Assembly (NCBI GenBank): GCA_900696525.1
Contig: CAADGL010000007.1
Coordinates: 248,001-312,000 of the forward strand
Length of the DNA stretch: 64,000 nt
Source: an uncultured Planctomycetota bacterium
Lineage (GTDB): Bacteria; Planctomycetota; Phycisphaerae; UBA1845; Fen-1342
Reading direction: 5' to 3'
Positions 1-64,000 of this stretch are shown one piece after another. Made by a program: the position numbers and the translations under genes. How positions within the stretch are numbered: the stretch's first letter is position 1; each line of letters starts with the position of its first letter. The notes beneath the pieces are model-generated. The model was given only the letters and a program-made list of their open reading frames with translations, did not search any database and was not told the origin of the DNA.

Positions 1-897
1 CGACGTGCGTACGTCCTCGCGCGTCCGCGTCGACGTGCTGGTCTCGACGCCCTCGCTCGGCGTCTCGGTCGTCTTCTCACGCGCCGTCGGATCCAGCTCC
101 ACGCGCACGCTCACGCGAACCTGCGGATCGAACGCCACCTGCGCCTCGATCATCCGCCGGATCCGGCTCTCCTGCTCCCGGCGCAGCCGGTCCAGGTGCG
201 TCGTCGTCCCCGGCTGCTCCGCGTCCCAGTCCAGCGCCACGGCGCCGCTCGCGTCGACCACCTGCACGTTCTGCGGCGGCAGGCCGCGCACCGCGCCCGA
301 CACCAGCCGGGCCGCGTTGAGCGCCAGCGCCCGCGTCACCGGCTCGCCGCCCTGCATGAACAGCGTCACGCTCGCCGACGCCTGCGCCTCCTGCCGCGAG
401 AAGCCCCGCCGCGTTGCGCTCAGGTTCAGGAACACGTGCGCGTCGCGAACGCCCTGAAACGACCGCAGCACGCGCCGGATCTCGTTCTGGAGCGCCACCG
501 TCCAGCGCTTGTTGTTCTCTTCCTGGGATATCCACGGGTTGGATTCGGCCACCAGCGCCGCGAAGCCCACGCTCGTGTCCGTCGGCAGCTTCTCGCTCGC
601 CTGCAACTGCGCCAGCAACGCCTGGCGGTTCGCCGACGCCCGCACCAGCACGCGCGCTCCTTGCGTGCGGTAGCTCTCCCCCAGCGCGTCCAGGCCCGCC
701 GTCACGCGCGCCAGGTCGTCGCCCGAAAGGTCCTGCGACAACAGCGGGGTCATGTCCGGCGTGGCCGCCCACTGCGCCAGCCAGAACACCGACGCCAGCA
801 CCAGCGCCGCGCCCAGGCCGATCGCCACGCGCTGCGAGACCGTCAGGCCGCGCAACTGCACCGACAGCCGCCCCATGTTGTCCTGAAACCAAGCCAT
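1..897 (-). CDS. fliF: Flagellar MS-ring protein FliF (3' end cut off by window)
   Basis: FliF builds the membrane-embedded MS ring on which the flagellar export gate and rotor assemble. The frame is open for 299 codons from the ATG at 897 to the window edge, so only the N-terminal part is seen. Residues about 23-42 form a hydrophobic membrane segment (VAIGLGAALVLASVFWLAQW). It is followed by the YscJ/FliF periplasmic fold, including ESNPWISQEENNKRW and a later segment FDPQVRVSVRVELDP. It is the last visible gene of the minus-strand series flgB-flgC-fliE-fliF, 123 bp after fliE, an order common to many flagellar operons. The C-terminal cytoplasmic FliG-binding end lies outside the window. Identity is firm from both sequence and context. 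Confidence 0.93.
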   Translation of the reverse strand, partial: MAWFQDNMGRLSVQLRGLTVSQRVAIGLGAALVLASVFWLAQWAATPDMTPLLSQDLSGDDLARVTAGLDALGESYRTQGARVLVRASANRQALLAQLQASEKLPTDTSVGFAALVAESNPWISQEENNKRWTVALQNEIRRVLRSFQGVRDAHVFLNLSATRRGFSRQEAQASASVTLFMQGGEPVTRALALNAARLVSGAVRGLPPQNVQVVDASGAVALDWDAEQPGTTTHLDRLRREQESRIRRMIEAQVAFDPQVRVSVRVELDPTAREKTTETPSEGVETSTSTRTREDVRTS

Positions 898-1020
898 CCG
901 TGGCTCCGGCTAACCTGCGCGGCAGAGGCGGGCGGGCTTGGCCGGGCGCGGGCGGACGCCCGTCCGCGGTGTGCGGCCCTGCCGTCGAATGCGGGCAAGC
1001 CGCCCCTCCGCGGCCGGTCA

Positions 1021-1323
1021 TCAGACGCGCATGTTCTGCAACTCCTGGTAGGCGTCCACCAGCTTGTTGCGAATCTCCATCAGCAGGCTGAACGCCACGT
1101 CCGCCTTGCGCGCCGTCACCAGCACGTCGGTCACGCTGTCACTCTGCCCGGCCATCAGCCGCTTCAGGTCCTCATCGGCCTCGCTCTGCATGCGGCTGAC
1201 CTGCTCGAGCTGCCCGCGCAGCATCGCGGCGAAATCGTCCCCGCCCGCGCCGCCGGACGCCGGCTTCGTGCCCGCGCTGAGCGGTGCAATCGGCCTCAGA
1301 CCGTTGACGGTGAGGTCGGACAT
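1021..1323 (-). CDS. fliE: Flagellar hook-basal body protein FliE
   Basis: FliE is the small adaptor that joins the MS ring to the proximal rod and is needed for export of rod proteins. The 100-residue length is normal for the family. The conserved C-terminal half is clear, with a helix containing VTDVLVTARKADVAFSLLME and the ending NKLVDAYQELQNMRV. The N-terminal 40 residues are variable, as usual in this family. The ATG at 1323 has a GGAG ribosome binding site about 10 bases upstream. It lies 87 bp after flgC and 123 bp before fliF on the same strand and is probably cotranscribed with them. Confidence 0.95.
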   Translation of the reverse strand: MSDLTVNGLRPIAPLSAGTKPASGGAGGDDFAAMLRGQLEQVSRMQSEADEDLKRLMAGQSDSVTDVLVTARKADVAFSLLMEIRNKLVDAYQELQNMRV

Positions 1324-1410
1324 GGTTCATTCACTCCACAAGTCGCTGCCGGCTCGTGCGCCCGGCCTCATCCCCATCGTCGCCGCCGGGCCTCCGTGCC
1401 CCGCCGGCCC

Positions 1411-1821
1411 CTAGGCCATCAACTGGATCGCCTGCTCGATCATGCCGCGTGTCACGTTCATCATCGCCAGGTTGGCCTCGTAGGCCCGGCTCGCCGCGAG
1501 GGCGTCGATGTACTCCATCGTGATGCTGACGTTCGGGTAGCGCACGTAACCGCGCAGCGGGCCGTCCACAATCGCGTGCGGATGCCCCGGGTCGAATTGC
1601 AGCCGCGCTTCCGACGGATCCTCCAGCACCTCGGCCACGTGCACCCCCGCACCACCGCCGGCGGTCCCTTCCCCGAAGGTCACCACGCGCCGCCGATAGG
1701 GCTCGATCCGCCCGTCCGCCTGCGCCGTCGTAAAGGCGTTGGCGATGTTGCCGGCGATCACGTCCATGCGGACGCGCTGCGCGACGAGGGCCGATTGGCT
1801 GACATCGAGCGAGCCGATCAC
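1411..1821 (-). CDS. flgC: Flagellar basal-body rod protein FlgC
   Basis: FlgC is one of the proximal rod proteins secreted through the flagellar type III apparatus. The 136-residue protein has the rod/hook N-terminal signature (SALVAQRVRMDVIAGNIANA) and the matching C-terminal helix with YIDALAASRAYEANLAM. These two regions form the coiled-coil D0 domain. Its ATG overlaps the flgB stop by four bases (ATGA), so translation is probably coupled. Length and motifs are normal for FlgC, and the position between flgB and fliE agrees. Confidence 0.96.
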   Translation of the reverse strand: MIGSLDVSQSALVAQRVRMDVIAGNIANAFTTAQADGRIEPYRRRVVTFGEGTAGGGAGVHVAEVLEDPSEARLQFDPGHPHAIVDGPLRGYVRYPNVSITMEYIDALAASRAYEANLAMMNVTRGMIEQAIQLMA

Positions 1822-2249
1822 GCGTTTCTACCCCGGATGGCCTGAATCAGGCCGTCGAACTTGCCCTTGAGCTGCGTCATTGCGAAACGGTAGGTCAGCG
1901 CGTTCTCGTGAATCTGCGCCACCACGCGCTCGATCTGCGCGTTCGTCCCGTCGTGAAACAGCACGTTCTCCGCCGGCGCCCGGCTCGGCCGGCTCTGCAA
2001 CCGTCCCCGCGCATCCGTCCCGAACTGCCCCGTGTCGCGCAGCTCCAGCCGCTCTCCGGGCCGCGCCTTCTCCAGCGCCTCGCGCAGCGCCGCCTGAAAA
2101 CCCTTCGCATCGAGCTGCCTGGCCTGGTAGTCCGGCGTGTCGATGTTCGCCAGATTCTCGGCCAGCACGCGGTGCCGGTCTTCGGCGAAACGCGCCATCA
2201 GGTGCAGCCCCTGGCGCACCGGCGTGTTGAGGACTCGATCGAGCCACAT
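1818..2249 (-). CDS. flgB: Flagellar basal-body rod protein FlgB
   Basis: FlgB is the most cell-proximal rod subunit. I start at the ATG at 2249 (MWLDRVLNTPVRQGLHLM) because a GGGAG ribosome binding site lies 7 bases upstream. A longer in-frame extension to 2285 would run into the promoter. The 143-residue protein has the conserved segment HRVLAENLANIDTPDYQARQ and the C-terminal helix ending LTYRFAMTQLKGKFDGLIQA. It heads the flgB-flgC-fliE-fliF series and overlaps flgC by four bases. A sigma-54-type promoter at 2281-2296 directly precedes it, which fits control by the NtrC-type activator encoded just upstream. Confidence 0.95.
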   Translation of the reverse strand: MWLDRVLNTPVRQGLHLMARFAEDRHRVLAENLANIDTPDYQARQLDAKGFQAALREALEKARPGERLELRDTGQFGTDARGRLQSRPSRAPAENVLFHDGTNAQIERVVAQIHENALTYRFAMTQLKGKFDGLIQAIRGRNA

Positions 2250-2280
2250 GTTCAGACTCCCACGCGGGCTTCCAGAAACC

Positions 2281-2296
2281 AGCAAGCCGCATGCCG
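2281..2296 (-). promoter_or_regulatory. Sigma-54 (-24/-12) promoter of flgB operon
   Basis: Read on the minus strand, the site is CGGCATGCGGCTTGCT. It matches the sigma-54 consensus (TGGCAC-N5-TTGCW): the GG and GC dinucleotides are exactly 10 bases apart and the TTGCT element is complete. It sits in the 81-bp gap between the activator gene stop (2331) and the flgB start (2249), with an expected transcript start near 2270. The neighbouring gene is an activator of the type that works only with sigma-54, which supports the call. Found by eye. Confidence 0.65.
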
Positions 2297-2330
2297 CGCA
2301 TTCGAGCGCGGGCGGCGCGCTCAGGCGCCG

Positions 2331-3794
2331 TCAGACGTGCGCCGGCTCGCGCACGTTCAGCGCCTGAGCCGCTGGCGCCGCCGCCGCCGTTGCCGGGGCG
2401 GCCGTCAGGCGCCGCGTCCAGGTCTCCTCGAACGTGCCCTCCTCGCGCCACTTCTTGAGCTTCAGGCCCAGCGTCCGCAGGCCGATGCCAAGCGCCCGGG
2501 CCGTGCGCTCGCGATGCCCCGAGAACCGCTGCAGCGTGCGCATGATCAAGTCGCGCTCGGCGTCGGAGAGAATCTGCCCGTCACGGTAGCTCACCTTCTC
2601 CGCCGCCGCATGGCCGGCGACCAGCGCCCCCGTCAGCAGCGGACGAACCGCGGCCGGCGTCACGTCGCGGCCGGCTTCCAGCACGCAGACGCGCTCGCAC
2701 AGGTTCTGAAGCTCGCGCACGTTCCCCGGCCAGTGATAGTCGGTCAGCAGCGCCACGGTCTCACCCGGGAACCGCGGCCGCTCGCGCCCCTCACGCGCGC
2801 AGACCCGCGTGACGAATGCGTCGAGCAACTGCGGAATGTCCTCGCGCCGCTCGCGCAGCGGCGGAACCTCGATCGGCAGCACGCTCAGCCGGTAGTACAG
2901 GTCCTCGCGGAAGCGCGCCTTCGCCGCCCAGTCGCGCAGGTCGCGGTTCGTCGTCGCGATGACCCGCACGTCGATCCGCCGCGTCACCGAGCTGCCGACG
3001 CGCTCGAACTCGCGCTCCTGGAGCACGCGCAGCAGCTTGGCCTGCATGCCCGGGTCGATCTCCGACACCTCATCCAGCAGCAGCGTGCCCCCATCCGCCA
3101 GCTCGAACCGCCCCTTGCGAAGCCGGTCGGCTCCCGTGAACGCCCCCTTCTCGTGGCCGAACAACTCGCTCTCCAGCAGCGTCGGCGACAACGCCGCGCA
3201 GTTCACGCACAGCATCGGGTTGCTGCGCCTCGGCGACGCCGCGTGGATCGCCCGCGCGATCATCTCCTTGCCCGTGCCGCTCTCGCCGCTGATCAGCACG
3301 GTCGCGCTGCTCTGCGCCACGCGATCGATCTTCTCCAGCACCGGGCGCATCGCCGACGACGACCCGATCAGCTTCAACTCGTGGTTCAGATCCTCGATCG
3401 TCCGCCGCATCACCTCGTTGTCCCGCAGCATGTCGCGCTCGCGAACCGCCCGCTCGATCAGGATCGCCACCTCCTCGGCGTTGAACGGCTTCTGGATGTA
3501 GTCGAAGGCGCCCAGCTTCATCGCCTCCACCGCCGTGTCCACCGACGCGTACGCCGTCATCAGGATCACCGGCACGTCCAGCCCCAGCCGCCGCATCTCG
3601 CGCAGCAGCGCCACCCCGTCCATCCCCGGCAGCCGCAGGTCGCTCAGCACCACGTCGAACGACCGCTGCCGGATGTCCGTCAACGCCTCGTGCGCCGTGG
3701 CGAACGAGTACACCTTGTGATCCTGGGCCTTCAGTGTTTCCTCGACCGAGCCACGCATCAACGGCTGGTCATCGATCACGCATACGCACGCCAT
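2331..3794 (-). CDS. Sigma-54-dependent response regulator (NtrC/FlrC type)
   Basis: This is a three-domain transcription activator. An N-terminal receiver domain (residues 1-115) has acidic D8-D9, phospho-acceptor D52 in LSDLRLPGMDG, and K102. A central AAA+ domain has Walker A GESGTGKE (170-177), the sigma-54 contact loop GAFTGA (218-223) and Walker B GTLLLDE. A C-terminal Fis-type helix-turn-helix (ARALGIGLRTLGLKLKKW) is followed by an Ala-rich tail. The ATG at 3794 has GAGG 7 bases upstream. It follows the histidine kinase gene by 19 bp, so the two form a two-component pair. Adjacent flagellar genes and the sigma-54 promoter before flgB suggest it controls flagellar gene expression, as FlrC/FleR/FlgR do. 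That target assignment is inference. Confidence 0.93.
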   Translation of the reverse strand: MACVCVIDDQPLMRGSVEETLKAQDHKVYSFATAHEALTDIRQRSFDVVLSDLRLPGMDGVALLREMRRLGLDVPVILMTAYASVDTAVEAMKLGAFDYIQKPFNAEEVAILIERAVRERDMLRDNEVMRRTIEDLNHELKLIGSSSAMRPVLEKIDRVAQSSATVLISGESGTGKEMIARAIHAASPRRSNPMLCVNCAALSPTLLESELFGHEKGAFTGADRLRKGRFELADGGTLLLDEVSEIDPGMQAKLLRVLQEREFERVGSSVTRRIDVRVIATTNRDLRDWAAKARFREDLYYRLSVLPIEVPPLRERREDIPQLLDAFVTRVCAREGRERPRFPGETVALLTDYHWPGNVRELQNLCERVCVLEAGRDVTPAAVRPLLTGALVAGHAAAEKVSYRDGQILSDAERDLIMRTLQRFSGHRERTARALGIGLRTLGLKLKKWREEGTFEETWTRRLTAAPATAAAAPAAQALNVREPAHV

Positions 3795-3813
3795 GGCCAA
3801 ACCTCGCTTCTAT

Positions 3814-4704
3814 CTAGGCCGCGCTGGATTGAAGGTTCTCTTCGGCGGACGAATGAACGCGACCACTGCCGCCGCCGTACGGCAGGGTCATCATGAACTC
3901 GGCGCCACCCTCGGGACGGTTGCGCACCGTCAGCGATCCGCCATGCGCCTCAACCAGGCGATGGGCGATCGTCAGCCCCAGCCCCGTCCCGTGACTCTTC
4001 GTCGTGAAGAATGGATCGAACACCCGGTCGAGATGCTCCGGGGCCAGCCCCGGCCCTTCGTCCGCCACGGTGACCCGCACCACCGTGCCCTCCGCCGCAA
4101 CCCCAAGGCGAATCGCACTGCCCTGCGGCGCGAAGTCGGCGGCGTTCTCGATCAGGTTCACCAGCACGCGCTGAATCGCCGACGCGTCGCACACCAGCGA
4201 AACCGCCGCGTCCTCGAACTCCGCCGAGAGCGCCACGCCGCGCCGCGTCAGCACCGGGCAGCACAGGTCGCGCGCCCGGGCGACGATGTCCGAAAGCCGG
4301 TGCGGAGCCAGTTCGCAGGAGCGCGGCGCGAGCGCCAGCGTGTCCCGCACGACGCCGTCGATCGCCTGCACGCCCGCGTCGATCTTCTCGATCAGCGCCA
4401 GCGCCGAGCCCAGCGAACGGCACTCGCGCCGCAGCAGCCCGCTGTATAGCTGGATCGCCCCAAGCGGATTGCGAACCTCATGCGCCACCCCCGCCGCCAG
4501 CTCGCCCAGCGAAGCCAATCGCCGGCGGCGCTCGAGCTCGCGATCCTTGCTGGCCAGCTCCCCGCGCAGCAGCGCCACCTCGCGCTCCAGCGACTCGTGA
4601 GTGAGTTGCAGCCGCTGGGTGGCCTCGAGGTACTCGCGCAGCACGACGCCGAGCTGCTCCACGCTCGAACCGGACTGCGCAATCGCCTTCGCGTCGGTAG
4701 ACAT
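3814..4704 (-). CDS. Cytoplasmic sensor histidine kinase (FlrB/FleS-like)
   Basis: This soluble histidine kinase probably phosphorylates the adjacent sigma-54 activator. I start at the ATG at 4704, which has GGAG 6 bases upstream; the frame stays open further upstream without support. The 296 residues comprise an N-terminal coiled coil (about 20-62) without membrane segments, the HisKA box with H75 in AAGVAHEVRNPLGAI, and a HATPase_c domain. The latter has the N box NLIENAADF, G1 DEGPGLAPE, F box DPFFTTKSHG and G2 GTGLGLTI. There is no PAS or periplasmic sensor, so the input is probably cytoplasmic, for example assembly state of the flagellar export gate as for FlrB-like kinases. This is inference from context. 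Confidence 0.92.
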   Translation of the reverse strand: MSTDAKAIAQSGSSVEQLGVVLREYLEATQRLQLTHESLEREVALLRGELASKDRELERRRRLASLGELAAGVAHEVRNPLGAIQLYSGLLRRECRSLGSALALIEKIDAGVQAIDGVVRDTLALAPRSCELAPHRLSDIVARARDLCCPVLTRRGVALSAEFEDAAVSLVCDASAIQRVLVNLIENAADFAPQGSAIRLGVAAEGTVVRVTVADEGPGLAPEHLDRVFDPFFTTKSHGTGLGLTIAHRLVEAHGGSLTVRNRPEGGAEFMMTLPYGGGSGRVHSSAEENLQSSAA

Positions 4705-4768
4705 CCGTGTCTCCGTCGTCTTCAGTCCCGCCAGCGCGCCTCGCCCACGCTCGCCTTCAGAACATGCC

Positions 4769-5221
4769 TCAGCCGGAAAGGTCGGCGGATCCCGCTTCGG
4801 CGGCACACGCACCGTAGGCCGTGTTCACCGCCTGCCCGCCCCCCAGCCCCGACAGGTTCGCCGCCATCGAGTCCTTCCGCGCCGAAAGCAGCGCGCCGTC
4901 TTCCTGATCGGCCCTCAGGATCGATTGCAGCGTCCGGTTGATCTCCTCCAGCAGCCCCGCGGCCGTCTGCTGGCACTCGGGCGAAAGCCCCTGATACACC
5001 CCCGCCCAGTCCTGTCGGCAGGGCGCCAGTTGCTCGTTGATCTGCGCCAGCCGCGTCACCAGCCGGCGACGTTCGCTCAGAACCCTGAGCAGCAGCTCCG
5101 GCTGATCCCCGCACACCAGCGTTCGTTGCCGCTGGCTCAGCTCATGCAAGCTGTGGTAGAGGTCCCGCTGCTGCCGCAGCAGCTTGATGAGCCGCGCCGA
5201 GCTGAACTTCTCCGCTTCCAA
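4769..5221 (-). CDS. flgN: FlgN-like flagellar export chaperone
   Basis: This helical 150-residue protein resembles the FlgN family, chaperones of the hook-filament junction proteins FlgK and FlgL. The first 100 residues are predicted long helices rich in Leu, Gln and Arg (for example LIKLLRQQRDLYHSLHELSQ and LLRVLSERRRLVTRLAQIN). The tail is Gly/Ala-rich. No ATG is available at the N-terminus. The TTG at 5221 has a strong GGGAG site 5 bases away and is taken as the start. It lies in a same-strand series between the TPR protein and the histidine kinase. FlgN proteins diverge strongly, so the family call rests partly on the flagellar context. Confidence 0.7.
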   Translation of the reverse strand: MEAEKFSSARLIKLLRQQRDLYHSLHELSQRQRTLVCGDQPELLLRVLSERRRLVTRLAQINEQLAPCRQDWAGVYQGLSPECQQTAAGLLEEINRTLQSILRADQEDGALLSARKDSMAANLSGLGGGQAVNTAYGACAAEAGSADLSG

Positions 5222-5251
5222 CGTCTCTCTCCCGGCGCAGCCGGTCCCGTG

Positions 5252-7660
5252 CTATCTGCTATCGGCGAAAACGTCGCGGAACAGGTGCGAACCGGCGACC
5301 GCGGCCAGGTACTGCTCCCACTGGACGCGGGACTGCGACAGCGGACCCGCCTCAAACGCCGCCTCCGGCATGCTCCGAAGCAGCCACCGGGCATTCTCCA
5401 CCGCACGCGCCGCCTCGATCATCTGACCCTGCCGCAGATGGATGTTCGCGATCTGGACGTGCGCAATCAGTGCCGATGACTCGTGCTGATAACGCGCCGC
5501 GGCCTGACGGTAGAGCGTCAGGGCCGTCTGGAGCGTCCCCGGCTCGTTCAGCTCGTAGTGGCAGTCCGCCAGGTAGAGCAGCGCCGTCCGCTGGTAGAGT
5601 TCTCGGTCCGATCCGTCGGTGGCGCCGGCTTCCAGCCCGCTGCCTGTGGTACCGGCTTCCGGAGCCGACGACTCAACCCGCTCCAGGTACGCCGCGAACA
5701 GGTCGCACGCCGTTCGAAAACGGGCCCGGCTTTCCTCGGCCGCGCGCGTCGGCAGGGCGTCTGAAGGTGGGTTGTCGCGCAGCTCGTACGCGCTGCACCT
5801 GTAGGCGTTGGCCAGCAGGAATCTCACCCGCTCCCCCGCCGGATCGTCGGGATACAGCCGAAGGTAGTCGTCGAGCCGGCGGATCGCGAGCGAAAAACGG
5901 CCTTCCTCGAACAACAGCTCTCCAAGCGTGTAAAGGGCCTCCCTGAACACGCGGGCCTCCGGCGACATGTTCTCGGCCTCGAGCAGACTGAGAAGCAGTT
6001 GCTCCGCCTCTCCGACGCCGGCGGCGCCGCGCCGCAACAGCATCTGGGCCCGCAGCAGTCGTGCCCGGGCGGCTTCCTCGAGCTTCGGGAAGCGCAGCTC
6101 CAGCTCGTTGTACCAGCGCTGCGCCGCGTCCGGCGCCCCCTCGGCCTCGCAGCTCCGCCCCAGTTGCAACAGCGCCGCCGGCAGTCGTGGATCGTCGCCG
6201 CGCAGCAGTACGAACTGCTCCAGCAGCCGCCGCGCGTCGGCGATGTGGCCCGACTCGTCGCATTGCTGGATCGCCGCCCACATCAGTTTCGAGCGCGCCT
6301 CAACGTCGTCAGGACACAACTGGCTGGCCAGCTCGAAGTGCCGCGCCGCGGCCGCGTGATAGGCCAGGCCTTTCTCGCGATCCTGCTCGCTCTCGGCGGC
6401 CCGCACGTTGATCTCGGCCAGGGTTCGATGCAGCTCCTGCCGGCTGGCCAGCTCGCTCGGCGCCGTCAACTCCAGCGCCAGCGCCAGGTACCCGACCGCC
6501 GACCCCGAATCGCCCAGCGCCAGCCGCTGCTGGAAGATGCGCTGCATCGCCCGGTTCAACCGCGGTATGCCCGAGAGGGCCGTCTCGCTCTTCGGATCAA
6601 ACGAGGCGGCCGCAGCCCGCACCAGCCGCCAGGCGGTCTCGTGGCGCTCAAGCGCGGCGAGGGCGGCGGCGCGCCCGATGGTCGCCGCCACGAATCCGTC
6701 GCCGCGGGCGTCGAGCCCGATGGCCTGGTCGAAGTAGTCCAGCGCGGCTTGCGGCCGGTGCTCGGCCAGTTCGACGTAGCCGCTGAGCACGCGGTTGAGG
6801 GCCGGGAGAAAGCCCGCGCGATCCATCTCGGCGTCGACGGTGATGCGCCGCGTCAGCCAGGCATCGACCTCGTGCACGAGCGGCTCGGCCTCGAGGTGTC
6901 GATCCAGGTTGATCAGCAGCCAGGCGCGGAGGTAGTCCCCGTAACCCTTCAGGTCCGATCGCGTGAAGGCCTCGCCGTAGCGCAGCAGCACGTTCTCCGC
7001 GCGGCCCAGGTCGCCGCTGTCGAACGCCTGCTGCATCGCGTTCTGAACACCCCACCACAGGTACGCCGGCGAGATCCCCTCCTCGCTCAGCAATTCCGCC
7101 AGCAGCTCCCGCCGCTGCTGCTCCTGCGACGGAAGGCTCTCCAGCAGCCGCACCAGCGACCGCAAGGCCCACCGGCGCTCCTCACCCTCCGGAACGCGAT
7201 CCAGCACCCGTCGATACGCCTGGATCGCCTCGTTCGTCCGCCGCTGCCAGTTGTACGCCTCCGCCACCCGCAACAGCGCCGCCGGCGACTGCTCCACGTG
7301 CAGCTTGGCCGCCGCGTCCGCGTGATCGAGAATCAGCGTGACGTTCTCGCGGATCGGCGCAGACCGCAGCGCCTCCTGTCGATACACAACGTCCGATAGC
7401 ATCTCGTGCAGCCGGCCCCGTTGCTCGTCCGGCAGCGCCGGATGCATCTGCAACAGGTTCGCGATCGCGTCCGCCGCATCCGAGTACCGCTTGCCTTCGC
7501 GCAGAACGTGCAGGTCGGCGAGCACCGAGTCGAAGTCGACTTCGATCGTCTTCGGGCGCAGCGCGTTGCCGCCCAGGGCCAGCGCCAGAATCGCCACGAA
7601 CGCCGCCGGTATCTGCCAGCGCCCCGCAAACAACGTCAACAGTCCACGTAGCCGGAGCAC
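5252..7660 (-). CDS. Membrane-anchored TPR-repeat protein
   Basis: This is an 802-residue protein with one N-terminal membrane segment (IPAAFVAILALALGGNALR) and a long extracytoplasmic helical solenoid. Tetratricopeptide-like repeats can be seen throughout, for example AEAYNWQRRTNEAIQAYRR, LYTLGELLFEEGRFSLAIRR and TALLYLADCHYELNEPG. I prefer the GTG at 7660, preceded by GGAGG at 5 bases, over a TTG at 7696 that lacks a ribosome binding site. It precedes the flgN-like gene by 30 bp. TPR scaffolds of this sort are abundant in planctomycetes and no enzyme motif is visible. A role as assembly scaffold in the envelope, perhaps linked to the flagellar cluster, is only a guess. Confidence 0.85.
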   Translation of the reverse strand: MLRLRGLLTLFAGRWQIPAAFVAILALALGGNALRPKTIEVDFDSVLADLHVLREGKRYSDAADAIANLLQMHPALPDEQRGRLHEMLSDVVYRQEALRSAPIRENVTLILDHADAAAKLHVEQSPAALLRVAEAYNWQRRTNEAIQAYRRVLDRVPEGEERRWALRSLVRLLESLPSQEQQRRELLAELLSEEGISPAYLWWGVQNAMQQAFDSGDLGRAENVLLRYGEAFTRSDLKGYGDYLRAWLLINLDRHLEAEPLVHEVDAWLTRRITVDAEMDRAGFLPALNRVLSGYVELAEHRPQAALDYFDQAIGLDARGDGFVAATIGRAAALAALERHETAWRLVRAAAASFDPKSETALSGIPRLNRAMQRIFQQRLALGDSGSAVGYLALALELTAPSELASRQELHRTLAEINVRAAESEQDREKGLAYHAAAARHFELASQLCPDDVEARSKLMWAAIQQCDESGHIADARRLLEQFVLLRGDDPRLPAALLQLGRSCEAEGAPDAAQRWYNELELRFPKLEEAARARLLRAQMLLRRGAAGVGEAEQLLLSLLEAENMSPEARVFREALYTLGELLFEEGRFSLAIRRLDDYLRLYPDDPAGERVRFLLANAYRCSAYELRDNPPSDALPTRAAEESRARFRTACDLFAAYLERVESSAPEAGTTGSGLEAGATDGSDRELYQRTALLYLADCHYELNEPGTLQTALTLYRQAAARYQHESSALIAHVQIANIHLRQGQMIEAARAVENARWLLRSMPEAAFEAGPLSQSRVQWEQYLAAVAGSHLFRDVFADSR

Positions 7661-7862
7661 CAGTTCCTCCGAGCGACGACGGATGCGCCCCCGCAACCAT
7701 GGCGGTCGTCGCGGGCGCGCAGGCGCGCTCTTCGTTCCTATCGGATACCCGGCCCCTGCCGGCCAAGCGCCCCTGACCCTCCATCGGCGCCCGACCGAAT
7801 CTCGCCCGAAGCACTCCGGCGGCGAATCCCGATACTATCTCGCGGACCGGAGTTGATTCCTC

Positions 7863-9263
7863 ATGGCCGCGCCGCCTGTTCGAAACGTCTTGCTCGTCAG
7901 CGACGACCGGCAGCTCGCCGACGCACTGGACCGCCAGCGCCCTCCGGACGCCGCCCTCTGCCGGGTCGATGCGCTCGAATCCCCCGACGCGGCCGGGCTC
8001 GACCGCGACGACCTGTGGATCGACCTCGATGCCTGGCCCCACGAGCGCCCCATGCCCCGGGCCTCGGTCGTCTTCTACGCCCACGGCCCGGCTCAGGGCG
8101 AGCGACTGCCGGCAGCGCTGCTCGTGCGCAAACCGTGCTCACAGGACGCCGCCGCCGCCGTCTGGTCGATCCGCGCCCCCTCGGCCTCCGCGCCCGCGCC
8201 CCCCGGCGATGACCCGCTCGTCGCGCTGCCCGCGTGGTTGCAGTCCATTCACGTACTCGACCTGCGCGAGCTGTGCCATGCGCTCGTCACGCACCTGCCG
8301 CCGGCGCTCGGCTATCGCGAGGCCTCGCTGTACCTGTGCGATGCCAGCCAGCAGGTGCTCACCCTCGCCGAGTCGAGCTGCAACCGCCCGATCGACCTGG
8401 CCGTCCGCCTTTCCCCCGACACGTCACACGTCCTGGCGCTGGCCGCGCGCTGCGGCCGCGCCGTCGTCGCGCGCGACGCCGACGACGCCTGCCGCGCGCT
8501 CGGCGCCGGCGTCCGCGCCCGGCAGATGGACGCCGCCGACGGAGGCTGCCTGCTGGCGCCGCTGAGCGCGCCGGGGCGCCTCGGCGGGCTGCTGGTGTGT
8601 ACGGCGCGGCTTTCAGGCGGGAACCGCCCGCCGCCGTGGATGCCCGCGGTGCTCTCGTTCGCCGGCCGCGCGCTGAGCCACGCGCGCCTGCATGAGCAGG
8701 CGCGCATCGAAGCGCGCGTCGACGGCCTCACCGGCTTGTACAACTATCGCTGGATGACCGAGACGCTGCGCCGCGAGTTGCAGCGCGCCCAGCGCCACGA
8801 TGTCCCCCTCACCCTCCTCATGCTCGACCTCGACGGCCTCAAACAGGTCAACGATCGCTGCGGCCACCGCGCCGGCGACGCCGTCCTGCGCCACGTCGCC
8901 GCCGTCATTCGCTCCGCCCTGCGAGAGGCCGATTCTGCGGCGCGCTGCGGCGGCGACGAATTCGTGCTCCTCCTGCCCGATACCGACGCCGCGGGCGCAA
9001 TGCACGTGGCCGAGCGTGTCGTGCGCGGCCTGCGCGACGCGCGCTGCGGACATGGCGGACAGGAGTTGCCGGTGGCGGCCAGCGTGGGCGTCGCTCAATG
9101 GCGCAGCGGCTGGACGGTCGAGCAGTGGATCGAAGCGGCCGACCAGGCGATGTACGCCGCCAAGCGCGCCAAGCTGCGCCCGGACGGTGACCAAGATCAC
9201 GACGCGCCCGCGTTACGCGCTGCGCCGGCGGACCTTCCGTCTGGCCCGAGCCGCACCGTCTGA
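7863..9263 (+). CDS. GAF-GGDEF diguanylate cyclase
   Basis: This 466-residue protein should make cyclic di-GMP from two GTP. Residues 1-100 look like a degenerate receiver-type domain (RNVLLVSDDRQLADAL) whose phospho-acceptor site is not recognisable. Residues about 125-275 resemble a GAF sensor domain. Residues 283-440 are the GGDEF domain with the intact signature GGDEF at 363-367 and DxLTGLYN at its start. An RxxD inhibitory site (R354-D357) lies exactly five residues before GGDEF, so product feedback inhibition is likely. It is transcribed away from the flagellar block and may set the motile/sessile switch. The ATG at 7863 has GGAG 10 bases upstream. Confidence 0.93.
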   Translation: MAAPPVRNVLLVSDDRQLADALDRQRPPDAALCRVDALESPDAAGLDRDDLWIDLDAWPHERPMPRASVVFYAHGPAQGERLPAALLVRKPCSQDAAAAVWSIRAPSASAPAPPGDDPLVALPAWLQSIHVLDLRELCHALVTHLPPALGYREASLYLCDASQQVLTLAESSCNRPIDLAVRLSPDTSHVLALAARCGRAVVARDADDACRALGAGVRARQMDAADGGCLLAPLSAPGRLGGLLVCTARLSGGNRPPPWMPAVLSFAGRALSHARLHEQARIEARVDGLTGLYNYRWMTETLRRELQRAQRHDVPLTLLMLDLDGLKQVNDRCGHRAGDAVLRHVAAVIRSALREADSAARCGGDEFVLLLPDTDAAGAMHVAERVVRGLRDARCGHGGQELPVAASVGVAQWRSGWTVEQWIEAADQAMYAAKRAKLRPDGDQDHDAPALRAAPADLPSGPSRTV

Positions 9264-9278
9264 TCTGCCGTCTGATCC

Positions 9279-9306
9279 GAGCGGCGCCCGTGAGAAAGCG
9301 GTTGCG
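9279..9306 (+). repeat. REP-like palindromic motif, copy 1
   Basis: This 28-bp stretch (core gcgcccgtgagaaagcgg) matches motifs at 38015-38044, 38061-38090 (inverted) and 43511-43538. The shared form is approximately GAGCCGCGCCCGTGAGGAAG followed by CGGTTG. All copies lie in intergenic DNA, which suggests a dispersed REP-type element. Confidence 0.55.
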
Positions 9307-9456
9307 CCGGACGATCTCACGTTGTGCCGGGGGCCGATTCCCGTATTTGATGTTTCCTGAAAGCCTCGGCAGGGAGCGGCTGCGCCGATACGCACACAAC
9401 CACCACCTGACCGCAGTGCTCGACGCAGGCCGCTGGAAAACCGATCCCTACCCAGG

Positions 9457-10017
9457 ATGCGCCGTCGCAGCACAAACCGCTCGGCCGATTCTGCGCCCTA
9501 CCCTCCAGGCTTCACCCTGGTTGAGCTGGTCGTCGTGATGCTCATCATCGCCATGCTCGCCGGCATGGCGATTCCGCGGCTGAGCCGGGGCAGCGGCGGT
9601 GCGTCGCGCAGCGCCATGCTGGCCGACCTGAACGTCGTGCACAACGCCATCACCCGCTACCAGGCCGAGCACATCGGCGCCTTGCCCGGACCGACCGCGG
9701 CCCACTTCGTGTCTCAGCTCACGCTATTCACGGAGGTGACGGGCAAGACCAATCCCAAGCGGACCGGGCCCTATGTCTTCGGACCCTACCTGGTCACAAT
9801 GCCGCGCATCCCGATCGGCCCCAACCGCGGCTCGCCCTCGATCCTGATCGACCCCGTCAACAACCCGCCGACGCCGAACCCCGCCAGCGGCGACGGCTGG
9901 GTCTACAACCCCAACAGCGGCGTGTTCTTGCCGAACCTCGACGACGCCGACACCCCGGCCGGCCTGGACGCGATCATCAAGGGCCTACCGCCGGCCAACC
10001 AGGCGGAGATTCCGTAG
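9457..10017 (+). CDS. Type II secretion/type IV pilin-like pseudopilin
   Basis: This 186-residue protein has a class III prepilin signal: a short basic leader, then the cleavage site before FTLVELVVVMLIIAML, with the required Gly before Phe and the Glu at mature position 5. The rest is a secreted globular domain with Pro/Asn-rich loops (NPKRTGPYVFGPYLV and GWVYNPNSGVFLP) typical of planctomycete general secretion pseudopilins of the GspG/H type. No other secretion genes lie next to it, so it is a lone gene here. It would need a prepilin peptidase and assembly ATPase encoded elsewhere. A retraction ATPase gene, pilT, is found at 46853. Confidence 0.88.
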   Translation: MRRRSTNRSADSAPYPPGFTLVELVVVMLIIAMLAGMAIPRLSRGSGGASRSAMLADLNVVHNAITRYQAEHIGALPGPTAAHFVSQLTLFTEVTGKTNPKRTGPYVFGPYLVTMPRIPIGPNRGSPSILIDPVNNPPTPNPASGDGWVYNPNSGVFLPNLDDADTPAGLDAIIKGLPPANQAEIP

Positions 10018-10113
10018 CCGCTGCGGCGAAGCCGGATCCGGCCGCGACCCCCACGAAGCGCGCAGAAGGTAACAGCCGAGTACTAGAGTGGCTTCCCGAC
10101 AAACGTACAGCAC

Positions 10114-10165
10114 GTGGGTCCCCACTCCGAAGGCAACCGGAGAGGACCCACGCGCTTGTGTTTTT
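10114..10165 (+). terminator. Intrinsic terminator-like hairpin after pseudopilin
   Basis: Two stacked perfect helices form here: GTGGGTCC (10114-10121) with GGACCCAC (10144-10151), and CTCCG (10125-10129) with CGGAG (10138-10142) around an 8-base loop. A T-rich run (tgtgttttt) follows within 6 bases. The hairpin is 97 bases after the pseudopilin stop on the same strand. Confidence 0.55.
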
Positions 10166-10235
10166 CTCGGCGGTGTTGTTGTGACCCGGCTTCCAGCCGG
10201 TCTCCCGTACTACCCCGCATCCATCCGGCTGCTGG

Positions 10236-10661
10236 TCAGACCGACAGCGCCTCGGCCTGCTGGAAGCGCGACCCCGCCATCGCCTCGAGGAACGAATCCA
10301 GCGCGCTCTGGAACTGCTTGCCGGCCCATTCTTCGTCGACGTCCGCCAGCCGCATCATCGACTTGCTCAACGTCGGCTCTCCGCCGGGCGTGAACGACTC
10401 GCAGCGCAGCTCGAACTCGCCTACGCCCGAGAAGCGGAAGATCATGAGCAGGTACGCGTTCTCGGAAAGCTCGAACTTGAACGAACGCCGGCCGTCGTCC
10501 TGAAGCGGCGTCGAGACCTTGAAGCCGTTGTCACGCACGAACGACGCCACGTCCTCGAAAGCCGCCATGATGAAGCGGTCCATGGTGCTCTCGAAGCTGC
10601 GCACCCACTGCGTCTGAACCTTGTTCAGCTTGTCCAGGAAGTTGCTCTGCCAGTTGTTCAT
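10236..10661 (-). CDS. Conserved-looking protein of unknown function
   Basis: I do not recognise this 141-residue soluble protein. The ATG at 10661 (MNNWQSNFLDKLNKVQTQWV) is chosen because AGGGGA lies 4 bases upstream. An upstream in-frame extension lacks support. The sequence is an N-terminal amphipathic helix, a beta-rich middle (RRSFKFELSENAYLLMIFRF, then GEFELRCESFTP) and a C-terminal helix (SALDSFLEAMAGSRF). No signal peptide, membrane segment or metal site is visible. The layout resembles small chaperone-like or regulatory folds, but this is not enough to name a function. It stands alone between a plus-strand pseudopilin gene and the plus-strand adenosyltransferase gene. Confidence 0.75.
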   Translation of the reverse strand: MNNWQSNFLDKLNKVQTQWVRSFESTMDRFIMAAFEDVASFVRDNGFKVSTPLQDDGRRSFKFELSENAYLLMIFRFSGVGEFELRCESFTPGGEPTLSKSMMRLADVDEEWAGKQFQSALDSFLEAMAGSRFQQAEALSV

Positions 10662-10926
10662 GTGGTCCCCTTCGCGCACACTCGCCGCGGACTCGATCAC
10701 CCTCGCGCGGTCGGCGCCTGCCGGCCAGACGGGCGTTCGGACTCGTGAAGTCTAGGAATCGCGCAGCCGCCGAGGCAAACCGCCCCCGGACCCTCTCCCC
10801 CGCCGCTCTCGCACCGCGCCCGATCCCCTGCCCAGGCGCACGCCTTGCGCGTTAGCATGTCCCCCACGGACAACGCCCGATGATGTCCCGGGCCGCTTAT
10901 CGGCCCGCGCCCCAAACGGAGCTCCC

Positions 10927-11490
10927 ATGCCACGCATCACCAAGGTCTACACCCGCACCGGCGACGCCGGAGAGACCGCGCTGGGCAGCGGCGCGCGCGT
11001 GCCGAAGCACGACGCGCGCATCGTCGCCTTCGGCGCCGTGGACGAACTCAACGCCCATATCGGCCTCGCGCTCAATGTCGCACCTTGCGCCGAGCTCGTC
11101 GCCCCCCTGCGACGCATTCAGAACGATCTCTTCCACCTCGGCGCCGACTTGTGCATCCCCGAGCGCGACAAACCACGCAACCCCGGCCCCCGGATCGAGC
11201 CGCGGCACACACTGGCCCTCGAACAACTCATGGACCAGCTCTCCGAATCTCTCGACCCGCTCACCAACTTCGTGCTCCCGGGCGGAACACCCGCCGCCGC
11301 CCAGCTCCACGTCGCCCGCACCGTCTGCCGCCGCGCCGAATGCGAAACCGTCGCCCTCGCCAAACGCGAGCCGCTCAACCCCGAAACCATCCGCTACCTC
11401 AACCGCCTCTCCGACGCCCTCTTCGTCATGAGCCGCTATGACAATCAGCGCGCCGGCGTGACCGAGCCGGTCTGGGACAGCCGCGCCTGA
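10927..11490 (+). CDS. Cob(I)alamin adenosyltransferase, PduO type
   Basis: This 187-residue enzyme transfers the 5'-deoxyadenosyl group of ATP to cob(I)alamin, making adenosylcobalamin. The N-terminal signature KVYTRTGDAGETALGSGARV is the ATP-binding segment of the PduO/MMAB family. The family pattern continues with VDELNAHIGLAL, the segment NFVLPGGTPAAAQLHVARTV and the C-terminal YLNRLSDALFVMSR with catalytic Arg residues. Length is typical. The ATG at 10927 has GGAG 5 bases upstream. It implies use of B12 coenzyme; for example the epoxyqueuosine reductase at 26525 is a cobalamin enzyme, and a CarH-like regulator lies at 42542. Confidence 0.95.
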   Translation: MPRITKVYTRTGDAGETALGSGARVPKHDARIVAFGAVDELNAHIGLALNVAPCAELVAPLRRIQNDLFHLGADLCIPERDKPRNPGPRIEPRHTLALEQLMDQLSESLDPLTNFVLPGGTPAAAQLHVARTVCRRAECETVALAKREPLNPETIRYLNRLSDALFVMSRYDNQRAGVTEPVWDSRA

Positions 11491-11654
11491 CGCGGCGGAT
11501 CGCCGAATCCTCGCGGAGCCCCCGCTCGGCGCGCGGCCATCCAGATTCGGCAGAACCTGCGCGGCAACTCCGGCCGATGGGTTCTCAGCAGACTCCCGAT
11601 CGCCCGCGCCTGGGCGGCCGGTCGACGGAGCACGCGCCCTGGCGAGCACCCGGC

Positions 11655-12638
11655 ATGCGCCTGTCGACACCCTCTGGCACCCAAAACCCCGCCCTCCAGG
11701 CCCTCTCCGCCTCCGCCGGCGGACTGATGTTCCACCACTTTCACGGCGTCGGACACCCGCCCGGACAGGGAACGATTGCGGCCGATGTCCTGGACCGGCT
11801 GCTGGCCGACGTCGCCGAGTGCGCGCGTCTGCTGCCGGCGGCCGAGTGGCTCGAACGCGCCCTGTCGCAGCGGCTGACGCCGGGCGACTGGTGTCTGACG
11901 TTCGATGACAACCTGCGCAGCCAGTACGACGTGGCCCTGCCGGTGCTGGAGCAGCGCGGCCTGACGGCCTTCTGGTTCGTCTCGACCAGCGTGCTCCAGG
12001 GACACCTGTGTCGCACGACGCTCTACCAGCGCTTCGTGCAGCGCTGCTTTCGCGATCCCGATGCCTTCTACGACGCCTTCTTCGCCGCCATCCGGCAATC
12101 CCCCGCGCGCGAGGCCGTCGGCGACGCCCTGCGCGGCTTCGACCCAGGTGCGTACCTGCCGGCGTTTCCCTTCTACACGCCGGCCGATCGGCGCTTCCGC
12201 TTCGTGCGCGACGAAGTGCTCGGCCCCGACGCCTATCGCCGAATCATGGACGACCTGATTCGTTCCACCGGCCGCACGCTCAGCGAGCTGTCCGCCGGGC
12301 TCTGGCTCGAGGCGGCGCACCTGCTGCGGCTGCACGAGCGCGGCCACGTCATCGGCCTCCACTCTCACACCCACCCGACGCGCATCGCCGAATTGTCCGC
12401 CGCCGCCCAGCAGCGCGAGTACGCAGCCAACCTGGCCTGCCTCGAAAGCCTGCTCGGCCAGGCGCCGATCTGCGTCTCTCACCCGTGCAACTCGTACAGC
12501 GATCGAACGCTGGCGATTCTCAGGCGGCTCGGCGTCCGCGTGGGTTTCCGCGCCGACATGACGCTTCGCGAGCACGGGCCGCTGGAACACCCGCGGCAGG
12601 ACTGCACCAACCTGCGCCGCGCCGCGCGCTCGGATTGA
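11655..12638 (+). CDS. Polysaccharide deacetylase family protein (NodB-like)
   Basis: This protein resembles carbohydrate esterase family 4 (NodB) deacetylases, which remove acetyl groups from N-acetyl sugars using a divalent metal. Visible family motifs are CLTFDDNLRSQYDVALPVL (the TFDD motif with catalytic Asp and metal Asp) and GLHSHTHPTRIAEL (the HxxxH-type metal site). A late segment VSHPCNSYSDRTLAILRRLG follows. The start is uncertain: 11655, 11577 or 11727 (MFHHFHGVG) are all possible, and I use 11655. Only 6 bp separate it from a sugar formyltransferase-like gene. The pair therefore looks like a small module that deacetylates and then formylates an amino sugar, probably a surface glycan precursor. 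That substrate is inference. Confidence 0.82.
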   Translation: MRLSTPSGTQNPALQALSASAGGLMFHHFHGVGHPPGQGTIAADVLDRLLADVAECARLLPAAEWLERALSQRLTPGDWCLTFDDNLRSQYDVALPVLEQRGLTAFWFVSTSVLQGHLCRTTLYQRFVQRCFRDPDAFYDAFFAAIRQSPAREAVGDALRGFDPGAYLPAFPFYTPADRRFRFVRDEVLGPDAYRRIMDDLIRSTGRTLSELSAGLWLEAAHLLRLHERGHVIGLHSHTHPTRIAELSAAAQQREYAANLACLESLLGQAPICVSHPCNSYSDRTLAILRRLGVRVGFRADMTLREHGPLEHPRQDCTNLRRAARSD

Positions 12639-12644
12639 ATCGCG

Positions 12645-13439
12645 ATGCGCATCGCCCTGTTCACCGGAAACCAGCCGCGACACCTCGCCCTGGTCGAGCG
12701 CCTCGCGGCCGCCTGCGACGCGCTGTTCGTCGTCCACGAGTGCACCACCGTCTTTCCCGGAAAGGTCGCCGACCTGTATCGCCGCTCCGATGTCATGCAG
12801 CGCTACTTTCACGCCGTGCTTGCCGCCGAGCGAACCGTCTTCGGCGCGCCGCGCTTCGCACCGGGCGGCGTGCGGCCGCTGCTGCTGAGGCTCGGCGATC
12901 TCAGCGACCTGCCGATCGACGCGCTCGCGCCCGCGCTCGATGCCGACGTCTTCGTCGTCTTCGGGGCCAGCTACATCCGCGGTGCATTGTGCGACTACCT
13001 CGTGGCGCGCCGGGCGCTGAACCTGCACATGGGCCTCTCGCCGTACTTTCGCGGCAGCTCGACGAACTTCTGGGCCATGTATCACCGCCGGCCCGATCTC
13101 GTCGGCGCGACGATCCACCTGCTTACGGCCGGCCTCGACTCCGGCCCGATCCTGCGCCACGTCTTTCCGCCCAGCCGGCCATTCGACGCCTTCGAGCTGG
13201 GAATGCGCGCCGTCGAAAGCGGCCAGCGCGCCCTGGCGGAGCTTGTGGCCAGCGGCGAGTGGCTGAGGATGCAGCCCGTTCCCCAGGATCGCGCGCGGCA
13301 GATTCGCTACACGCGGACCGCAGACTTCACCGACGCGGTCGCCGCGGAATACCTGGCCCGGCTGCCCGATCCTGACAGCATCATGACAGCCCTGGCCGCC
13401 CGCGACATGCGCCAGTTCGTGAACCCGGTCGTGGGCTAG
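12645..13439 (+). CDS. Formyltransferase family protein (sugar N-formyltransferase-like)
   Basis: This 264-residue protein belongs to the formyl_trans_N family, which uses 10-formyltetrahydrofolate to formylate an amine. The catalytic triad is visible as Asn and His in LNLHMGLSPYFRGSSTNFW and Asp in LLTAGLDSGPILR. It lacks the C-terminal tRNA-binding domain of methionyl-tRNA formyltransferase. It is also too divergent for phosphoribosylglycinamide formyltransferase, so an amino-sugar substrate is more likely. It follows the NodB-like gene by 6 bp. A MITE-like element begins immediately after its stop codon. The exact substrate cannot be read from the sequence. Confidence 0.85.
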   Translation: MRIALFTGNQPRHLALVERLAAACDALFVVHECTTVFPGKVADLYRRSDVMQRYFHAVLAAERTVFGAPRFAPGGVRPLLLRLGDLSDLPIDALAPALDADVFVVFGASYIRGALCDYLVARRALNLHMGLSPYFRGSSTNFWAMYHRRPDLVGATIHLLTAGLDSGPILRHVFPPSRPFDAFELGMRAVESGQRALAELVASGEWLRMQPVPQDRARQIRYTRTADFTDAVAAEYLARLPDPDSIMTALAARDMRQFVNPVVG

Positions 13440-13441
13440 TA

Positions 13442-13567
13442 GTGTAGTGCCCCGCAAATAACTGCCTGTCCCTATGCAGGGTGGGGCGGGCTTCCAGCCC
13501 GCCCGAGCGGGCAAGATGCCCGCTCCACCCATCCGTGATACCGTCACATTTTTGCGAGGCACTACAC
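13442..13567. mobile_element. MITE-like element with 17-19 bp terminal inverted repeats
   Basis: The left end GTGTAGTGCCCCGCAAA and the reverse complement of the right end (GTGTAGTGCCTCGCAAA) agree at all but one base. The element is 126 bp, is flanked by TA on both sides (13440-13441 and 13568-13569), and carries a large internal palindrome (GGGCGGGCTTCCAGCCCGCC and AGCGGGCAAGATGCCCGCT). TA duplication and this size suggest a miniature element mobilised by an IS630/Tc1-type transposase. It inserts directly behind a stop codon. No transposase gene is in the window. Confidence 0.72.
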
Positions 13568-13690
13568 TAGGGAGTGCAGACAAAGGGGGCTGGGTTGCCG
13601 GAGTGTGCGCAGGGATTACGCCAGGGAGCGCAGGTCAGAGCCCCGGCTGTCCGCAGCCCGATTCCACCACAGGCACGCGGCGGCGGGCGC

Positions 13691-13716
13691 AAAAAAAGCG
13701 ACGCCGGGGCATCGCT
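13691..13716 (-). terminator. Intrinsic terminator of the large ncRNA
   Basis: On the minus strand AGCGATGC (13716-13709) pairs with GCGTCGCT (13704-13697) around the 4-base loop CCCG, an 8-bp stem with one G-U pair. Seven T (13697-13691) follow at once. This is a textbook Rho-independent terminator, and its orientation fits the minus-strand promoter at 14751-14779. Confidence 0.85.
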
Positions 13717-14744
13717 GAACGCTCGTGGTCCTTCGGAGCATTCGCGCTTGCTGCTCGTCCCGCGCACGTTACCGCCACGGGCCGGCCTCTTGTGGGCTTC
13801 ACCGCTCGTTCAGAGCCTCGGACCTGCGTCAGTATCGCCGCATGGGTTAAGCGATCCCGCTCTGCCGTTGGCCCTTGCCCCGGCTATGCGGTTTTTCCGA
13901 CACAAGCTGCGACGGCCACAGTTAAGCAACCGCCAGCGGACTCTCCTCGGGCTTGGCTACCCTCTAGAGTTTCGCCCAGCAAGCACTAGCCGGCCGGCCA
14001 CAGCCGTCCGGCCTCTCCCATGGACTCTGCTTCCCTACAGCACATACAGGCAATCGCGGTCCACAGTTTGCGGGCATTCCAAGCCCGCAAAGTTCCGCCT
14101 TCAGGGTTTGGCCACCCTCTTGACGGTTTCCTCCCGCGACAGCCGCGCCGGCTTTATTTCACGCCGACAGCGCTCTTGGGATTCACCCTTCGGAGCCTTC
14201 TCCTCCCAACGGGTATCCGACGCGTCTCCGCGAAGGATGAACCCACATGCCGTTCCTTTCACCGGATGTTGCGCCTCACGGCGCCCGGACCGGCGAACCG
14301 CGGCTCCTGGGCTTTAACCCCGCTGGGAATCCCTCGCCGACGACGGTGTGGTTAGCACAGCCGCCGACCGGATGCTCCCTTGGGTTTTCCCCCTTCCAGG
14401 GTAGATCAGCCGAAGCCTTCGCCGGGTGTTTGCCCGGCAATCCTCTCACGCGCTTTGGGCCGCTGCCTCGCGACAGCAGCGACGCGCCTCAGAGTATCTC
14501 AGCCTCGACCCAGCCACGACCTGCCGACGGCTAGCGCCGGATAGGTCACGGCAACCCTCTTAGGGTTCTCGTGCCAGTACGACCCCAGACATTCGAGCGG
14601 GCAAACCTGGCGGGCTATGGGTTCACCTCACGCCGAACCGCACCATCACTGGCACGACTCGACGATCTTTGCAGGCCGACACGCCCTGCCGGAGCTGCCT
14701 GGGACCGTCCTGAGGCACCGAGCATTCAGCGACCTCAGCGTCGC
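13691..14744 (-). ncRNA. Large structured noncoding RNA, about 1.05 kb, class not recognised
   Basis: On the minus strand this stretch has a complete transcription unit without a convincing reading frame. A near-consensus promoter is followed by a predicted start at G14744, and an intrinsic terminator with seven T ends it at about 13691. The predicted transcript begins with a hairpin (GCGAC 14744-14740 with GTCGC 14733-14729). Further perfect stems are TTTGCGGGC/GCCCGCAAA (14067-14091, 9 bp, 7-base loop), GCCGGG/CCCGGC (14421-14438) and AACCCT/AGGGTT (14553-14567). A 10-bp long-range pairing joins 14569-14578 to 14648-14657. I see no RNase P, tmRNA, rRNA or group II intron domain V signature. 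It could be a member of a known large-RNA class that I cannot match by eye, or a new one. Confidence 0.72.
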
Positions 14745-14750
14745 ATCAAC

Positions 14751-14779
14751 ACTATAGCACGCAGAAACCGCACGTGCAA
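14751..14779 (-). promoter_or_regulatory. Sigma-70-type promoter of the large ncRNA
   Basis: On the minus strand the -35 element TTGCAC (14779-14774) and the -10 element TATAGT (14756-14751) are separated by exactly 17 bases. The implied start is near G14744, which is the first base of a perfect 5-bp hairpin. This is among the strongest vegetative promoter matches I found in the window. Confidence 0.8.
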
Positions 14780-14803
14780 GAGAATTTAGCATCGGCTACA
14801 CTG

Positions 14804-14818
14804 TTGACATCCTGTCAA
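14804..14818. promoter_or_regulatory. Inverted repeat upstream of ncRNA promoter (possible operator)
   Basis: The 15-bp sequence TTGACATCCTGTCAA is an inverted repeat of 6-bp arms with a 3-base centre. It lies at about -60 to -74 relative to the predicted ncRNA start, a typical place for an activator site. No cognate regulator can be named. It also contains a TTGACA, but no -10 element lies at a suitable distance. Confidence 0.4.
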
Positions 14819-14944
14819 TAATCGGTTGCCTCGCGGCCAACCCGCGCAAGCCACGATCCAATAAACTCTAGCGACGCTCACGCGACCGATAAGTCCCTCG
14901 TCAGTTTTTTTTGCCGACACCACGCTTTTTTCCTGGCCGCCCCT

Positions 14945-15562
14945 CTAACCCCTATACAACCCCCGCTCCCCGACATACGCGATCACCCCATCCGGCACCA
15001 GGTACCGCACGCTCCGCCCCGCGCGCACCCGCGCCCGAATCGCCGACGCCGAGATCATTATCTCCGGCGTCGGCAGCACGTGGGCCCGGATCCGCTCCAA
15101 CGCCTGCGGGCTCACCGCGGCCCCCAGCGAAGCCCAATCCGGTTCCGCGCAACCCGGACGGGCCGCCGTGACAAACGTGCACGCGTCCGCCAGTTCCCGA
15201 ATGCGATGCCAGCTCGTCAGTTCGCGCAGGCTGTCCGCTCCGATCAGCCAGTGAATCGCAACGTCCGGCTGGCTTTCGGCGTAGTGGCGCACCGTTCGCA
15301 ACGAATAGCACGGCGGCCCGGCGCGCACCTCGAAGTCGTCTACCTCGAACAGGGCCTCACCGGCCGTTGCCACGCGGCACATGGCCAACCGGTCGACCGA
15401 AGGGGCCAACACGCGATCGGGCTTATGCGGAGGAGCGGCGCAGGGAACGAGGATGACGCGCGAGATACCCAGGTGCTCGGCGGCGGCGCGCGCAACGATC
15501 AGATGCCCATGGTGGATCGGGTCGAACGAGCCGCCGAACAGAAGAAGCCGCGTCACGTGCAC
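14945..15562 (-). CDS. nadD: Nicotinate-nucleotide adenylyltransferase
   Basis: NadD joins nicotinate mononucleotide and ATP to give deamido-NAD in NAD synthesis. The 205-residue protein has the nucleotidyltransferase signature GGSFDPIHHGHLIVARAAAE with the HxGH-type motif. The middle segment VDDFEVRAGPPCYSLRTVRH and the C-terminal ISASAIRARVRAG (ISxTxIR-type loop) with VPDGVIAYVGERGLY are also present. The start is GTG at 15562, with no clear ribosome binding site; GTG at 15556 is an alternative. A HEAT/TPR protein gene ends 22 bp upstream on the same strand, so the two are probably cotranscribed. The large ncRNA follows 200 bp downstream with its own promoter. Confidence 0.96.
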   Translation of the reverse strand: MHVTRLLLFGGSFDPIHHGHLIVARAAAEHLGISRVILVPCAAPPHKPDRVLAPSVDRLAMCRVATAGEALFEVDDFEVRAGPPCYSLRTVRHYAESQPDVAIHWLIGADSLRELTSWHRIRELADACTFVTAARPGCAEPDWASLGAAVSPQALERIRAHVLPTPEIMISASAIRARVRAGRSVRYLVPDGVIAYVGERGLYRG

Positions 15563-15584
15563 ACCGCCGGCCGGCCGCGGGCAA

Positions 15585-16253
15585 TCAGGCTACGACGCGG
15601 CGCTCCAGCGCGGCGTCGAGCTGCGGCACGACCTCGCGGATTTCATCAAGGCGCGGGTGCAGGTGCAAGGCCCGGCGATAGTGACGCAGCGCCCCCGCCA
15701 GGTCGCCGCGCTGGACACAGACGTGTCCCAGCCCCGCGGCGGCGGCAAAATGCAGCGGGTTCAGCCGAAGGGCCTCGCGATAGGCGGCCTCGGCGCGTTC
15801 GATCTCGTCGACGGCGTGCAGCGCGAGGGCGCGCTGGTGGTGCGCTTCGGCGAAGCCGGGCGCGCTTTCGCAAAGCACGGTGAGCGCGGCGATGGCGGCA
15901 CGCTGCTCGCCCGCTTCGCTCAGCCGCATCGCCGTCATCAGGCCCTCGCAGGCAGCCTCGCCCGCGGCGCGCATCCAGACGCTCCAAAGGGCGTCCTCCG
16001 CGGCCTGGGCCACATCCCGGCTAGGATGGCCAAGCAGGCAGGACAATTGCCGGGCATCCGCCAGGTCCCCCACGAGACCGAGGCAGCGGGCGGCCAGGCC
16101 TACCACGCGCCCCGACTGTGACGACAGCAGCGCGTGCAGGACGGGGGACGGCCAGTGCTCGCGCAGGTGGGCCGCCGCGGCGGTCAGCCGGCCGCTCGCC
16201 AGCATGGGCTGCACGCTCTCCACGAACTGCCATTCCAGCGATCGCTCGTTCAA
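15585..16253 (-). CDS. HEAT- and TPR-containing protein
   Basis: This soluble helical-repeat protein has 222 residues from the TTG at 16253, which has AGGAG 8 bases upstream; a GTG at 16262 overlaps that site. The first half reads as HEAT-like repeats (for example VVGLAARCLGLVGDLADARQ and AQAAEDALWSVWMRA). The second half has TPR units (HHQRALALHAVDEIERAEAA, AAAAGLGHVCVQRGDLAGAL). No catalytic motif is visible. Such repeats mediate protein contacts. It is probably the first gene of a two-gene unit with nadD, but no functional link is known to me. Confidence 0.8.
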   Translation of the reverse strand: MNERSLEWQFVESVQPMLASGRLTAAAAHLREHWPSPVLHALLSSQSGRVVGLAARCLGLVGDLADARQLSCLLGHPSRDVAQAAEDALWSVWMRAAGEAACEGLMTAMRLSEAGEQRAAIAALTVLCESAPGFAEAHHQRALALHAVDEIERAEAAYREALRLNPLHFAAAAGLGHVCVQRGDLAGALRHYRRALHLHPRLDEIREVVPQLDAALERRVVA

Positions 16254-16465
16254 GCTTCGCACTCCTGAATGCGACGGCAGTCAGATGAGACGCCAACAGT
16301 CCGATATGCCGGGCCGAATTCCGAGTCCCGCGTCAGGCCAAGACCCTTAACCCCTGAGCCGTCAGAATACCCCGGGCCGCCGACGAAAGCAACGCTTTCT
16401 ACAGATGACGCGCTGCGCTTGCCCGTGTCACGCGCGCCGCCGCCAGCCTCAAAGCCGACCGTCGG

Positions 16466-16495
16466 TTCCCACGGGGTTGCCACGGCCGGTATAAT
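16466..16495 (+). promoter_or_regulatory. Sigma-70-type promoter
   Basis: TTCCCA (16466-16471) and a perfect TATAAT (16490-16495) are 18 bases apart. They lie 34 bp upstream of the ATG at 16529, in the divergent gap to the minus-strand HEAT/TPR gene. Confidence 0.5.
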
Positions 16496-16528
16496 CCTGC
16501 GGGGCTGGAGCGAAACAGGGGAGCGTCC

Positions 16529-17806
16529 ATGCGACTCCGCCGGTCGCGCACTGTCCCGTCATGTCGTCGCTCGGACCCATTCGGGCGCCGCCGCGGCTGC
16601 GCCCCGCTGCTCATCCTGGCCAGCTTTGCTCTCGCTGGATCGACGGCGCCTAGCCTCCGGGCGGATGTCCTGCGCCTGGCCAACGGCGGTTTCGTCGAGG
16701 GGGAGATCATCGAGGAGACGGATGAGTTCTACAGGGTCCGCACGATACTGGGGACCGTGACAGTTGCCGCCGACGCGGTGCGCTTGGTGGAGCGCGGCCC
16801 GACGGTCCTCGACGAGTACCGGAAACGCCTCGCCGACGCATGTGACACGCCCGCCGCACAAGCCGAGCTCGCCGCGTGGTGCGCGGAGGCGGGATTGCCG
16901 GTGGAGCGGCGCAAGCACCTGGAGCGGGCGCTCGCGCTCGACCCGGAATACGAGCCGGCCCGCAAGGCGCTGGGGCACGTGCTGGTGGCCGGCGTATGGG
17001 TGGATGGCCGGTCGCGCGTCGAGAAGCCAACGGCCGCCCCGCCCAGCGAACCCGCTGACGAGCAGGCCCGGCTCATGGTGGCCATCCAGAACCAGTGGCG
17101 GCGGCGGCTGCGGGCCATTCAGACGAATCTGCTGGATACGTCGATACCACGACTGGCGGAGGACGGACGGCGCAAGATCGCCGCTATCGACGACCCGCTC
17201 GCGATCTCCCCGATGGCGGAGGTGCTGAGCCAGGGCGCGTTGAACAGCCGCTCGGCCCTGGTCGAGGCGCTCGGCCGCTTCACCGTCGACGAGGCCACGC
17301 TCAATCTTGGTGTGCTGGCGCTGGTCGACCCCGACACGGGCATCCGCCGGCGGGCGCTGTCGCTCGTCGTTCGGCGCGACGACCCGCGCGTGGGTGAGCA
17401 GTTTGTCCGGGCGCTGCGCACGGACAACGACGCGCTCGTGCGGCGCGCCGCCGAGGGGCTGACGGTCCTGAAGTACGCGCCGGCCGTGCCCGACCTGATC
17501 GGCGCCCTGCGTGTCCAGCGCCGCAAGGTCGTCGAGGTGATCGTCCCCAGCTACTTCGCCGAGTGGCAGGAGAGCTATAACGGGGCCCAGCGGATCAGCC
17601 TCGGCGGGCGGACCTACGTGACGTACCGTCCGCGCGTGAGCGTCGCGATCCCCGGCGCGTTCGTCGCGCCGGAGACGGAGCTGCAACTGAGGGAGGTCAC
17701 CGTCTTCCGCACCGAGGTGCTGGAAGCGCTCGTCGCCATCACGGGGCAGAACTTCGGATTCGACGAAGCGGCCTGGCGCCGCTGGCACGAGGAGCAGAAA
17801 CCATGA
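16529..17806 (+). CDS. Exported HEAT-repeat protein
   Basis: This is a 425-residue protein with an N-terminal signal or anchor (GCAPLLILASFALAGSTAPSL). A short beta domain follows (DVLRLANGGFVEGEIIEETD) of the kind found in planctomycete exported proteins, then a TPR-like segment and HEAT repeats around residues 230-330 (LGVLALVDPDTGIRRRALSL, FVRALRTDNDALVRRAAEGL). The C-terminal segment is conserved-looking (AITGQNFGFDEAAWRRWHEE). GGGGAG precedes the ATG at 16529 by 5 bases. Its stop overlaps the next ATG by four bases, so the two products probably act together. Function is unknown, and a cell-envelope scaffold role is a guess. Confidence 0.83.
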   Translation: MRLRRSRTVPSCRRSDPFGRRRGCAPLLILASFALAGSTAPSLRADVLRLANGGFVEGEIIEETDEFYRVRTILGTVTVAADAVRLVERGPTVLDEYRKRLADACDTPAAQAELAAWCAEAGLPVERRKHLERALALDPEYEPARKALGHVLVAGVWVDGRSRVEKPTAAPPSEPADEQARLMVAIQNQWRRRLRAIQTNLLDTSIPRLAEDGRRKIAAIDDPLAISPMAEVLSQGALNSRSALVEALGRFTVDEATLNLGVLALVDPDTGIRRRALSLVVRRDDPRVGEQFVRALRTDNDALVRRAAEGLTVLKYAPAVPDLIGALRVQRRKVVEVIVPSYFAEWQESYNGAQRISLGGRTYVTYRPRVSVAIPGAFVAPETELQLREVTVFRTEVLEALVAITGQNFGFDEAAWRRWHEEQKP

Positions 17807-18828
17807 ACGTCTCGCGTTTTCTCGTCATCGGCTTCGCGGCCGCCATCGCGCCGCTCGCCTTCGCCGGCCCTTCCCAGGACCGCGCGATCATCGTCCGCGG
17901 CACGACCGGCCAGGCCGCACCCGCCGCGGCGGAGCCCGGCCCACCCGCCGGCGAGGCCGACGAGGCCCTGGAGGCGCGCGCTCGAGCAGACCTTCGCATC
18001 GCCGATGCGCGGCTCGAGCTCATCCTGGCGCGCAAGGCCCTGCGCCAGCAGCAGCCCGCTCAGGCCGAACAACGGGCTCGGCGGGCCCTGGCGCTCCTTC
18101 GAGATCTGCCCGAAGACGCCGTCAACAGCTACGTTCTCCAGGCCGAAGGCATCCTCGCCAGGGCTCACCAAGCCGGAACCAATGGCGCCCACGACGACCA
18201 GGCCGCCGCCCAGCCCGCGGCCAACGGCGCGGTCGACCGCCAGGGCGCCGGCGCGGAGAACAGCCGTCTCGACACGCCGCAGCATCGCTACGTCCGCGAG
18301 CAGCTCCGGCACCAGGGACGCGTGCGCGAGGCGATCGGCGCCACCGAGGTCCGCGAGCTGACCTCCGTCGACGAGGCCCGCGTCGTGCCCCCGGGTGACA
18401 TCTTCTACCCCTCCGATTGGCCGCAGCGCACCGCCCGCCGAGCCCTGTACGCCGACGGCGCTCTCGCCCGCTCCGATCCGTGGGTCGGCAAGGACGGCAA
18501 ACAATGGCAGGTCGTCGTCTACGACGTCAGCGACCTCACCTACGTCACGCCCGATTTCATGTACCCCGGCGGGGGCAGCCTGATCGAGAACATGTACAAC
18601 GCCCTCGACCGCGACGCCCTTCGCCGCAGCCAGATCTTCCACGGCTACGCCGAAGACCTGGCCGCCGGCATCCCGCTGCTGAACTTCTTCGGTGGTGGGA
18701 TCGACCCGTTGCTGCTGCGGGGTCCGAAGTACAGCGCCGAGCGTCAGGAGCAGGTGGTGCAGATGATCCATGCGGTTCTGGACCGCACGGAAACGCCGAC
18801 GGTGATTTCGCTGCCGCCGCCCCGCTGA
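17803..18828 (+). CDS. Exported protein of unknown function
   Basis: This 341-residue protein has a clear signal peptide (FLVIGFAAAIAPLAFAGPS). A helical segment (residues about 45-115) rich in Arg, Ala and Gln follows, then a low-complexity Ala/Gln linker and a distinctive C-terminal domain. That domain contains DIFYPSDWPQRTARRALYAD, VVYDVSDLTYVTPDFMYPGG and the phrase NFFGGGIDPLLLRGPKYSAE. I do not recognise the family. It starts inside the stop codon of the preceding HEAT-protein gene (ATGA), which indicates translational coupling and a shared role in the envelope. Confidence 0.8.
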   Translation: MNVSRFLVIGFAAAIAPLAFAGPSQDRAIIVRGTTGQAAPAAAEPGPPAGEADEALEARARADLRIADARLELILARKALRQQQPAQAEQRARRALALLRDLPEDAVNSYVLQAEGILARAHQAGTNGAHDDQAAAQPAANGAVDRQGAGAENSRLDTPQHRYVREQLRHQGRVREAIGATEVRELTSVDEARVVPPGDIFYPSDWPQRTARRALYADGALARSDPWVGKDGKQWQVVVYDVSDLTYVTPDFMYPGGGSLIENMYNALDRDALRRSQIFHGYAEDLAAGIPLLNFFGGGIDPLLLRGPKYSAERQEQVVQMIHAVLDRTETPTVISLPPPR

Positions 18829-18930
18829 GGCAGATAACAGCCGCGAGATTGCCGTCCGCCGGTGTCCGGCGATGGCGTCGCAGCCCCGGGAGCGCGCACG
18901 GACAATCTTAGCGCCGGGCCGATGTAGCCC

Positions 18931-18960
18931 TTGCCGAAAACCCGGTGTCTGACTTACAGT
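18931..18960 (+). promoter_or_regulatory. Candidate promoter of accA
   Basis: TTGCCG (18931-18936) and TACAGT (18955-18960) are 18 bases apart, 63 bp upstream of the accA start at 19024. Each box matches the sigma-70 consensus at four of six positions. Confidence 0.4.
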
Positions 18961-19023
18961 AGCCCGCTTAATGGGACAGCACGGACGCTAGGCGCATCTC
19001 AAGGCCGGGATGGCGAGGACATC

Positions 19024-20106
19024 ATGAGCACACAACCCGTCGCAGGCGGGGCTGGCGCGAGTGGATACAGTCATCTGCTGGAGTTTGAGAAGCCCATCGT
19101 GAAGATGGAGCAGGAGATTCAGCGCCTCGAGGCCACCCAGGTCTCCTCCGGACGCGACTACTCCGAGATCATCACCAGCATCCGCGGACAACTTCAGATC
19201 GCCCTTCACAAGGCCTACGCCAACCTCACCCCATGGGAAACCGTGCTGGTCGCCCGGCACCCGAAACGACCGCTCCTGCGCGACTACATCCGGATGCTCT
19301 GCGTCGATTTCTGCGAGCTGCACGGCGACAAGCTCTTCGGCGACGACCGGGCCATGGTCTGCGGCTTCACGCGTCTGGCCGGCCACAAGGTCATGCTTAT
19401 CGGCCATCACAAGGGCCGCGAGGTCCGCGAGAAGAGCGAGTGCAACTTCGGCTGCGCTCATCCGGAGGGCTATCGCAAGGCCCTTCAGAAGATGAAGCTT
19501 GCCGCCAAGTTCAACGTCCCCATCGTCTGTCTCGTTGACACGCCCGGCGCCTACCCGGGTGTCGGCGCCGAGGAACGCGGAATCGCCGCTGCCATCGCCG
19601 TCAACCTCATGCAGCTCTCGCGTCTCCCCGTGCCGATCGTCGCCTGCGTGATCGGCGAAGGCGGCAGCGGCGGGGCGCTCGGCATCGCCGTCGCCGACCA
19701 GGTCGCCGTCATGCAGAACGCCTATTACTCGGTTATCAGTCCCGAGGGCGGGGCCGCAATCCTCTGGAAGTCGAGCGAGCACGCCGCCCGCGCCGCCGGC
19801 GCGCTCAAGATGACCCCGCCCGACCTGCTCAGGCTGAAGCTCATCGACGCGATCGTGGACGAGCCGCTGGGCGGCGCTCATCGCGACCCGCTGGCGGCGG
19901 CACGCAACCTGGAGCAGTGGATCGCGGGCGCCCTGGGTGACCTGCGGCGCCTGAAACCCGAAGCCCTGCTGCGGCGGAGGTGGGAGCGACTGCGGGGGCT
20001 GGGGTCGTTCTTCTCGACGTCCGCCGAGCAGCCCGCATGTGCGGGCAAGAGTCGCAAGCGGCGGAGGGGGAAGGAGCCGACGACCCTGGCGGATGCCCCG
20101 GCCTGA
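19024..20106 (+). CDS. accA: Acetyl-CoA carboxylase carboxyltransferase subunit alpha
   Basis: AccA transfers the carboxyl group from biotin to acetyl-CoA, with AccD, in the first step of fatty acid synthesis. I start at the ATG at 19024, with GAGGAC just upstream. The 360 residues match AccA along its length: N-terminal helices (LEFEKPIVKMEQEIQRLEAT), PYxDYI-like RPLLRDYIRMLCVDFCELHG, the oxyanion segment VCLVDTPGAYPGVGAEERG and the Gly-rich loop VIGEGGSGGALGIAVADQVA. YYSVISPEGGAAILWKS follows. A basic tail (KSRKRRRGKE) is extra. accD is not in the window. A DUF971 gene follows 16 bp downstream. Confidence 0.97.
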   Translation: MSTQPVAGGAGASGYSHLLEFEKPIVKMEQEIQRLEATQVSSGRDYSEIITSIRGQLQIALHKAYANLTPWETVLVARHPKRPLLRDYIRMLCVDFCELHGDKLFGDDRAMVCGFTRLAGHKVMLIGHHKGREVREKSECNFGCAHPEGYRKALQKMKLAAKFNVPIVCLVDTPGAYPGVGAEERGIAAAIAVNLMQLSRLPVPIVACVIGEGGSGGALGIAVADQVAVMQNAYYSVISPEGGAAILWKSSEHAARAAGALKMTPPDLLRLKLIDAIVDEPLGGAHRDPLAAARNLEQWIAGALGDLRRLKPEALLRRRWERLRGLGSFFSTSAEQPACAGKSRKRRRGKEPTTLADAPA

Positions 20107-20122
20107 GACAGGCAAACGACGC

Positions 20123-20479
20123 ATGACGGGGCCGGATGCGGAGTATCCGCTCGAATTCGACCTGAATCGGAGCCGCAGCCTGCGAATCCGCTGGGCGGAT
20201 GGCGTTGAGAGCGAGATTCCGCTGGCGGTGCTGAGGCGGGCCTGCCCGTGTGCGACCTGCCGGGCCGAGCGCGAGGCTGCGGAACAAAACCCGTTGCGCG
20301 TGGTGCCACGGATGGCGAGGCCAGATGACCAGGTTGTCGTGCGAGAGGCGGAGCTGGCCGGCAGCTACGCGTTGCGCATTCGCTGGGCGGACGGCCACGA
20401 CACCGGGATCTACGAGTTCCGAATGCTCCGGGCGCTCGCTGAGCAGGCGTCCGCCGACGGGAGCTCCGGACCGGGCTGA
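20123..20479 (+). CDS. DUF971-type small protein
   Basis: This 118-residue protein resembles the DUF971 family, also called the N-terminal domain of gamma-butyrobetaine hydroxylase-like proteins, found alone in many bacteria. It has the typical N-terminal strand SLRIRWADGVESEIPLAVLR followed by a two-cysteine motif CPCATC, and a second strand pair ALRIRWADGHDTGIYEFRML. Stand-alone members have been linked to iron-sulfur or ubiquinone-related roles, but no firm function applies here. The ATG at 20123 lies 16 bp after accA, so it is probably in the accA transcript. Confidence 0.85.
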   Translation: MTGPDAEYPLEFDLNRSRSLRIRWADGVESEIPLAVLRRACPCATCRAEREAAEQNPLRVVPRMARPDDQVVVREAELAGSYALRIRWADGHDTGIYEFRMLRALAEQASADGSSGPG

Positions 20480-20595
20480 GCTAGCCCGTTCGGCGGCGAG
20501 AGAGAGGCGTTTCGAAGGCCGGTCAAGGCATTTCGGAAGGCGCGGCAGCAATTGCGAAGGCGGGAAAGGAAGCGCGGCGGCCCGCGATTTTTCGC

Positions 20596-20624
20596 GTGCC
20601 AATGGAGGCGTTCTGTGATATGAT
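20596..20624 (+). promoter_or_regulatory. Sigma-70-type promoter
   Basis: GTGCCA (20596-20601) and TATGAT (20619-20624) are exactly 17 bases apart, 35 bp before the ATG at 20660. A small palindrome (CGCGATTTTTCGCG) lies just upstream at 20582-20595. Confidence 0.55.
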
Positions 20625-20659
20625 CCTTCGTTTTCCAGCCAACGTTGGGAGCCCCCTAG

Positions 20660-21229
20660 ATGGGACAAGACTTGCGTAAGCTCGAGTTGGGCAGCGTTTC
20701 GCACCAGAGCGGCGATCTGAGCCTGGTGGTTTACGACCGCCCGCTGCACCCCGAGCTGTTCCGACTCTACGCAGAGTATCGCGTTCGCCAGACGCGCTAT
20801 CATGCCGACATCTGGATTATCGGCCTTGGCCACCTGGTTACGGTCACGTCGGGCTCGCGCTCGATGACCGAGCTGATCGCGGTGGAGAACGAGCACCTGC
20901 CGACGCGCGGCGTGCTCACGCGTTTCCGGCTGAAGGGTGAGCGCGACCTGGACCGGGCCGGTCCGGACGGCTGGAACTACATGGCCAGCACGCAGATCGA
21001 GGTGATGGACGAGCCGCTCTACAAGTCGGTTCACACCGACCTCGTTCGCCACGCCAGCAAGCGTGGCCGCCTCCAGCTCTACGAGCATATGGGCAGCGGC
21101 GAGCTCGTCCCGTTCTCGTATCTCGACCACGAGGCCCGTGACCGCGAGTTCCACGTGCACGCGTTCCACGCGTTCCCGGCGGAGCACGCCATCGTCAAGA
21201 CGCAGACGATCTTCGAACTGCCGGCCTGA
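20660..21229 (+). CDS. Conserved protein, tentatively DUF2617-like
   Basis: This 189-residue cytoplasmic protein is mostly beta-strand by pattern, with many charged residues. Notable parts are DLSLVVYDRPLHPELFRLYA, ADIWIIGLGHLVTVTSGSRS and the long His/Phe-rich end REFHVHAFHAFPAEHAIVKT. It resembles the DUF2617 family in length and arrangement, but I hold that loosely. It has its own promoter 35 bp upstream. It begins a short same-strand run with a histone-like protein and a FabZ-like dehydratase. No enzymatic motif is visible. Confidence 0.7.
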   Translation: MGQDLRKLELGSVSHQSGDLSLVVYDRPLHPELFRLYAEYRVRQTRYHADIWIIGLGHLVTVTSGSRSMTELIAVENEHLPTRGVLTRFRLKGERDLDRAGPDGWNYMASTQIEVMDEPLYKSVHTDLVRHASKRGRLQLYEHMGSGELVPFSYLDHEARDREFHVHAFHAFPAEHAIVKTQTIFELPA

Positions 21230-21386
21230 CGCCGGCGCCGCCCGGGGATTCCGCGCGACGCTCAGCCGACCTTGCAGAACGTCCTCGGTGCGTATAGAAA
21301 GCGCCCCGGTGAGGCATGAGGGTCGAGCACTCTCCGACGTGCGACCTTTGAGACCGTTGCCGGCTCCACCGCGAGGAGACGAGATC

Positions 21387-21596
21387 ATGGAGGAGTACGA
21401 GAAACTCAAGAAACTGGTCGACGATGCCGCCGACGACGTGTTCAAGGCCGTCGGCGGGAACAAGGCGGCCGGCACGCGCGTCCGCAAGACCATGCAGGAC
21501 ATCCGCAACACGGCCCAGGCCGTGCGGCAGAAAATCCTCGATCTGCGCAAGGCGGAAGAGCAGGGCGCCAAGCCCGCCGGGGCCGACCACGGCTAG
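21387..21596 (+). CDS. Hc1-like histone H1-type protein
   Basis: This 69-residue basic protein resembles the chlamydial Hc1/histone H1-like family, which is also common in planctomycetes and binds DNA. The key part is the segment GGNKAAGTRVRKTMQDIRN, which aligns with the conserved GNKAAxxRVR motif of that family, followed by a Lys/Arg-rich helix. GAGGAG lies 8 bases before the ATG at 21387. The frame is part of a longer open stretch, but only this section has protein-like composition and a ribosome binding site. It may condense DNA or act as a general chromosomal protein. Confidence 0.85.
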   Translation: MEEYEKLKKLVDDAADDVFKAVGGNKAAGTRVRKTMQDIRNTAQAVRQKILDLRKAEEQGAKPAGADHG

Positions 21597-21614
21597 CCGC
21601 GGTCGTAACGCCTG

Positions 21615-22088
21615 ATGCCTCCTCCGGCTATCATCAGTCCATCCACGCTGGATTTCAGCCACCTGCTGGCGGACCGCGACGCCGTTATGCGCGTCAACCC
21701 CCACCGGCACGAGTTTCAGCTCCTGGACGGCGTCCTGTTCTGCGATCCGGCGACCGGCCTGTTCGCCGGCTATCACGACGTTCGTCCGGATGCGTGGTGG
21801 ACACGCGGCCACATCCCCGGCCGGCCGCTGTTCCCCGGCGTCCTGATGATCGAGGTCGCGGCCCAGCTTTGCAGCTTTGCCCGCAACCGCATGCTCCAAG
21901 GCGCTGCCTTCATCGGCTTCGTTGGCGTCGATGACGTGAAGTTCCGCGGCACGGTCGAGCCGCCCTGCCGCCTCGTCATCATTGGCCGCAGCATCGAGGT
22001 CAAAGCGCGGCGATTCATCTCCGATACGCAGGGGTTCGTCGGCGAAACGATGGTCTTCGAGGGCCGCATCACCGGCATGCCGGTCTGA
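21615..22088 (+). CDS. FabZ-like beta-hydroxyacyl-ACP dehydratase (hotdog fold)
   Basis: This 157-residue hotdog-fold protein has the FabZ/FabA dehydratase signature: RGHIPGRPLFPGVLMIEVAA with the catalytic His, and a helix leading into AAQLCSFARNRM. Strand GAAFIGFVGVDDVKFRGTVE aligns with the FabZ segment that carries the second part of the active site. It removes water from beta-hydroxyacyl-ACP or a related thioester. Planctomycetes carry several FabZ-like paralogs, so this may serve a specialised lipid rather than housekeeping fatty acid synthesis. It follows the histone-like gene by 18 bp. Confidence 0.87.
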   Translation: MPPPAIISPSTLDFSHLLADRDAVMRVNPHRHEFQLLDGVLFCDPATGLFAGYHDVRPDAWWTRGHIPGRPLFPGVLMIEVAAQLCSFARNRMLQGAAFIGFVGVDDVKFRGTVEPPCRLVIIGRSIEVKARRFISDTQGFVGETMVFEGRITGMPV

Positions 22089-22123
22089 CGCGACTGGCGC
22101 GCCGCTCCTCCAGGCAGCCGCCA

Positions 22124-23254
22124 ATGTCCGAAAACGCCGCGCCATCGCCTCACACCGATCCGCCCCAGGCCCTGCCCGACCACGCCGATTGGGCCGCCCC
22201 GTACTCGGCCGACGCGCTGCCTGGCGCTCCCGCCGTCTTTCAGCTTGTTGACGACCGCGGCCGCAATGTGCTGCTCGCCACCACGCAGCACCTCCGCCGC
22301 GCCGTCGCCACGCGCCTGCACACGCCTTCGGACCAGCCCACGCGCCGCGCCGACCTGGCCGCCGTGGTGCGTGGCGTGCGCTGGCGGCGCGTGAGCTGCG
22401 CGTTCGAGGCGCGCTGGTGGCACTACCGGCTGGCGCGGCGGCTGCATCCACGCGACTACCGCAAGCGGACCGGCCTCCGCCCCGCCTGGTTCCTGTGCAT
22501 CGACCCGCGCGACGCCACCGAGATCCGCGTGAGCGAGCAGGTGTTCCGCGAGCCGGGCGCGTTCGTCGGCCCATGGCCATCGTCCAAAGCCGCACACGAG
22601 GCCCTCACCGGGTTGTGGGACCTGTTCGACCTCTGCCGCTATCCCGAGCAGCTTCGAAAACGTCCCGACGGCCTGCGCTGCGCCTACTTCGACATGCGCC
22701 GCTGCGACGCACCCTGCGACGCGACCGCCCCGCTCGAACCCATGGCCCAGCGCTGCCGCGACGCCTGGCGCTTCGCGTGCGGCGGCGCAGCGGAATGGTC
22801 CGAGCGCGCTGCGGCCCGCATGCGCCAGGCGGCGCAGGAGCAGCACTTCGAGCGGGCGGCCCTGCTCAAGACGCAGCTCGCTTTCGCGCGGCGCTGGGCC
22901 GCCGAATGGCAGCCGAAGACCTGGCCGCTGGAGCGCTTCGAGTTCCTGATCGTGCTGCCGGCAACGCGGCGCAAGGCGTGGAAGGTGTTCACCTTCGCGC
23001 AGGGCGGCTTTTGCGACGGGCCCCTGCTGAAAAACGCCGAGATGCCCGCCGCCGCGCTGGCCTGGGCCGCGACGGACGAGACCGCCCCGAGCAGCGCCGA
23101 CGCGACCGAGCGAATGGAGCAGACCTGGCTGATGGCGCACCTGCTGAACTCGCGCGAGGCCGACGCCGCCGCGATCGTCCCGCTCGAACTGGTGCGGACA
23201 CACGCGCAAGACGCCCACGCGGCGCTGTCCGCTGCCGCCCAGCGCCGGGGCTGA
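22124..23254 (+). CDS. UvrC-like protein with degenerate GIY-YIG domain
   Basis: This 376-residue protein resembles the N-terminal half of excinuclease subunit UvrC. After the N-terminal domain comes a UvrC-like stretch GPWPSSKAAHEALTGLWDLF, then RCAYFDMRRCDAPCD (comparable to the Cys-containing segment of UvrC). A UVR-type helix pair follows around residue 235 (RQAAQEQHFERAALLKTQL), the motif that contacts UvrB. The GIY-YIG core is weak: GVY reads AVF, YVGKA reads LLATT and the catalytic Arg and Glu are not evident. It also lacks the C-terminal endonuclease and helix-hairpin-helix parts. It may be a UvrB-binding adaptor or inactive relative. The next gene is convergent. Confidence 0.75.
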   Translation: MSENAAPSPHTDPPQALPDHADWAAPYSADALPGAPAVFQLVDDRGRNVLLATTQHLRRAVATRLHTPSDQPTRRADLAAVVRGVRWRRVSCAFEARWWHYRLARRLHPRDYRKRTGLRPAWFLCIDPRDATEIRVSEQVFREPGAFVGPWPSSKAAHEALTGLWDLFDLCRYPEQLRKRPDGLRCAYFDMRRCDAPCDATAPLEPMAQRCRDAWRFACGGAAEWSERAAARMRQAAQEQHFERAALLKTQLAFARRWAAEWQPKTWPLERFEFLIVLPATRRKAWKVFTFAQGGFCDGPLLKNAEMPAAALAWAATDETAPSSADATERMEQTWLMAHLLNSREADAAAIVPLELVRTHAQDAHAALSAAAQRRG

Positions 23255-23292
23255 TGGCCGGCGCGTCCGCGCGGGGCGGCAATCCTGGTCGG

Positions 23293-24351
23293 TCAGCCGG
23301 CGATGTGGACGCCAAACTCGCCGCCGGACTGAACGCGGCCGACGACGGCAGCGCAGGCGGCGCCGGCGGTCCGGAGCGCGCTCCGGAGGGTGTCGGCCTG
23401 TTCAGGGCTGACGCTCAGGAGCAGGCCCCCCGATGTCTGCGCGTCGAGCAGGACGCCGACCAGCGCCGGCTCGACCGTCGGATCAACCCGCAGCCTTTCG
23501 CCGAGAAAATCGCGCGTGGACTTGTGTGCGCGGGTGAGCACGCCGGCGCGGGCGAGCTCGAGCACGTGCGTCATGAGCGGGACTTCGCCCGCTTCCAGGA
23601 CAATGCCGACGCCGCCGCCCTCGGCCATCTCGAAGACGTGGCCGACGAGACCGAAGCCCGTGACGTCGGTGCAGGCATGCACGTCAACGCCGGCGCGGAT
23701 CGCCGCGTCGCGCCCGACGCGGTTGAGCTCGGTCATGACGGCGACGGCCTCCTCCAGCTCGCGCTCATCGAGCTTGCCCGATTTCACCGCGCTCGTCAGT
23801 ACGCCGCTGCCCAGCGGCTTCGTCAGCACGAGCACGTCGCCGGGGCGGGCGGCTGCGTTGGTCCAGACTCGCCGCGGCGCGACACGGCCCGTCACCGCCA
23901 GACCATACTTGACCTCGCGGTCGCGCACACTGTGACCACCGGCGACCACCGCCCCGGCCTCCCGGACCTTGCTGGCGCCGCCGCGGAGAATCTCGACCAG
24001 CACTTCCGCCGGCAGCTCGTTGTCGGGGAAGCAGACGATATTCAGCGCGGTCAGCGGCTCGCCGCCCATCGCGTAGACGTCGCTGAGGGCGTTGGCAGCG
24101 GCGATCTGGCCGAAGGTGAAAGGGTCGTCGACGAGCGGGGGGAAGAAATCGACCGTCTGCACGAGGGCCGTCTCATCGCTGAGCGCATACACCCCCGCAT
24201 CGTCGAACGTCTCTGTTCCGACGATCAGTCGCGGGTCGCGTTGCGCGTCGAGCTGGCGCAGCACGTGCGCCATGCCGGCCTGCGGCAGCTTGCCGGCTCA
24301 GCCGGCGCAGCTTGCGTACGCCGTCAGCCGGACCTTGCGGCCATCGGTCAT
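23293..24351 (-). CDS. selD: Selenide, water dikinase (selenocysteine-containing)
   Basis: SelD makes selenophosphate from selenide and ATP, the selenium donor for selenocysteine and modified tRNA. The apparent start at 24273 is too late. Reading on from the ATG at 24351 gives MTDGRKVRLTAYASCAG, then an in-frame TGA (24298-24300), then AGKLPQAG and the known body. The TGA falls at codon 18, where other SelD have the catalytic Cys or Sec, and K21 keeps the conserved spacing of the essential Lys. Downstream motifs are VQTVDFFPPLVDDPFTFGQI, NALSDVYAMGG, AGGHSVRD and DPQTSGG-like LDAQTSGGLL. With Sec the protein has 352 residues, normal for the family. A GC-rich hairpin follows the TGA. Confidence 0.93.
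24274..24300 (-). promoter_or_regulatory. Sec UGA codon with SECIS-like hairpin in selD
   Basis: On the minus strand the TGA at 24300-24298 is followed at once by GCCGGC (24297-24292), a 12-base loop containing CTGCCGCAG, and a second GCCGGC (24279-24274). The two arms pair perfectly. A stem-loop directly downstream of UGA is the form of bacterial SECIS elements that recruit SelB. The stem is closer to the UGA than in E. coli fdhF, so the match is approximate. Confidence 0.5.
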
Positions 24352-24391
24352 TCGCTTGCACTCCCGCGCGGCTGCCCGGAGCATGCGTGCC

Positions 24392-25294
24392 ATGCCGGGA
24401 CAGACGCTCTCAGAGATCCGGACGCTGCTGGCCGCCGCGGGCCTCTCCCCGCAATACCGGTTCGGCCAGAACTTCCTGATCGATCTTAACCTGATGCGCA
24501 AGCTCGTGGACGCGGCCGGCCTGAATTCGGAAGACGTCGTGCTGGAGGTCGGCCCGGGAACCGGCTCGCTCACCGAGCTGCTGCTGGCCAGTGGGGCGCA
24601 CGTGGTGGCGGCCGAGATCGACCGCGGCCTCTGCGACCTGCTGCGCCGGCGCCTCGGCGATCATCCGCGCTTCACGCTCGTCGAGGGCGACGCGCTCTCG
24701 ACCAAGCACCAGGTCAATCCGGCGCTGCTGGATTCGCTGCGGAAAACCAGCAGACTGACACAACCGGCTGGAGGTCGAGACCACACCATACCGCTCAAGC
24801 TCGTCGCCAACCTGCCCTACCAGGTCGCCACGCCCCTGCTGATCGAGTTGCTCTGCGGCGATCCGCCCTTCGCGCGTCTCTGCGCCACGATTCAGAAAGA
24901 GGTCGGGCAGCGCCTCGCGGCCCGGCCGGCGACGGAGACCTACGGCCCGGCGTCGGTCGTCGTCCAGACGCTCGCGCGCGTCGAGACGCTCGCACACCTG
25001 CCCCCGGAGGCCTTCTGGCCCAGGCCGCAGGTTCACTCGGTGATGCTGAGGCTGACACCGCTGCCCGAGGCGCGCTCGCGCGTGCGCGACGCGGCCGGGC
25101 TGGCGGGCTTCGTCTCGCGGGCCTTCCGCCAACGGCGGAAGATGCTGCGCAGCAGCTTGCAGACCCTGGCGGCTGAGTCGGCGGCGCTGCTCGAAACGGC
25201 AGGAATCAGCGGCGCGGCCCGAGCGGAGGAGTTGACGCCAGCCGACTGGGAGCGGCTGTTTCTGGCCTGGCGAAGCTCACGTCCGGGCGGATGA
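24392..25294 (+). CDS. rsmA: 16S rRNA (adenine1518-N6/adenine1519-N6)-dimethyltransferase
   Basis: RsmA (KsgA) dimethylates two adjacent adenosines near the 3' end of 16S rRNA during small-subunit maturation. The 300-residue protein has QYRFGQNFLIDLNLMRKLVD, the SAM motif EVGPGTGSLTELLL, the acidic AAEID, and the catalytic NLPY (LKLVANLPYQVATPLLIELL). The C-terminal segment includes SRAFRQRRKMLRSSL and ends ELTPADWERLFLAW. The ATG at 24392 has GGAG 10 bases upstream; an ATG at 24383 is less suitable. It is divergent from selD with a 40-bp gap. Its last 89 bases overlap the convergent lipoprotein gene. Confidence 0.96.
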   Translation: MPGQTLSEIRTLLAAAGLSPQYRFGQNFLIDLNLMRKLVDAAGLNSEDVVLEVGPGTGSLTELLLASGAHVVAAEIDRGLCDLLRRRLGDHPRFTLVEGDALSTKHQVNPALLDSLRKTSRLTQPAGGRDHTIPLKLVANLPYQVATPLLIELLCGDPPFARLCATIQKEVGQRLAARPATETYGPASVVVQTLARVETLAHLPPEAFWPRPQVHSVMLRLTPLPEARSRVRDAAGLAGFVSRAFRQRRKMLRSSLQTLAAESAALLETAGISGAARAEELTPADWERLFLAWRSSRPGG

Positions 25295-26015
25295 TCTTCG
25301 GCGCCACGACGGCGCGAATGAACCCGGACGCCGTCGAGTCCGTGTGCCCGCCGTAGTAGCCGTAGCTGGCGAACTCCGCCGAGTACGGGATGTTCTGGAT
25401 CTTTCCGGCGGGGTCCGGGCTGCGCAGACCGACGAGGCCGACCGGCTCATCGGTGAACGACCCGTCGATGGTCCCGGCGAAGCGCATCGGTCCGGAGAGC
25501 ACCGCGTCGTTCGGCGAATAAAAGACGTAGACGCGGCCGCGGACCCGTTGCAGCGCCCAACTGGCGTCGAAGGTGCTCGACAGGCTGGAGCTGAGCAGCA
25601 CGACATTGTCGACTTCGTAGCCGTGGCGCAGCTCGCCGACGGCCCACAGGGCCACGCCGGTGCCGGCGGACAGTCCGATGACGGTGACGGGGCGGCCTGG
25701 GAAGCGGTCGATGTAGGCCTCGATGTCGCGCGCGAGCGTGCCGGCGCGCAGCCGGGCGTACTTGGCGTACTGGTCGATGGCGACGCCGACGATCGGCACC
25801 GGCGCCAGCGACCAGTAGAAGACGTTGACCTCGCCGCGGAAGCCCGCGTCCTGAAGCCCCTTGCGAATCGGCACGTCGCCCAGGTCGGTGTTGCTGGCCC
25901 CCGGGCAGTAGAAGACGATGCCGTTCTTGGCGTTCGGGCCGAAATTCGGCGCGCAGCCGACGGCGACGACAAGGACTGCTACAGCCACGATCAGGGCGGC
26001 AAAGCGGGTCACCAT
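25206..26015 (-). CDS. Putative lipoprotein alpha/beta hydrolase
   Basis: From the ATG at 26015 the 269-residue protein begins with a hydrophobic signal (FAALIVAVAVLVVAVGC) ending in a lipobox with C21. An alpha/beta-hydrolase-like domain follows, with nucleophile elbow GLSAGTG (S116). Further parts are DIEAYIDRFPGRPVTVIG before it and VYVFYSPNDAVLSGPM (probable acid), then a His-bearing GGHTDSTASGF. It looks like a serine esterase or lipase-like protein anchored in a membrane. Its final 89 bases overlap rsmA on the other strand, so the C-terminal tail of about 25 residues is probably not conserved. The upstream gene ends 37 bp before it and is probably cotranscribed. Confidence 0.8.
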   Translation of the reverse strand: MVTRFAALIVAVAVLVVAVGCAPNFGPNAKNGIVFYCPGASNTDLGDVPIRKGLQDAGFRGEVNVFYWSLAPVPIVGVAIDQYAKYARLRAGTLARDIEAYIDRFPGRPVTVIGLSAGTGVALWAVGELRHGYEVDNVVLLSSSLSSTFDASWALQRVRGRVYVFYSPNDAVLSGPMRFAGTIDGSFTDEPVGLVGLRSPDPAGKIQNIPYSAEFASYGYYGGHTDSTASGFIRAVVAPKIIRPDVSFARPETAAPSRLASTPPLGPRR

Positions 26016-26052
26016 GGGCTCATCCTGTACCGGCGGCGCCGGCGGGCGGTTC

Positions 26053-26457
26053 TCACTCGCGGTCCGGGCCGGCGGCGCTGGGGCGAAACCCCGGGATGCG
26101 CAGATTCTCGGTCGGCTTCTGGTCAGGGTGAACGGCGAAGACCTCGACCCGCGCGATGTCATCGAACGGGACCACCAGCACGATCGCCCCGACCTTGTAG
26201 TTCTCATCCACCGGCACGCACTCGAACGCCAGCGCGCTGCTCATCCCCACGTCGGCCATCTCGCGCATCTCATACGTCAGACCGTCCTTCATGTACAGGA
26301 TGACGCGCGTCTCGAGCGCCGCCATGTAGCGCTGATACTCCGCCGTCCCGTTCCCGGCCTTCTTCTTGTCCTCGAACCTGCGATCCGCGCAACGGCGCTT
26401 GGCCTCTTCGGCCAGACGCTGCAACCCGCCGTGGTGAAACCAGTCGTAGTTGAACAT
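26053..26457 (-). CDS. Small protein of unknown function
   Basis: I do not recognise this 134-residue protein. From the ATG at 26457, with GGGGAGC 6 bases upstream, it starts MFNYDWFHHGGLQRLAEEAK. A Lys/Arg-rich helix follows, then a beta-rich half (TRVILYMKDGLTYEMREMAD, KVGAIVLVVPFDDIARVEVF). No signal peptide or metal site is visible. It is divergent from queG and lies 37 bp upstream of the lipoprotein hydrolase gene, so the two probably form an operon. Confidence 0.75.
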   Translation of the reverse strand: MFNYDWFHHGGLQRLAEEAKRRCADRRFEDKKKAGNGTAEYQRYMAALETRVILYMKDGLTYEMREMADVGMSSALAFECVPVDENYKVGAIVLVVPFDDIARVEVFAVHPDQKPTENLRIPGFRPSAAGPDRE

Positions 26458-26524
26458 CAGCAAGCTCCCCGGCCCGTCAGGTTCGATTGCATCGCGTGCG
26501 CCCGGCCTCGTATCATCGTCCACA

Positions 26525-27589
26525 ATGTCCCCAGCCGTAAGGTCGCTGCTGGTCAAGACACTGGGACGTGAGCTCGGTTTGAGCCGGGTTGGCATCGCCC
26601 CCGCCGCGCCCCTGCCGGGAGCCACATATTATAAGAGCTGGCTGCGCCGCGGCTACCACGCCGGCATGGGCTACCTGGCCCGGAACGTCGAGCGCCGCGC
26701 CGCGCCAGCCTCCCTGCTCGAGGGTGCCCGCAGCATCATCTGCGCCGCCCTCAGCTATCAGTCGTCGTCCGCTAACCGGCCGCACGCGGAGACTGCGCCG
26801 CAGGCCGGCCCCGCGACGGGGCGCGTCGCCCGCTACGCCCACGGACGCGACTACCACCTCGTGCTGCGCGAGCGGCTCGAAACCCTCGTCGAGCGCCTGC
26901 GCCAGCGGCTCGCCGAGCCCTTCGAGGCGCGCCTGTTCGTCGACACCGGGCCGTTGCTGGAGCGCGAGCTGGCGGCGGCCGCCGGGCTGGGGTGGATCGC
27001 CAAGAACACCATGCTGCTCAGCCGCGAGCTCGGCTCGTACACCGTTCTGGGCGAAGTGCTGACGACGCTGGAGCTCGCGCACGACGCGCCTGAGACCGAC
27101 CATTGCGGGAGCTGCACGCGCTGTCTCGACGCCTGCCCGACCGGCGCCTTTCCAGCGCCCTACCAGATGGACGCCTCACGCTGCATCTCGTACCTGACGA
27201 TCGAGCACCGCGGAACCGTCCCCCCCGAGTTTCACCCCGCGATCGGCGAGTGGGTCTACGGCTGCGACGTCTGCCAGGAGGTCTGCCCGTTCAACGACCA
27301 TGCACCCGCCGGCGACGCCGAGCTGTGCGCCGAACGGGCCGGCGCACGCGCCGACCTGCTGCGGCTGCTGAAGCTGACGCCCCGGCAGCATCGCGCGTGG
27401 CTGGACGAGAGCGCCGCGGACCGGGCGCGGCCGGCGATGTGGCGACGCAACGCGGCCATCGCGCTCGGCAACCGCCGGGCGCTCGACGACGCTCAGCGCC
27501 AGGCACTGGCGCAGGCGGCGGCGTCAGACGACCTTTCCGTGCAGCAGGCGGCGCGCGAGGCGCTGCGGCGGCACGGCGATCAGGGCTGA
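26525..27589 (+). CDS. queG: Epoxyqueuosine reductase
   Basis: QueG reduces epoxyqueuosine to queuosine in the tRNA wobble position, using cobalamin and two [4Fe-4S] clusters. From the ATG at 26525 the 354 residues show GLSRVGIAPAAPLPGATYYK, MGYLARNVERRAAPASLLEG and GRDYHLVLRERLETL. The catalytic-Asp region is LFVDTGPLLERELAAAAGLG. Two ferredoxin-type Cys clusters follow: CGSCTRCLDACPTGAF and CDVCQEVCPFN. The end has the usual HEAT-like helices (WRRNAAIALGNRRALDD). There is no ribosome binding site. A candidate promoter (TTGCAT 26487-26492, TATCAT 26511-26516) would start transcription about 2 bases before the ATG, suggesting a leaderless message. Confidence 0.95.
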   Translation: MSPAVRSLLVKTLGRELGLSRVGIAPAAPLPGATYYKSWLRRGYHAGMGYLARNVERRAAPASLLEGARSIICAALSYQSSSANRPHAETAPQAGPATGRVARYAHGRDYHLVLRERLETLVERLRQRLAEPFEARLFVDTGPLLERELAAAAGLGWIAKNTMLLSRELGSYTVLGEVLTTLELAHDAPETDHCGSCTRCLDACPTGAFPAPYQMDASRCISYLTIEHRGTVPPEFHPAIGEWVYGCDVCQEVCPFNDHAPAGDAELCAERAGARADLLRLLKLTPRQHRAWLDESAADRARPAMWRRNAAIALGNRRALDDAQRQALAQAAASDDLSVQQAAREALRRHGDQG

Positions 27590-29394
27590 TCGGCTTTGAG
27601 GATCTCCAGCAGCGTCGCGTGCGGCGCGAGGTACGGGCTGCGCTCCTTGCCCTGGAGCGCCTGGCCGAGGCGCTGCGTCGCCTGCGCCAGGTAGACCTGC
27701 TCCTGGTCCGGGTTGATGTGCGCCAACGCGTGGTACAGGTAGCCCAGCAGCGCCTGGTGGATCCAGCTCGTGGGGCCGGCGGCGTCCGCCAGGCGCGTCA
27801 GCGGCGACACGGCCCGCTCCAGCTCGGTCGTCGCCGTCTGCTGCGCCGTCGTCAACTCCGTCTGCGTTGCGGCCGCGTCGAAGCTGAAGTCCGGAACGAG
27901 CTCGCGCACCCGCTCCATCGCCGCCAGGTACGACGTCAGGCCGTTCACACGGGACGCGAAGGCCCGCGCTGCGGCCAGCAGCGCTTCGGCCTCGGCGGCG
28001 GGGCCCAGGTCCTCAACCGCGCGATCGTTGTTGATCAGCGCCAGCCGCATGTTCTTCGACGCCGTGTCCTTCTCGTTCTTCAGGTCGCGGGCGGCCCGCC
28101 TCCAGCTCGTCTCGGCGGCGGCACTGCGGCTGAAGGCCTGCGCCGCGGCCTGCGCGCTGCGCAGCGCCTCGGCCTCTTTCTCAAAGGCCAGCCGCGCAGC
28201 CTCCGCCGCGGCCCCGCGAAGCTGGTCGAGCCGCTGGCGCTGCTCGCGCAGCGTCGCGCGGTAGCGCTCCAGCTCCTGCGCCACCAGCGCCCCGCGCGAC
28301 TTCACCTGTGCGATCTGAGATTCGATTGACTCGCCGGCGCGCCCCAGGCGGCGCGCGACCTCCTGGGCACTTTCGAGCCGCCGTTCCAGCGTGTCCAGCC
28401 CCGGCGCCGGGTCTCCACCCGAGACCTCCCCCGCGACGAAGTCGTCGTCGGCGACCTGGGCGTTTGGGATTCCGCCGTGGGCCAGCAGCTCCTCGCGGGC
28501 CTGCAAGGCCGTCAGCGAGTCCGGCCCCTGGGTCGCGATGCTGAGATAATGGTCGCGGTACGACGCGAACGAAGCCGCGTCGCCCAGCTCGAAGCCGCGC
28601 TCCTCGAGCTGCCGCAGCTCGGCCTGCCGCCTGGAAAGCGCCTCGCGGACCGCTTGCAGCTCCGCCCGCGTCCGCTCGACGGCGGCGCTCAGCTCGGTCA
28701 CGCGCGCGTCCGCCGCCTTGCGCGCGGCGCTCACCTCCGCCAGGTTAGCTTCGAGGGTCGAAAGGACCGGCGCGGCGTCAAAGCCCGAGAGCTGGTCGAC
28801 TTCGATCTGGGCGGCGCGCACGTCCTGCGCGCACAGCACGAGCTGCGCCAGCGCCGCGTCCACCGCCGCCCGCAGCCGGTGCACCTCCGCCAGCCGCAGA
28901 CCCGCGCGCGCCAGCTCGATGGCGCCGCGCAGGTAATGCGGCGACGAGACCTCGGCCGAGGCGTCGACGGCACGCTGCACGCCGGCCTCGGCCTGCTGCA
29001 ACCGCTCGCGCTGGCTCTGAATCGCCGCTTGCAGGGCATCCGCCGCGCGCCGCAGGCCGGCGGCATCCATGCCGACGCGCTCGCGCGCGTCACCTTTCAC
29101 CGTGGGATCGTTCGGGTCGGGCTCCTGCCAAAGCGCGGCGTTGCCCAGCAGCGCGTCGAAATCCGCCGAACGCAGGGCTTCCACCGGGGCAAGCCCGCGC
29201 TCCTGCATCGCGATCAGACCGAGATCGACGTTGCGAAGCTCCATCCCCGCCTCCGCCGCGGCCCGGCGCGCGGCGCGGCGATCCGCGCCGACGTTGTTGA
29301 GCAGCGGGCCGACGAGCATCAGCACGAACAACCCGCCGCCCAGCACCAATCCGAACAAGGCTTGCGATCTCAAGAGAATCTCCCGGACGCGCAC
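27580..29394 (-). CDS. Membrane-anchored coiled-coil protein
   Basis: This 604-residue protein has one N-terminal membrane segment (ALFGLVLGGGLFVLMLVGPL) and a long extracytoplasmic region dominated by coiled-coil heptads. Examples are LQAAIQSQRERLQQAEAGVQ, LSRRQAELRQLEERGFEL and the Ala/Glu/Arg-rich stretch around residues 340-430. No enzymatic motif is visible. The start is GTG at 29394 with a weak ribosome binding site, so the exact N-terminus is uncertain. Its 3' end overlaps queG by 10 bp on the opposite strand. An envelope-spanning structural role is plausible but not shown. Confidence 0.82.
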   Translation of the reverse strand: MRVREILLRSQALFGLVLGGGLFVLMLVGPLLNNVGADRRAARRAAAEAGMELRNVDLGLIAMQERGLAPVEALRSADFDALLGNAALWQEPDPNDPTVKGDARERVGMDAAGLRRAADALQAAIQSQRERLQQAEAGVQRAVDASAEVSSPHYLRGAIELARAGLRLAEVHRLRAAVDAALAQLVLCAQDVRAAQIEVDQLSGFDAAPVLSTLEANLAEVSAARKAADARVTELSAAVERTRAELQAVREALSRRQAELRQLEERGFELGDAASFASYRDHYLSIATQGPDSLTALQAREELLAHGGIPNAQVADDDFVAGEVSGGDPAPGLDTLERRLESAQEVARRLGRAGESIESQIAQVKSRGALVAQELERYRATLREQRQRLDQLRGAAAEAARLAFEKEAEALRSAQAAAQAFSRSAAAETSWRRAARDLKNEKDTASKNMRLALINNDRAVEDLGPAAEAEALLAAARAFASRVNGLTSYLAAMERVRELVPDFSFDAAATQTELTTAQQTATTELERAVSPLTRLADAAGPTSWIHQALLGYLYHALAHINPDQEQVYLAQATQRLGQALQGKERSPYLAPHATLLEILKADQP

Positions 29395-29532
29395 CCGCCA
29401 CGCCCACGGCGCCCCGCACCGGCCCGCGGCGTCGCACGCTTCAAAGAGCCGTCTTTACCCTTCCGGCGGGAGCGTGTCAAACAACGGCCGGGCCGCGCCG
29501 ATGGCGGATCGACGCCGGCGCGCGCCGCTGGC

Positions 29533-31008
29533 TCACTCCCCGAGTCTTCCGGGCATGTCCGCCAGGATGTACGCCACGACGGCCATGGCCGCGACGTGGC
29601 GGCTCAGTTCGTCGCGATTGACCTTGTCGAACGTGTCGGCGTGCGTGTGGTGGATGTCGAAGTAGTGCGTCATGTCGGCCCGCTGGCCGATCAGCGGCAC
29701 GCCGGCCGGCTTCATCGGGCTGATGTCCGCGCCGCCGTGACCGGGCACAAGGTCGTCGGCGCCGATCGGCCCGAGCAACGCGGTGATCTGCCGCAGCGTG
29801 GCCAAGCCGCGCTCCAGCCGCGCCGGGTCTTCCAGGTCGAGTCCGAAACCGGTCGGCGCGAAAACCCCGGAATCGGCCTCGATCGCGGCCACGTGGCGCG
29901 GCAGCTCGGCGGCGTGCTCGGAGGCGTACGCCCTTCCGCCGGCCAGTCCGTTCTCCTCGTTCGTAAAGAGCACGCAGCGGATCGTGCGGCGCGGGCGCAG
30001 GCCCAGCCGCCGCAGCACGGTGATCGCCTCCATCGCGGTCACGACCCCGCCGCCGTCGTCGTGCGCCCCCTGGCCGACGTCCCACGAGTCGAGGTGCCCG
30101 CCGATGACGACGTACTCATCCGGGAGTTCGCGGCCGACGAGTTCGGCGATGACGTTGGCCGACGGGGCGTTGCCCTCGGTCCGGGCCTCCATCCGCAGCC
30201 GCACGCGAATCGGAATGTCGCGCGCCTGGAGGCGCGCAAGATACTCCGCGTGCTCGACGGTAATGGCGGCGGCGGGGATGCGCCGTTCGGCGTCGACATA
30301 CGTCATGGCCCCCGTGTGCGGGCTCTGGAAGCTGCGCGTCGTGACCGAGCGCACGAGCGCCGCCAGCGCCCCGTGCGACGACGCCCAGCGGGCCCCGTAC
30401 ACGCGGTAGCGCGCCGCGGTGCCGTAGTTGCCGCCGCCCTTCTCGTTCTCCGAGGACATCGGGAAGTTGAAGAGGACGATCTTGCCGGCGGCTTTCTCGC
30501 CGAGGTCGCTGAGCTCTTCGAGATCGCGGACGACGAGGACCTCGGCGCTGATGCCTTCGGGCGGAGTGGCGACGGAGCCGCCGAGGCCGAGCATCGGCAT
30601 GCTCAGCGGCCGGGGTTCGAGCATTTCGAGCGACTCCGCGCCGCGGACCCAGCGGGTGACGGTGACGGGCTGGGTGCGGACGTTCTCGTGACCGTCGCGC
30701 TTGAGGGCCTCGACGGCCCAGGCGACGGCTTTTTCGAGGCCGGGCGAGCCGCTGAGCCGATGACCAACGTCGTCGCAGAGGTGTTCGAGCTTGCGATAGG
30801 CGTCGTTCTCGCGCAGCGTCTCGGTGATGATGCGCCGGGCGATGGGGGCGTAGTGCGCGCCGAGGTCGCGCTCCGGGGCGGTGGACTCCTGCGCCCCAAC
30901 GAGCGCCGCGGGGACAAGCGCGGCGACGACAAGCACGAACGCAAGCAGCAGCAGGGCCCAGGTGCGATGTGGCAGCGGGCGTTTCAGGCCAGACAGCGTC
31001 ATGCTCAC
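29533..31008 (-). CDS. Secreted M28 family zinc aminopeptidase (carboxypeptidase Q-like)
   Basis: This exported metallopeptidase has 491 residues. An N-terminal signal (TWALLLLAFVLVVAALVPAA) is followed by a propeptide-like region, a protease-associated domain insert and the M28 catalytic domain. The zinc ligands are readable: IGGHLDSWDVGQGAHDDGGG (His, Asp), FTNEENGLAGG (catalytic Glu pair), EADSG and the late HHTHADTFDKV (His). It should cleave N-terminal residues from peptides outside the cytoplasm. The GTG at 31008 has AGGG 6 bases upstream; ATG at 31002 is the alternative. The MscS-like gene ends 13 bp upstream, so the two are probably cotranscribed. Confidence 0.93.
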   Translation of the reverse strand: MSMTLSGLKRPLPHRTWALLLLAFVLVVAALVPAALVGAQESTAPERDLGAHYAPIARRIITETLRENDAYRKLEHLCDDVGHRLSGSPGLEKAVAWAVEALKRDGHENVRTQPVTVTRWVRGAESLEMLEPRPLSMPMLGLGGSVATPPEGISAEVLVVRDLEELSDLGEKAAGKIVLFNFPMSSENEKGGGNYGTAARYRVYGARWASSHGALAALVRSVTTRSFQSPHTGAMTYVDAERRIPAAAITVEHAEYLARLQARDIPIRVRLRMEARTEGNAPSANVIAELVGRELPDEYVVIGGHLDSWDVGQGAHDDGGGVVTAMEAITVLRRLGLRPRRTIRCVLFTNEENGLAGGRAYASEHAAELPRHVAAIEADSGVFAPTGFGLDLEDPARLERGLATLRQITALLGPIGADDLVPGHGGADISPMKPAGVPLIGQRADMTHYFDIHHTHADTFDKVNRDELSRHVAAMAVVAYILADMPGRLGE

Positions 31009-31021
31009 GTGTTTCCCTGGT

Positions 31022-32089
31022 TCAGGTGGTCTGCGCCGGGCCGAGGTTCGTGATCGTCCCGCCCCAGATCGCCGAGTTCGGGATGATCACCGCGTGCTGA
31101 TCCTTGTTGCGCAGGACGGTGGAGACCAGGCTCATCGACTCCACGCGCCCGGTCACACCGGTGACGGTAACCATGTCGTTCAGGTCGTAGGGGCGGTAGA
31201 GCAGGATCATGATCCCGGCGGCGAAGTTGCTCATGGTGCCCTGGAGGGCGAAGCCGATGATGAAGCCGATGGCCCCGATCGCCGCGAGGAAGGGGCCGAT
31301 GTTGACTTCGAGCATCGAGAGCGCCACGACGAAGCCGATGAAGAAGACGATCTTCCGCGTCGTGTTGACGGTGAAGTCGCGCAGCAGGTTGGAGCCGGCC
31401 TTGAAACGCGAGAGGGCCCGGCGCATGACCCCCGCGACCACCGCGGCCAGAATGCGGAAGATCACCAGCGTGCCCACAAAAAACAGCACGTTCCGCCCAT
31501 ATCGGATGCCGCCCTCCGGCGAGCGCAGCCAGTCGGTCAGGAAGCTCCACGTGGCGCCGACGTCCTCGACGCTGATCGCGACGCCCGTCACGGCGTTGAT
31601 GTACGACTCGTAGTCGGCGACCGCCCCGCCCTTGGCCTTCAGCTCCGCGAGCACGATGCTCAGCCGGTCCGTCAGGCGCACGCGCTCGTCGCGTGCCTTG
31701 CTCACCTGGTCGAGCAGCGCCGCCTTGGCGTCGCCCTCCGCCCGGACGGCCGCGATCTCCGTCCGGCTGATCTCCGTCACCTTGTCCTTCAGCAGCGCCA
31801 TCCAGGCGTCGGCCTCGATGACCAGCTCCGCCTTCGTCAGCGGCCGCAGCATCAGCCGCAGTTCGTTGGTAGGCATCTCGGCCGGCTGCGTGGTGGCGGC
31901 CGGCGTCAGCGCCTGCGGCTTGGGCGGGTCTTCGGCAGAGGCGACCGCCGGCGCCTGCGCCGCGAGCACCACCAGCGACAGCAGCAGCCGCGAAACGGGA
32001 CGGCCGCAGTCCGACGCGGAAGCGCCGCGAGACTGCGATAAAGCTCTCTGCCTGTCCATGACGGCTCTCGGTTTTCGGTCTGTAGTCAT
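31022..32089 (-). CDS. MscS-family mechanosensitive channel
   Basis: This is a small-conductance mechanosensitive ion channel of about 355 residues. From the ATG at 32089 there is a signal or first membrane segment (LLLSLVVLAAQAPAVASAED), then a periplasmic helical part (to residue about 165). Three membrane helices follow (NVLFFVGTLVIFRILAAVVA, IVFFIGFVVALSMLEVNIGP and GAIGFIIGFALQGTMSNFAA). The last is the pore helix with the Gly/Ala packing pattern of MscS TM3. The beta domain follows with PYDLNDMVTVTGVTGRVESM and VIIPNSAIWGGTITNLG. An ATG at 32059 is another possible start. It protects cells against hypo-osmotic shock. Confidence 0.9.
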   Translation of the reverse strand: MTTDRKPRAVMDRQRALSQSRGASASDCGRPVSRLLLSLVVLAAQAPAVASAEDPPKPQALTPAATTQPAEMPTNELRLMLRPLTKAELVIEADAWMALLKDKVTEISRTEIAAVRAEGDAKAALLDQVSKARDERVRLTDRLSIVLAELKAKGGAVADYESYINAVTGVAISVEDVGATWSFLTDWLRSPEGGIRYGRNVLFFVGTLVIFRILAAVVAGVMRRALSRFKAGSNLLRDFTVNTTRKIVFFIGFVVALSMLEVNIGPFLAAIGAIGFIIGFALQGTMSNFAAGIMILLYRPYDLNDMVTVTGVTGRVESMSLVSTVLRNKDQHAVIIPNSAIWGGTITNLGPAQTT

Positions 32090-32305
32090 GACTTGGAGCG
32101 CGAACTCCAGGACGCCGCCCAGGTCGTCCAGCGACGCCAGTCTAACCGGTCCGCGCCAGCACGCCAGCCTCCCGCCGCTCGCTGCTTTGACCGGCGGGCT
32201 TTCTGACTGGCGCGCCGCGACGTAGAATCCGCCTCCGTGTCGCGCCGCGCAGCTCCGGCCGGTCCACCACGCGCCGCCGACGCCCTGCTGGGAGCCTCTG
32301 ATCCG

Positions 32306-33139
32306 ATGCTGATCCGCCTGGCCCACAGTCCGGACCCCGACGACGCGTTCATGTTCTACGGGCTGTCGAGCGGCGGCGTCGATCCAGGGCCGTACCAGTT
32401 CGAGCACATCCTGGAGGACATCCAGACGCTGAACGAGCGCGCCAGGCGCGGACAATACGAAGTGTCCGCCATCAGCATCCACGCGTATCCGTACGTCGCC
32501 GCGCGCTACGCGCTCTGCTCGTGCGGGTCGAGCATGGGCGACAACTACGGCCCGATGGTCATCGCCCGCACGCCGCTTGCCGTCGAGCAGCTCGCGGGCA
32601 AGATGATCGCCGTCCCCGGGCTGATGACCACGGCGTTCCTGGGCCTGAGCCTGCTGCTGGGCAAGGACCGCTTCACGCCGCGCGTCGTCATGTTCGACCA
32701 GATTCCCGACGCCGTGGCGCGGGGCGAGTACGACGCCGGGCTGATCATTCACGAAGGGCAGCTCACCTACGAGCGGCTCGGGCTGCACCTGGTCGTGGAC
32801 CTGGGCCGGTGGTGGATGCAGCGCACCGGGCTGCCGCTGCCCCTGGGCGGAAACGTCATCCGCCGTGACCTGGGCCGCGAGACCTGCGACGACCTGCATC
32901 GGATCATGCGCGCCAGCATCCGCTACAGCCTCGATCATCGCGAGGAGGCGGTCGCGTATGCGCTGCGCTTCGGCCGCGGGCTCGACCAGGCCCTGGCCGA
33001 CCGTTTCGTCGGCATGTACGTGAACGAGTGGACGCTCGACTATGGCGAGCGCGGCCGCGAGGCGGTCAGGCGGCTGCTGCGCGAAGGCGCCGCCGCCGGG
33101 CTCACCCCCGACCCGGGCCAGATCGAGTTTCTCGGCTAG
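32306..33139 (+). CDS. mqnD: 1,4-dihydroxy-6-naphthoate synthase family protein (MqnD)
   Basis: MqnD acts late in the futalosine route to menaquinone, converting cyclic dehypoxanthine futalosine to dihydroxynaphthoate. The protein of about 277 residues has a periplasmic-binding-protein-like fold. It begins with LIRLAHSPDPDDAFMFYGLS, then YEVSAISIHAYPYVAARYAL, SMGDNYGPMVIARTPLAVEQ and the central catalytic region VARGEYDAGLIIHEGQLTYE. I start at 32306, where homology begins. A GTG at 32237 is also possible, and TAGAAT at 32223-32228 could be a -10 element placing the transcript start at about that GTG. Other mqn genes are not visible in the window. Confidence 0.88.
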   Translation: MLIRLAHSPDPDDAFMFYGLSSGGVDPGPYQFEHILEDIQTLNERARRGQYEVSAISIHAYPYVAARYALCSCGSSMGDNYGPMVIARTPLAVEQLAGKMIAVPGLMTTAFLGLSLLLGKDRFTPRVVMFDQIPDAVARGEYDAGLIIHEGQLTYERLGLHLVVDLGRWWMQRTGLPLPLGGNVIRRDLGRETCDDLHRIMRASIRYSLDHREEAVAYALRFGRGLDQALADRFVGMYVNEWTLDYGERGREAVRRLLREGAAAGLTPDPGQIEFLG

Positions 33140-33156
33140 GCAGGCGAGGAGCGAAC

Positions 33157-34182
33157 GTGCGCGTGCGATCGACCCCTGATGCGTATCCTCCGGCCGGGGC
33201 GCGAACCAGCGCCGGCGCCTGCGTTCGGACCGCCGGCCCGGCCTGCATCGGTCTCGCCCTGCTGGCGGCGGCGGCCCTGGTCTCTTCCTGCGCCCCGCTG
33301 CTGCCGCTCCTGCCGCCGCATGACCCCCTGCCCGGCGACTTCACGATCGTCGCCCTGCCGGACACGCAGTACTACTCGGCGGGCCGGCCGGAGATCTTCA
33401 TGGCCCAGACGCGCTTCATCGTCGAGCAGCGCGAGGCGCTCAACATCGTCGCCGTGCTGCACCTCGGCGACATCGTCGACAACGCAGCGGACGAGCGGCA
33501 ATGGCAGAATGCGGCGGCGGCGCTGGCGGTGCTGGACGAGCCCGGCGACCTGCCCTACGGGCTGTGCGTCGGCAACCACGACGAACACCCGAGCAAGTCG
33601 CCGATCGGCACCGCCGTGTTCAACCGCTACTTCCCCGCGTCCCGCTACGAGGGCGTGGCGGGCTGGTACGGCGGCCACTTCGGCGACGACAACGACAACC
33701 ACTACATCCTGTTCTCGGGCGGCGGGGTTGACTTCGTGGCGGTGATGATGGAGTTCGAGGTTGGTGGGAACGCAGACGTGATCGCCTGGGCCGACGGCGT
33801 GCTCAAGCAGCACGCCGACCGCAAGGCGATCATCTGCACGCACTACCTGATGCGGCCGTTCTTCCTCGACAGCGCGTTCTCCCGTCAGGGCCGCGCGATC
33901 TACGAAGGGCTGAAGGGCAACTCCAACCTGCTGCTGATGATGGGCGGGCATTTCTGCGGCTTCGGGCGGCGCAGCGACGTGTTCGAGGGCCGCACCGTGC
34001 ACGCATTCCTCGCCGACTTCCAGTGCGCTCCGCAGGGCGGCGACGGCTGGCTGCGGCTGCTGCGCATCAGCCCGGCCCGCCGCCAGATCCGCGTGCAGAC
34101 CTACTCGCCGACGCGCGACGAGTACCTGCGCGACTTCGAGAACGAGTTCGTCTGGACCGTGGATTTCGGCCCGACCGACTGA
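33157..34182 (+). CDS. Lipoprotein calcineurin-like phosphoesterase
   Basis: This is a 341-residue metallophosphoesterase. The GTG at 33157 has AGGAG 5 bases upstream and lies 17 bp after mqnD. After a long basic N-terminus, a signal ends in the lipobox LVSSC (C45). The catalytic domain has metal-binding motifs ALPDTQYYS (Asp; Gln replaces the usual His), HLGDIVDN (GDxxD), VGNHDEHP (GNHD), ICTHY (His) and GGHFCGFGR (GGH). It resembles the exported phosphoesterases common in planctomycetes that hydrolyse a phosphomonoester or diester. The substrate cannot be read from the sequence. Confidence 0.9.
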   Translation: MRVRSTPDAYPPAGARTSAGACVRTAGPACIGLALLAAAALVSSCAPLLPLLPPHDPLPGDFTIVALPDTQYYSAGRPEIFMAQTRFIVEQREALNIVAVLHLGDIVDNAADERQWQNAAAALAVLDEPGDLPYGLCVGNHDEHPSKSPIGTAVFNRYFPASRYEGVAGWYGGHFGDDNDNHYILFSGGGVDFVAVMMEFEVGGNADVIAWADGVLKQHADRKAIICTHYLMRPFFLDSAFSRQGRAIYEGLKGNSNLLLMMGGHFCGFGRRSDVFEGRTVHAFLADFQCAPQGGDGWLRLLRISPARRQIRVQTYSPTRDEYLRDFENEFVWTVDFGPTD

Positions 34183-34350
34183 TTGCACCGGCCCTCGCTC
34201 GCCGAAGCCCGGCTCCGGGCGCCTGCTGAACTCATCGGTCCCGGTCCGCTCGCTACCTCTCGCCCTTTAACGCTAACATCACGCCACCAGAGGCGGACCG
34301 CGACGGCCGGCCTCCATGGTTTGTTCGTTCTCGTACCTCAGGAGACGCCG

Positions 34351-35370
<1,020 letters not shown>

Positions 35371-35398
35371 ACCGACCGCGGAACGTTCGCAGCGCGGC

Positions 35399-35968
35399 TC
35401 AATCCCCCTCGTGCGTGAACCGGTATTCATCGAACAGCCGCGGGCCGCCGGGGGTTTCCAGTTGTGCCCTGAGAATGTACCGGCCCGGCGCCAGCGTCCC
35501 GTGCTCGAGCTGCAACGGAAAATCGTGAAACCGCGTCAGACGGTCCCAGTAGCGGCGCATGTCGTCCGGCGTGCGGATCTCCACCCGCCACATCGCCAGT
35601 CGCATGCCGGCACGATCGCCGCTCGCGGGCCGGACCTGGTGCAGCTCGAAGATGAATACGCCAGCCGACTTCACCAGGTCGCCGAGCTCGTCGCGCGCCG
35701 CCAGGATCACCTCGATGCCGTTGGCCCGCTCCGCTCCGTCCAGCCGCGCCGGCTTCGTCAGGTAGCGCTGGATCTCGATCTCGCGCGGCATCACCAGCTC
35801 GAGATACGCCGCCGCGTCGGGCGCGTCCGCGCTGAGCGGCTGTCTGGCGCAGCTCGCGCCCAGGCTCGCCAGCGCCGCAAGCAACGACCAGGCCGCTCGC
35901 GTCCCGTGCGCCGGTTGATGTCGCGCGTCCGAACGCATCGTCCCTCGTGCCTCCGGGAGTTCCCTCAT
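35399..35968 (-). CDS. Probable lipoprotein of unknown function
   Basis: This protein has about 189 residues and its ATG (35968) overlaps the stop of the esterase gene (ATGA), indicating coupling. An alternative start at 35938 (MRSDARHQ) would leave a compact signal ending in SLGASC, a weak lipobox. The mature part is beta-rich with VMPREIEIQRYLTKPARLDG and ANGIEVILAARDELGDLVKS, and ends APGRYILRAQLETPGGPRLF. This resembles small beta-sandwich domains in exported proteins. No enzyme motif is visible. Its role is probably in the envelope alongside the esterase. Confidence 0.75.
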   Translation of the reverse strand: MRELPEARGTMRSDARHQPAHGTRAAWSLLAALASLGASCARQPLSADAPDAAAYLELVMPREIEIQRYLTKPARLDGAERANGIEVILAARDELGDLVKSAGVFIFELHQVRPASGDRAGMRLAMWRVEIRTPDDMRRYWDRLTRFHDFPLQLEHGTLAPGRYILRAQLETPGGPRLFDEYRFTHEGD

Positions 35969-36813
35969 GGGCCGGCCGGACGCGACGCCGGCGCCGGCGG
36001 TCGCAGCTCCGGATCCAGCGCCCGCCGCTGCGCCAGCAGCCACTGCCAGAACGCCGGGTCACGGTATACGCGGTCCCAGACGGCGTGGTCGCCATCGGCG
36101 AACTCGGTGTATCTCGGGTTTCCTCCGGCGCGGCGGATGGCGTCGATGAGCTCGCGCGAGCGCTCGACGGGAACGCTCTGGTCGCGCGCCCCGTGGAAGC
36201 ACCAGGTGGGCACGGTGGCCAGGTGCGGCGCCAGCTTCTCGGCCAGGCCGGTGGGCTCCTGCAACTCGACGAAGCCGCAGATCGGTGCGATGGCGGCGAC
36301 CTGCCGCGGGAAGCGCGCCGCGAAGAACCACGTTCCCGCGCCGCCCAATGAGAGGCCCGTCACGTAGAGCCGCTCAGGATCGAGCCGGTACTCGACGTAC
36401 GTCTGCTCGAGACAGGCCGCGGTCATGCGCGTCATGCGCTCGCTCCACCAGGCGTCGTCCGGGCGGCACTGCGGCATCACGACCACCGCGGGCACCAGGT
36501 CGCGGTGCCGGCGGATCGCCGGACCGAGGCCGATTTCGGTCTGAAGCATGCCGTCGGTCCCGCGCTCGCCGCTCCCGTGCAGGAAGACCACGACCGGCCA
36601 GGCCTTGGCCGGGGTGTACTCGGGCGGAACGTAGACCGTGTAGGCGTAGACCTCTTCATCGAAGCGCACGGTGCGGAAGATGAACCCGGTGGCGTAGCGC
36701 GGCTCGGCGGGCGGCGGGGCCGGCGCGCTGGCGGCGGGCGGCGCACCGGGCGCGGGCTGGGCGTTCTGCTGCGGCATGGCGAGGCTCGCAACGACTACCA
36801 CGGGCCACCACAC
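35965..36813 (-). CDS. Exported esterase/phospholipase (alpha/beta hydrolase)
   Basis: This is a 282-residue secreted hydrolase of the feruloyl esterase/carboxylesterase type. The GTG at 36813 has AGGAG 6 bases upstream. A short hydrophobic start (PVVVVASLAM) and an Ala/Pro-rich linker lead to the domain with oxyanion loop FLHGSGERG (about residue 79). The nucleophile elbow is GLSLGGAG (Ser), the acid is in HGARDQSVPVER (Asp) and the base is in FADGDHAVWD (His), so the full triad is present. It is translationally coupled to the following small lipoprotein gene. The ester substrate is unknown; polysaccharide or lipid esters are plausible. Confidence 0.9.
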   Translation of the reverse strand: MWWPVVVVASLAMPQQNAQPAPGAPPAASAPAPPPAEPRYATGFIFRTVRFDEEVYAYTVYVPPEYTPAKAWPVVVFLHGSGERGTDGMLQTEIGLGPAIRRHRDLVPAVVVMPQCRPDDAWWSERMTRMTAACLEQTYVEYRLDPERLYVTGLSLGGAGTWFFAARFPRQVAAIAPICGFVELQEPTGLAEKLAPHLATVPTWCFHGARDQSVPVERSRELIDAIRRAGGNPRYTEFADGDHAVWDRVYRDPAFWQWLLAQRRALDPELRPPAPASRPAGP

Positions 36814-36842
36814 GCGCTGCTCCTCGCCAGGCCTCGACCGGC

Positions 36843-37703
36843 TCAGCGGCCATCATAGAGCCGATGGCCCAGCATGTCGTCGAGCGCCGGCTCGGCCAGG
36901 ATCTTCTTGACCGTCGTGTCGATATCGTATTCGACGCGGACGAACTCCACCTGCTCGACCGAGCAGCTCAGGGCGGCGGCCACCAGACTGTCGGCGCCGT
37001 TGCCGCTCTCGCGCTCGTGAATGAGCACGTAGCTGGCGCGCGGGTCGCGGTCCCGCGGCTGCCCGACGCTGCCGACGTTGATGATGGCGCGCTCCTCCTC
37101 CACCTCGAAGAATGGCGAGTCCGGCAGCTCCTGCGGCGGATCGAAGTAGGGATCATCCAGGAACACGCCCGGTTGATGCGTGTGGCCCAGGAAGCACAGC
37201 CGCGCCTCCAGCCGCTCGAAGTTCGCCAGCACCTTCTGCGGGTTCGTGAAGACGTCCTCCGGGAAGATGTACTCGTTGATCGGCCGCCGCGGCGACGCGT
37301 GAACGTACAGGATGTCGCGGTCTTTCTTGCGCACCGGCAGCTTGCCGAGGAATTCCCAGCGCTGGTTGCGGCGGGTGACGTCGGCCTCCGACTCGAGCTG
37401 CTGCCGCGTCCAGTAGCAGGCGCGTTCGGCCGCCGTGTTGAAGTTGGCCGGCTCGTAGAGCACGGCGTGGTCGTGGTTGCCCATCAGGCACATCTCGCAG
37501 CGGGTCGCGACCAGGTCGATGCACTCGCGCGGATTCGGCCCGTAGCCCACCACGTCGCCCAGGCAGATGATGCGCGTGACGCCGCGCCGCTCGATATCCG
37601 CCAGCACCGCCTGAAGCGCCTCGAGATTCGAGTGTATGTCGCTGATGATCGCGAACATGCCGTTGTTGATCCGCGCCGCGGCTGTTGATCGGCTCAGGGT
37701 CAT
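36843..37703 (-). CDS. Metallophosphoesterase (YfcE/MJ0936-like)
   Basis: This is a 286-residue cytosolic phosphoesterase with the calcineurin fold. The metal motifs are IISDIHSNLEALQAVL (DxH), CLGDVVGYGPNP (GDxxGYG), MGNHDHAV (GNHD), DILYVHASPR (H) and FLGHTHQPGV (GHTH). These phosphodiesterases act on small substrates or nucleic acid ends. Its first ATG (37703) overlaps the stop of the Trm112-like gene (ATGA). A later ATG at 37658 begins nearer to the conserved strand, so the first 15 residues may not be translated. Confidence 0.93.
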   Translation of the reverse strand: MTLSRSTAAARINNGMFAIISDIHSNLEALQAVLADIERRGVTRIICLGDVVGYGPNPRECIDLVATRCEMCLMGNHDHAVLYEPANFNTAAERACYWTRQQLESEADVTRRNQRWEFLGKLPVRKKDRDILYVHASPRRPINEYIFPEDVFTNPQKVLANFERLEARLCFLGHTHQPGVFLDDPYFDPPQELPDSPFFEVEEERAIINVGSVGQPRDRDPRASYVLIHERESGNGADSLVAAALSCSVEQVEFVRVEYDIDTTVKKILAEPALDDMLGHRLYDGR

Positions 37704-37894
37704 TCCTTCGCGGGCTGCACCGCCGACGGCGGCGCCTCGGCCTCTTCCGGGATCAGCACCGGCCAGCTCATCTCAACCCGGTAGCGGCGGCCGCACCTCG
37801 CGCAGACCAGCCGCTCGTCGGCGACCGCGAGCCTGCCACGGCACTCCGGCGCCGGGCAGGCGAGCAGTTCCAGCAGCTCCGGTGCGATGGCCAT
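37700..37894 (-). CDS. Trm112-like zinc-ribbon protein (UPF0434/YcaR type)
   Basis: This 64-residue protein is of the Trm112 family, small zinc-binding activators of methyltransferases in eukaryotes and of unknown role in most bacteria. It has the typical start LLELLACPAPECRGRL (paired Cys, with two extra residues between them), a second pair CARCGRRYRV and a Pro-rich tail. The ATG at 37894 has GGAAG 9 bases upstream. A long frame upstream exists but runs through a palindromic repeat and is rejected. Its stop overlaps the start of the metallophosphoesterase gene. Confidence 0.85.
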   Translation of the reverse strand: MAIAPELLELLACPAPECRGRLAVADERLVCARCGRRYRVEMSWPVLIPEEAEAPPSAVQPAKE

Positions 37895-38014
37895 CGGACG
37901 CGTCTTCCGTAGATCCGCCGCGTCGCCGCGCGAACCATAGAAGATAGACCAGCCGCCCGGGTAACGCAAACCGTCCTGGCCGCGTGGTACTGGTACAGTT
38001 TGCTCTCTGAAGCC

Positions 38015-38044
38015 GAGCCGCGCCCGTGACGAAGCGGTTGAAAC
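38015..38044 (+). repeat. REP-like motif, copy 2
   Basis: Core GCCGCGCCCGTGACGAAGCG. It forms the left inner arm of the 123-bp palindromic element and matches copies at 9279, 38061 (inverted) and 43511. Confidence 0.55.
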
Positions 38045-38060
38045 GAGAACGTCCGCTGGC

Positions 38061-38090
38061 GCAGCCGCTTCCTCACGGGCGCGGCCCGGT
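38061..38090 (-). repeat. REP-like motif, copy 3 (inverted)
   Basis: On the minus strand the core is GCCGCGCCCGTGAGGAAGCG, facing copy 2 within the 123-bp palindrome. Confidence 0.55.
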
Positions 38091-38245
38091 TCAAACCGTA
38101 CCAGTACCGACCGCGCCACCAGGGGCCGCCGCCGCGACCGGTCGACCCGCCGGCGGCGCGTCGTTTGCGCATCGGCCGGCGTAATTCATGAAGCGCCTTG
38201 CCGGCGCCCGGTATAATGACTCACACGGCCGAAGGGATCTTGCGG

Positions 38246-39178
38246 ATGGGCGCGCGTAACCGGCTGACATGGGCGGGAATCCTGCTATCCGGCGGGCTGG
38301 CCGCGGGCTGCGTGCCCGCCCTGCCACAGCCGCAGGATGCCGACGCGGTCGACGGCCTGCTGTCGAAGCTGATCCTCCAGCCCTACGTCACCTGCGAGCA
38401 GCTCAAGTCGGGCCTGGGGCTCGATTTCCTGCCCGACGTCAGCGACCCGTCGGGGGCCGACCTGCGTTACGAAGAGTCGTGGATCGTCACGCCGGACTAC
38501 GAACTGCTGCGCACCTGGTACCTGCCGACGCGGCTCCAGCGGGGCACGATCGTGCTGTCGATGGGAGCGGCGGGAGACGTGGCCTGCTACCTGTTCATCG
38601 CCAAGCTTCTGGCGGGGAACGGCTGGTCGGTCGTGATGTACGATAACCGCGGGTTCGGTCTGAGCACCGGGTCGCCGTCGCTCAACGCCCTGGGCCCCGA
38701 TCTCGAGCAGGTGGTCGACTGGGCGCGGGCGCGAACCGGCCGCGAGCAGGTGACGGTGCTCGGCATTTCGCTGGGGACGATACCGGCGGTGTCGGTCGCC
38801 GCCCGGCGGCCCGACGCGGTCAATGCCCTGATACTCGATTCCCCTGTAGCGATGGGCGAGGAGATCAAACGCTTCTCCGGCCTGCTCGCGGGCCTGACAC
38901 AGGCGATGCTCGCCTCCATCAACCCCGAGCTGCTTCCCGAGGAGCGCATCCGCGACGTCCGCGCCCCCGTGCTGATCTACCTGCACGAGGACGACATCGT
39001 CACGCCTCCGGCCACGATCGAGACGATCTTCAACAATGCCACCAGCCTCAAGACGCTCATCCGCTTCCCCGGCCTGCCGCACGTGGCCTCGCCCTACTAC
39101 CGCACCGCGCAGTACACCTACTACCTTGAGACCTTCCTGACGCCCATCTGGGACCCGGCGGCGCGCCCGCCGCAATAA
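38246..39178 (+). CDS. Lipoprotein alpha/beta hydrolase
   Basis: This is a 310-residue lipoprotein with a hydrolase fold. From the ATG at 38246 (AGGGA 8 bases upstream) a signal ends in GGLAAGC with the lipidated C22. The domain shows MYDNRGFGLSTGSPSLNALG, the nucleophile elbow GISLGT (S175), the acid in LIYLHEDDIVTPPATIE and the His in FPGLPHVASPYY. An upstream in-frame ATG at 38198 lies above the -10 box TATAAT (38212-38217) and so is outside the likely transcript. It resembles the cinnamoyl-ester hydrolase/dipeptidyl peptidase-like group of hydrolases. Substrate unknown. Confidence 0.9.
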   Translation: MGARNRLTWAGILLSGGLAAGCVPALPQPQDADAVDGLLSKLILQPYVTCEQLKSGLGLDFLPDVSDPSGADLRYEESWIVTPDYELLRTWYLPTRLQRGTIVLSMGAAGDVACYLFIAKLLAGNGWSVVMYDNRGFGLSTGSPSLNALGPDLEQVVDWARARTGREQVTVLGISLGTIPAVSVAARRPDAVNALILDSPVAMGEEIKRFSGLLAGLTQAMLASINPELLPEERIRDVRAPVLIYLHEDDIVTPPATIETIFNNATSLKTLIRFPGLPHVASPYYRTAQYTYYLETFLTPIWDPAARPPQ

Positions 39179-39287
39179 TCGCCCCCACGCGTCTTGTCGC
39201 ACGGCGCGGCCTGCGTCTACATTCTGATCTGGCCGAAATCCGACCCGGTGCACTCCGCACCTCCGCGCGAGAAAGGTGGTCAGCCCC

Positions 39288-41600
39288 ATGCCCGATCCAG
39301 CCCGGACCGACGCCCGGGCCGCCGGCCCGCCGGTCCCCGGCGCACCTTCCACCGGCGCCCCCCGCAATGACGGCCTCCTTCAGCGCCGCTACCGCGAGGT
39401 GACGTTCAGCGCCATCGCCTTCGGCATCCTCTTCGGCGGCATCATGAACGCCGCCATCGCCTACGCCGGGCTCAAGATCGGCTTCACGATCGGCGGCAGC
39501 GCGATAGCGGCGGTCGTGGGCTTCGGCGTGTTGCGTTCGCTGCTGGGGGCGCGCTTTCTGCCGTGGGCGCGCGGGCAACGGCGCGGCTCGATCCTCGAAG
39601 TCAACATCGGGCAAACCATCGCCTCGTCGGTGAATACGACGAACTCCGGCGTGATCTTCACCGTCCCCGTGCTGCTGCTGATTGGTCATCAGCTCAGTTT
39701 CTCGGACGAGAACTTCTGGTGGCTGACGCTGGCCTGCGTCGCCGGCGGCCTGCTCGGCGTGGCCTTCATCATTCCGCTCCGCAAGCAGATGCTCGACATC
39801 GACCGCCTGCGCTTCCCCAGCCCCACCGCCGTCGGGGCCATTCTCAAGTCTCCCGGCGCCGGCGCCGCCAAGAGCGTTGTGCTGCTGGTCGGCGTGTTGC
39901 TCGGCGCGCTCATTTACCTGCCCGCAGGCCTGCCCGGTATCCGCTACCCCGCCGGCCTCGGCGAACTAGACGCCGCCGTCAGGTCCGGCGTTGTGCCGGC
40001 GACCGACGCCGCCCGCACGCGGCTCGTCGCCGAGTGGATCGCCGCCGCCGCCGCGCCTCCGTCCGTCGTGGAGCGCGGGGCGCACGTCGCGGCGGCGCGC
40101 GAGCGCGCGCAGGAGGCCGAGGGCACGCTCGAGGACCTCGGGCCGGCGATCAGCCACGCGGACACGCCGCTGCCGGATGCGCTTTGCGTCGCGGCCTGGG
40201 AGGCGTCGCAGGGCCGCCGCGCCTGGTCGAGCCTGCGCAGCGCCGATTTCGGCTGGGTCCAGCTCCCCCTGCCCGGCTATTCGAGCCTGAACTGGCGCAT
40301 GCCGGCCGAGACCGCGGCCGACGGCCGCCTGACGCGGCGGGTCGACCGCGACGGCGACCAGCGGCCGGACCTGGTGCTCACGGACACGACGGTCGATCTC
40401 GGCCGGCTGCTCGGCCTGCCCGACGCCATGCAACTGGCCTTCGCGATCGCGCCGTTCGCGCTCGGCGCGGGTTACCTGACGGGGCGCGCGGGGCTGATGG
40501 TCCTCGCCGGCGGAATCCTCGCGTACTTCCTCATCAACCCGCTGGCGTACTGGATGGGCTGGACCCCGGCCACGCTCCGCGCCCACGAGGTGCCCGGCTA
40601 CGCGCTCGGCGCCTTTAACCGCCCGCTCGGCATCGGCATGCTCCTCGGCGGAGCGCTGATGGGCGTGATCGCCTCGCTGCCGGCGATCCGCGAAGCGCTC
40701 AAGAGCATTGGCGGCGCGGCGCGCAAAGCCCACGGCGGGCGCGACGAGCTGGGCTTCAAGTCGCTCTTCGGCATCGCGCTGCTCGGCATCGTCCTGCTGC
40801 TGGTCGCGATGGAGTTCGCGGGGCCCGAGGGCGGCGCCGTCGGCAAGGACGGCTGGCTCGCGGGCCTGAGCCCGGCGATCGCCAAAGGCGTCGTCGTGCT
40901 GGTGGCCGTGGCCTGGACGTGGTTCGCGGGCATCATCATCTCGCAGTGCGCCGGCATGACCGACTGGAACCCGATCTCCGGGTTGGCGCTGCTGACGGTC
41001 GTGCTGGTGATGGTGCTCATCGGCAGCACGGACGTGCTGGCCGCGGTCATGATCGGCGCCGCGCTGTGCTGCGCGATCACCCTCGCCTCCGACATGATGG
41101 GCGACCTCAAGACCGGCTACATTGTCGGCGCCCAGCCGCGCCGACAGCAGGTCGCCGAGCTCATCACCGTCCCCTTCGGCCCGATCATCACCATGTCCAC
41201 GCTCGTCCTCATCGCCGCCGTCAACACCAAGGCCACCGGCATACCCATCGGTCCCGGCACCGACACCGTCGCGCCGCAGGCCCAGGCCCTCCAAGTCGTG
41301 ATCCGCGGCGTGCAGGGCGGCGAACTGCCCTACGCCCTGTACGGCCTCGGCGGACTGCTCGGCATCCTGCTCGGGCTCGGAAGCTTTCCGGGGCTGGGCG
41401 TGCTGGTCGGTCTGTCGATCTATCTGCCGGTCATCTACATCTTCACTTACGGCCTCGGCTGCCTGGCCAACATGGCGATCGGAAAGATCAAGGGCCGCGC
41501 CTGGGCCGAGGAGTGGGGCGTGCCGCTGTGCGCCGGGCTGATCGTCGGCGAGGCGATGCTCGCGCTGGTCATCAACGCCATTGTCCTGATTCGAGGCTGA
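39288..41600 (+). CDS. OPT family oligopeptide transporter
   Basis: This is a 770-residue integral membrane transporter of the oligopeptide transporter (OPT/YSL) family, which carries peptides or metal chelates. Typical segments are AFGILFGGIMNAAIAYAGLK, the family stretch EVNIGQTIASSVNTTNSGVI, many hydrophobic helices through the C-terminal two-thirds and CAGMTDWNPISGLALLTVVL. A hydrophilic insert of about 130 residues (about 220-350, Ala/Arg-rich with an acidic patch) sits between helices. The ATG at 39288 has AAGGTGG 8 bases upstream. The next gene begins 3 bp after its stop, so the two form a unit. Confidence 0.92.
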   Translation: MPDPARTDARAAGPPVPGAPSTGAPRNDGLLQRRYREVTFSAIAFGILFGGIMNAAIAYAGLKIGFTIGGSAIAAVVGFGVLRSLLGARFLPWARGQRRGSILEVNIGQTIASSVNTTNSGVIFTVPVLLLIGHQLSFSDENFWWLTLACVAGGLLGVAFIIPLRKQMLDIDRLRFPSPTAVGAILKSPGAGAAKSVVLLVGVLLGALIYLPAGLPGIRYPAGLGELDAAVRSGVVPATDAARTRLVAEWIAAAAAPPSVVERGAHVAAARERAQEAEGTLEDLGPAISHADTPLPDALCVAAWEASQGRRAWSSLRSADFGWVQLPLPGYSSLNWRMPAETAADGRLTRRVDRDGDQRPDLVLTDTTVDLGRLLGLPDAMQLAFAIAPFALGAGYLTGRAGLMVLAGGILAYFLINPLAYWMGWTPATLRAHEVPGYALGAFNRPLGIGMLLGGALMGVIASLPAIREALKSIGGAARKAHGGRDELGFKSLFGIALLGIVLLLVAMEFAGPEGGAVGKDGWLAGLSPAIAKGVVVLVAVAWTWFAGIIISQCAGMTDWNPISGLALLTVVLVMVLIGSTDVLAAVMIGAALCCAITLASDMMGDLKTGYIVGAQPRRQQVAELITVPFGPIITMSTLVLIAAVNTKATGIPIGPGTDTVAPQAQALQVVIRGVQGGELPYALYGLGGLLGILLGLGSFPGLGVLVGLSIYLPVIYIFTYGLGCLANMAIGKIKGRAWAEEWGVPLCAGLIVGEAMLALVINAIVLIRG

Positions 41601-41603
41601 CTC

Positions 41604-42359
41604 ATGAAAACACTCGCAACCCTGCTCGTCTGGGCCAGCCTGGCGCTCGGCGTCGTCGCGGTGGTCACCGCCTACACGCCCAGCCTCGAAATCGGCGATG
41701 CGCGGCTGGCCGGGCTGCACCTCAACTCCGTCGCCGGCGTGCAGCGAAACGCCGACGGAACGCCCCTCATGAACGCGCGCGGCGGCTTGCAGCCGATCGC
41801 CTCCGCGGGCGACGAGCTCACGCCCGAGTTGCTGGCCCGGCTCCGCGAGAGCGGCGCGGGCTACGTCCGCGTCAAGGAGTTCGCCTGGTCACGCTGGCCG
41901 GCCCGCTGGTGGTTCGTGCTCGCCTGCGGCGGGCTGCTCGCGGGCGCGCTCATCATCAGGCGCGAGACGCGCCGCCAGACGGCCGCGGCCGCCGCCGACC
42001 GCGCCGCGTCCGAGGGCCCCGAGGCCGCGCTGGGCTCGATCCGCGACACCGTCGCGCGCCTGCTCGCCGAGTGGAGCGCCACCGCGCCGGAGGCACGCCT
42101 CGCGCGCGTCCTCGATCGCATCGGCCACGCGCAGCGCGTCGACGTCGCGGCGGTCGCCGCGGGCCGCGAGTTGCTCGTGGCTCGTTTCACGCTCGGCGGC
42201 TATGCGCAGATCATGGACGCCTTTGCCGCGGCCGAGCGGCAGCTCAACCGCGCCTGGTCCGCGGCCGCCGACGGCGTCGAGGACGAAGCGCTGATCTGCC
42301 TGCGACGGGCGGACGAGATGCTGGGGCACCTGACGGCGCAGGTGTCGGCGCGCCGCTGA
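41604..42359 (+). CDS. Membrane protein of unknown function, paired with OPT transporter
   Basis: This 251-residue protein has a signal or membrane helix at the N-terminus (LATLLVWASLALGVVAVVTA) and a second membrane segment at about residue 103 (WWFVLACGGLLAGALIIRRE). Between them is a small extracytoplasmic domain (RVKEFAWSRWPARW at its end). The cytoplasmic part is helical (ARLLAEWSATAPEARLARVL and FAAAERQLNRAWSAA) with a conserved-looking DEALICLRRADEMLGHL. It begins 3 bp after the OPT transporter stop and may be an accessory subunit. I do not recognise the family. Confidence 0.78.
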   Translation: MKTLATLLVWASLALGVVAVVTAYTPSLEIGDARLAGLHLNSVAGVQRNADGTPLMNARGGLQPIASAGDELTPELLARLRESGAGYVRVKEFAWSRWPARWWFVLACGGLLAGALIIRRETRRQTAAAAADRAASEGPEAALGSIRDTVARLLAEWSATAPEARLARVLDRIGHAQRVDVAAVAAGRELLVARFTLGGYAQIMDAFAAAERQLNRAWSAAADGVEDEALICLRRADEMLGHLTAQVSARR

Positions 42360-42475
42360 GTGCTGAGACGGGTTCCCGGACGGCGAACGACGTCCACGCG
42401 CCGGCGCCATGCCCGTGACGCACGCGCTGGCACTCCCGGCTCGTAGAGCGCCCCCGCGGCTCGTCGCCGCGCGGG

Positions 42476-42503
42476 TTGCCCGCGGGCTGAACCGGCATAG
42501 AAT
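42476..42503 (+). promoter_or_regulatory. Candidate promoter of the MerR/B12-like gene
   Basis: TTGCCC (42476-42481) and TAGAAT (42498-42503) are 16 bases apart, 38 bp before the ATG at 42542. Confidence 0.4.
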
Positions 42504-42541
42504 CGGTACGTCGCCTTTTCCGATGCTTCATTTGAGCGCGT

Positions 42542-43456
42542 ATGCCCAGTTATCTGGAACAACTGACGCCCAAGCAGGTCGCCCGGGCCATCGGCGTCAG
42601 TGAAGCATCGCTCAAGCGCTGGTGCAACCGTGGGATTATCGCTTCCGTGCGCACGGGCGGCGGACACCGCCGCGTTCCGCTCAGCGCCGTGGTGCAGTTC
42701 CTGCGCGAGTCCGGCCGTCAACTCGTGCGGCCGGAGATCCTCGGCCTGCCGCCGGCGACGGGCAACGGCCGCATGGTCTGCTGCCGGGCGCTGAGCCAGC
42801 TTGGCGATGCGCTGGTTGCCTGCGACGACGAGCAGTTTCAACGCGTGATCTTCGACCTGTATCTCTCTCGGCACTCGATCGCGGACATCTGCGACAAGGT
42901 GATCGCGCCGGCGTTCCGGGCCATGGGCGAGCAGTGGCAGCACGGCGCGCTCGAGGTGTACCAGGAGCGCCGCGGCGTGGAAATCTGCCAGCGCACGCTC
43001 CACCGGCTGTATCCGATGCTGCCGTGCTTCGAGGACGATGCGCCGCGTGCTTTCGGCGGCTCGCTCGAGGGCGATCCCTACGTGCTGCCGACCACGATGG
43101 CCGAGCTCGTGCTCAAGCAGGCCGGCTGGCGGGCCGCGTCGTACGGCGCTGGCCTGCCCGTCGCCAGCCTGTGTGAGGCGGTGCGCACCGTCAGGCCGCG
43201 CCTGGTCTGGCTGAGCGTGTCGGCGGCCTTTGAACCCGAGCCGTTCCTGGAGCGCTACCGGCAGCTCTACGACGTGGCCCATGAGAACGCCGCCGCCCTC
43301 GTGGTCGGTGGACGCTGGCTGACCGCGGAGATCCGCTCATACATGCACTTCTCAGCCCACTGCGACACGATGAACCACCTGGTCGCGTTCGCGCGGACCC
43401 TGTACACCCCCCCGCCATCCGCCCGGGCGGCGCTCTGCCGTGAGCTGAGCTCCTGA
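42542..43456 (+). CDS. CarH/LitR-like MerR-family regulator with degenerate B12-binding domain
   Basis: This 304-residue protein has a MerR-type N-terminal helix-turn-helix (residues about 8-55, KQVARAIGVSEASLKRWCN then RTGGGHRRVPLSAVVQFLRE). A cobalamin-binding helical bundle and a Rossmann-like domain follow, in the arrangement of CarH, the B12-based light sensor. The key motifs are altered. The CarH signature W-x9-EH is W132...E142-R143 here. The lower-ligand motif (E/D)xHxxG reads D178-P-Y180-V-L-P183, so the axial His and the Gly are gone. It may bind cobalamin differently or another ligand, or act without one. The gene stands alone with a candidate promoter. Confidence 0.82.
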   Translation: MPSYLEQLTPKQVARAIGVSEASLKRWCNRGIIASVRTGGGHRRVPLSAVVQFLRESGRQLVRPEILGLPPATGNGRMVCCRALSQLGDALVACDDEQFQRVIFDLYLSRHSIADICDKVIAPAFRAMGEQWQHGALEVYQERRGVEICQRTLHRLYPMLPCFEDDAPRAFGGSLEGDPYVLPTTMAELVLKQAGWRAASYGAGLPVASLCEAVRTVRPRLVWLSVSAAFEPEPFLERYRQLYDVAHENAAALVVGGRWLTAEIRSYMHFSAHCDTMNHLVAFARTLYTPPPSARAALCRELSS

Positions 43457-43460
43457 GTCC

Positions 43461-43533
43461 GAGCCGCGCCGAGCCGAGCCGCGCCGAGCCGTTCAGAGCC
43501 GAGCCGTTCAGAGCCGCGCCCGCGAGGAAGCGG
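43461..43533. repeat. Short tandem repeat cluster (gagccgcgcc / gagccgttca units)
   Basis: The 73 bp are built of 10-base units GAGCCGCGCC and GAGCCGTTCA interspersed with 5-base GAGCC units, seven units in all. The last unit merges into a REP-like motif. This looks like slippage expansion of the start of that motif. Confidence 0.6.
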
Positions 43534-43538
43534 TTGAG
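43511..43538 (+). repeat. REP-like motif, copy 4
   Basis: Core GCCGCGCCCGCGAGGAAGCG, matching copies at 9279, 38015 and 38061. It follows the tandem repeat cluster and is 60 bp from the end of the hydroxyacid dehydrogenase gene. Confidence 0.55.
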
Positions 43539-43597
43539 ACGGAATACCCACGATCATCGAACCGAGCTGTCGCGCCGCCGCCCACCGATCAGAGCGA

Positions 43598-44554
43598 TCA
43601 CCCAACCGGGTTCAGCGGTGGCCGGCCCGCGAGCACGGCGATGATATTCTCGGCCGCCATGCGGGCCATGCGCGTGCGCGTCACGAGCGTCGCGCTGCCC
43701 AGGTGCGGCAGCAGCACCGTGTTCGGCAGCTCCGCGAGCCCCGGCGCCAGGCGCGGCTCGGCCTCATAGACGTCGAGGCCGGCGCGGATGCGCCCGCTCC
43801 GCAGCGCCTGCACCAGCGCGGCTTCGTCGACCAGCGCCCCGCGCGCCGTGTTGATCAGCAACGCCCCCGGTCGCATCAGCCCCAGCTCACGCGCCCCGAT
43901 CATGCGGCGGTTCTCCTCGCGAAACGGCACGTGCAGCGAGACGATGTCGCTGGCGCGCAGAAGCTCATCGAGGCTGAGCCGCTGCGCGCCGAGCGCTCGC
44001 TCCAGCTCCGGCGCGGCCCGCGGATGCGCATAGCGCACCGCCATGCCGAAGCCGGCCGACCGCCGCGCCACCGCCGTGCCGATCCGCCCGGCGCCGACGA
44101 TGCCGAGCGTCGCGCCGCACAGCTCGACGCCGAGGAGCTGACTCGGCGCCCAGCCGGGCCACGCGCCGCTTCGCACCCAGCGGTCGCCCTCGACCACGCG
44201 CCGCGCCGTCGCCAGGATCAACGCCCACGCCAGATCCGCGGTCGCCTCGGTGAGCACGTCCGGCGTGTTCGTCACCACTACCCCGCGCCGCCGGCACAGC
44301 AGCACGTCGATGTTGTCGTAACCCACGGCACAGTTCGCCACGACGCGCAGCCCCGTGCCGGCCGCTTCGAGCGCCTCCCCGTCGATGCGCTCGGTCGCGG
44401 TCGCCAGCACCGCGGCACAGCCGCTCAGCCTGCGGAGGAGCTCGGCCCGCTCCGGCGCGGCTTCGGAGTCGATGAGGTCGACGGCGCACCCGGCCTGCGC
44501 CAGCAGCGAGTCGACCGGCGCCGGAAGCCTGCGGGTGATGAGCACCTTGTTCAC
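43598..44554 (-). CDS. D-isomer specific 2-hydroxyacid dehydrogenase (glyoxylate/hydroxypyruvate reductase-like)
   Basis: This is a 318-residue NAD(P)-dependent dehydrogenase. The GTG at 44554 overlaps the murD stop by four bases (GTGA). The Rossmann motif is GATLGIVGAGRIGTAVARR. The catalytic residues are Arg in NTARGALVDEAALVQAL, Glu in GLDVYEAEPRLAPGL and His in LLPHLGSATLVTR. N-terminal LATATERIDGEALEAAG and CAVGYDNIDV belong to the substrate domain. It most resembles GhrB-type glyoxylate/hydroxypyruvate reductases, but lactate or other hydroxyacids are possible. Translational coupling to murD is unusual and may only be positional. Confidence 0.92.
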   Translation of the reverse strand: MNKVLITRRLPAPVDSLLAQAGCAVDLIDSEAAPERAELLRRLSGCAAVLATATERIDGEALEAAGTGLRVVANCAVGYDNIDVLLCRRRGVVVTNTPDVLTEATADLAWALILATARRVVEGDRWVRSGAWPGWAPSQLLGVELCGATLGIVGAGRIGTAVARRSAGFGMAVRYAHPRAAPELERALGAQRLSLDELLRASDIVSLHVPFREENRRMIGARELGLMRPGALLINTARGALVDEAALVQALRSGRIRAGLDVYEAEPRLAPGLAELPNTVLLPHLGSATLVTRTRMARMAAENIIAVLAGRPPLNPVG

Positions 44555-45930
44555 GGCGTCCCCCGCCCCTCCAGCGCCAGCCGCGCGAACTGCGTGCCGC
44601 GCGCCCGGTAGTCCTCGAACATGTCCCACGAGGCGCACCCCGGCGACAGCAGCACCGTGTCGCCCGGCCTTGCCGCGACGCGACACGCCGCGACCGCGTC
44701 GCCCAGCGTCTCGCAGCGCTGCGCGGCGCCGCCGGCGGCGGCAATCGCGTCGGCTAGCGCCGGCCCGGTCTTTCCGATGCAGGCGCTGAGGCGGGCGCGC
44801 TGCGCGGCGCGCCGCGCCAGCGCCGTCAGGTCGCTGCCCTTGTCATACCCGCCGAGAATCAGCAGCAGCGGCCCCCCGATCGCGTCGATCGCCGTCAGCG
44901 CGGCCTCCGGCGTCGTCGATTTCGAGTCGTCCACGTACGTCACGCCGCCACGCTCCCCGACGCGCTTCAGCCGGTGCGGCAATCCCTCGAAGCGCGCCAG
45001 CGCCGCCAGCGCCGCCTCGCGCTCGACCCCCAGCAGATGCGCCACAGCCAAGGCAGCCGCGGCGTTCTCGCGATTGTGCCGGCCGGGAACCGCCAGCGCC
45101 AGCCCCTCCCAGCGCAGCCGCACGTCGTCGTGCTCGACCGCGCTGGTCGTCTGGGCCGCGGCGACGGGCGTCTCGCCGTCGAGCCGATAGCGATACAGGC
45201 CCGCGTTGTCGCCGAACAGCTCGTCGAAGCGCCGCCGCAGGTCGGGCGAATCGTGCACGACGGCCCAGTCGCGGCCCGGCTCCTGGAAGCGGACGATGTT
45301 GAGCTTGTCGGCGACGTACGCGGCGAACGTGCCGTGCCAGTCGAGATGGTTGGGCGTGACGTTGGTGATGACGGCGATGTGCGGGCTCCAGCGCACGAGC
45401 GGTGTGCGGTGAAGCTGGAAGCTCGACAGCTCCAGGACGACGACGTCACTCGCGCGGATCGACTCGAGTGACGGCAGCAGCGAGTCGCCGAGGTTTCCGC
45501 CGACCCACGTGCGGCCGCCGGGCAACGCCTCGAGCGCCGCGCCGATCATGGCGGTGACGGTGCTCTTACCGACGGAGCCGGTCACGCCCACGCAGCGCGC
45601 CGGGCAGCGCTCGACGAACAGGTTGATCTCGGTGGTGATCGGCACGCCCGCGGCCAGCGCGGCTTGCACGAACGGCGAGCGGTCCGGAATGGCCGGATTC
45701 ACAACGACGGCGTCCGTGTCGCGAAAATCGCGTTCGTCGTGCTCGCCGAGCCGCAGGGCGACGTCCAGGCCGCCGATGGCCGCCAGCGACGACCGCAGCG
45801 CCTCCGCCGGCGCCTGGTCGGTGACGAGCACGCGGGCCCCCTGCCGTGCCAGCCAGCGCGTGACGCCCACGCCGCCGCCGAACCGCCCCAGCCCCATGAC
45901 CGTGACCCGCTTGCCGCGCCAGCCATCCAT
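44551..45930 (-). CDS. murD: UDP-N-acetylmuramoyl-L-alanine--D-glutamate ligase
   Basis: MurD adds D-glutamate to UDP-MurNAc-L-Ala in cytoplasmic peptidoglycan synthesis. The 459-residue protein has the N-terminal UDP-binding region VTVMGLGRFGGGVGVTRWLA, the P-loop GVTGSVGKST (about 115-124), the Mg-binding ELSSFQLHR and the typical NVTPNHLDWHGTFAAYVADK. HNRENAAAALAVA follows, and C-terminal DDSKSTTPEAALTAI with LILGGYDKGSDLTAL. It shows that this organism makes peptidoglycan. No other mur genes adjoin it; the hydroxyacid dehydrogenase start overlaps its stop. Confidence 0.97.
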   Translation of the reverse strand: MDGWRGKRVTVMGLGRFGGGVGVTRWLARQGARVLVTDQAPAEALRSSLAAIGGLDVALRLGEHDERDFRDTDAVVVNPAIPDRSPFVQAALAAGVPITTEINLFVERCPARCVGVTGSVGKSTVTAMIGAALEALPGGRTWVGGNLGDSLLPSLESIRASDVVVLELSSFQLHRTPLVRWSPHIAVITNVTPNHLDWHGTFAAYVADKLNIVRFQEPGRDWAVVHDSPDLRRRFDELFGDNAGLYRYRLDGETPVAAAQTTSAVEHDDVRLRWEGLALAVPGRHNRENAAAALAVAHLLGVEREAALAALARFEGLPHRLKRVGERGGVTYVDDSKSTTPEAALTAIDAIGGPLLLILGGYDKGSDLTALARRAAQRARLSACIGKTGPALADAIAAAGGAAQRCETLGDAVAACRVAARPGDTVLLSPGCASWDMFEDYRARGTQFARLALEGRGTP

Positions 45931-46108
45931 CGCCGCCCCTCGTCACGCCGCTGCGCACCGCCGGCCGGGCGGGCCGCACACCCAGCTTATACCGCGCCGG
46001 CGGCGCCAGCGGCGGGCGCGACGGGCCGAATGTGCGCCACGCGCCGGGATCAGGCCAGCCCGCCCCCAGAAGCGGCCGATCCTTGCGATGAACTCCGGGA
46101 GTCACGGC

Positions 46109-46747
46109 ATGATTGTCACGATGGACGGCGACCGGCTGGCGCTCGACCTCGCCCCGCAGGTGACGCTCAAGGCGCTGGTGGACGCGGCGGCCGCCGGGCT
46201 GGCGCCGGAGCGGCTGATCGTCGCCGTGGCGCGCGACGGTGAGAACCTGGTCTCGACAGCCCTGGAGCAGGCGCTGCTTGAACCGCTGTCGGAAACCGCC
46301 CAAGTGGACCTGTGCACGTCCGACCGGGCGGAGCTGGCCGGCGCGGCGCTGCGCGAGATGGCGTCCCGGTTGGAGCGCGTCGCCCAGGAGCAGGCCGAGG
46401 TCGCGGCCGCGATCAACACCGGACAGACCGACGAGGCCCTGCGGCGCTTCGCGCCGTTCCTGGCGACGTGGCAGGCCGCGCAGGGCACGATCCAGCAGTG
46501 CTGCGAGGTGCTGCGCAGCGACCTGACGCAACGCTCGATCGAGGGCCGTTCGCTGCGCGAGCACCTGTCGGACCTCGCCGAGAAGCTGCGCGAACTGCGG
46601 CAGGCGCTGACCACCGGCGACATGATCCTGCTGGCGGACCTGCTCGAATACGAGCTCGCTCCGCTGTGTCAACGCTGGTGCGGCCTGCTGGCGACACTCG
46701 CGGATGACCTCGCCCGCGGCCGCACCCCGCCGCCGGCCTCAATCTGA
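46109..46747 (+). CDS. Helical protein of unknown function
   Basis: This is a 212-residue cytoplasmic protein. The ATG at 46109 has GGGAG 7 bases upstream; an upstream ATG at 46088 has none. It starts with a beta-rich segment MIVTMDGDRLALDLAPQVTL and continues as long helices: SLREHLSDLAEKLRELRQAL and TGDMILLADLLEYELAPLCQ among others. No enzymatic motif is visible. The composition suggests a helical bundle that binds another protein. It lies between the divergent murD and convergent pilT and is not clearly linked to either. Confidence 0.75.
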   Translation: MIVTMDGDRLALDLAPQVTLKALVDAAAAGLAPERLIVAVARDGENLVSTALEQALLEPLSETAQVDLCTSDRAELAGAALREMASRLERVAQEQAEVAAAINTGQTDEALRRFAPFLATWQAAQGTIQQCCEVLRSDLTQRSIEGRSLREHLSDLAEKLRELRQALTTGDMILLADLLEYELAPLCQRWCGLLATLADDLARGRTPPPASI

Positions 46748-46750
46748 CGC

Positions 46751-46772
46751 CGCCCGGCGACCGGGCGCTTTC
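46751..46772 (+). terminator. Possible terminator hairpin
   Basis: CGCCCGG (46751-46757) and CCGGGCG (46761-46767) form a perfect 7-bp stem with a CGA loop, directly after the stop at 46747, followed by only a short CTTTC. It may terminate transcription weakly from this side. Confidence 0.35.
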
Positions 46773-46852
46773 GAGCGAGCCCGGACTTTCCCCGGCTCGA
46801 CGGCACGTGCCTGAACGCGCTCAGCACGACGGGCACGGAACGGCCGAGTCCG

Positions 46853-48001
46853 TCATCCCGCCGGACGGTGCTTCACGCGGTGCACCATCGACTGGGCGCT
46901 GGTCTTGATGCCGTGCAGCATGCCGGTGAGCTGCTCGCGGTTCGGCGCGTACTCCATGGCCACGTCGGTGTAGACCATCCCCTCCTCGACCAGCCGCCCC
47001 AGCGAGGTCGTGAAGTTCACCATGCCGGCCTCGAGGTTGCCGGCGATGATCTCCGGCAGGTCGGTGTCCTCCGCCTCGCGGATCTTCTCCTTGACGATCG
47101 GGTCACCCAGCAGCACTTCCACCGCCGGCACGCGCGAGATCTTCGGGTCGATCGCCGGCAGCAGGCGCTGGGCCAGGACCGCCTTCAGGCTGTTGGCCAG
47201 CGAACTGCGGATGAACGTGTGCTGGTCCTGCGGGAAGAACTCCAGGATGCGCGTCAGCGACTGCATCGTGTCCGCCGTGTGCAGCGTGCAGAAGACCAGG
47301 TGCCCCGTCTCGGCCGCCTGGAGCGACGCGAGCATCGTCTCGCGGTCGCGCATCTCGCCAACGAAGATCACGTCCGGGTCCTGCCGCACGGCGGAGCGCA
47401 GCCCGTCGGCGAAGGTCTCGAGGTCGAGCCCGATCTCGCGCTGGCTGACGATCGACTTCTTCGGACGAAAGGCGTACTCGATCGGGTCCTCGATGCTGAT
47501 GATGTTCACCGACTGCGTCTCGTTGATGTGGTCGATCATCGCCGCCATCGTCGTGCTCTTCCCGCACCCGGTCACCCCGCACACGATGATCAGCCCCTCC
47601 CCCGCCTCCTCCGAGAGCTTGCGGTAGACCGCCGGCAGGTGCAGCTCCTCGAAGTTCGGGATGCGCCCCCGCACACGCCGGATCGCCGCGTGAAGCTGGT
47701 CGCAGCTCTGCATCACGTTGATGCGGAAACGGTCGCCGTTCGGCAGGTTGTACGCGAAGTCCAGCCCCCCGCGCCGGTGGAACTCCTCGATCCGCCGCTG
47801 CGGCATGATCGGCTCCATCAGCTTCTCGATGTAGCGCGAGTTGACCTCGATCACCGGCAGACTGGTCCGCCGCAGGGCGCCGGCGACGCGGTACACAGGC
47901 GGGACGCCCGTTTTCAGATGCAGGTCGCTGGCGTCCAGCTCGCGCATCGTCTCCAGCAGCGGCAGAATCGAGTCCGGCAGTTGCGTCAGCGTCGTCGGCA
48001 T
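46853..48001 (-). CDS. pilT: Type IV pilus retraction ATPase PilT
   Basis: PilT powers pilus retraction and twitching motility. The 382-residue protein has the family start LETMRELDASDLHLKTGVPP, the Walker A GVTGCGKST (about 142-150), Asp box IISIEDPIEYAF, the His box TGHLVFCTLHTADTMQSLTR and the C-terminal AQRLLPAID segment. The ATG at 48001 has AGGAG 5 bases upstream. No other pilus genes adjoin it except a distant pseudopilin gene at 9457. Length is close to that of other PilT. Confidence 0.96.
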   Translation of the reverse strand: MPTTLTQLPDSILPLLETMRELDASDLHLKTGVPPVYRVAGALRRTSLPVIEVNSRYIEKLMEPIMPQRRIEEFHRRGGLDFAYNLPNGDRFRINVMQSCDQLHAAIRRVRGRIPNFEELHLPAVYRKLSEEAGEGLIIVCGVTGCGKSTTMAAMIDHINETQSVNIISIEDPIEYAFRPKKSIVSQREIGLDLETFADGLRSAVRQDPDVIFVGEMRDRETMLASLQAAETGHLVFCTLHTADTMQSLTRILEFFPQDQHTFIRSSLANSLKAVLAQRLLPAIDPKISRVPAVEVLLGDPIVKEKIREAEDTDLPEIIAGNLEAGMVNFTTSLGRLVEEGMVYTDVAMEYAPNREQLTGMLHGIKTSAQSMVHRVKHRPAG

Positions 48002-48175
48002 GGCGGCTCCTCGTCCGCGACCAGGCGGCCCAAGGCCCGGGCCACTCCGCCGCGTCCTCGATGTGCATTCTACGACGCTAGCCTAATCCATCCGCCGGGC
48101 GCACGACCAGCCCATTACGATTCCGGGCCCGCGAAGACATGCACTGAGCGCCAGGCGCCAACCAAGCCTGAAACA

Positions 48176-48490
48176 CTAACTCCGGATGGTGCTGACCTCG
48201 ACCTTGATGTACGGCTGGCGATGGCCCCACTTGCGACGGTAGCCCTTGCGGCGGTTGTACTTGAGCCCAACCAGCTTGGGGCCGCGAATCTGTTCCAGCA
48301 CGCGGGCCGTCACCGCGGCGCCGGCGAGGTACGGTTGCCCGATGCGCGAGCCCGCCCCCTCGCCGACCATCAGAACCTTGTCAAACGTGATCTCGGACTG
48401 GCCTTCCGGAAGCTCCCTGGCCTCCACCAGCAGGGTGTCACCCTCGCTTACCTTGTACTGCTTGCCGCCGTCCTCAATGATCGCGTACAT
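48176..48490 (-). CDS. rplU: 50S ribosomal protein L21
   Basis: L21 is a large-subunit protein that binds 23S rRNA with L20. The 104 residues from the ATG at 48490 (GGGAG 8 bases upstream) begin MYAIIEDGGKQYKVSEGDTL, continue VLMVGEGAGSRIGQPYLAGA and GLKYNRRKGYRRKWGHRQPY, and end KVEVSTIRS. Every part matches the family. A GTG at 48499 gives a 3-residue longer form. rpmA (L27), normally directly downstream, is absent here, and pilT follows after 174 bp, so L21 is a single-gene unit in this genome. Confidence 0.97.
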   Translation of the reverse strand: MYAIIEDGGKQYKVSEGDTLLVEARELPEGQSEITFDKVLMVGEGAGSRIGQPYLAGAAVTARVLEQIRGPKLVGLKYNRRKGYRRKWGHRQPYIKVEVSTIRS

Positions 48491-48592
48491 GGCGTTCACT
48501 CCCTGCGGCCCCCGCCCAGGCGAGTCATCGCCTTCGGGACGTATTCCGAGCCCAGGAATCTACCGCGCCGCCGCGCGGACGGCAAGCCGCCC

Positions 48593-50323
48593 TCAGTACC
48601 CCGCCGCCTGCCCGTCCTTACGGCTTTCGCTCGCGGCACGGTAAACGTCATTCGCCGCGTCGTACCAGATCGCCTGGTAGCCGCCGTACGGCCCGATCGC
48701 GTGCTGGATGCGGTGGCCCAGGCTGGCCAGCTCACGCACGGTCTCGGCGTCGATCCCGGATTCCAGGCTGACCGTCCCGCCGTCGCGCATGACCGGCCCC
48801 GTCGGCTCCGACGACCCGGTGTGGTACCAGCGGGCGGCGTCGCCGGCCTCCTGCACGTTCAGGCCGAAATCGACGAGGTTACAGACGATCTGCACGTGGC
48901 CCTGCGGCTGCATGTCGCCGCCCATGACGCCAAAGGCCATCAGCGGCTCGCCGTCCTTCGTCAGAAAAGCGGGAATGATGGTGTGAAACGGCCGCTTGCC
49001 CGGCTCGTAGACGTTCGGGTGCCCTTCCTTGAGGCTGAACATCTCGCCGCGATCCTGGAAGCCAAAGCCCAGTCCCGGCGGGCAGAGCCCCGAGCCGAAC
49101 CCGCGGTAGTTGCTGTTGATGAGCGAGACCATCATGCGCTCGGCGTCGGCGGTCGCCAGGTAGATCGTGTCGCCGTCGCGCAGGCGGGCGTCCGCCTCGC
49201 CAAGGCCGATGTCGCCCGCCGGATACCGCCGGGCCGCGCGCCGCGGGTCAATCAGCTTGCGTCGCTCGGCCGCGTACTCCTTCGAGAGCAGCCGCTCGAT
49301 GGGGATCTGCGCGAAGTCGGGATCGGCGTAGTAGCGCGCCCGGTCCTCGAACGCCAGCTTCTTCGCCTCGATCACCGTGTGCAGGTACGCCGGGCCGTTC
49401 AGCCCCATGGCGCGAACGTCGAAGCCCTCCAGGATGCTGAGAATCTGGAGCGCCGCGATGCCCTGGCCGTTCGGCGGCAGCTCCCATACGTCGTAGCCGC
49501 GATAGCTCGTGCTGACGGGCTCCAGCCACGTGGACGTGTGCTGCTCGAAGTCCTCCATCCGCAGGAAGCACCCGTTCTCGCGGCAGAACGCGTCCATCCG
49601 CCGGGCGATCTCGCCCGCGTAGAACGCGTCGCGTCCTTCGGCGGCGAGCTTTTCGAGCGTGTCGGCCAGACCGGGGTTGCGGAATATCTCCCCCTCGCGC
49701 GGGGCGCGGCCGCCGGGCAGGAACGTGTCGGCGAAGCCGGGGTAGCGCTTGAGCGGCTCGCTGCGCTGCCAGTAGTACGCGATGAGCTGCGTGACCGGGA
49801 AGCCTTCGCGCGCATAGCGGATCGCCGGCGCCAGCACCTGCGCCATCGGCAGCCGGCCGAACCTGCGGTGCAGCTCGAACCAGCCATCGACGCAGCCCGG
49901 CACGCTGATCGGCAGCGGGCCGTGGCTGGGTATCTGCTTGTCGGCGCCGCCGACCAGGCGCGTCAGCTCCTCGCGCGAGAGGCCCAGCGGCGAGCGTCCG
50001 CTGGCGTTCAGGCCGTAGAGCTTCTTTGTCTTCGGATCCCAGACGATTGCGAACAGGTCACCGCCCAGCCCGCAGCCTGTCGGCTCCATCAGCGCCAGGC
50101 AGGCGTTGGCGGCGATGGCCGCGTCCACCGCGCTGCCCCCGGCCTTCAGCACATCGACCGCCGCCTGCGTGGCCAGCGGGTGGCTGGTGGCGGCGGCGCC
50201 GTTGCGGGCGATGACCTCCGAGCGGGTCGCGAACGCGCGGCCCGTGATGCGATCGCCCCCGCCCGCGAAGGCGAGCGGCGCGAGGAGCACCAGACAGATT
50301 CCGGCGATCAGGCAGTGCGTCAT
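48593..50323 (-). CDS. ggt: Exported gamma-glutamyltransferase
   Basis: GGT cleaves the gamma-glutamyl bond of glutathione and related peptides after self-cleavage into two subunits. The 576-residue protein has a signal (CLIAGICLVLLAPLAFAGG). The large-subunit signature is GAAATSHPLATQAAVDVLKA then GGSAVDAAIAANACLALMEP. The nucleophile is expected at T386 in RDGDTIYLATAD. The small subunit includes NSNYRGFGSGL and ends with the expected C-terminal strands. The frame is open further upstream, but 50323 is the only start that gives a signal peptide. It probably acts in the periplasm in glutathione or amino acid recycling. Confidence 0.95.
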   Translation of the reverse strand: MTHCLIAGICLVLLAPLAFAGGGDRITGRAFATRSEVIARNGAAATSHPLATQAAVDVLKAGGSAVDAAIAANACLALMEPTGCGLGGDLFAIVWDPKTKKLYGLNASGRSPLGLSREELTRLVGGADKQIPSHGPLPISVPGCVDGWFELHRRFGRLPMAQVLAPAIRYAREGFPVTQLIAYYWQRSEPLKRYPGFADTFLPGGRAPREGEIFRNPGLADTLEKLAAEGRDAFYAGEIARRMDAFCRENGCFLRMEDFEQHTSTWLEPVSTSYRGYDVWELPPNGQGIAALQILSILEGFDVRAMGLNGPAYLHTVIEAKKLAFEDRARYYADPDFAQIPIERLLSKEYAAERRKLIDPRRAARRYPAGDIGLGEADARLRDGDTIYLATADAERMMVSLINSNYRGFGSGLCPPGLGFGFQDRGEMFSLKEGHPNVYEPGKRPFHTIIPAFLTKDGEPLMAFGVMGGDMQPQGHVQIVCNLVDFGLNVQEAGDAARWYHTGSSEPTGPVMRDGGTVSLESGIDAETVRELASLGHRIQHAIGPYGGYQAIWYDAANDVYRAASESRKDGQAAGY

Positions 50324-50406
50324 GTGACGGCTCCGATGCACAGCGCCGTCAGGATAAGGCTTTCGTCCGGAGGGATACAGCCGCCGGCGCGCCAGGGCCG
50401 CGTTCC

Positions 50407-51006
50407 TCAGGAGCCGGGCAACCGCGCGCTGCGACGCGCCTGGTCCACGATCTGCACGAGCTTGGGGCTGGCGTAGCGATAGTCCTGCTCGGGCGGGAGA
50501 ATCACGCACTCCAGATAATGCCGGCCGAACTCGAGGCAGCGCGACTTGCTCGGAATGAAGAGATCGACCGTGTTGTGGCGGAATCGCTTGTGCGTGCGGT
50601 CCGTGACGACGAAGGTCGCGTCGAGCTCGGGCACGTAGATGCGGCTGCCGAAGGGGATGTCCGCGGGCGCGGCGCACTGCCCGGCGCCCGATGGCACGCC
50701 CGACGCGGTGATGCCGATATCGCAATAAGCGGTGACGCGAAAGACGCGCCGCTCGCTGCCAGCCGGGCCCGGGTTGCTAGAGCCGCTATCATTCCTCGCG
50801 GACGCGGACGGCGCGGCACCGTTCCGTGAGACGCCGGCGCCTGCATCGTCGCCGGCCGGCGTGGGCTGCGATTTCGGAGCGGGGGGTGGCGTGCTGATGC
50901 GCGCCTCGGCTTCGGGGGTGGTGGAGGGGTCGGTCCGGTCGGCAGCACTTATCAGACCGACGAGCACAAACAACAAGAGCGCTCCATAGGCGCGCGATGT
51001 CTCCAT
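50407..51006 (-). CDS. Exported 3D-domain protein
   Basis: This is a 199-residue protein with an N-terminal membrane or signal helix (AYGALLLFVLVGLISAADRT), a long Pro/Ser/Ala-rich linker and a C-terminal double-psi beta-barrel of the 3D family, seen in MltA and in cell-wall hydrolases. Visible motifs are FRVTAYCDIGITASGVPSGA, GSRIYVPELDATFVVTDRTH and VDLFIPSKSRCLEFGRHYLE, including the three Asp residues that give the family its name. The ATG at 51006 has GGAG 10 bases upstream. A lytic or wall-binding role is likely. Confidence 0.88.
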   Translation of the reverse strand: METSRAYGALLLFVLVGLISAADRTDPSTTPEAEARISTPPPAPKSQPTPAGDDAGAGVSRNGAAPSASARNDSGSSNPGPAGSERRVFRVTAYCDIGITASGVPSGAGQCAAPADIPFGSRIYVPELDATFVVTDRTHKRFRHNTVDLFIPSKSRCLEFGRHYLECVILPPEQDYRYASPKLVQIVDQARRSARLPGS

Positions 51007-51436
51007 CACTTCGCGTCTCCGTTGCAGGTCGTGGCGGCGTCCTTCCGCGCTGTCTGACCATTCCCTGATCTGTGCCCAGTCGGCTGGTGTGAGCGAAGGG
51101 CCGACCGCGCCCGGCACAGGTATGAAATCCTACCCCGACCGACGCGTTTGTAAAGCCCTTGTCCGTGCGCGCTTCCGGGGCCCTTTGGGAACGTCTGCTA
51201 TTCCGAGGCCCGCCACGATTGCATGAGCGCAAGCCCGATACTGTTTCGGCCGTCTCGATCTGCGAGCCTTACCCCTTCCCCAAAGAAAATCCGCCGATTC
51301 CCCCTCTCTCCCTTCGTGCCAAAATGGCCTGCGTCCGTTATTGACATGGCTGTGTGGCTCACCGTGACAGGGATATGCTTCCGGCCGCGACGGCGGGCTC
51401 AACGCCCGCCGCGGCCCGCCACCAGGGAGTGAACCA
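51007..51436. other. 430-bp intergenic region upstream of tpiA and the 3D-domain gene
   Basis: No protein-coding frame with codon-like composition is seen on either strand. A consensus -35 box TTGACA lies at 51341-51346 (plus strand), but no good -10 box follows at 16-18 bases. The sequence near 51270-51340 is pyrimidine-rich and less GC-rich than its surroundings. Probably promoter DNA for the divergent genes. Confidence 0.5.
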
Positions 51437-52210
51437 ATGCCTCGTCGCCCGCTCGTCGTCGGAAACTGGAAAATGAACCTATCCGCCGCCAAGGGCCGCG
51501 AACTCGCGCGAGCTGTCGCGGACGGCCTGCCGCCTGGCGCCGTCGACGTGGCCCTCTGCCCCACGTTCGTCCACCTGTTCCCCGTCGCCGATGTGCTCCG
51601 CGGCTCCCGGGTGCGCCTCGGGGCCCAGGACATGTTCTTCGAGTCCTCGGGCGCGTACACCGGCGAAGTCAGCCCGGCGATGATCGCCGAGACCGGCGCC
51701 ACTTTTGTGATCCTCGGGCACAGCGAACGCCGGCACACGATCGGCCATCTCGAAGACGACTGGATGATCAACCGCAAGGTCAGGGCCGCCCTCGCCGCCC
51801 ACCTCACGCCGATCCTCTGCGTCGGCGAGACCCTGGCGCAGCGTGACGCCCGCCAGACGCTCGACGTGCTCACCTTCCAGCTCACCGCGGGCCTCGTCGG
51901 TGTCTCGGCGGACGCGGCCGAAAGACTCGTCGTGGCGTACGAGCCGGTCTGGGCGATCGGCACCGGACGCAACGCGACCCCCGCGCAGGCTCAGGAGGCT
52001 CACGCACACCTTCGCCGGTTGCTCGCGGACCATTGGGCGGCGGCCGCGGCGCAGGCCGTGCGCATTCTTTACGGGGGCAGCGTGAAGCCTGAGAACGCCC
52101 GGGAGTTGATGGCGCAGGCCGACGTAGACGGGGGCCTGATCGGCGGGGCCAGCCTGAAGGCGGATTCATACCTGGGGATCGTCAGCGCGGCGCTGGCCGC
52201 GAAGGGCTGA
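51437..52210 (+). CDS. tpiA: Triosephosphate isomerase
   Basis: TpiA interconverts dihydroxyacetone phosphate and glyceraldehyde 3-phosphate in glycolysis. The 257-residue protein has N10 and K12 in VVGNWKMNLS, the electrophilic H95 in VILGHSERR, and the catalytic E169 in VAYEPVWAIGTG with the phosphate-gripping loop after it. YGGSVKPENA and GGASLK bind phosphate. The ATG has GGGAG 7 bases upstream. secG follows 79 bp after its stop, a common tpiA-secG arrangement. Confidence 0.98.
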   Translation: MPRRPLVVGNWKMNLSAAKGRELARAVADGLPPGAVDVALCPTFVHLFPVADVLRGSRVRLGAQDMFFESSGAYTGEVSPAMIAETGATFVILGHSERRHTIGHLEDDWMINRKVRAALAAHLTPILCVGETLAQRDARQTLDVLTFQLTAGLVGVSADAAERLVVAYEPVWAIGTGRNATPAQAQEAHAHLRRLLADHWAAAAAQAVRILYGGSVKPENARELMAQADVDGGLIGGASLKADSYLGIVSAALAAKG

Positions 52211-52289
52211 CCCGGTTATCCTTGACGGGCTATGGCCGTGTCCCGTTGGCGGACAGCGGTTCTGGGCGGCTCTTGGCGGAGAACTCGAC

Positions 52290-52751
52290 GTGTTGATTGC
52301 AGCAGCCTGGTGGCATCCGATCCTGGCCACGCTCTTTGCCTTCCTGGCGGTGATTCTCATGGGCATCATTCTCCTCCAGCGCGGCAAGGGTGTCGGGTTG
52401 GCGGGGGCGTTCGGCGGCGCGGGGGGCAGCACGGCCTTCGGCGCCAAGACCGGCGACTTCCTCACCTGGGCGACGGTCGTGATCGCCGGTGTCTTCATGC
52501 TCTACACGATCGTCTGCAACTTCGCCTTCATGCCGCCCAAGGCCGGACTCACCCCCGCCGCACCTCCCCCATCGGCGCCGGTCGGCGGGGCACAGACGCC
52601 GCCTGCCCAGCCGCCCGCGCAGCCACGCCCGGCTCAGGAACTGCCTGCACCGCCGCCCCCCGCCGAGTCGCCGACCCCCCCGGCAACCGGCGAAGGCGGA
52701 GCGTCCGGCGCCGGTGACGAAACCGGCGGGGATCCTCCCGGCCGCCCGTAG
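52290..52751 (+). CDS. secG: Preprotein translocase subunit SecG
   Basis: SecG is the small channel-assisting subunit of SecYEG. Start GTG at 52290, with GGAG 8 bases upstream. Two membrane helices (ILATLFAFLAVILMGIILLQ and FLTWATVVIAGVFMLYTIVC) flank the conserved cytoplasmic loop QRGKGVGLAGAFGG. The C-terminal half (about residues 82-153) is a Pro/Ala-rich extension with no homology to typical SecG, so the 153-residue protein is longer than most. Position after tpiA is typical. yicC follows 27 bp later. Confidence 0.93.
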   Translation: MLIAAAWWHPILATLFAFLAVILMGIILLQRGKGVGLAGAFGGAGGSTAFGAKTGDFLTWATVVIAGVFMLYTIVCNFAFMPPKAGLTPAAPPPSAPVGGAQTPPAQPPAQPRPAQELPAPPPPAESPTPPATGEGGASGAGDETGGDPPGRP

Positions 52752-52778
52752 GGGCGATCAGGGCAGCGCGAGACACCG

Positions 52779-53657
52779 ATGATCCAGTCGATGACCGGCT
52801 TCGGCGAGGCGCAGCTAGAGGAAGACGGGCACGCCTATCACGTCGAGGCGCGCAGCGTCAACAACCGCTACTTCAAGGCTTCGATCCGCCTGCCGGACGA
52901 CTTCGCCTTCATGGAGATGGAGCTCGAGCAGCTCCTGCGCAAGCGCGTGACGCGCGGGAGCCTGACGCTGCGCGTCTACGTCCGCGACCTGAGCGCCGCC
53001 GCCGCCCAGGAAGTCAACGTCGCCGCAATCCAGCAGTACCTGTCGCAGTTGCGGGCCGCCGTCGCCGCCGAAGCCCAGGTCAGCATTGATCTGGCGACGC
53101 TGGCGATGCTGCCGGGCGTCTGCCAGCCGCACGAGCTCACCGAGGACCAGCGCGAGCAGAACGCCGCCATCGTCACCCGCCTGGCCAACCAGGCGCTGGA
53201 CCGGCTGGTCGCCATGCGCTCGGTCGAGGGCCGGGCGCTGGCCGCGGATCTCGCGGCGCGCTGCGACGAAATCCGCGTCCAGGCGCTGGCGATCCGCGAG
53301 CTCGCCCCGCGCGTCGTCGAGGAGTACCGCCAGCGGCTCACCGCCCGCATCCGGCAGTTGCTGGCCGACGGAGCGGCCCTGGCCGAGCAGGACCTGCTCA
53401 AGGAAGTCGCCATCTACGCCGAGCGCAGCGACATCAGCGAGGAGCTGAGCCGCCTCGACTCGCACCTGGCGCAGTTCACCTCCGCGATGCAGAGCCGCGA
53501 GCCCGCCGGCCGCAAGCTCGAATTCATCGCCCAGGAGCTGCTGCGCGAGGCCAACACCATCGGCTCCAAGGCCGGCGACAGCCAGATCGCCCGCCACACC
53601 ATCGAGATCAAGACCGCCGTCGACCGCATCAAGGAGCAGGTGCAGAACGTGGAGTAG
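52779..53657 (+). CDS. yicC: YicC/YloC-type endoribonuclease
   Basis: YicC family proteins are recently recognised endoribonucleases. The 292-residue protein has the family start MTGFGEAQLEEDGHAYHVEA, then ARSVNNRYFKASIRLPDDFA and the C-terminal conserved region GRKLEFIAQELLREANTIGS with KAGDSQIARHTIEIK. These match the YicC-like N domain and the C-terminal DUF1732-like domain. The ATG at 52779 follows secG closely. It probably works on RNA turnover. Confidence 0.95.
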   Translation: MIQSMTGFGEAQLEEDGHAYHVEARSVNNRYFKASIRLPDDFAFMEMELEQLLRKRVTRGSLTLRVYVRDLSAAAAQEVNVAAIQQYLSQLRAAVAAEAQVSIDLATLAMLPGVCQPHELTEDQREQNAAIVTRLANQALDRLVAMRSVEGRALAADLAARCDEIRVQALAIRELAPRVVEEYRQRLTARIRQLLADGAALAEQDLLKEVAIYAERSDISEELSRLDSHLAQFTSAMQSREPAGRKLEFIAQELLREANTIGSKAGDSQIARHTIEIKTAVDRIKEQVQNVE

Positions 53658-53725
53658 CCCGCCGCGCCGACGCCGCAGGAAACGCGGGCGGCTCCGGCTC
53701 CACGAAGGCGAACACGACACGACGC

Positions 53726-54532
53726 ATGCTGATCGACACGCACTGCCACCTGTCCTATCCCGAGCTTCACCGCCAACTCGGCGACGTGCTGGCCCGCGCG
53801 CAGCAGGCCGGCGTCGCGCGCCTCATCACCGTCGCCACCTCTCCTCAGGATGCCCGCCTCGCCGTTGACATCGCGCGGGCCCATCCGCAGATCAGCTTCG
53901 CCGCCGGCGTTCACCCGCACGAGGCCGCCAAGGTCGGTGACGAGGACCTCCAGGCCCTCGCCGACCTGCACCGCGGCCGGTGGCGGCTCGGAACGCTCGA
54001 GGAGCGCCTGGCGGCCGTGGGAGAGACCGGGCTCGATTTCCACTACGACTTCGCGCCGCGCCAGCGCCAGGAGCACGTCTTCCGGTTCCAGCTCGCGCTC
54101 GCCGTCGAAACCGGCCGGCCCGTCATCATCCATGCCCGCGAGGCGGAGCTGCGCGTCTGCGACATTCTGGATGAGCACCCGGCGCTCGCCGGCCGGGTCG
54201 TCTTTCATTGCTTCTCGAAGGGCCCCGACGTGGCCCGGCGCATTCTCGACGCCGGGAACTGGCTCTCCTTCACCGGCGTACTGACGTTCAGGAACGCGGC
54301 GGAGGTGCAGGCGTCGGCGCGGATGGCGCCGGCCGACCGCATCATGATCGAGACCGACGCGCCGTATCTTTCGCCCGAGCCGCTGCGAAAGGTCCGCCCG
54401 TGCGAGCCGGCCTTCGTCGCCCACACGGCTCGCTTCCTCGCGGCGCTCCGCGGCGAGCCGCCCGAGACGCTGGCCGCCCGCACCACGCAGAATGCGGTAC
54501 GCTTCTTCTCGCTTGGGAGTCACGCGGCATGA
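53726..54532 (+). CDS. tatD: TatD-family metal-dependent DNase
   Basis: TatD-like enzymes are TIM-barrel metal hydrolases that degrade DNA. The 268-residue protein has the metal ligands in MLIDTHCHLSYPELH (HxH), AAGVHPHEAAKV, GETGLDFHYDFAPR (Glu), IIHAREAE (His), VFHCFSKG (His) and METDAPYLSP-like MIETDAPYLSPEPL (Asp). These residues agree with the family along the whole length. It starts 68 bp after yicC. Its stop overlaps the ATG of the epimerase gene by four bases. Confidence 0.95.
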   Translation: MLIDTHCHLSYPELHRQLGDVLARAQQAGVARLITVATSPQDARLAVDIARAHPQISFAAGVHPHEAAKVGDEDLQALADLHRGRWRLGTLEERLAAVGETGLDFHYDFAPRQRQEHVFRFQLALAVETGRPVIIHAREAELRVCDILDEHPALAGRVVFHCFSKGPDVARRILDAGNWLSFTGVLTFRNAAEVQASARMAPADRIMIETDAPYLSPEPLRKVRPCEPAFVAHTARFLAALRGEPPETLAARTTQNAVRFFSLGSHAA

Positions 54533-55485
54533 GCCTCTGCCTTGTCACCGGCGGCGCCGGCTTCATCGGTTCGCACCTCGTGCGGCGGCTGCTGGCCGAA
54601 GGGCACGCCGTCCGCGTTCTCGACAATTTCAGCACCGGCCACGCTGCGAACCTCGCCGAAGTCGCCGGCGACATCGAGCTGGTCGAGGGCGACATCGGCG
54701 ATGAGCACGCCGCGGCGCGCTGCGCCAGCGGCGCTGATACCGTCTTTCACCTGGCGGCCCGCGCCAGCGTGCCGCGCAGCGTCGAGTTTCCCGTCGAGGC
54801 CAACCACGCCAACGTCACCGGGACGCTCATCCTGCTCGTCGCCGCCCGCGAGGCCGGGGTCCGCCGCTTCGTCTATTCCGCCAGCAGCGCCGCCTACGGC
54901 GACACGCCGACGCTGCCCAAGGTCGAGAGCATGCCCCCGCAGCCGCTGAGCCCGTACGCGGTCAGCAAGCTGGCGGCGGAGTACTACTGCTCGTGCTTTT
55001 CGCACGTGTACGGGCTGGAGACAATCTCGCTGCGCTACTTCAACATCTTCGGCCCGCGCCAGGACCCGAGGAGCGCCTACGCCGCGGCGATCCCCGCCTT
55101 CGTCAGCCGCATGATCCGCGGCGAGCGGCCGGTGATCTACGGCGACGGCGAGCAGTCGCGCGATTTCTGCTACGTCGACAACGCGGTCGAGGCCAACGTG
55201 CTGGCGATGCGCGCGCCGCGCCTGTCGGGCGAGGTCGTCAACATCGCCTGCGGCGAGCGCATCACGCTGAACGCCATCGTCGCGCTGATCAACCAGCACC
55301 TCGGCAGTCGCCTGACGCCGGTCTACGAGCCGGTGCGGCCCGGCGACGTGCGCCACAGCCTCGCCGCCCTCGACGCGGCCCAGCGGACCATCGGCTATCG
55401 CCCCGGCGTCATGTTCGCCGAGGGGCTGGCGCGCTCGCTCGCCTGGTACCGCGACTCGGCGACGCGCCAGGCCACGGGCTCGTAG
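54529..55485 (+). CDS. NAD-dependent nucleotide-sugar epimerase
   Basis: This 318-residue short-chain epimerase/dehydratase has the NAD motif LVTGGAGFIGSHLVRRLL, the Ser of the catalytic triad in YSASSAAYGDTPTL, the YxxxK motif in LSPYAVSKLAAEYYC and the substrate region RYFNIFGPRQDPRS. It resembles the UDP-GlcNAc C4 epimerase (WbpP/TviC) group of surface-glycan enzymes more than GalE itself, but the substrate is not certain. Its ATG at 54529 overlaps the tatD stop (ATGA). It would supply sugars for cell-envelope polysaccharide. Confidence 0.93.
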   Translation: MSLCLVTGGAGFIGSHLVRRLLAEGHAVRVLDNFSTGHAANLAEVAGDIELVEGDIGDEHAAARCASGADTVFHLAARASVPRSVEFPVEANHANVTGTLILLVAAREAGVRRFVYSASSAAYGDTPTLPKVESMPPQPLSPYAVSKLAAEYYCSCFSHVYGLETISLRYFNIFGPRQDPRSAYAAAIPAFVSRMIRGERPVIYGDGEQSRDFCYVDNAVEANVLAMRAPRLSGEVVNIACGERITLNAIVALINQHLGSRLTPVYEPVRPGDVRHSLAALDAAQRTIGYRPGVMFAEGLARSLAWYRDSATRQATGS

Positions 55486-55564
55486 CAACCCGAGACCGAC
55501 GCCGGAGAAACAGCAGCACGGCGCCGGAGCCGGGCTGTCCCCAGCCCGGCCATCAGCGGCCCCA

Positions 55565-57301
55565 TCACTCGAACCAGCCGTGCACGAACCACTGCCGCCG
55601 GCTCGCGTCGTGAAATATCCACGCCTGGGCGCCGTCCTCGGTCTCAACGCGAAAATAATCCCGCCGGACGTCCGCGCCGCGCCACCAGCCGGTCTCGATG
55701 CGCTCCGGCCCCCAGGCACGCCGAACCACGCGCCCCCGGCCCTCCAACTCGAACCACTCCGGCGCGCCTCCACGCGCCGTCGTGATCGCCGGAATCAGCC
55801 GCGGCGACGACAACAGCCGCGCCGGCCGCCTCATCCGCCCGAGCGCCGCCCCGCCCGGCCCAATGGCCCCCGGTTCGCCCGGGGCGTCGCGCGCGGCGAC
55901 GCTGCGATTCGGTGGTGCCCCCAGGCCGGCCAGGCCGGCCTCGGCGACGCAGACATTGCGAAAAGCCAGCTCCGGCTGGTGGTCGTCGACCAACCGGGGT
56001 CGCAGGATGGCGGCGTAGCCGAGCCGTGCGGCCAGGCGGTCTACCAATTCGCCGAGCGCCTCCTGTCGCCGATCAACCGCCGGCTGGAAGAGATCACCCT
56101 GCGTGCCAGTCCAACGCGCCGTCTCGGTTGCCGTCAGTGTCAGCCCGACGACGCCGGCGGCGCAGCGCCGCGTCTCCAGCCGGCGGGCAAGCAATTCCTG
56201 AAGGTGCCTTTGCGAACGGCCGGCTCGCGCGAGCCGCAGCGAGAACGACGCCGGCGGTGCCCGCTCGTAGAGCAGCGTGCAATCCACCCGGCGCAGGGCC
56301 TCGCCGCGCGGGAAAACCCGCTCGCACAGCTCGTGCAGCGCCTCGCGCGCGACCTGCTGCAACTCCGCCAGGCCGCTCACCTCGCCATCCAGCGCGCGCC
56401 GCACGCAAGCCGGCCCCGCGCGACGGTCCGGCAGGACCCTTTCCGGCAGCTCGCCCAGCGCCTGCGCCAAGCGCAGCACGAGCTGCGGACCGAAGCGCAC
56501 CGGCAGCACGCTGCGCGGCAGCATCAGCAGGTCTCCGATCGTCCGCACGCCTAACGCGTCGAGCTGCTCGGCGACCGTTGCGTCGATGCGCAGCGACGCC
56601 GGCGGCAACCCGGCCAGGAACGCGCTCGCCTGCCCCTCCGGAGCCACCAGAACCTCCTGTTCGCTCATGGTGGCGAGCGCGCAGGCCGCGCCGATCGTGT
56701 CGGCGATCGCCCCGACGGCATAAAAACCCTGTCGCCGAAGCCCGGCGACGGCCTGCCTGGCGAGGTTCTCCTCTCCGCGAAAAAGCCGGGCACACCCACC
56801 GACCTCCAGCAGCAGCGTATCCGGCGCGACCGCCTCAACCGTTGGGCTGAAGCGCTCCGCCCACCGCGCCAGCCGCCCAAGGCAGGCCTGGTCGGCGTGC
56901 GGCTCGTACGGAAGCGCCATCAGGCCGGGCACGTGAGCCTGAGCCTCTGCCAGCGTGATCCCCGGTCGCAACCCGACCGCCTCCGCCGCAGGACACACCC
57001 GCGCCACGTGCAGCGCGCCGCCCCGCCGCTGCGTCAGCACAAGGGGACGCGGCGTCAGCACAAGGGGACGCGGCGTCAAAGCCCGCGCCTGCGGTGCAAC
57101 CATCGGCGAACCCGGCCCGACCGGCGGCAAATCCGGCGCGACCGGCGGCGGGTTCAGCGTCGGCAGACCCGGCCCCGAAAAATCGTCGGACGGAGACAAC
57201 CCTGGACCGTCGCGATGCGCCCGTCGCGCCAGGTCGGTCGCCAGGTGCGGCATGTGCAGGCACAGCACGCGCGAGCCTGCCTTTTGCCCGTCGAGCACCA
57301 T
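55565..57301 (-). CDS. imuB: ImuB-like Y-family polymerase paralog
   Basis: ImuB is a catalytically inactive Y-family polymerase that acts in inducible mutagenesis, normally with ImuA and DnaE2. From the ATG at 57301 (578 residues) it begins MVLDGQKAGSRVLCLHMPHL. A low-complexity insert of about 65 residues follows (about 28-92, with PRPLVL repeats), then the palm-type region GLRPGITLAEAQAHVPGLMA. TLLLEVGGCARLFRGEENLA, thumb/HhH segments (DATVAEQLDALGVRTIGDLL) and a long C-terminal part ending IFHDASRRQWFVHGWFE complete it. The catalytic Asp/Glu of true Y polymerases are not evident. imuA and dnaE2 are not nearby. A strong promoter (57310-57338) would start the transcript at about 57303, only 2 bases before the ATG. 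Confidence 0.9.
   Translation of the reverse strand: MVLDGQKAGSRVLCLHMPHLATDLARRAHRDGPGLSPSDDFSGPGLPTLNPPPVAPDLPPVGPGSPMVAPQARALTPRPLVLTPRPLVLTQRRGGALHVARVCPAAEAVGLRPGITLAEAQAHVPGLMALPYEPHADQACLGRLARWAERFSPTVEAVAPDTLLLEVGGCARLFRGEENLARQAVAGLRRQGFYAVGAIADTIGAACALATMSEQEVLVAPEGQASAFLAGLPPASLRIDATVAEQLDALGVRTIGDLLMLPRSVLPVRFGPQLVLRLAQALGELPERVLPDRRAGPACVRRALDGEVSGLAELQQVAREALHELCERVFPRGEALRRVDCTLLYERAPPASFSLRLARAGRSQRHLQELLARRLETRRCAAGVVGLTLTATETARWTGTQGDLFQPAVDRRQEALGELVDRLAARLGYAAILRPRLVDDHQPELAFRNVCVAEAGLAGLGAPPNRSVAARDAPGEPGAIGPGGAALGRMRRPARLLSSPRLIPAITTARGGAPEWFELEGRGRVVRRAWGPERIETGWWRGADVRRDYFRVETEDGAQAWIFHDASRRQWFVHGWFE
57031..57072. repeat. 21-bp tandem duplication inside imuB
   Basis: The unit gcgtcagcacaaggggacgcg (21 bp, 57031-57051) is repeated perfectly at 57052-57072. 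It encodes a repeated LTPRPLV-type heptad in the low-complexity insert of ImuB. The frame is preserved. Confidence 0.85.
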
Positions 57302-57309
57302 ACCAAACA

Positions 57310-57338
57310 AAAATAGAACATGTCAGACCGTTTGTCAA
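57310..57338 (-). promoter_or_regulatory. Sigma-70-type promoter of imuB
   Basis: On the minus strand TTGACA (57338-57333) and TATTTT (57315-57310) are 17 bases apart. The expected start at about 57303 is 2 bases before the ATG at 57301, so imuB may be leaderless. There is no ribosome binding site before the ATG. A partial palindrome (GAACATGTC) lies in the spacer, but it is not a good LexA box. Confidence 0.6.
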
Positions 57339-57440
57339 GGGAGAATTACGAGCCGCGTGGAGCATCCAAACCGCGAGACGCTGTGAGCCGCCAGCGGCTG
57401 CGAGCCACGGGGCGCCGTGCGACGAGCGCCGGGCGCCGTA

Positions 57441-57575
57441 ACGAGCCGCGAGCGCCAGCGAGTGGTGTGACGTCTCTATCGGCGCGCCGCCAACATTGCG
57501 CATGAACTTCCAACTCGTGTCGCTCGATCGCGCAGTTCGTTTACCGCCGAACACTCGCTGGCGCTCGCGGCTCGT
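57441..57575. repeat. Palindromic intergenic element
   Basis: Left arm ACGAGCCGCGAGCGCCAGCG followed by AGTGGTGT (57441-57468), and right arm ACACTCGCTGGCGCTCGCGG followed by CTCGT (57551-57575), are inverted copies matching at 24 or more positions. The arms enclose about 80 bases. The core GAGCGCCAGCGAGTG suggests a dispersed planctomycete-type repeat. It lies between imuB and the zinc-ribbon gene, in their shared control region. Confidence 0.55.
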
Positions 57576-57592
57576 ATCGCTGGTGTCACGCG

Positions 57593-58051
57593 TCACGGTA
57601 CGCCGGGCCGCTCATCCGTAGGCTCATGGCCGTCCGGAGGCTCATGGCCGTCCGGCGGCGCAAGGCCGGCGGGGGGCTCAATGCCGTCCGGAGGCTCATC
57701 CACCGCGGTGCCGGCGTCCGCCGGCGCGCCTTCGGTGGGCAGCTCACCCGCCTTCAGCTTGCGGTAGCAGTGCGCACAGAATCGGCGGCCGTCGGGCAGT
57801 TCGCAGACCTGGCCGAAGATGTGCCCGCAGCCGTTGCAGGCGCCGCGGACCAGAGGCGGGAGGACGGAGCCGTCGATGTCGAACTGCGGCCGGCGCCGCA
57901 GCCGCTCATAAGCCGCCTGGCGCTGCTTCCAGATCGCGATGTTCAGGCCCGTCCACGCCGCAACGAACAGCACCAGGCAGGCGCCGCAACAGCAGAGCAG
58001 GCCGCCGAGCAGGGCGATGTTCTGGCCGAACATTTCGAGTTGGGCGAACAA
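57593..58051 (-). CDS. Membrane protein with zinc-ribbon and Pro-rich repeat tail
   Basis: This is a 152-residue protein. A Cys-rich membrane segment (LLGGLLCCCGACLVLFVAAW) is followed by a short cytoplasmic helix with QRQAAYERLRRRPQFDIDGS. A zinc-ribbon-like motif comes next: CNGCGHIFGQVCELPDGRRF and CAHCY, with paired Cys. The tail is repeats of PPDG(H/I)EP type. The start is TTG at 58051, with no good ribosome binding site; ATG at 58033 is the alternative. I do not know the function. Confidence 0.7.
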   Translation of the reverse strand: MFAQLEMFGQNIALLGGLLCCCGACLVLFVAAWTGLNIAIWKQRQAAYERLRRRPQFDIDGSVLPPLVRGACNGCGHIFGQVCELPDGRRFCAHCYRKLKAGELPTEGAPADAGTAVDEPPDGIEPPAGLAPPDGHEPPDGHEPTDERPGVP

Positions 58052-58155
58052 GGGCGGGCTCCGTCGGCGCGGGGAGCGGGCCCGGGGAACCTTGTCCCCC
58101 GGGCGCAGCCCGGGTATGCTACCTCACTTTGGAGTCCGTGGCTGGAGACGGCTGA

Positions 58156-58473
58156 ATGAAGAGCACCATAACACCGGACGGCATGGTCCAGGTCGAGCTG
58201 ACGGCGGTGCCGCGCAGCGAGGCGGCGCGCAAGACCCTTGTGCGCCTCTTCCGGCGCGACGGCGACGTCCAGAGGCATCATCGCAGACAACAGGCCAAAC
58301 GTCCGTCGTGGCAGACGTGGCGGCGCGGAAACGCGACCTGGCACCACCAGATGAAGACCCGGACGGTCGTCGCGCTGAACAAGGGCGCCAGCTATCGCTT
58401 CCGCGCCACGGTCGACGTGCTGCGCGACCTGGCCAGCGTGTCCCGCTGGGTCAAGGTCACGCCCGCCAAGTGA
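58156..58473 (+). CDS. Small basic protein of unknown function
   Basis: This 105-residue basic protein starts at an ATG at 58156. The middle is very rich in Arg, His and Trp (RRQQAKRPSWQTWRRGNATW). The end has a beta pattern: TVVALNKGASYRFRATVDVL, then SRWVKVTPAK. No signal or known motif is visible. The basic surface suggests nucleic acid binding. It lies 182 bp upstream of tRNA-Lys on the same strand. It could be spurious, but length and codon-like pattern are acceptable. Confidence 0.6.
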   Translation: MKSTITPDGMVQVELTAVPRSEAARKTLVRLFRRDGDVQRHHRRQQAKRPSWQTWRRGNATWHHQMKTRTVVALNKGASYRFRATVDVLRDLASVSRWVKVTPAK

Positions 58474-58611
58474 CCGGGACCGACTCGCGCCGCTTCACGG
58501 CGCGCGCCCGCCGCGTCGAAGGTGCGCCGTCGAGGTCCGGGCTGGGGACGACCGGGCTCTGCCGCCAGCGCCGCATCGAGCGAACCGGTTTCGCCTCACA
58601 TTCCCGCAGCT

Positions 58612-58617
58612 TATAAT
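58612..58617 (+). promoter_or_regulatory. -10 box upstream of tRNA-Lys
   Basis: A perfect TATAAT at 58612-58617 lies 38 bp before the tRNA. The -35 position (58589-58594, TTTCGC) is weak, as is common before tRNA genes. Confidence 0.5.
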
Positions 58618-58655
58618 CTCAGGCTCTTTGAAGCGCCGCGTCGTTGGCGACCGGC

Positions 58656-58728
58656 GAGGGCGTAGCTCAGTTGGCAGAGCAACGGCCTTTTAAGCCGTGG
58701 GTCCTGGGTTCGAGTCCCAGCGCCCTCA
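58656..58728 (+). tRNA. tRNA-Lys (anticodon UUU)
   Basis: The 73-nt gene folds as a full cloverleaf. The acceptor stem pairs GAGGGCG with CGCCCTC and the discriminator is A58728. The D arm has GCTC and GAGC, and the anticodon arm CGGC/GCCG presents CTTTTAA with anticodon TTT. The T arm contains GGTTCGAGTCC. CCA is not encoded. Confidence 0.97.
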
Positions 58729-58822
58729 TCGCGGCCACGACCGGTCGCATCGTGCCGCGCGCGGCCGTGCCGCGGCGGCTCACGAACCGTCGACACCCCG
58801 CACACCGGCACAGGGGGCAGCC

Positions 58823-61800
58823 TTGAACGCTTGCCGCTCTCAGCTTCGTTCGCCATCCGCCGCGCTCCTGCTCGTCGCGCTGGCGGTCGGTGATATCGCG
58901 CCGCTCCACGCCCAGGAGCGCCCCGGCGCCGCCCACGAGCAGCACCTGCTGCGAAACGTGCGCCAACTCACCTACGAAGGCCGCCGGGCCGGCGAAGGGT
59001 ACTTCAGCGCCGACGGGCGGCGAATGATCTTCCAGAGCGAACGCGAGCCGGGGAACCCGTTCTTTCAGATCTACCTGCTCGATCTGGAGTCGGGCGATGT
59101 CCAGCGCATCTCGCCCGGGCACGGCAAGACCACCTGCGCCTGGATTCACCCGGGCGGACGCAAGGTGCTCTACGCCTCGACCCACACCGATCCTGAGTCG
59201 CTCGCGCAGCAGAAGACCGAGCTGGCCGAACGCGAGTCCGGCCGCGAGCGCCGCTACTCCTGGGACTACGACGCGTTCTTCGACATCTTCGAGTACGACC
59301 TCGACACCGGCCGCACCACCGCCCTGACGCGCGAACGCGGCTACGACGCCGAGGGCTCCTACTCCCCCGACGGCAAGCTCATCGCCTTCGCCTCGAACCG
59401 CCTGGCCTACAGCGGCGCCCTGACCCCCGCTGACGCCGAACGCTTCAAGCACGACCCGTCCGTCGCCATCGACATTTACCTCATGAACGCCGACGGCAGC
59501 GGCGTGCGGCGGCTGACGGACACCTTCGGCTACGACGGCGGGCCGTTCTTCAGCCCGGACGGCAAGCGCATCTGCTGGCGGCGCTTCTCGCCCGACGGCG
59601 CGACGGCCGAAGTGTTCACGATGAACATCGACGGCAGCGACCAACGCCAGGTCACCCGCCTGGGCGCGATGTCCTGGGCGCCGTTCTACCACCCGTCGGG
59701 CGAATACCTCATCTTCACCACCAACAAGCACGGCTTCGCCAACTTCGAGCTCTACCTGGTCGACGCGCTCGGCCTGCGCGAGCCCGTCCGCGTCACCTAC
59801 ACCAGCGGCTTCGACGGCCTCCCCGCCTTCAGCCCCGACGGTAACCGCCTGGCCTGGACCTCCAGCCGCGGCGGCGGCAACCAGGGACAGATCTTCATCG
59901 GCGATTGGGATCACGACGAAGCCCGCCGACTGCTCCAAGCCTCGCCGCCCGTGGCAAGCACGCAGCGAAGCGGCGCCGACCTCGCGACGGCGGACGCGCG
60001 CTCGCAGGCCGGAGTGCAGGCGCCGGCGGCGGCCCCTCCCCGCCCGGCGATCGCCCCGGGCGCGACGCGGCCCGAAATCTGCGTCGATGACTTGCGCGCC
60101 GACGTGCTGGCGCTCACCTCCGAGCAGGCCGAGGGCCGCCGCACCGGTACGCCGGGCGAGCGCGTCGCCGCCGAGTACGTCGCGGCGCGCTTCCGGGCGA
60201 TGGGGCTGGCCCCGGCGGGCGACGGCGACGGCTACCTGCAAGCGTTCTCCTTCACCGCGGGCGTCGCAGTCGACCCCGCCAGCACGGCGGAGGTTCTGAT
60301 CGAGGGGCAAGCTCCGGGCGGGGCGCCGCTGACGCTCGATCAGGACTGGCGGCCGCTGGCGTTCTCGCGCTCGGGCGCGGTCGAGCCCACACCTGTCGTC
60401 TTCGCCGGGTACGGCATGGTGGCGCCCGCGGAGCCCGGGCAGGAGGCGTACGACTCGTACCTCGATCTCGACGTGCGCGACAAGTGGGTGCTGGTGCTGC
60501 GGCACGTGCCGCAGAACGTTTCGTCCGAGCGCCGGCAGTACCTGTCGCGCTACGCGAGCCTGCGCTACAAGGCGATGCTGGCGCGCGATCGCGGGGCGCG
60601 CGGCATCGTCGTGGTCTCAGGGCCCCATTCGCCGGTGCGCGAGCAGCTCGTGCCGCTGGCTTCCGACGCGGCCCTCACCGGTACCAGCCTCGCGGCCATC
60701 AGCCTCTCAGACGCGGCGGCGGAGCGGCTGTTCGGATCGCGCGAGGCGCTCGCCGGGGCTCAGAAGGCGCTCGACGACGGCGCCCTCCGCCCTGGGCGCG
60801 AGCTGAGCGGCGCGCGGCTGGCGGCGCGCATCGAGCTGAAGCGCATCACCGCGGCCGGCCACAACATCATCGCCAGGCTGCCCGCGAACGATCCCGAGGC
60901 CCGCGCCCGCCCGGCCCTGGTGATCGGCGCGCACGTGGACCATCTCGGCCGCGGCGGCGAGAGCTCGCTGGCGCGGGACGAAGAAAAAGGACAGATTCAC
61001 TACGGCGCCGACGACAACGCCTCGGGGGTCGCCGTGCTGCTCGAGGTCGCCGAATACCTGAAGTCGCAGCAGGATGCCGGGTCGCTGCCGCTGAAGCGGG
61101 ACATTGCTTTCGCCGCCTGGTCGGGCGAGGAGCTCGGCCTGCTCGGGTCGGCACACTTCGTCGAGTCGCTCGCCCGGACGGGCGGCGGCGACGCGCCACT
61201 CAATCGCCACGTCGCGGCCTACCTGAACATGGACATGGTCGGCCGGCTCGATGCCACGCTCGTGCTGCACGGGGTCGGATCGAGCACCTGGTGGCCGCGC
61301 GAGATCGAACGCCGCAACGCCGTCGTCGGCCTGCCGCTCGCGCTCAGCCAGGACAGCTACCTGCCGACTGACGCCACGACGTTCTACCTCGCCGGCGTGC
61401 CGATCCTGAGCGCCTTCACCGGGTCGCACGAGGACTATCACAGGCCGAGCGACACGCCCGACAAGCTCAACTACGAGGGGATGGTGAAGGTCGGCCGGCT
61501 GATCGCGCTGCTCGCCCGCGGGGTTGCCACCGACGTGGCCCAACCCGACTACGTCAAGCAGGACCCGCCGAAGTCTCACGGCGCCCGCGCCGGCCTGCGC
61601 GCCTATCTGGGCACGATCCCCGACTACGGCGATCCGCCGATCCCGGGCTTGAAGCTCAGCGGCGTGGCCAGCAACGGGCCGGCGCAGGCGGGCGGGCTGC
61701 GCGGCGGAGACATCATCGTCGAGCTGGCCGGCAGGAAGATCGAAAACGTCTACGACTACACCTACGCGCTGGAGGCGCTGAAAGTCGGCGAGCCGGTCAA

Positions 61801-61864
61801 GGTCACGGTCGTGCGCGACGGCCAGCGCCTCACGTTCGAAGTCACGCCCGGCTCACGTGATTAG
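58823..61864 (+). CDS. Secreted TolB-propeller / M28 peptidase / PDZ protein
   Basis: This is a 1013-residue exported protein. The TTG at 58823 has AGGGGG about 5 bases upstream and gives a signal peptide ending HAQ. Residues about 60-370 are PD40-type WD-like propeller repeats (YFSADGRRMIFQSEREPGNP, GYDAEGSYSPDGKLIAFASN, FFSPDGKRICWRRFSPDG). A Pro/Ala linker follows, then a peptidase region with a protease-associated insert and M28 zinc ligands GAHVDHLG, GADDNASGV, WSGEELGLLGS, NMDMVGR and GSHEDYHRPSD. It ends in a PDZ domain (about 943-1010, GGLRGGDIIVELAGRKIENV). It should bind and trim peptides outside the cytoplasm. Confidence 0.92.
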   Translation: MNACRSQLRSPSAALLLVALAVGDIAPLHAQERPGAAHEQHLLRNVRQLTYEGRRAGEGYFSADGRRMIFQSEREPGNPFFQIYLLDLESGDVQRISPGHGKTTCAWIHPGGRKVLYASTHTDPESLAQQKTELAERESGRERRYSWDYDAFFDIFEYDLDTGRTTALTRERGYDAEGSYSPDGKLIAFASNRLAYSGALTPADAERFKHDPSVAIDIYLMNADGSGVRRLTDTFGYDGGPFFSPDGKRICWRRFSPDGATAEVFTMNIDGSDQRQVTRLGAMSWAPFYHPSGEYLIFTTNKHGFANFELYLVDALGLREPVRVTYTSGFDGLPAFSPDGNRLAWTSSRGGGNQGQIFIGDWDHDEARRLLQASPPVASTQRSGADLATADARSQAGVQAPAAAPPRPAIAPGATRPEICVDDLRADVLALTSEQAEGRRTGTPGERVAAEYVAARFRAMGLAPAGDGDGYLQAFSFTAGVAVDPASTAEVLIEGQAPGGAPLTLDQDWRPLAFSRSGAVEPTPVVFAGYGMVAPAEPGQEAYDSYLDLDVRDKWVLVLRHVPQNVSSERRQYLSRYASLRYKAMLARDRGARGIVVVSGPHSPVREQLVPLASDAALTGTSLAAISLSDAAAERLFGSREALAGAQKALDDGALRPGRELSGARLAARIELKRITAAGHNIIARLPANDPEARARPALVIGAHVDHLGRGGESSLARDEEKGQIHYGADDNASGVAVLLEVAEYLKSQQDAGSLPLKRDIAFAAWSGEELGLLGSAHFVESLARTGGGDAPLNRHVAAYLNMDMVGRLDATLVLHGVGSSTWWPREIERRNAVVGLPLALSQDSYLPTDATTFYLAGVPILSAFTGSHEDYHRPSDTPDKLNYEGMVKVGRLIALLARGVATDVAQPDYVKQDPPKSHGARAGLRAYLGTIPDYGDPPIPGLKLSGVASNGPAQAGGLRGGDIIVELAGRKIENVYDYTYALEALKVGEPVKVTVVRDGQRLTFEVTPGSRD

Positions 61865-61922
61865 TGCGCGGCGCGACCGCGATTCGCGTGCGCGTGAACG
61901 CCGTCCGCCCGCGCCGCGCACT
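61863..61922. terminator. Bidirectional hairpin between convergent genes
   Basis: AGTGCGCGGCGC (61863-61874) and GCGCCGCGCACT (61911-61922) form a perfect 12-bp inverted repeat filling the gap between the two convergent stop codons. No T run is present on either side, so termination may need Rho. Confidence 0.5.
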
Positions 61923-64000
61923 CAGTCGTCGCTGCGCACCGCGGGCACGGCCTGTTCGCTCACCAGCCCGTTGAAAGCCGCCACGTCGACCCGCGTGATC
62001 GCATCGAGCGTCTCAAGCTGGCCGCGCAGCTCCTCGGCAAGCTTCTCGAACACCGCCCGCGCCGCCTCCGTCGGGCGATAGTCGCCCTCGATCACCCAGT
62101 GCAGCGCCGCGAGCTTGTCCACAAGCCGCACCGGGAAGTTCAGCATGTCCTGCGACGCCTGGGCTCGTGTCTGGACCAGGGCTTCCTCGATCGCCGTCAG
62201 CCGCTCCTTCAGCGCCTGGCCCGCGTCGCGGATCGCGCCGTGCCCCTCCAGCCCGTCCGCCCGCTCGATCGCCGCGTCGATCTGACCGCGCATCCGCCGG
62301 ATGCGCTTCACCGCGCGGTTCGCCGCCGACACAGATTCGTCGACGCGCACCAGCAGGTCGAACTGCGCCTGGTAGTCGGCCGTCGGCGTCGCCACGCGCG
62401 GGTCGCCCCGAAGCTCCAGCCTCTGCTCCATCACGTGAGTCGAGCCCCCGCCGCCGTCTCCCTCGATCATGGCCAGCCGCGCGGTGTAGAGACCCGGCGG
62501 CACGAGCGCCCCCGGCGGCGTGCCTGGCCAGCCCACCACGCCGGGCACGTGCACCAGGTCCGACAGGCGCAGGTTCCAGGCGAACAGGTTCACACCCGGG
62601 TCGGCCGGCAGGCCGCCTTCGACCCTCGGGCGCTCCTCGGGGCCGCGCGGCTTGTCGCTGTCCGGATCGGGCTGCGTGCCGAACCGGCGGATTTCGCGGC
62701 CGCCGGGGTCGAGCAGCGCGAGTTCGAGCTTCTGCCCCTCGGCAAGGCGCGAGCGCAGCCAGTACTGGATGCGCGGCTGCGCCCACCATGTGCGATAGGC
62801 GGGCCGTGGCTCCAGGAGCCGTATCGGCTCTTTGGCCACGTCGGGCGTGAGCTGCCGCAGCGGGCTGACGTCGTCCATGATCCAGAACGAGCGGCCCTGC
62901 GTGCTGATGACGAGGTCCTCGTCCTTCACAACCAGGTCGGTGACCGGCACCGCGGGCAGATTCCGCTGGAGCGAATGCCAGCTTCCGCCGTCGTCGGGCG
63001 AATACCACACGCCGGTCTCGGTGGCGGCGTACAGCAGACCGCGGCGGACCGGGTCTTCGCGGACGCTGCGGACAAACGCGCCGTCTGGGATGCCGTGGGC
63101 GATCTGCTCCCACGTCGCGCCGGCGTCGCGGGTGCGGTACACATACGGGGCGAAGTCGTCCATCTTGTACCGATTGACGGCGAGGTAGGCGGTGTCGGCG
63201 TCGTGAGGCGACGGCTCGACCATGCTGATGAGCGGCCAGTCGCCCATGCCCGCGGGCGTCACGTTGCGCCACGCCTGTCCGCCGTCGAGCGTAACGTGCA
63301 CCAGGCCGTCGTCGGTGCCGGCCCAGATCATGTTGCGGCGGACGGGAGACTCGGCGACGGTGAAGATCGTGCAGTAGTACTCGACGCTGGTGTTGTCCTT
63401 GGTGATCGGCCCGCCGCTCGGCGCCTGCTTGGCCTTGTCGTTCGTTGTCAGGTCGGGGCTGATCGCAGTCCACGTGTGGCCATCGTCGTTGGACATGAAC
63501 AGCACGTTGGCGCCGACGTAGAGGATGCTCGGGTCGTGCGGAGAAAGGACGATCGGGAACGTCCACTGGAAGCGGTACGGCTGCACGTCGGCCCCCGCGC
63601 CGATCGGGTTCTCGGGCCAGGCCTGGATGTTGCGCGTGCTGCGGCGGCCGCGGTCGTAGCGCGTCAGATAGCCGCCGTAGGAGCCGGCGTAGATGACGTT
63701 CGGGTCGTCGGGACGGACGGCGACGTAGCCGCTCTCGCCGCCGCCGACGTCGTAGAAGTCGAACTGCCAGGAGTCGGGTCCGGCGCGGCTGGAGACGCTG
63801 GCAGTGCTGTTGTCCTGCTGGGCGCCGTAGACGCGGTAGGGAAACTGGTTGTCGACGGCGACGTGGTAGAACTGGGCGGTCGGCTGGTTCTGCTGGGTGG
63901 ACCACGTCTGGCCGCCGTCGAGCGAGACCGCCGCGCCGCCGTCGTTGCACATGACCATGCGCTTCGGGTCTTCCGGATTGAGCCACAAGCCGTGATGGTC
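61922..64000 (-). CDS. Sortilin/BNR-repeat glycosidase-like protein (5' end beyond window)
   Basis: This is the C-terminal 692 residues of a protein whose start lies beyond 64000. It has VPS10/sortilin-like BNR repeats (Asp-box SxDxGxTW: SLDGGQTWS, SNDDGHTWTA, TLDGGQAWRN, SPDDGGSWHS) making a beta-propeller, as in exported photosystem-assembly-like and glycosyl hydrolase-related proteins. After the propeller come a beta-sandwich part (RLAEGQKLELALLDPGGREI) and a helical C-terminal region. It belongs to a large planctomycete and acidobacterial group of unknown substrate. No hydrolase catalytic residues can be assigned. It is convergent with the M28/PDZ gene. Confidence 0.85.
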   Translation of the reverse strand, partial: DHHGLWLNPEDPKRMVMCNDGGAAVSLDGGQTWSTQQNQPTAQFYHVAVDNQFPYRVYGAQQDNSTASVSSRAGPDSWQFDFYDVGGGESGYVAVRPDDPNVIYAGSYGGYLTRYDRGRRSTRNIQAWPENPIGAGADVQPYRFQWTFPIVLSPHDPSILYVGANVLFMSNDDGHTWTAISPDLTTNDKAKQAPSGGPITKDNTSVEYYCTIFTVAESPVRRNMIWAGTDDGLVHVTLDGGQAWRNVTPAGMGDWPLISMVEPSPHDADTAYLAVNRYKMDDFAPYVYRTRDAGATWEQIAHGIPDGAFVRSVREDPVRRGLLYAATETGVWYSPDDGGSWHSLQRNLPAVPVTDLVVKDEDLVISTQGRSFWIMDDVSPLRQLTPDVAKEPIRLLEPRPAYRTWWAQPRIQYWLRSRLAEGQKLELALLDPGGREIRRFGTQPDPDSDKPRGPEERPRVEGGLPADPGVNLFAWNLRLSDLVHVPGVVGWPGTPPGALVPPGLYTARLAMIEGDGGGGSTHVMEQRLELRGDPRVATPTADYQAQFDLLVRVDESVSAANRAVKRIRRMRGQIDAAIERADGLEGHGAIRDAGQALKERLTAIEEALVQTRAQASQDMLNFPVRLVDKLAALHWVIEGDYRPTEAARAVFEKLAEELRGQLETLDAITRVDVAAFNGLVSEQAVPAVRSDD

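Follow-up and report, generated by a model that had tools for sequence, protein, structure and literature searches.

The minus strand of the window (the whole stretch of 64,000 nucleotides of planctomycete DNA analysed here) carries, from position 14744 to position 13691, what is almost certainly a genuine structured RNA gene of about 1054 nt, delimited by blastn and alignment and represented by homologues of 1035-1125 nt. The best explanation for the data as a whole is that this standalone gene of approximately 1.05 kb encodes an RNA that acts in trans as an architectural molecule or as the scaffold of an RNP, a reading to which we assign a probability of about 0.55. There is strong sequence-based evidence for a conserved, structured RNA gene that presumably acts in trans, and it comes from the promoter, the paired ends of the RNA, covariation throughout the fold and the distribution of homologues.

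The gene is predicted to be standalone and trans-acting, transcribed from a promoter of the sigma-70 type. A -35 box, TTGCAC (14774-14779), and a -10 box, TATAGT (14751-14756), both on the minus strand, are separated by a 17 nt spacer, and a further 6 nt lie between the -10 box and G14744. In an alignment of 42 distinct homologues a TTG box 16-19 nt from the -10 box was present in 35 and a correctly spaced TANNNT in 37, and the full pair occurred in 35/42 homologues compared with 2/2100 random positions inside the RNA. The promoter and the start at G14744 proposed in the sequence-only reading are thus conserved features, with homologue matches beginning at about that position, and both ends of the conserved unit, in the blastn matches and in the alignment, coincide with G14744 and with a run of seven T.

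This U-run (13691-13697, minus strand) is the presumed site of termination, and in most homologues a U-run falls at the corresponding point of the alignment. A terminator had been predicted here from the sequence; its seven T were borne out but its local 8-bp hairpin was not, the individual pairs being canonical in 17-54% of homologues and a local hairpin of at least 7 bp forming in a minority (15/42). The 3' arm of that hairpin pairs instead with the 5' end of the RNA, forming a closing helix, P1, in which the 5' strand (14733-14744) pairs with a 3' strand (13698-13709) directly 5' of the U-run, so that 5' GCGACG pairs with CGUCGC just before it. P1 reaches at least 7 contiguous bp in 31/42 homologues; its pair 14739/13703 covaries with a p of about 2e-6 and occurs as four Watson-Crick pair types, compensations are lineage-specific (for example GCUACUGA/UCAGUAGC and GUGGCAAGAAGGC/GCCUUCUUGCC), and P1 strands form a median of 8 bp with their own partner compared with 4 with a foreign one. 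Some homologues have A.C mismatches in P1. The same 5' sequence can form a hairpin, H1 (14729-14744; 14744-14740 paired with 14733-14729), of at least 5 bp in 41/42 homologues. H1 and P1 exclude each other, and in 42/42 homologues predictions give the end-to-end duplex the greater stability. The H1 pairs are canonical in 38-41 of the 42 but show little covariation, and for this reason we only infer a switch between the two. A pseudoknot suggested between 14734-14738 and 14710-14714 did not hold up, each pair being canonical in 20-34 of the 42 and lacking covariation. When end pairing was searched for in divergent copies, a clear promoter together with P1 was recovered in some classes only (L036, L045); L045, a distant planctomycete copy and one of two with such a layout, carries TTGACA-TATACT, then a P1 of 10 bp, and its RNA is 1066 nt long. 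Others (L039-L042) showed P1-like pairing with no clear promoter, and the search of second-phylum copies yielded nothing convincing. tmRNA and RNase P RNA are closed by long-range helices, and the window RNA shares this feature with them.

Covariation was assessed in a sequence-based MAFFT alignment of the 42 full-length homologues, all from the same order and with a mean identity of 64%. The RNAalifold consensus contained 245 pairs at -318 kcal/mol, compared with -10 to -21 kcal/mol for column-shuffled alignments. In a home-made, R-scape-like procedure (a G-test with APC against 30 alignments simulated on the tree, an approximate null), 14 of about 600,000 column pairs passed E 0.05, most of them canonical. 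Within the consensus structure 56/245 pairs covaried significantly, with a mean of 94% canonical pairing, and no pair covaried in five controls in which the structure was slid by one to three columns, so covariation strongly supports the structured RNA that the sequence-only reading anticipated. The core was also compared in 46 sequences from across the phylum: 22/29 pairs showed two-sided compensatory changes, 96.8% of cells paired compared with 38-54% in slid versions, and the covariation score was 0.552 against 0.05-0.10, although the sequences had been aligned to fit the structure, which biases this alignment towards it. Several of the individual stems singled out earlier were not borne out. 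Six pairs of a 9-bp stem at 14067-14091 are conserved (81-98% canonical); only 3/10 pairs of a proposed helix between 14569-14578 and 14648-14657 reach 90% canonical or more.

The fold is built from a 5' domain and five copies of one module that share a single consensus topology. The outer part of the module consists of an outer helix, a 3x3 loop, a helix and a three-way junction with hairpin A and a stem; the inner part is a second three-way junction bearing hairpin C and an arm of helix, 3x3 loop, helix and hairpin B. Copy 1 is D2 (14391-14564, 3x3 loops 14561-14559/14397-14395 and 14490-14488/14449-14447), copy 2 is D3 (14185-14385, loops 14381-14379/14191-14189 and 14307-14305/14248-14246) and copy 3 is D4 (14032-14181, loops 14177-14175/14038-14036 and 14121-14119/14102-14100), the most conserved core and the basis of the models R1 and R2 described below. 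Copy 4, D5 (13728-14025, outer loop 14021-14019/13734-13732), contains a nested copy 5 (13805-13951, loops 13947-13945/13811-13809 and 13887-13885/13863-13861) in which hairpin A is weak; all lie on the minus strand. When a model of D4 was run over both strands of 42 loci (166 kb), 32/32 secondary matches fell inside the RNA and on its own strand, most of them weak individually. The flanking pairs of nine well-aligned 3x3 loops were A.A or G.G in 730/756 cases, and mixed A.G pairs were observed 5 times against 100 expected from the columns. At variable positions both flanking bases change together between A.A and G.G, and few column pairs in the entire alignment covary more strongly than two of these switches. 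Several hairpins are capped by UNCG- and GNRA-type tetraloops. The 5' domain, D1 (14571-14718, minus strand), differs in topology and comprises covarying helices, a UNCG loop at 14693-14690 and a conserved AGGUGAAC. This Shine-Dalgarno-like sequence, followed by CAUAG, lies at window positions 14632-14615.

Homologues were collected by blastn against 60 relatives, and matches to the region were found in 36/61 genomes including its own, nearly all of them single copy; many extended over the full length, with identities of about 66-73%, and homology covers the whole 1.05 kb. The collection was extended with two covariance models, R1, built on the core (window about 14197-14053), and R2, a broader core model, the E-values of both being rough. 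R1 detected the RNA in 47/114 genomes of the order and gave no match in the sampled genomes of the class outside it; in classes of the phylum besides the window's own, the RNA was found in 33 genomes with R1 and 37 with R2. The range exceeds the planctomycetes, as the same core was found by R2 in 30/141 genomes of a second phylum, taken to be Myxococcota because the record of one of its MAGs names Myxococcales, and single genomes there have as many as six diverged copies; the best of these copies aligns to positions 83-1097 of the planctomycete profile with an E-value of 4e-44. In the phylum of Pseudomonas, 150 genomes yielded a single weak match. Three exact-pattern matches in off-phylum Leptolyngbya, Myxococcales and Pseudomonas records were dismissed as short or chance hits (at most 17 bits with R1, no R2 match in those genomes). 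The carriers with names are MAGs of Phycisphaerae and other Planctomycetota, and nearly all of the carriers found are MAGs. Several diverged paralogues per genome, some with inserts in the core, occur in the second-phylum genomes G770 (L200-L205), G895, G831 and G888, and two copies each in the planctomycete genomes G238 (on contig C25), G209, G104 and G144 (on C8), those of G144 being short partial matches 3.8 kb apart. Copies compared within the same genome were 60-79% identical and are therefore diverged paralogues rather than recent duplicates. The RNA was present in 29/65 good genomes of the order, and because of this patchiness it is not universally essential. Its tree mixes families (10 changes against a minimum of 4 and a shuffled mean of 19.2), and transfer or hidden paralogy must therefore be allowed for. 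The patchy presence, the multiple copies in one phylum and the family-mixing tree together indicate that the RNA is accessory and often lost, and that it has probably sometimes been transferred.

One rival explanation is that the region is a protein gene on either strand and its RNA structure incidental, which we consider scarcely credible. Sense open frames have a median of 125 amino acids compared with 131 in shuffled sequence and sense coding is not conserved, so the lack of a convincing protein gene noted in the sequence-only reading stands. On the antisense strand the open frames exceed random length (median 192 amino acids), yet they fall to 99 amino acids in some homologues, lack conservation from one homologue to another and have no counterpart in Pfam or NCBIfam, and the 56 covarying pairs are not expected of coding sequence. 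Another possibility, also very improbable, is that the RNA is a long 5' leader that would control the gene downstream of it in cis, much as a riboswitch does. It is indeed an intergenic structured RNA, but its U-run lies at a conserved place and no gene family flanks it in more than 6 of roughly 60 loci. Such neighbours as are shared were rejected as constant partners, being lineage-specific only. For example, in one family (f7; L150, L151 and L152) the RNA gene is divergent from an rnpA-like gene, identified by eye from its translation, about 250-300 bp upstream, and other families have different neighbours; in five loci from two families (L139, L141, L143, L144 and L155) a PIN-PhoH-like gene, also identified by eye, is encoded on the strand of the RNA, 200-450 bp upstream of it. 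Downstream of the RNA in the window is a MITE-like element of roughly 130 bp (13438-13574) in which imperfect terminal inverted repeats (CTAGTGTAGTGCCTCGCAAAAA ... TTTGCGGGGCACTACACTACTAG) flank a GC-rich palindrome. A stretch just downstream of the RNA (13630-13665; L002 1501-1535) recurs elsewhere in the same genome, at G000:C11:219850, with 89% identity over 35 bases; it probably belongs to a dispersed repeat that has no connection with the RNA.

A third explanation is that this is a ribozyme or mobile-element RNA, resembling a group II intron or another selfish RNA, that has lost some of its mobility and is multicopy, patchy and partly horizontal. The six copies reached in some second-phylum genomes, the patchy presence and the mixing of families in the tree would all fit this model, and group II introns are likewise large, multi-domain and present in several copies in some genomes. 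Unlike them, however, the window RNA has its own promoter and U-run, and no Rfam family of ribozymes, the group I and group II introns included, matched in its region even at E 10. The intron-encoded reverse transcriptase is not always present beside group II introns; here no reverse transcriptase, transposase or other gene recurred as a constant neighbour, and the divergence of copies within a genome argues against recent duplication. We regard this explanation as improbable. Somewhat unlikely, in our view, is that the RNA regulates in trans as an RNP or a sponge, much as 6S RNA or CsrB-type RNAs do, and is not itself a particle, its modules being platforms that bind several copies of one protein, the ribosome or polymerase, which would be sequestered or delivered. 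Five module copies with conserved loops and an independent promoter are compatible with this, as is the Shine-Dalgarno-like AGGUGAA of D1, found in 31/42 homologues of the order. AGGUGAA is hardly kept outside the order, however, and as a general ribosome contact it was rejected on that account, and the deep conservation extends to helices and non-canonical loops, beyond short accessible binding motifs. Nor is the RNA the genome's own RNase P RNA, tmRNA or 6S RNA, as these were matched on other contigs (G000:C11, C10 and C17) and the window is on C7. The 6S-like RNA (G000:C17:141904-142086) scored 38.9 bits, below the Rfam cut-off.

The architectural reading places the RNA beside the large ornate RNAs, among which it would form a new family, the class being set by description and not by function. 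None of 4,227 Rfam families matched the region at gathering score; matches at E 10 or below were at chance level, none within the RNA being better than E 9, in agreement with the sequence-only reading, which could not match it to a family. The resemblance that reading saw to GOLLD, ROOL and OLE holds as a description, the RNA being non-coding, well over 500 nt and elaborately folded with covariation support, but not as homology, as the Rfam models of OLE, ROOL, GOLLD and raiA found no match in the region at E 10. Literature searches, with subscription papers and most supplements beyond their reach, returned no description of the RNA. OLE, ROOL and GOLLD are RNA homo-oligomers in solution. ROOL and GOLLD form RNA-only nanocages (PMC12286853), and like the window RNA are long, elaborate, covariation-supported noncoding RNAs with noncanonical purine contacts. 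In contrast to them, the window RNA is chromosomal, is built from a module that occurs in five copies and has P1 as its closing helix at the U-run, and it gave no match in viral contigs, phages or plasmids at the sensitivity of the searches used, a phage or mobile-element presence being a mark of GOLLD and ROOL. OLE, the ornate large extremophilic RNA, is a membrane RNP and a dimer (PMC12286853, PMC12265935). It too is large, standalone and structured, and the unusual A-A helix between its subunits may be compared with the recurring homopurine A.A or G.G pairs described here; it was described in Gram-positive bacteria, whereas the window RNA occurs in planctomycetes and a second phylum and no partner gene was found for it. 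The raiA motif RNA, whose conservation spans more than 2,500 species (PMC11706538) and which resolves as a monomer (PMC12286853), is similarly structured, noncoding and widely conserved, with different hosts.

We propose that the window RNA is architectural because it combines a repeated module, noncanonical loops and closed ends. The repeated modules would adopt similar folds and use their purine loops for stacking, and it is on this basis that an architectural particle RNA is suggested, one that may act as a particle either by itself or together with a single kind of protein in several copies; antisense or cis regulation would not be its mode of action. The chances of a scaffold or particle role as such appear evenly balanced, the argument being from architecture and from analogy with GOLLD, ROOL and OLE (PMC12286853, PMC12265935). 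A tentative extension of this model concerns the ends. The 5' end of the RNA would fold first as H1, and the finished 3' end could then invade it, using the H1 loop as a toehold, so that P1 forms just before the U-run and closing of the whole fold would be coupled to termination and release. Perhaps, though we think it rather unlikely, all of these properties belong together in an ancient multi-phylum family of pseudo-symmetric particles, with five modules, homopurine loops and fold-coupled termination through displacement of H1, which would be an unprecedented RNA machine.

To our knowledge, very few noncoding RNAs that measure about 1 kb and have folds supported by covariation have been described in bacteria. 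The solved structures of OLE, ROOL and GOLLD have altered ideas of what can be built from RNA without other components. The RNA described here has no relation to any family in Rfam, is found in two phyla or more and is visibly modular, and the sharp non-canonical pairing rule of its loops makes its three-dimensional fold directly testable.
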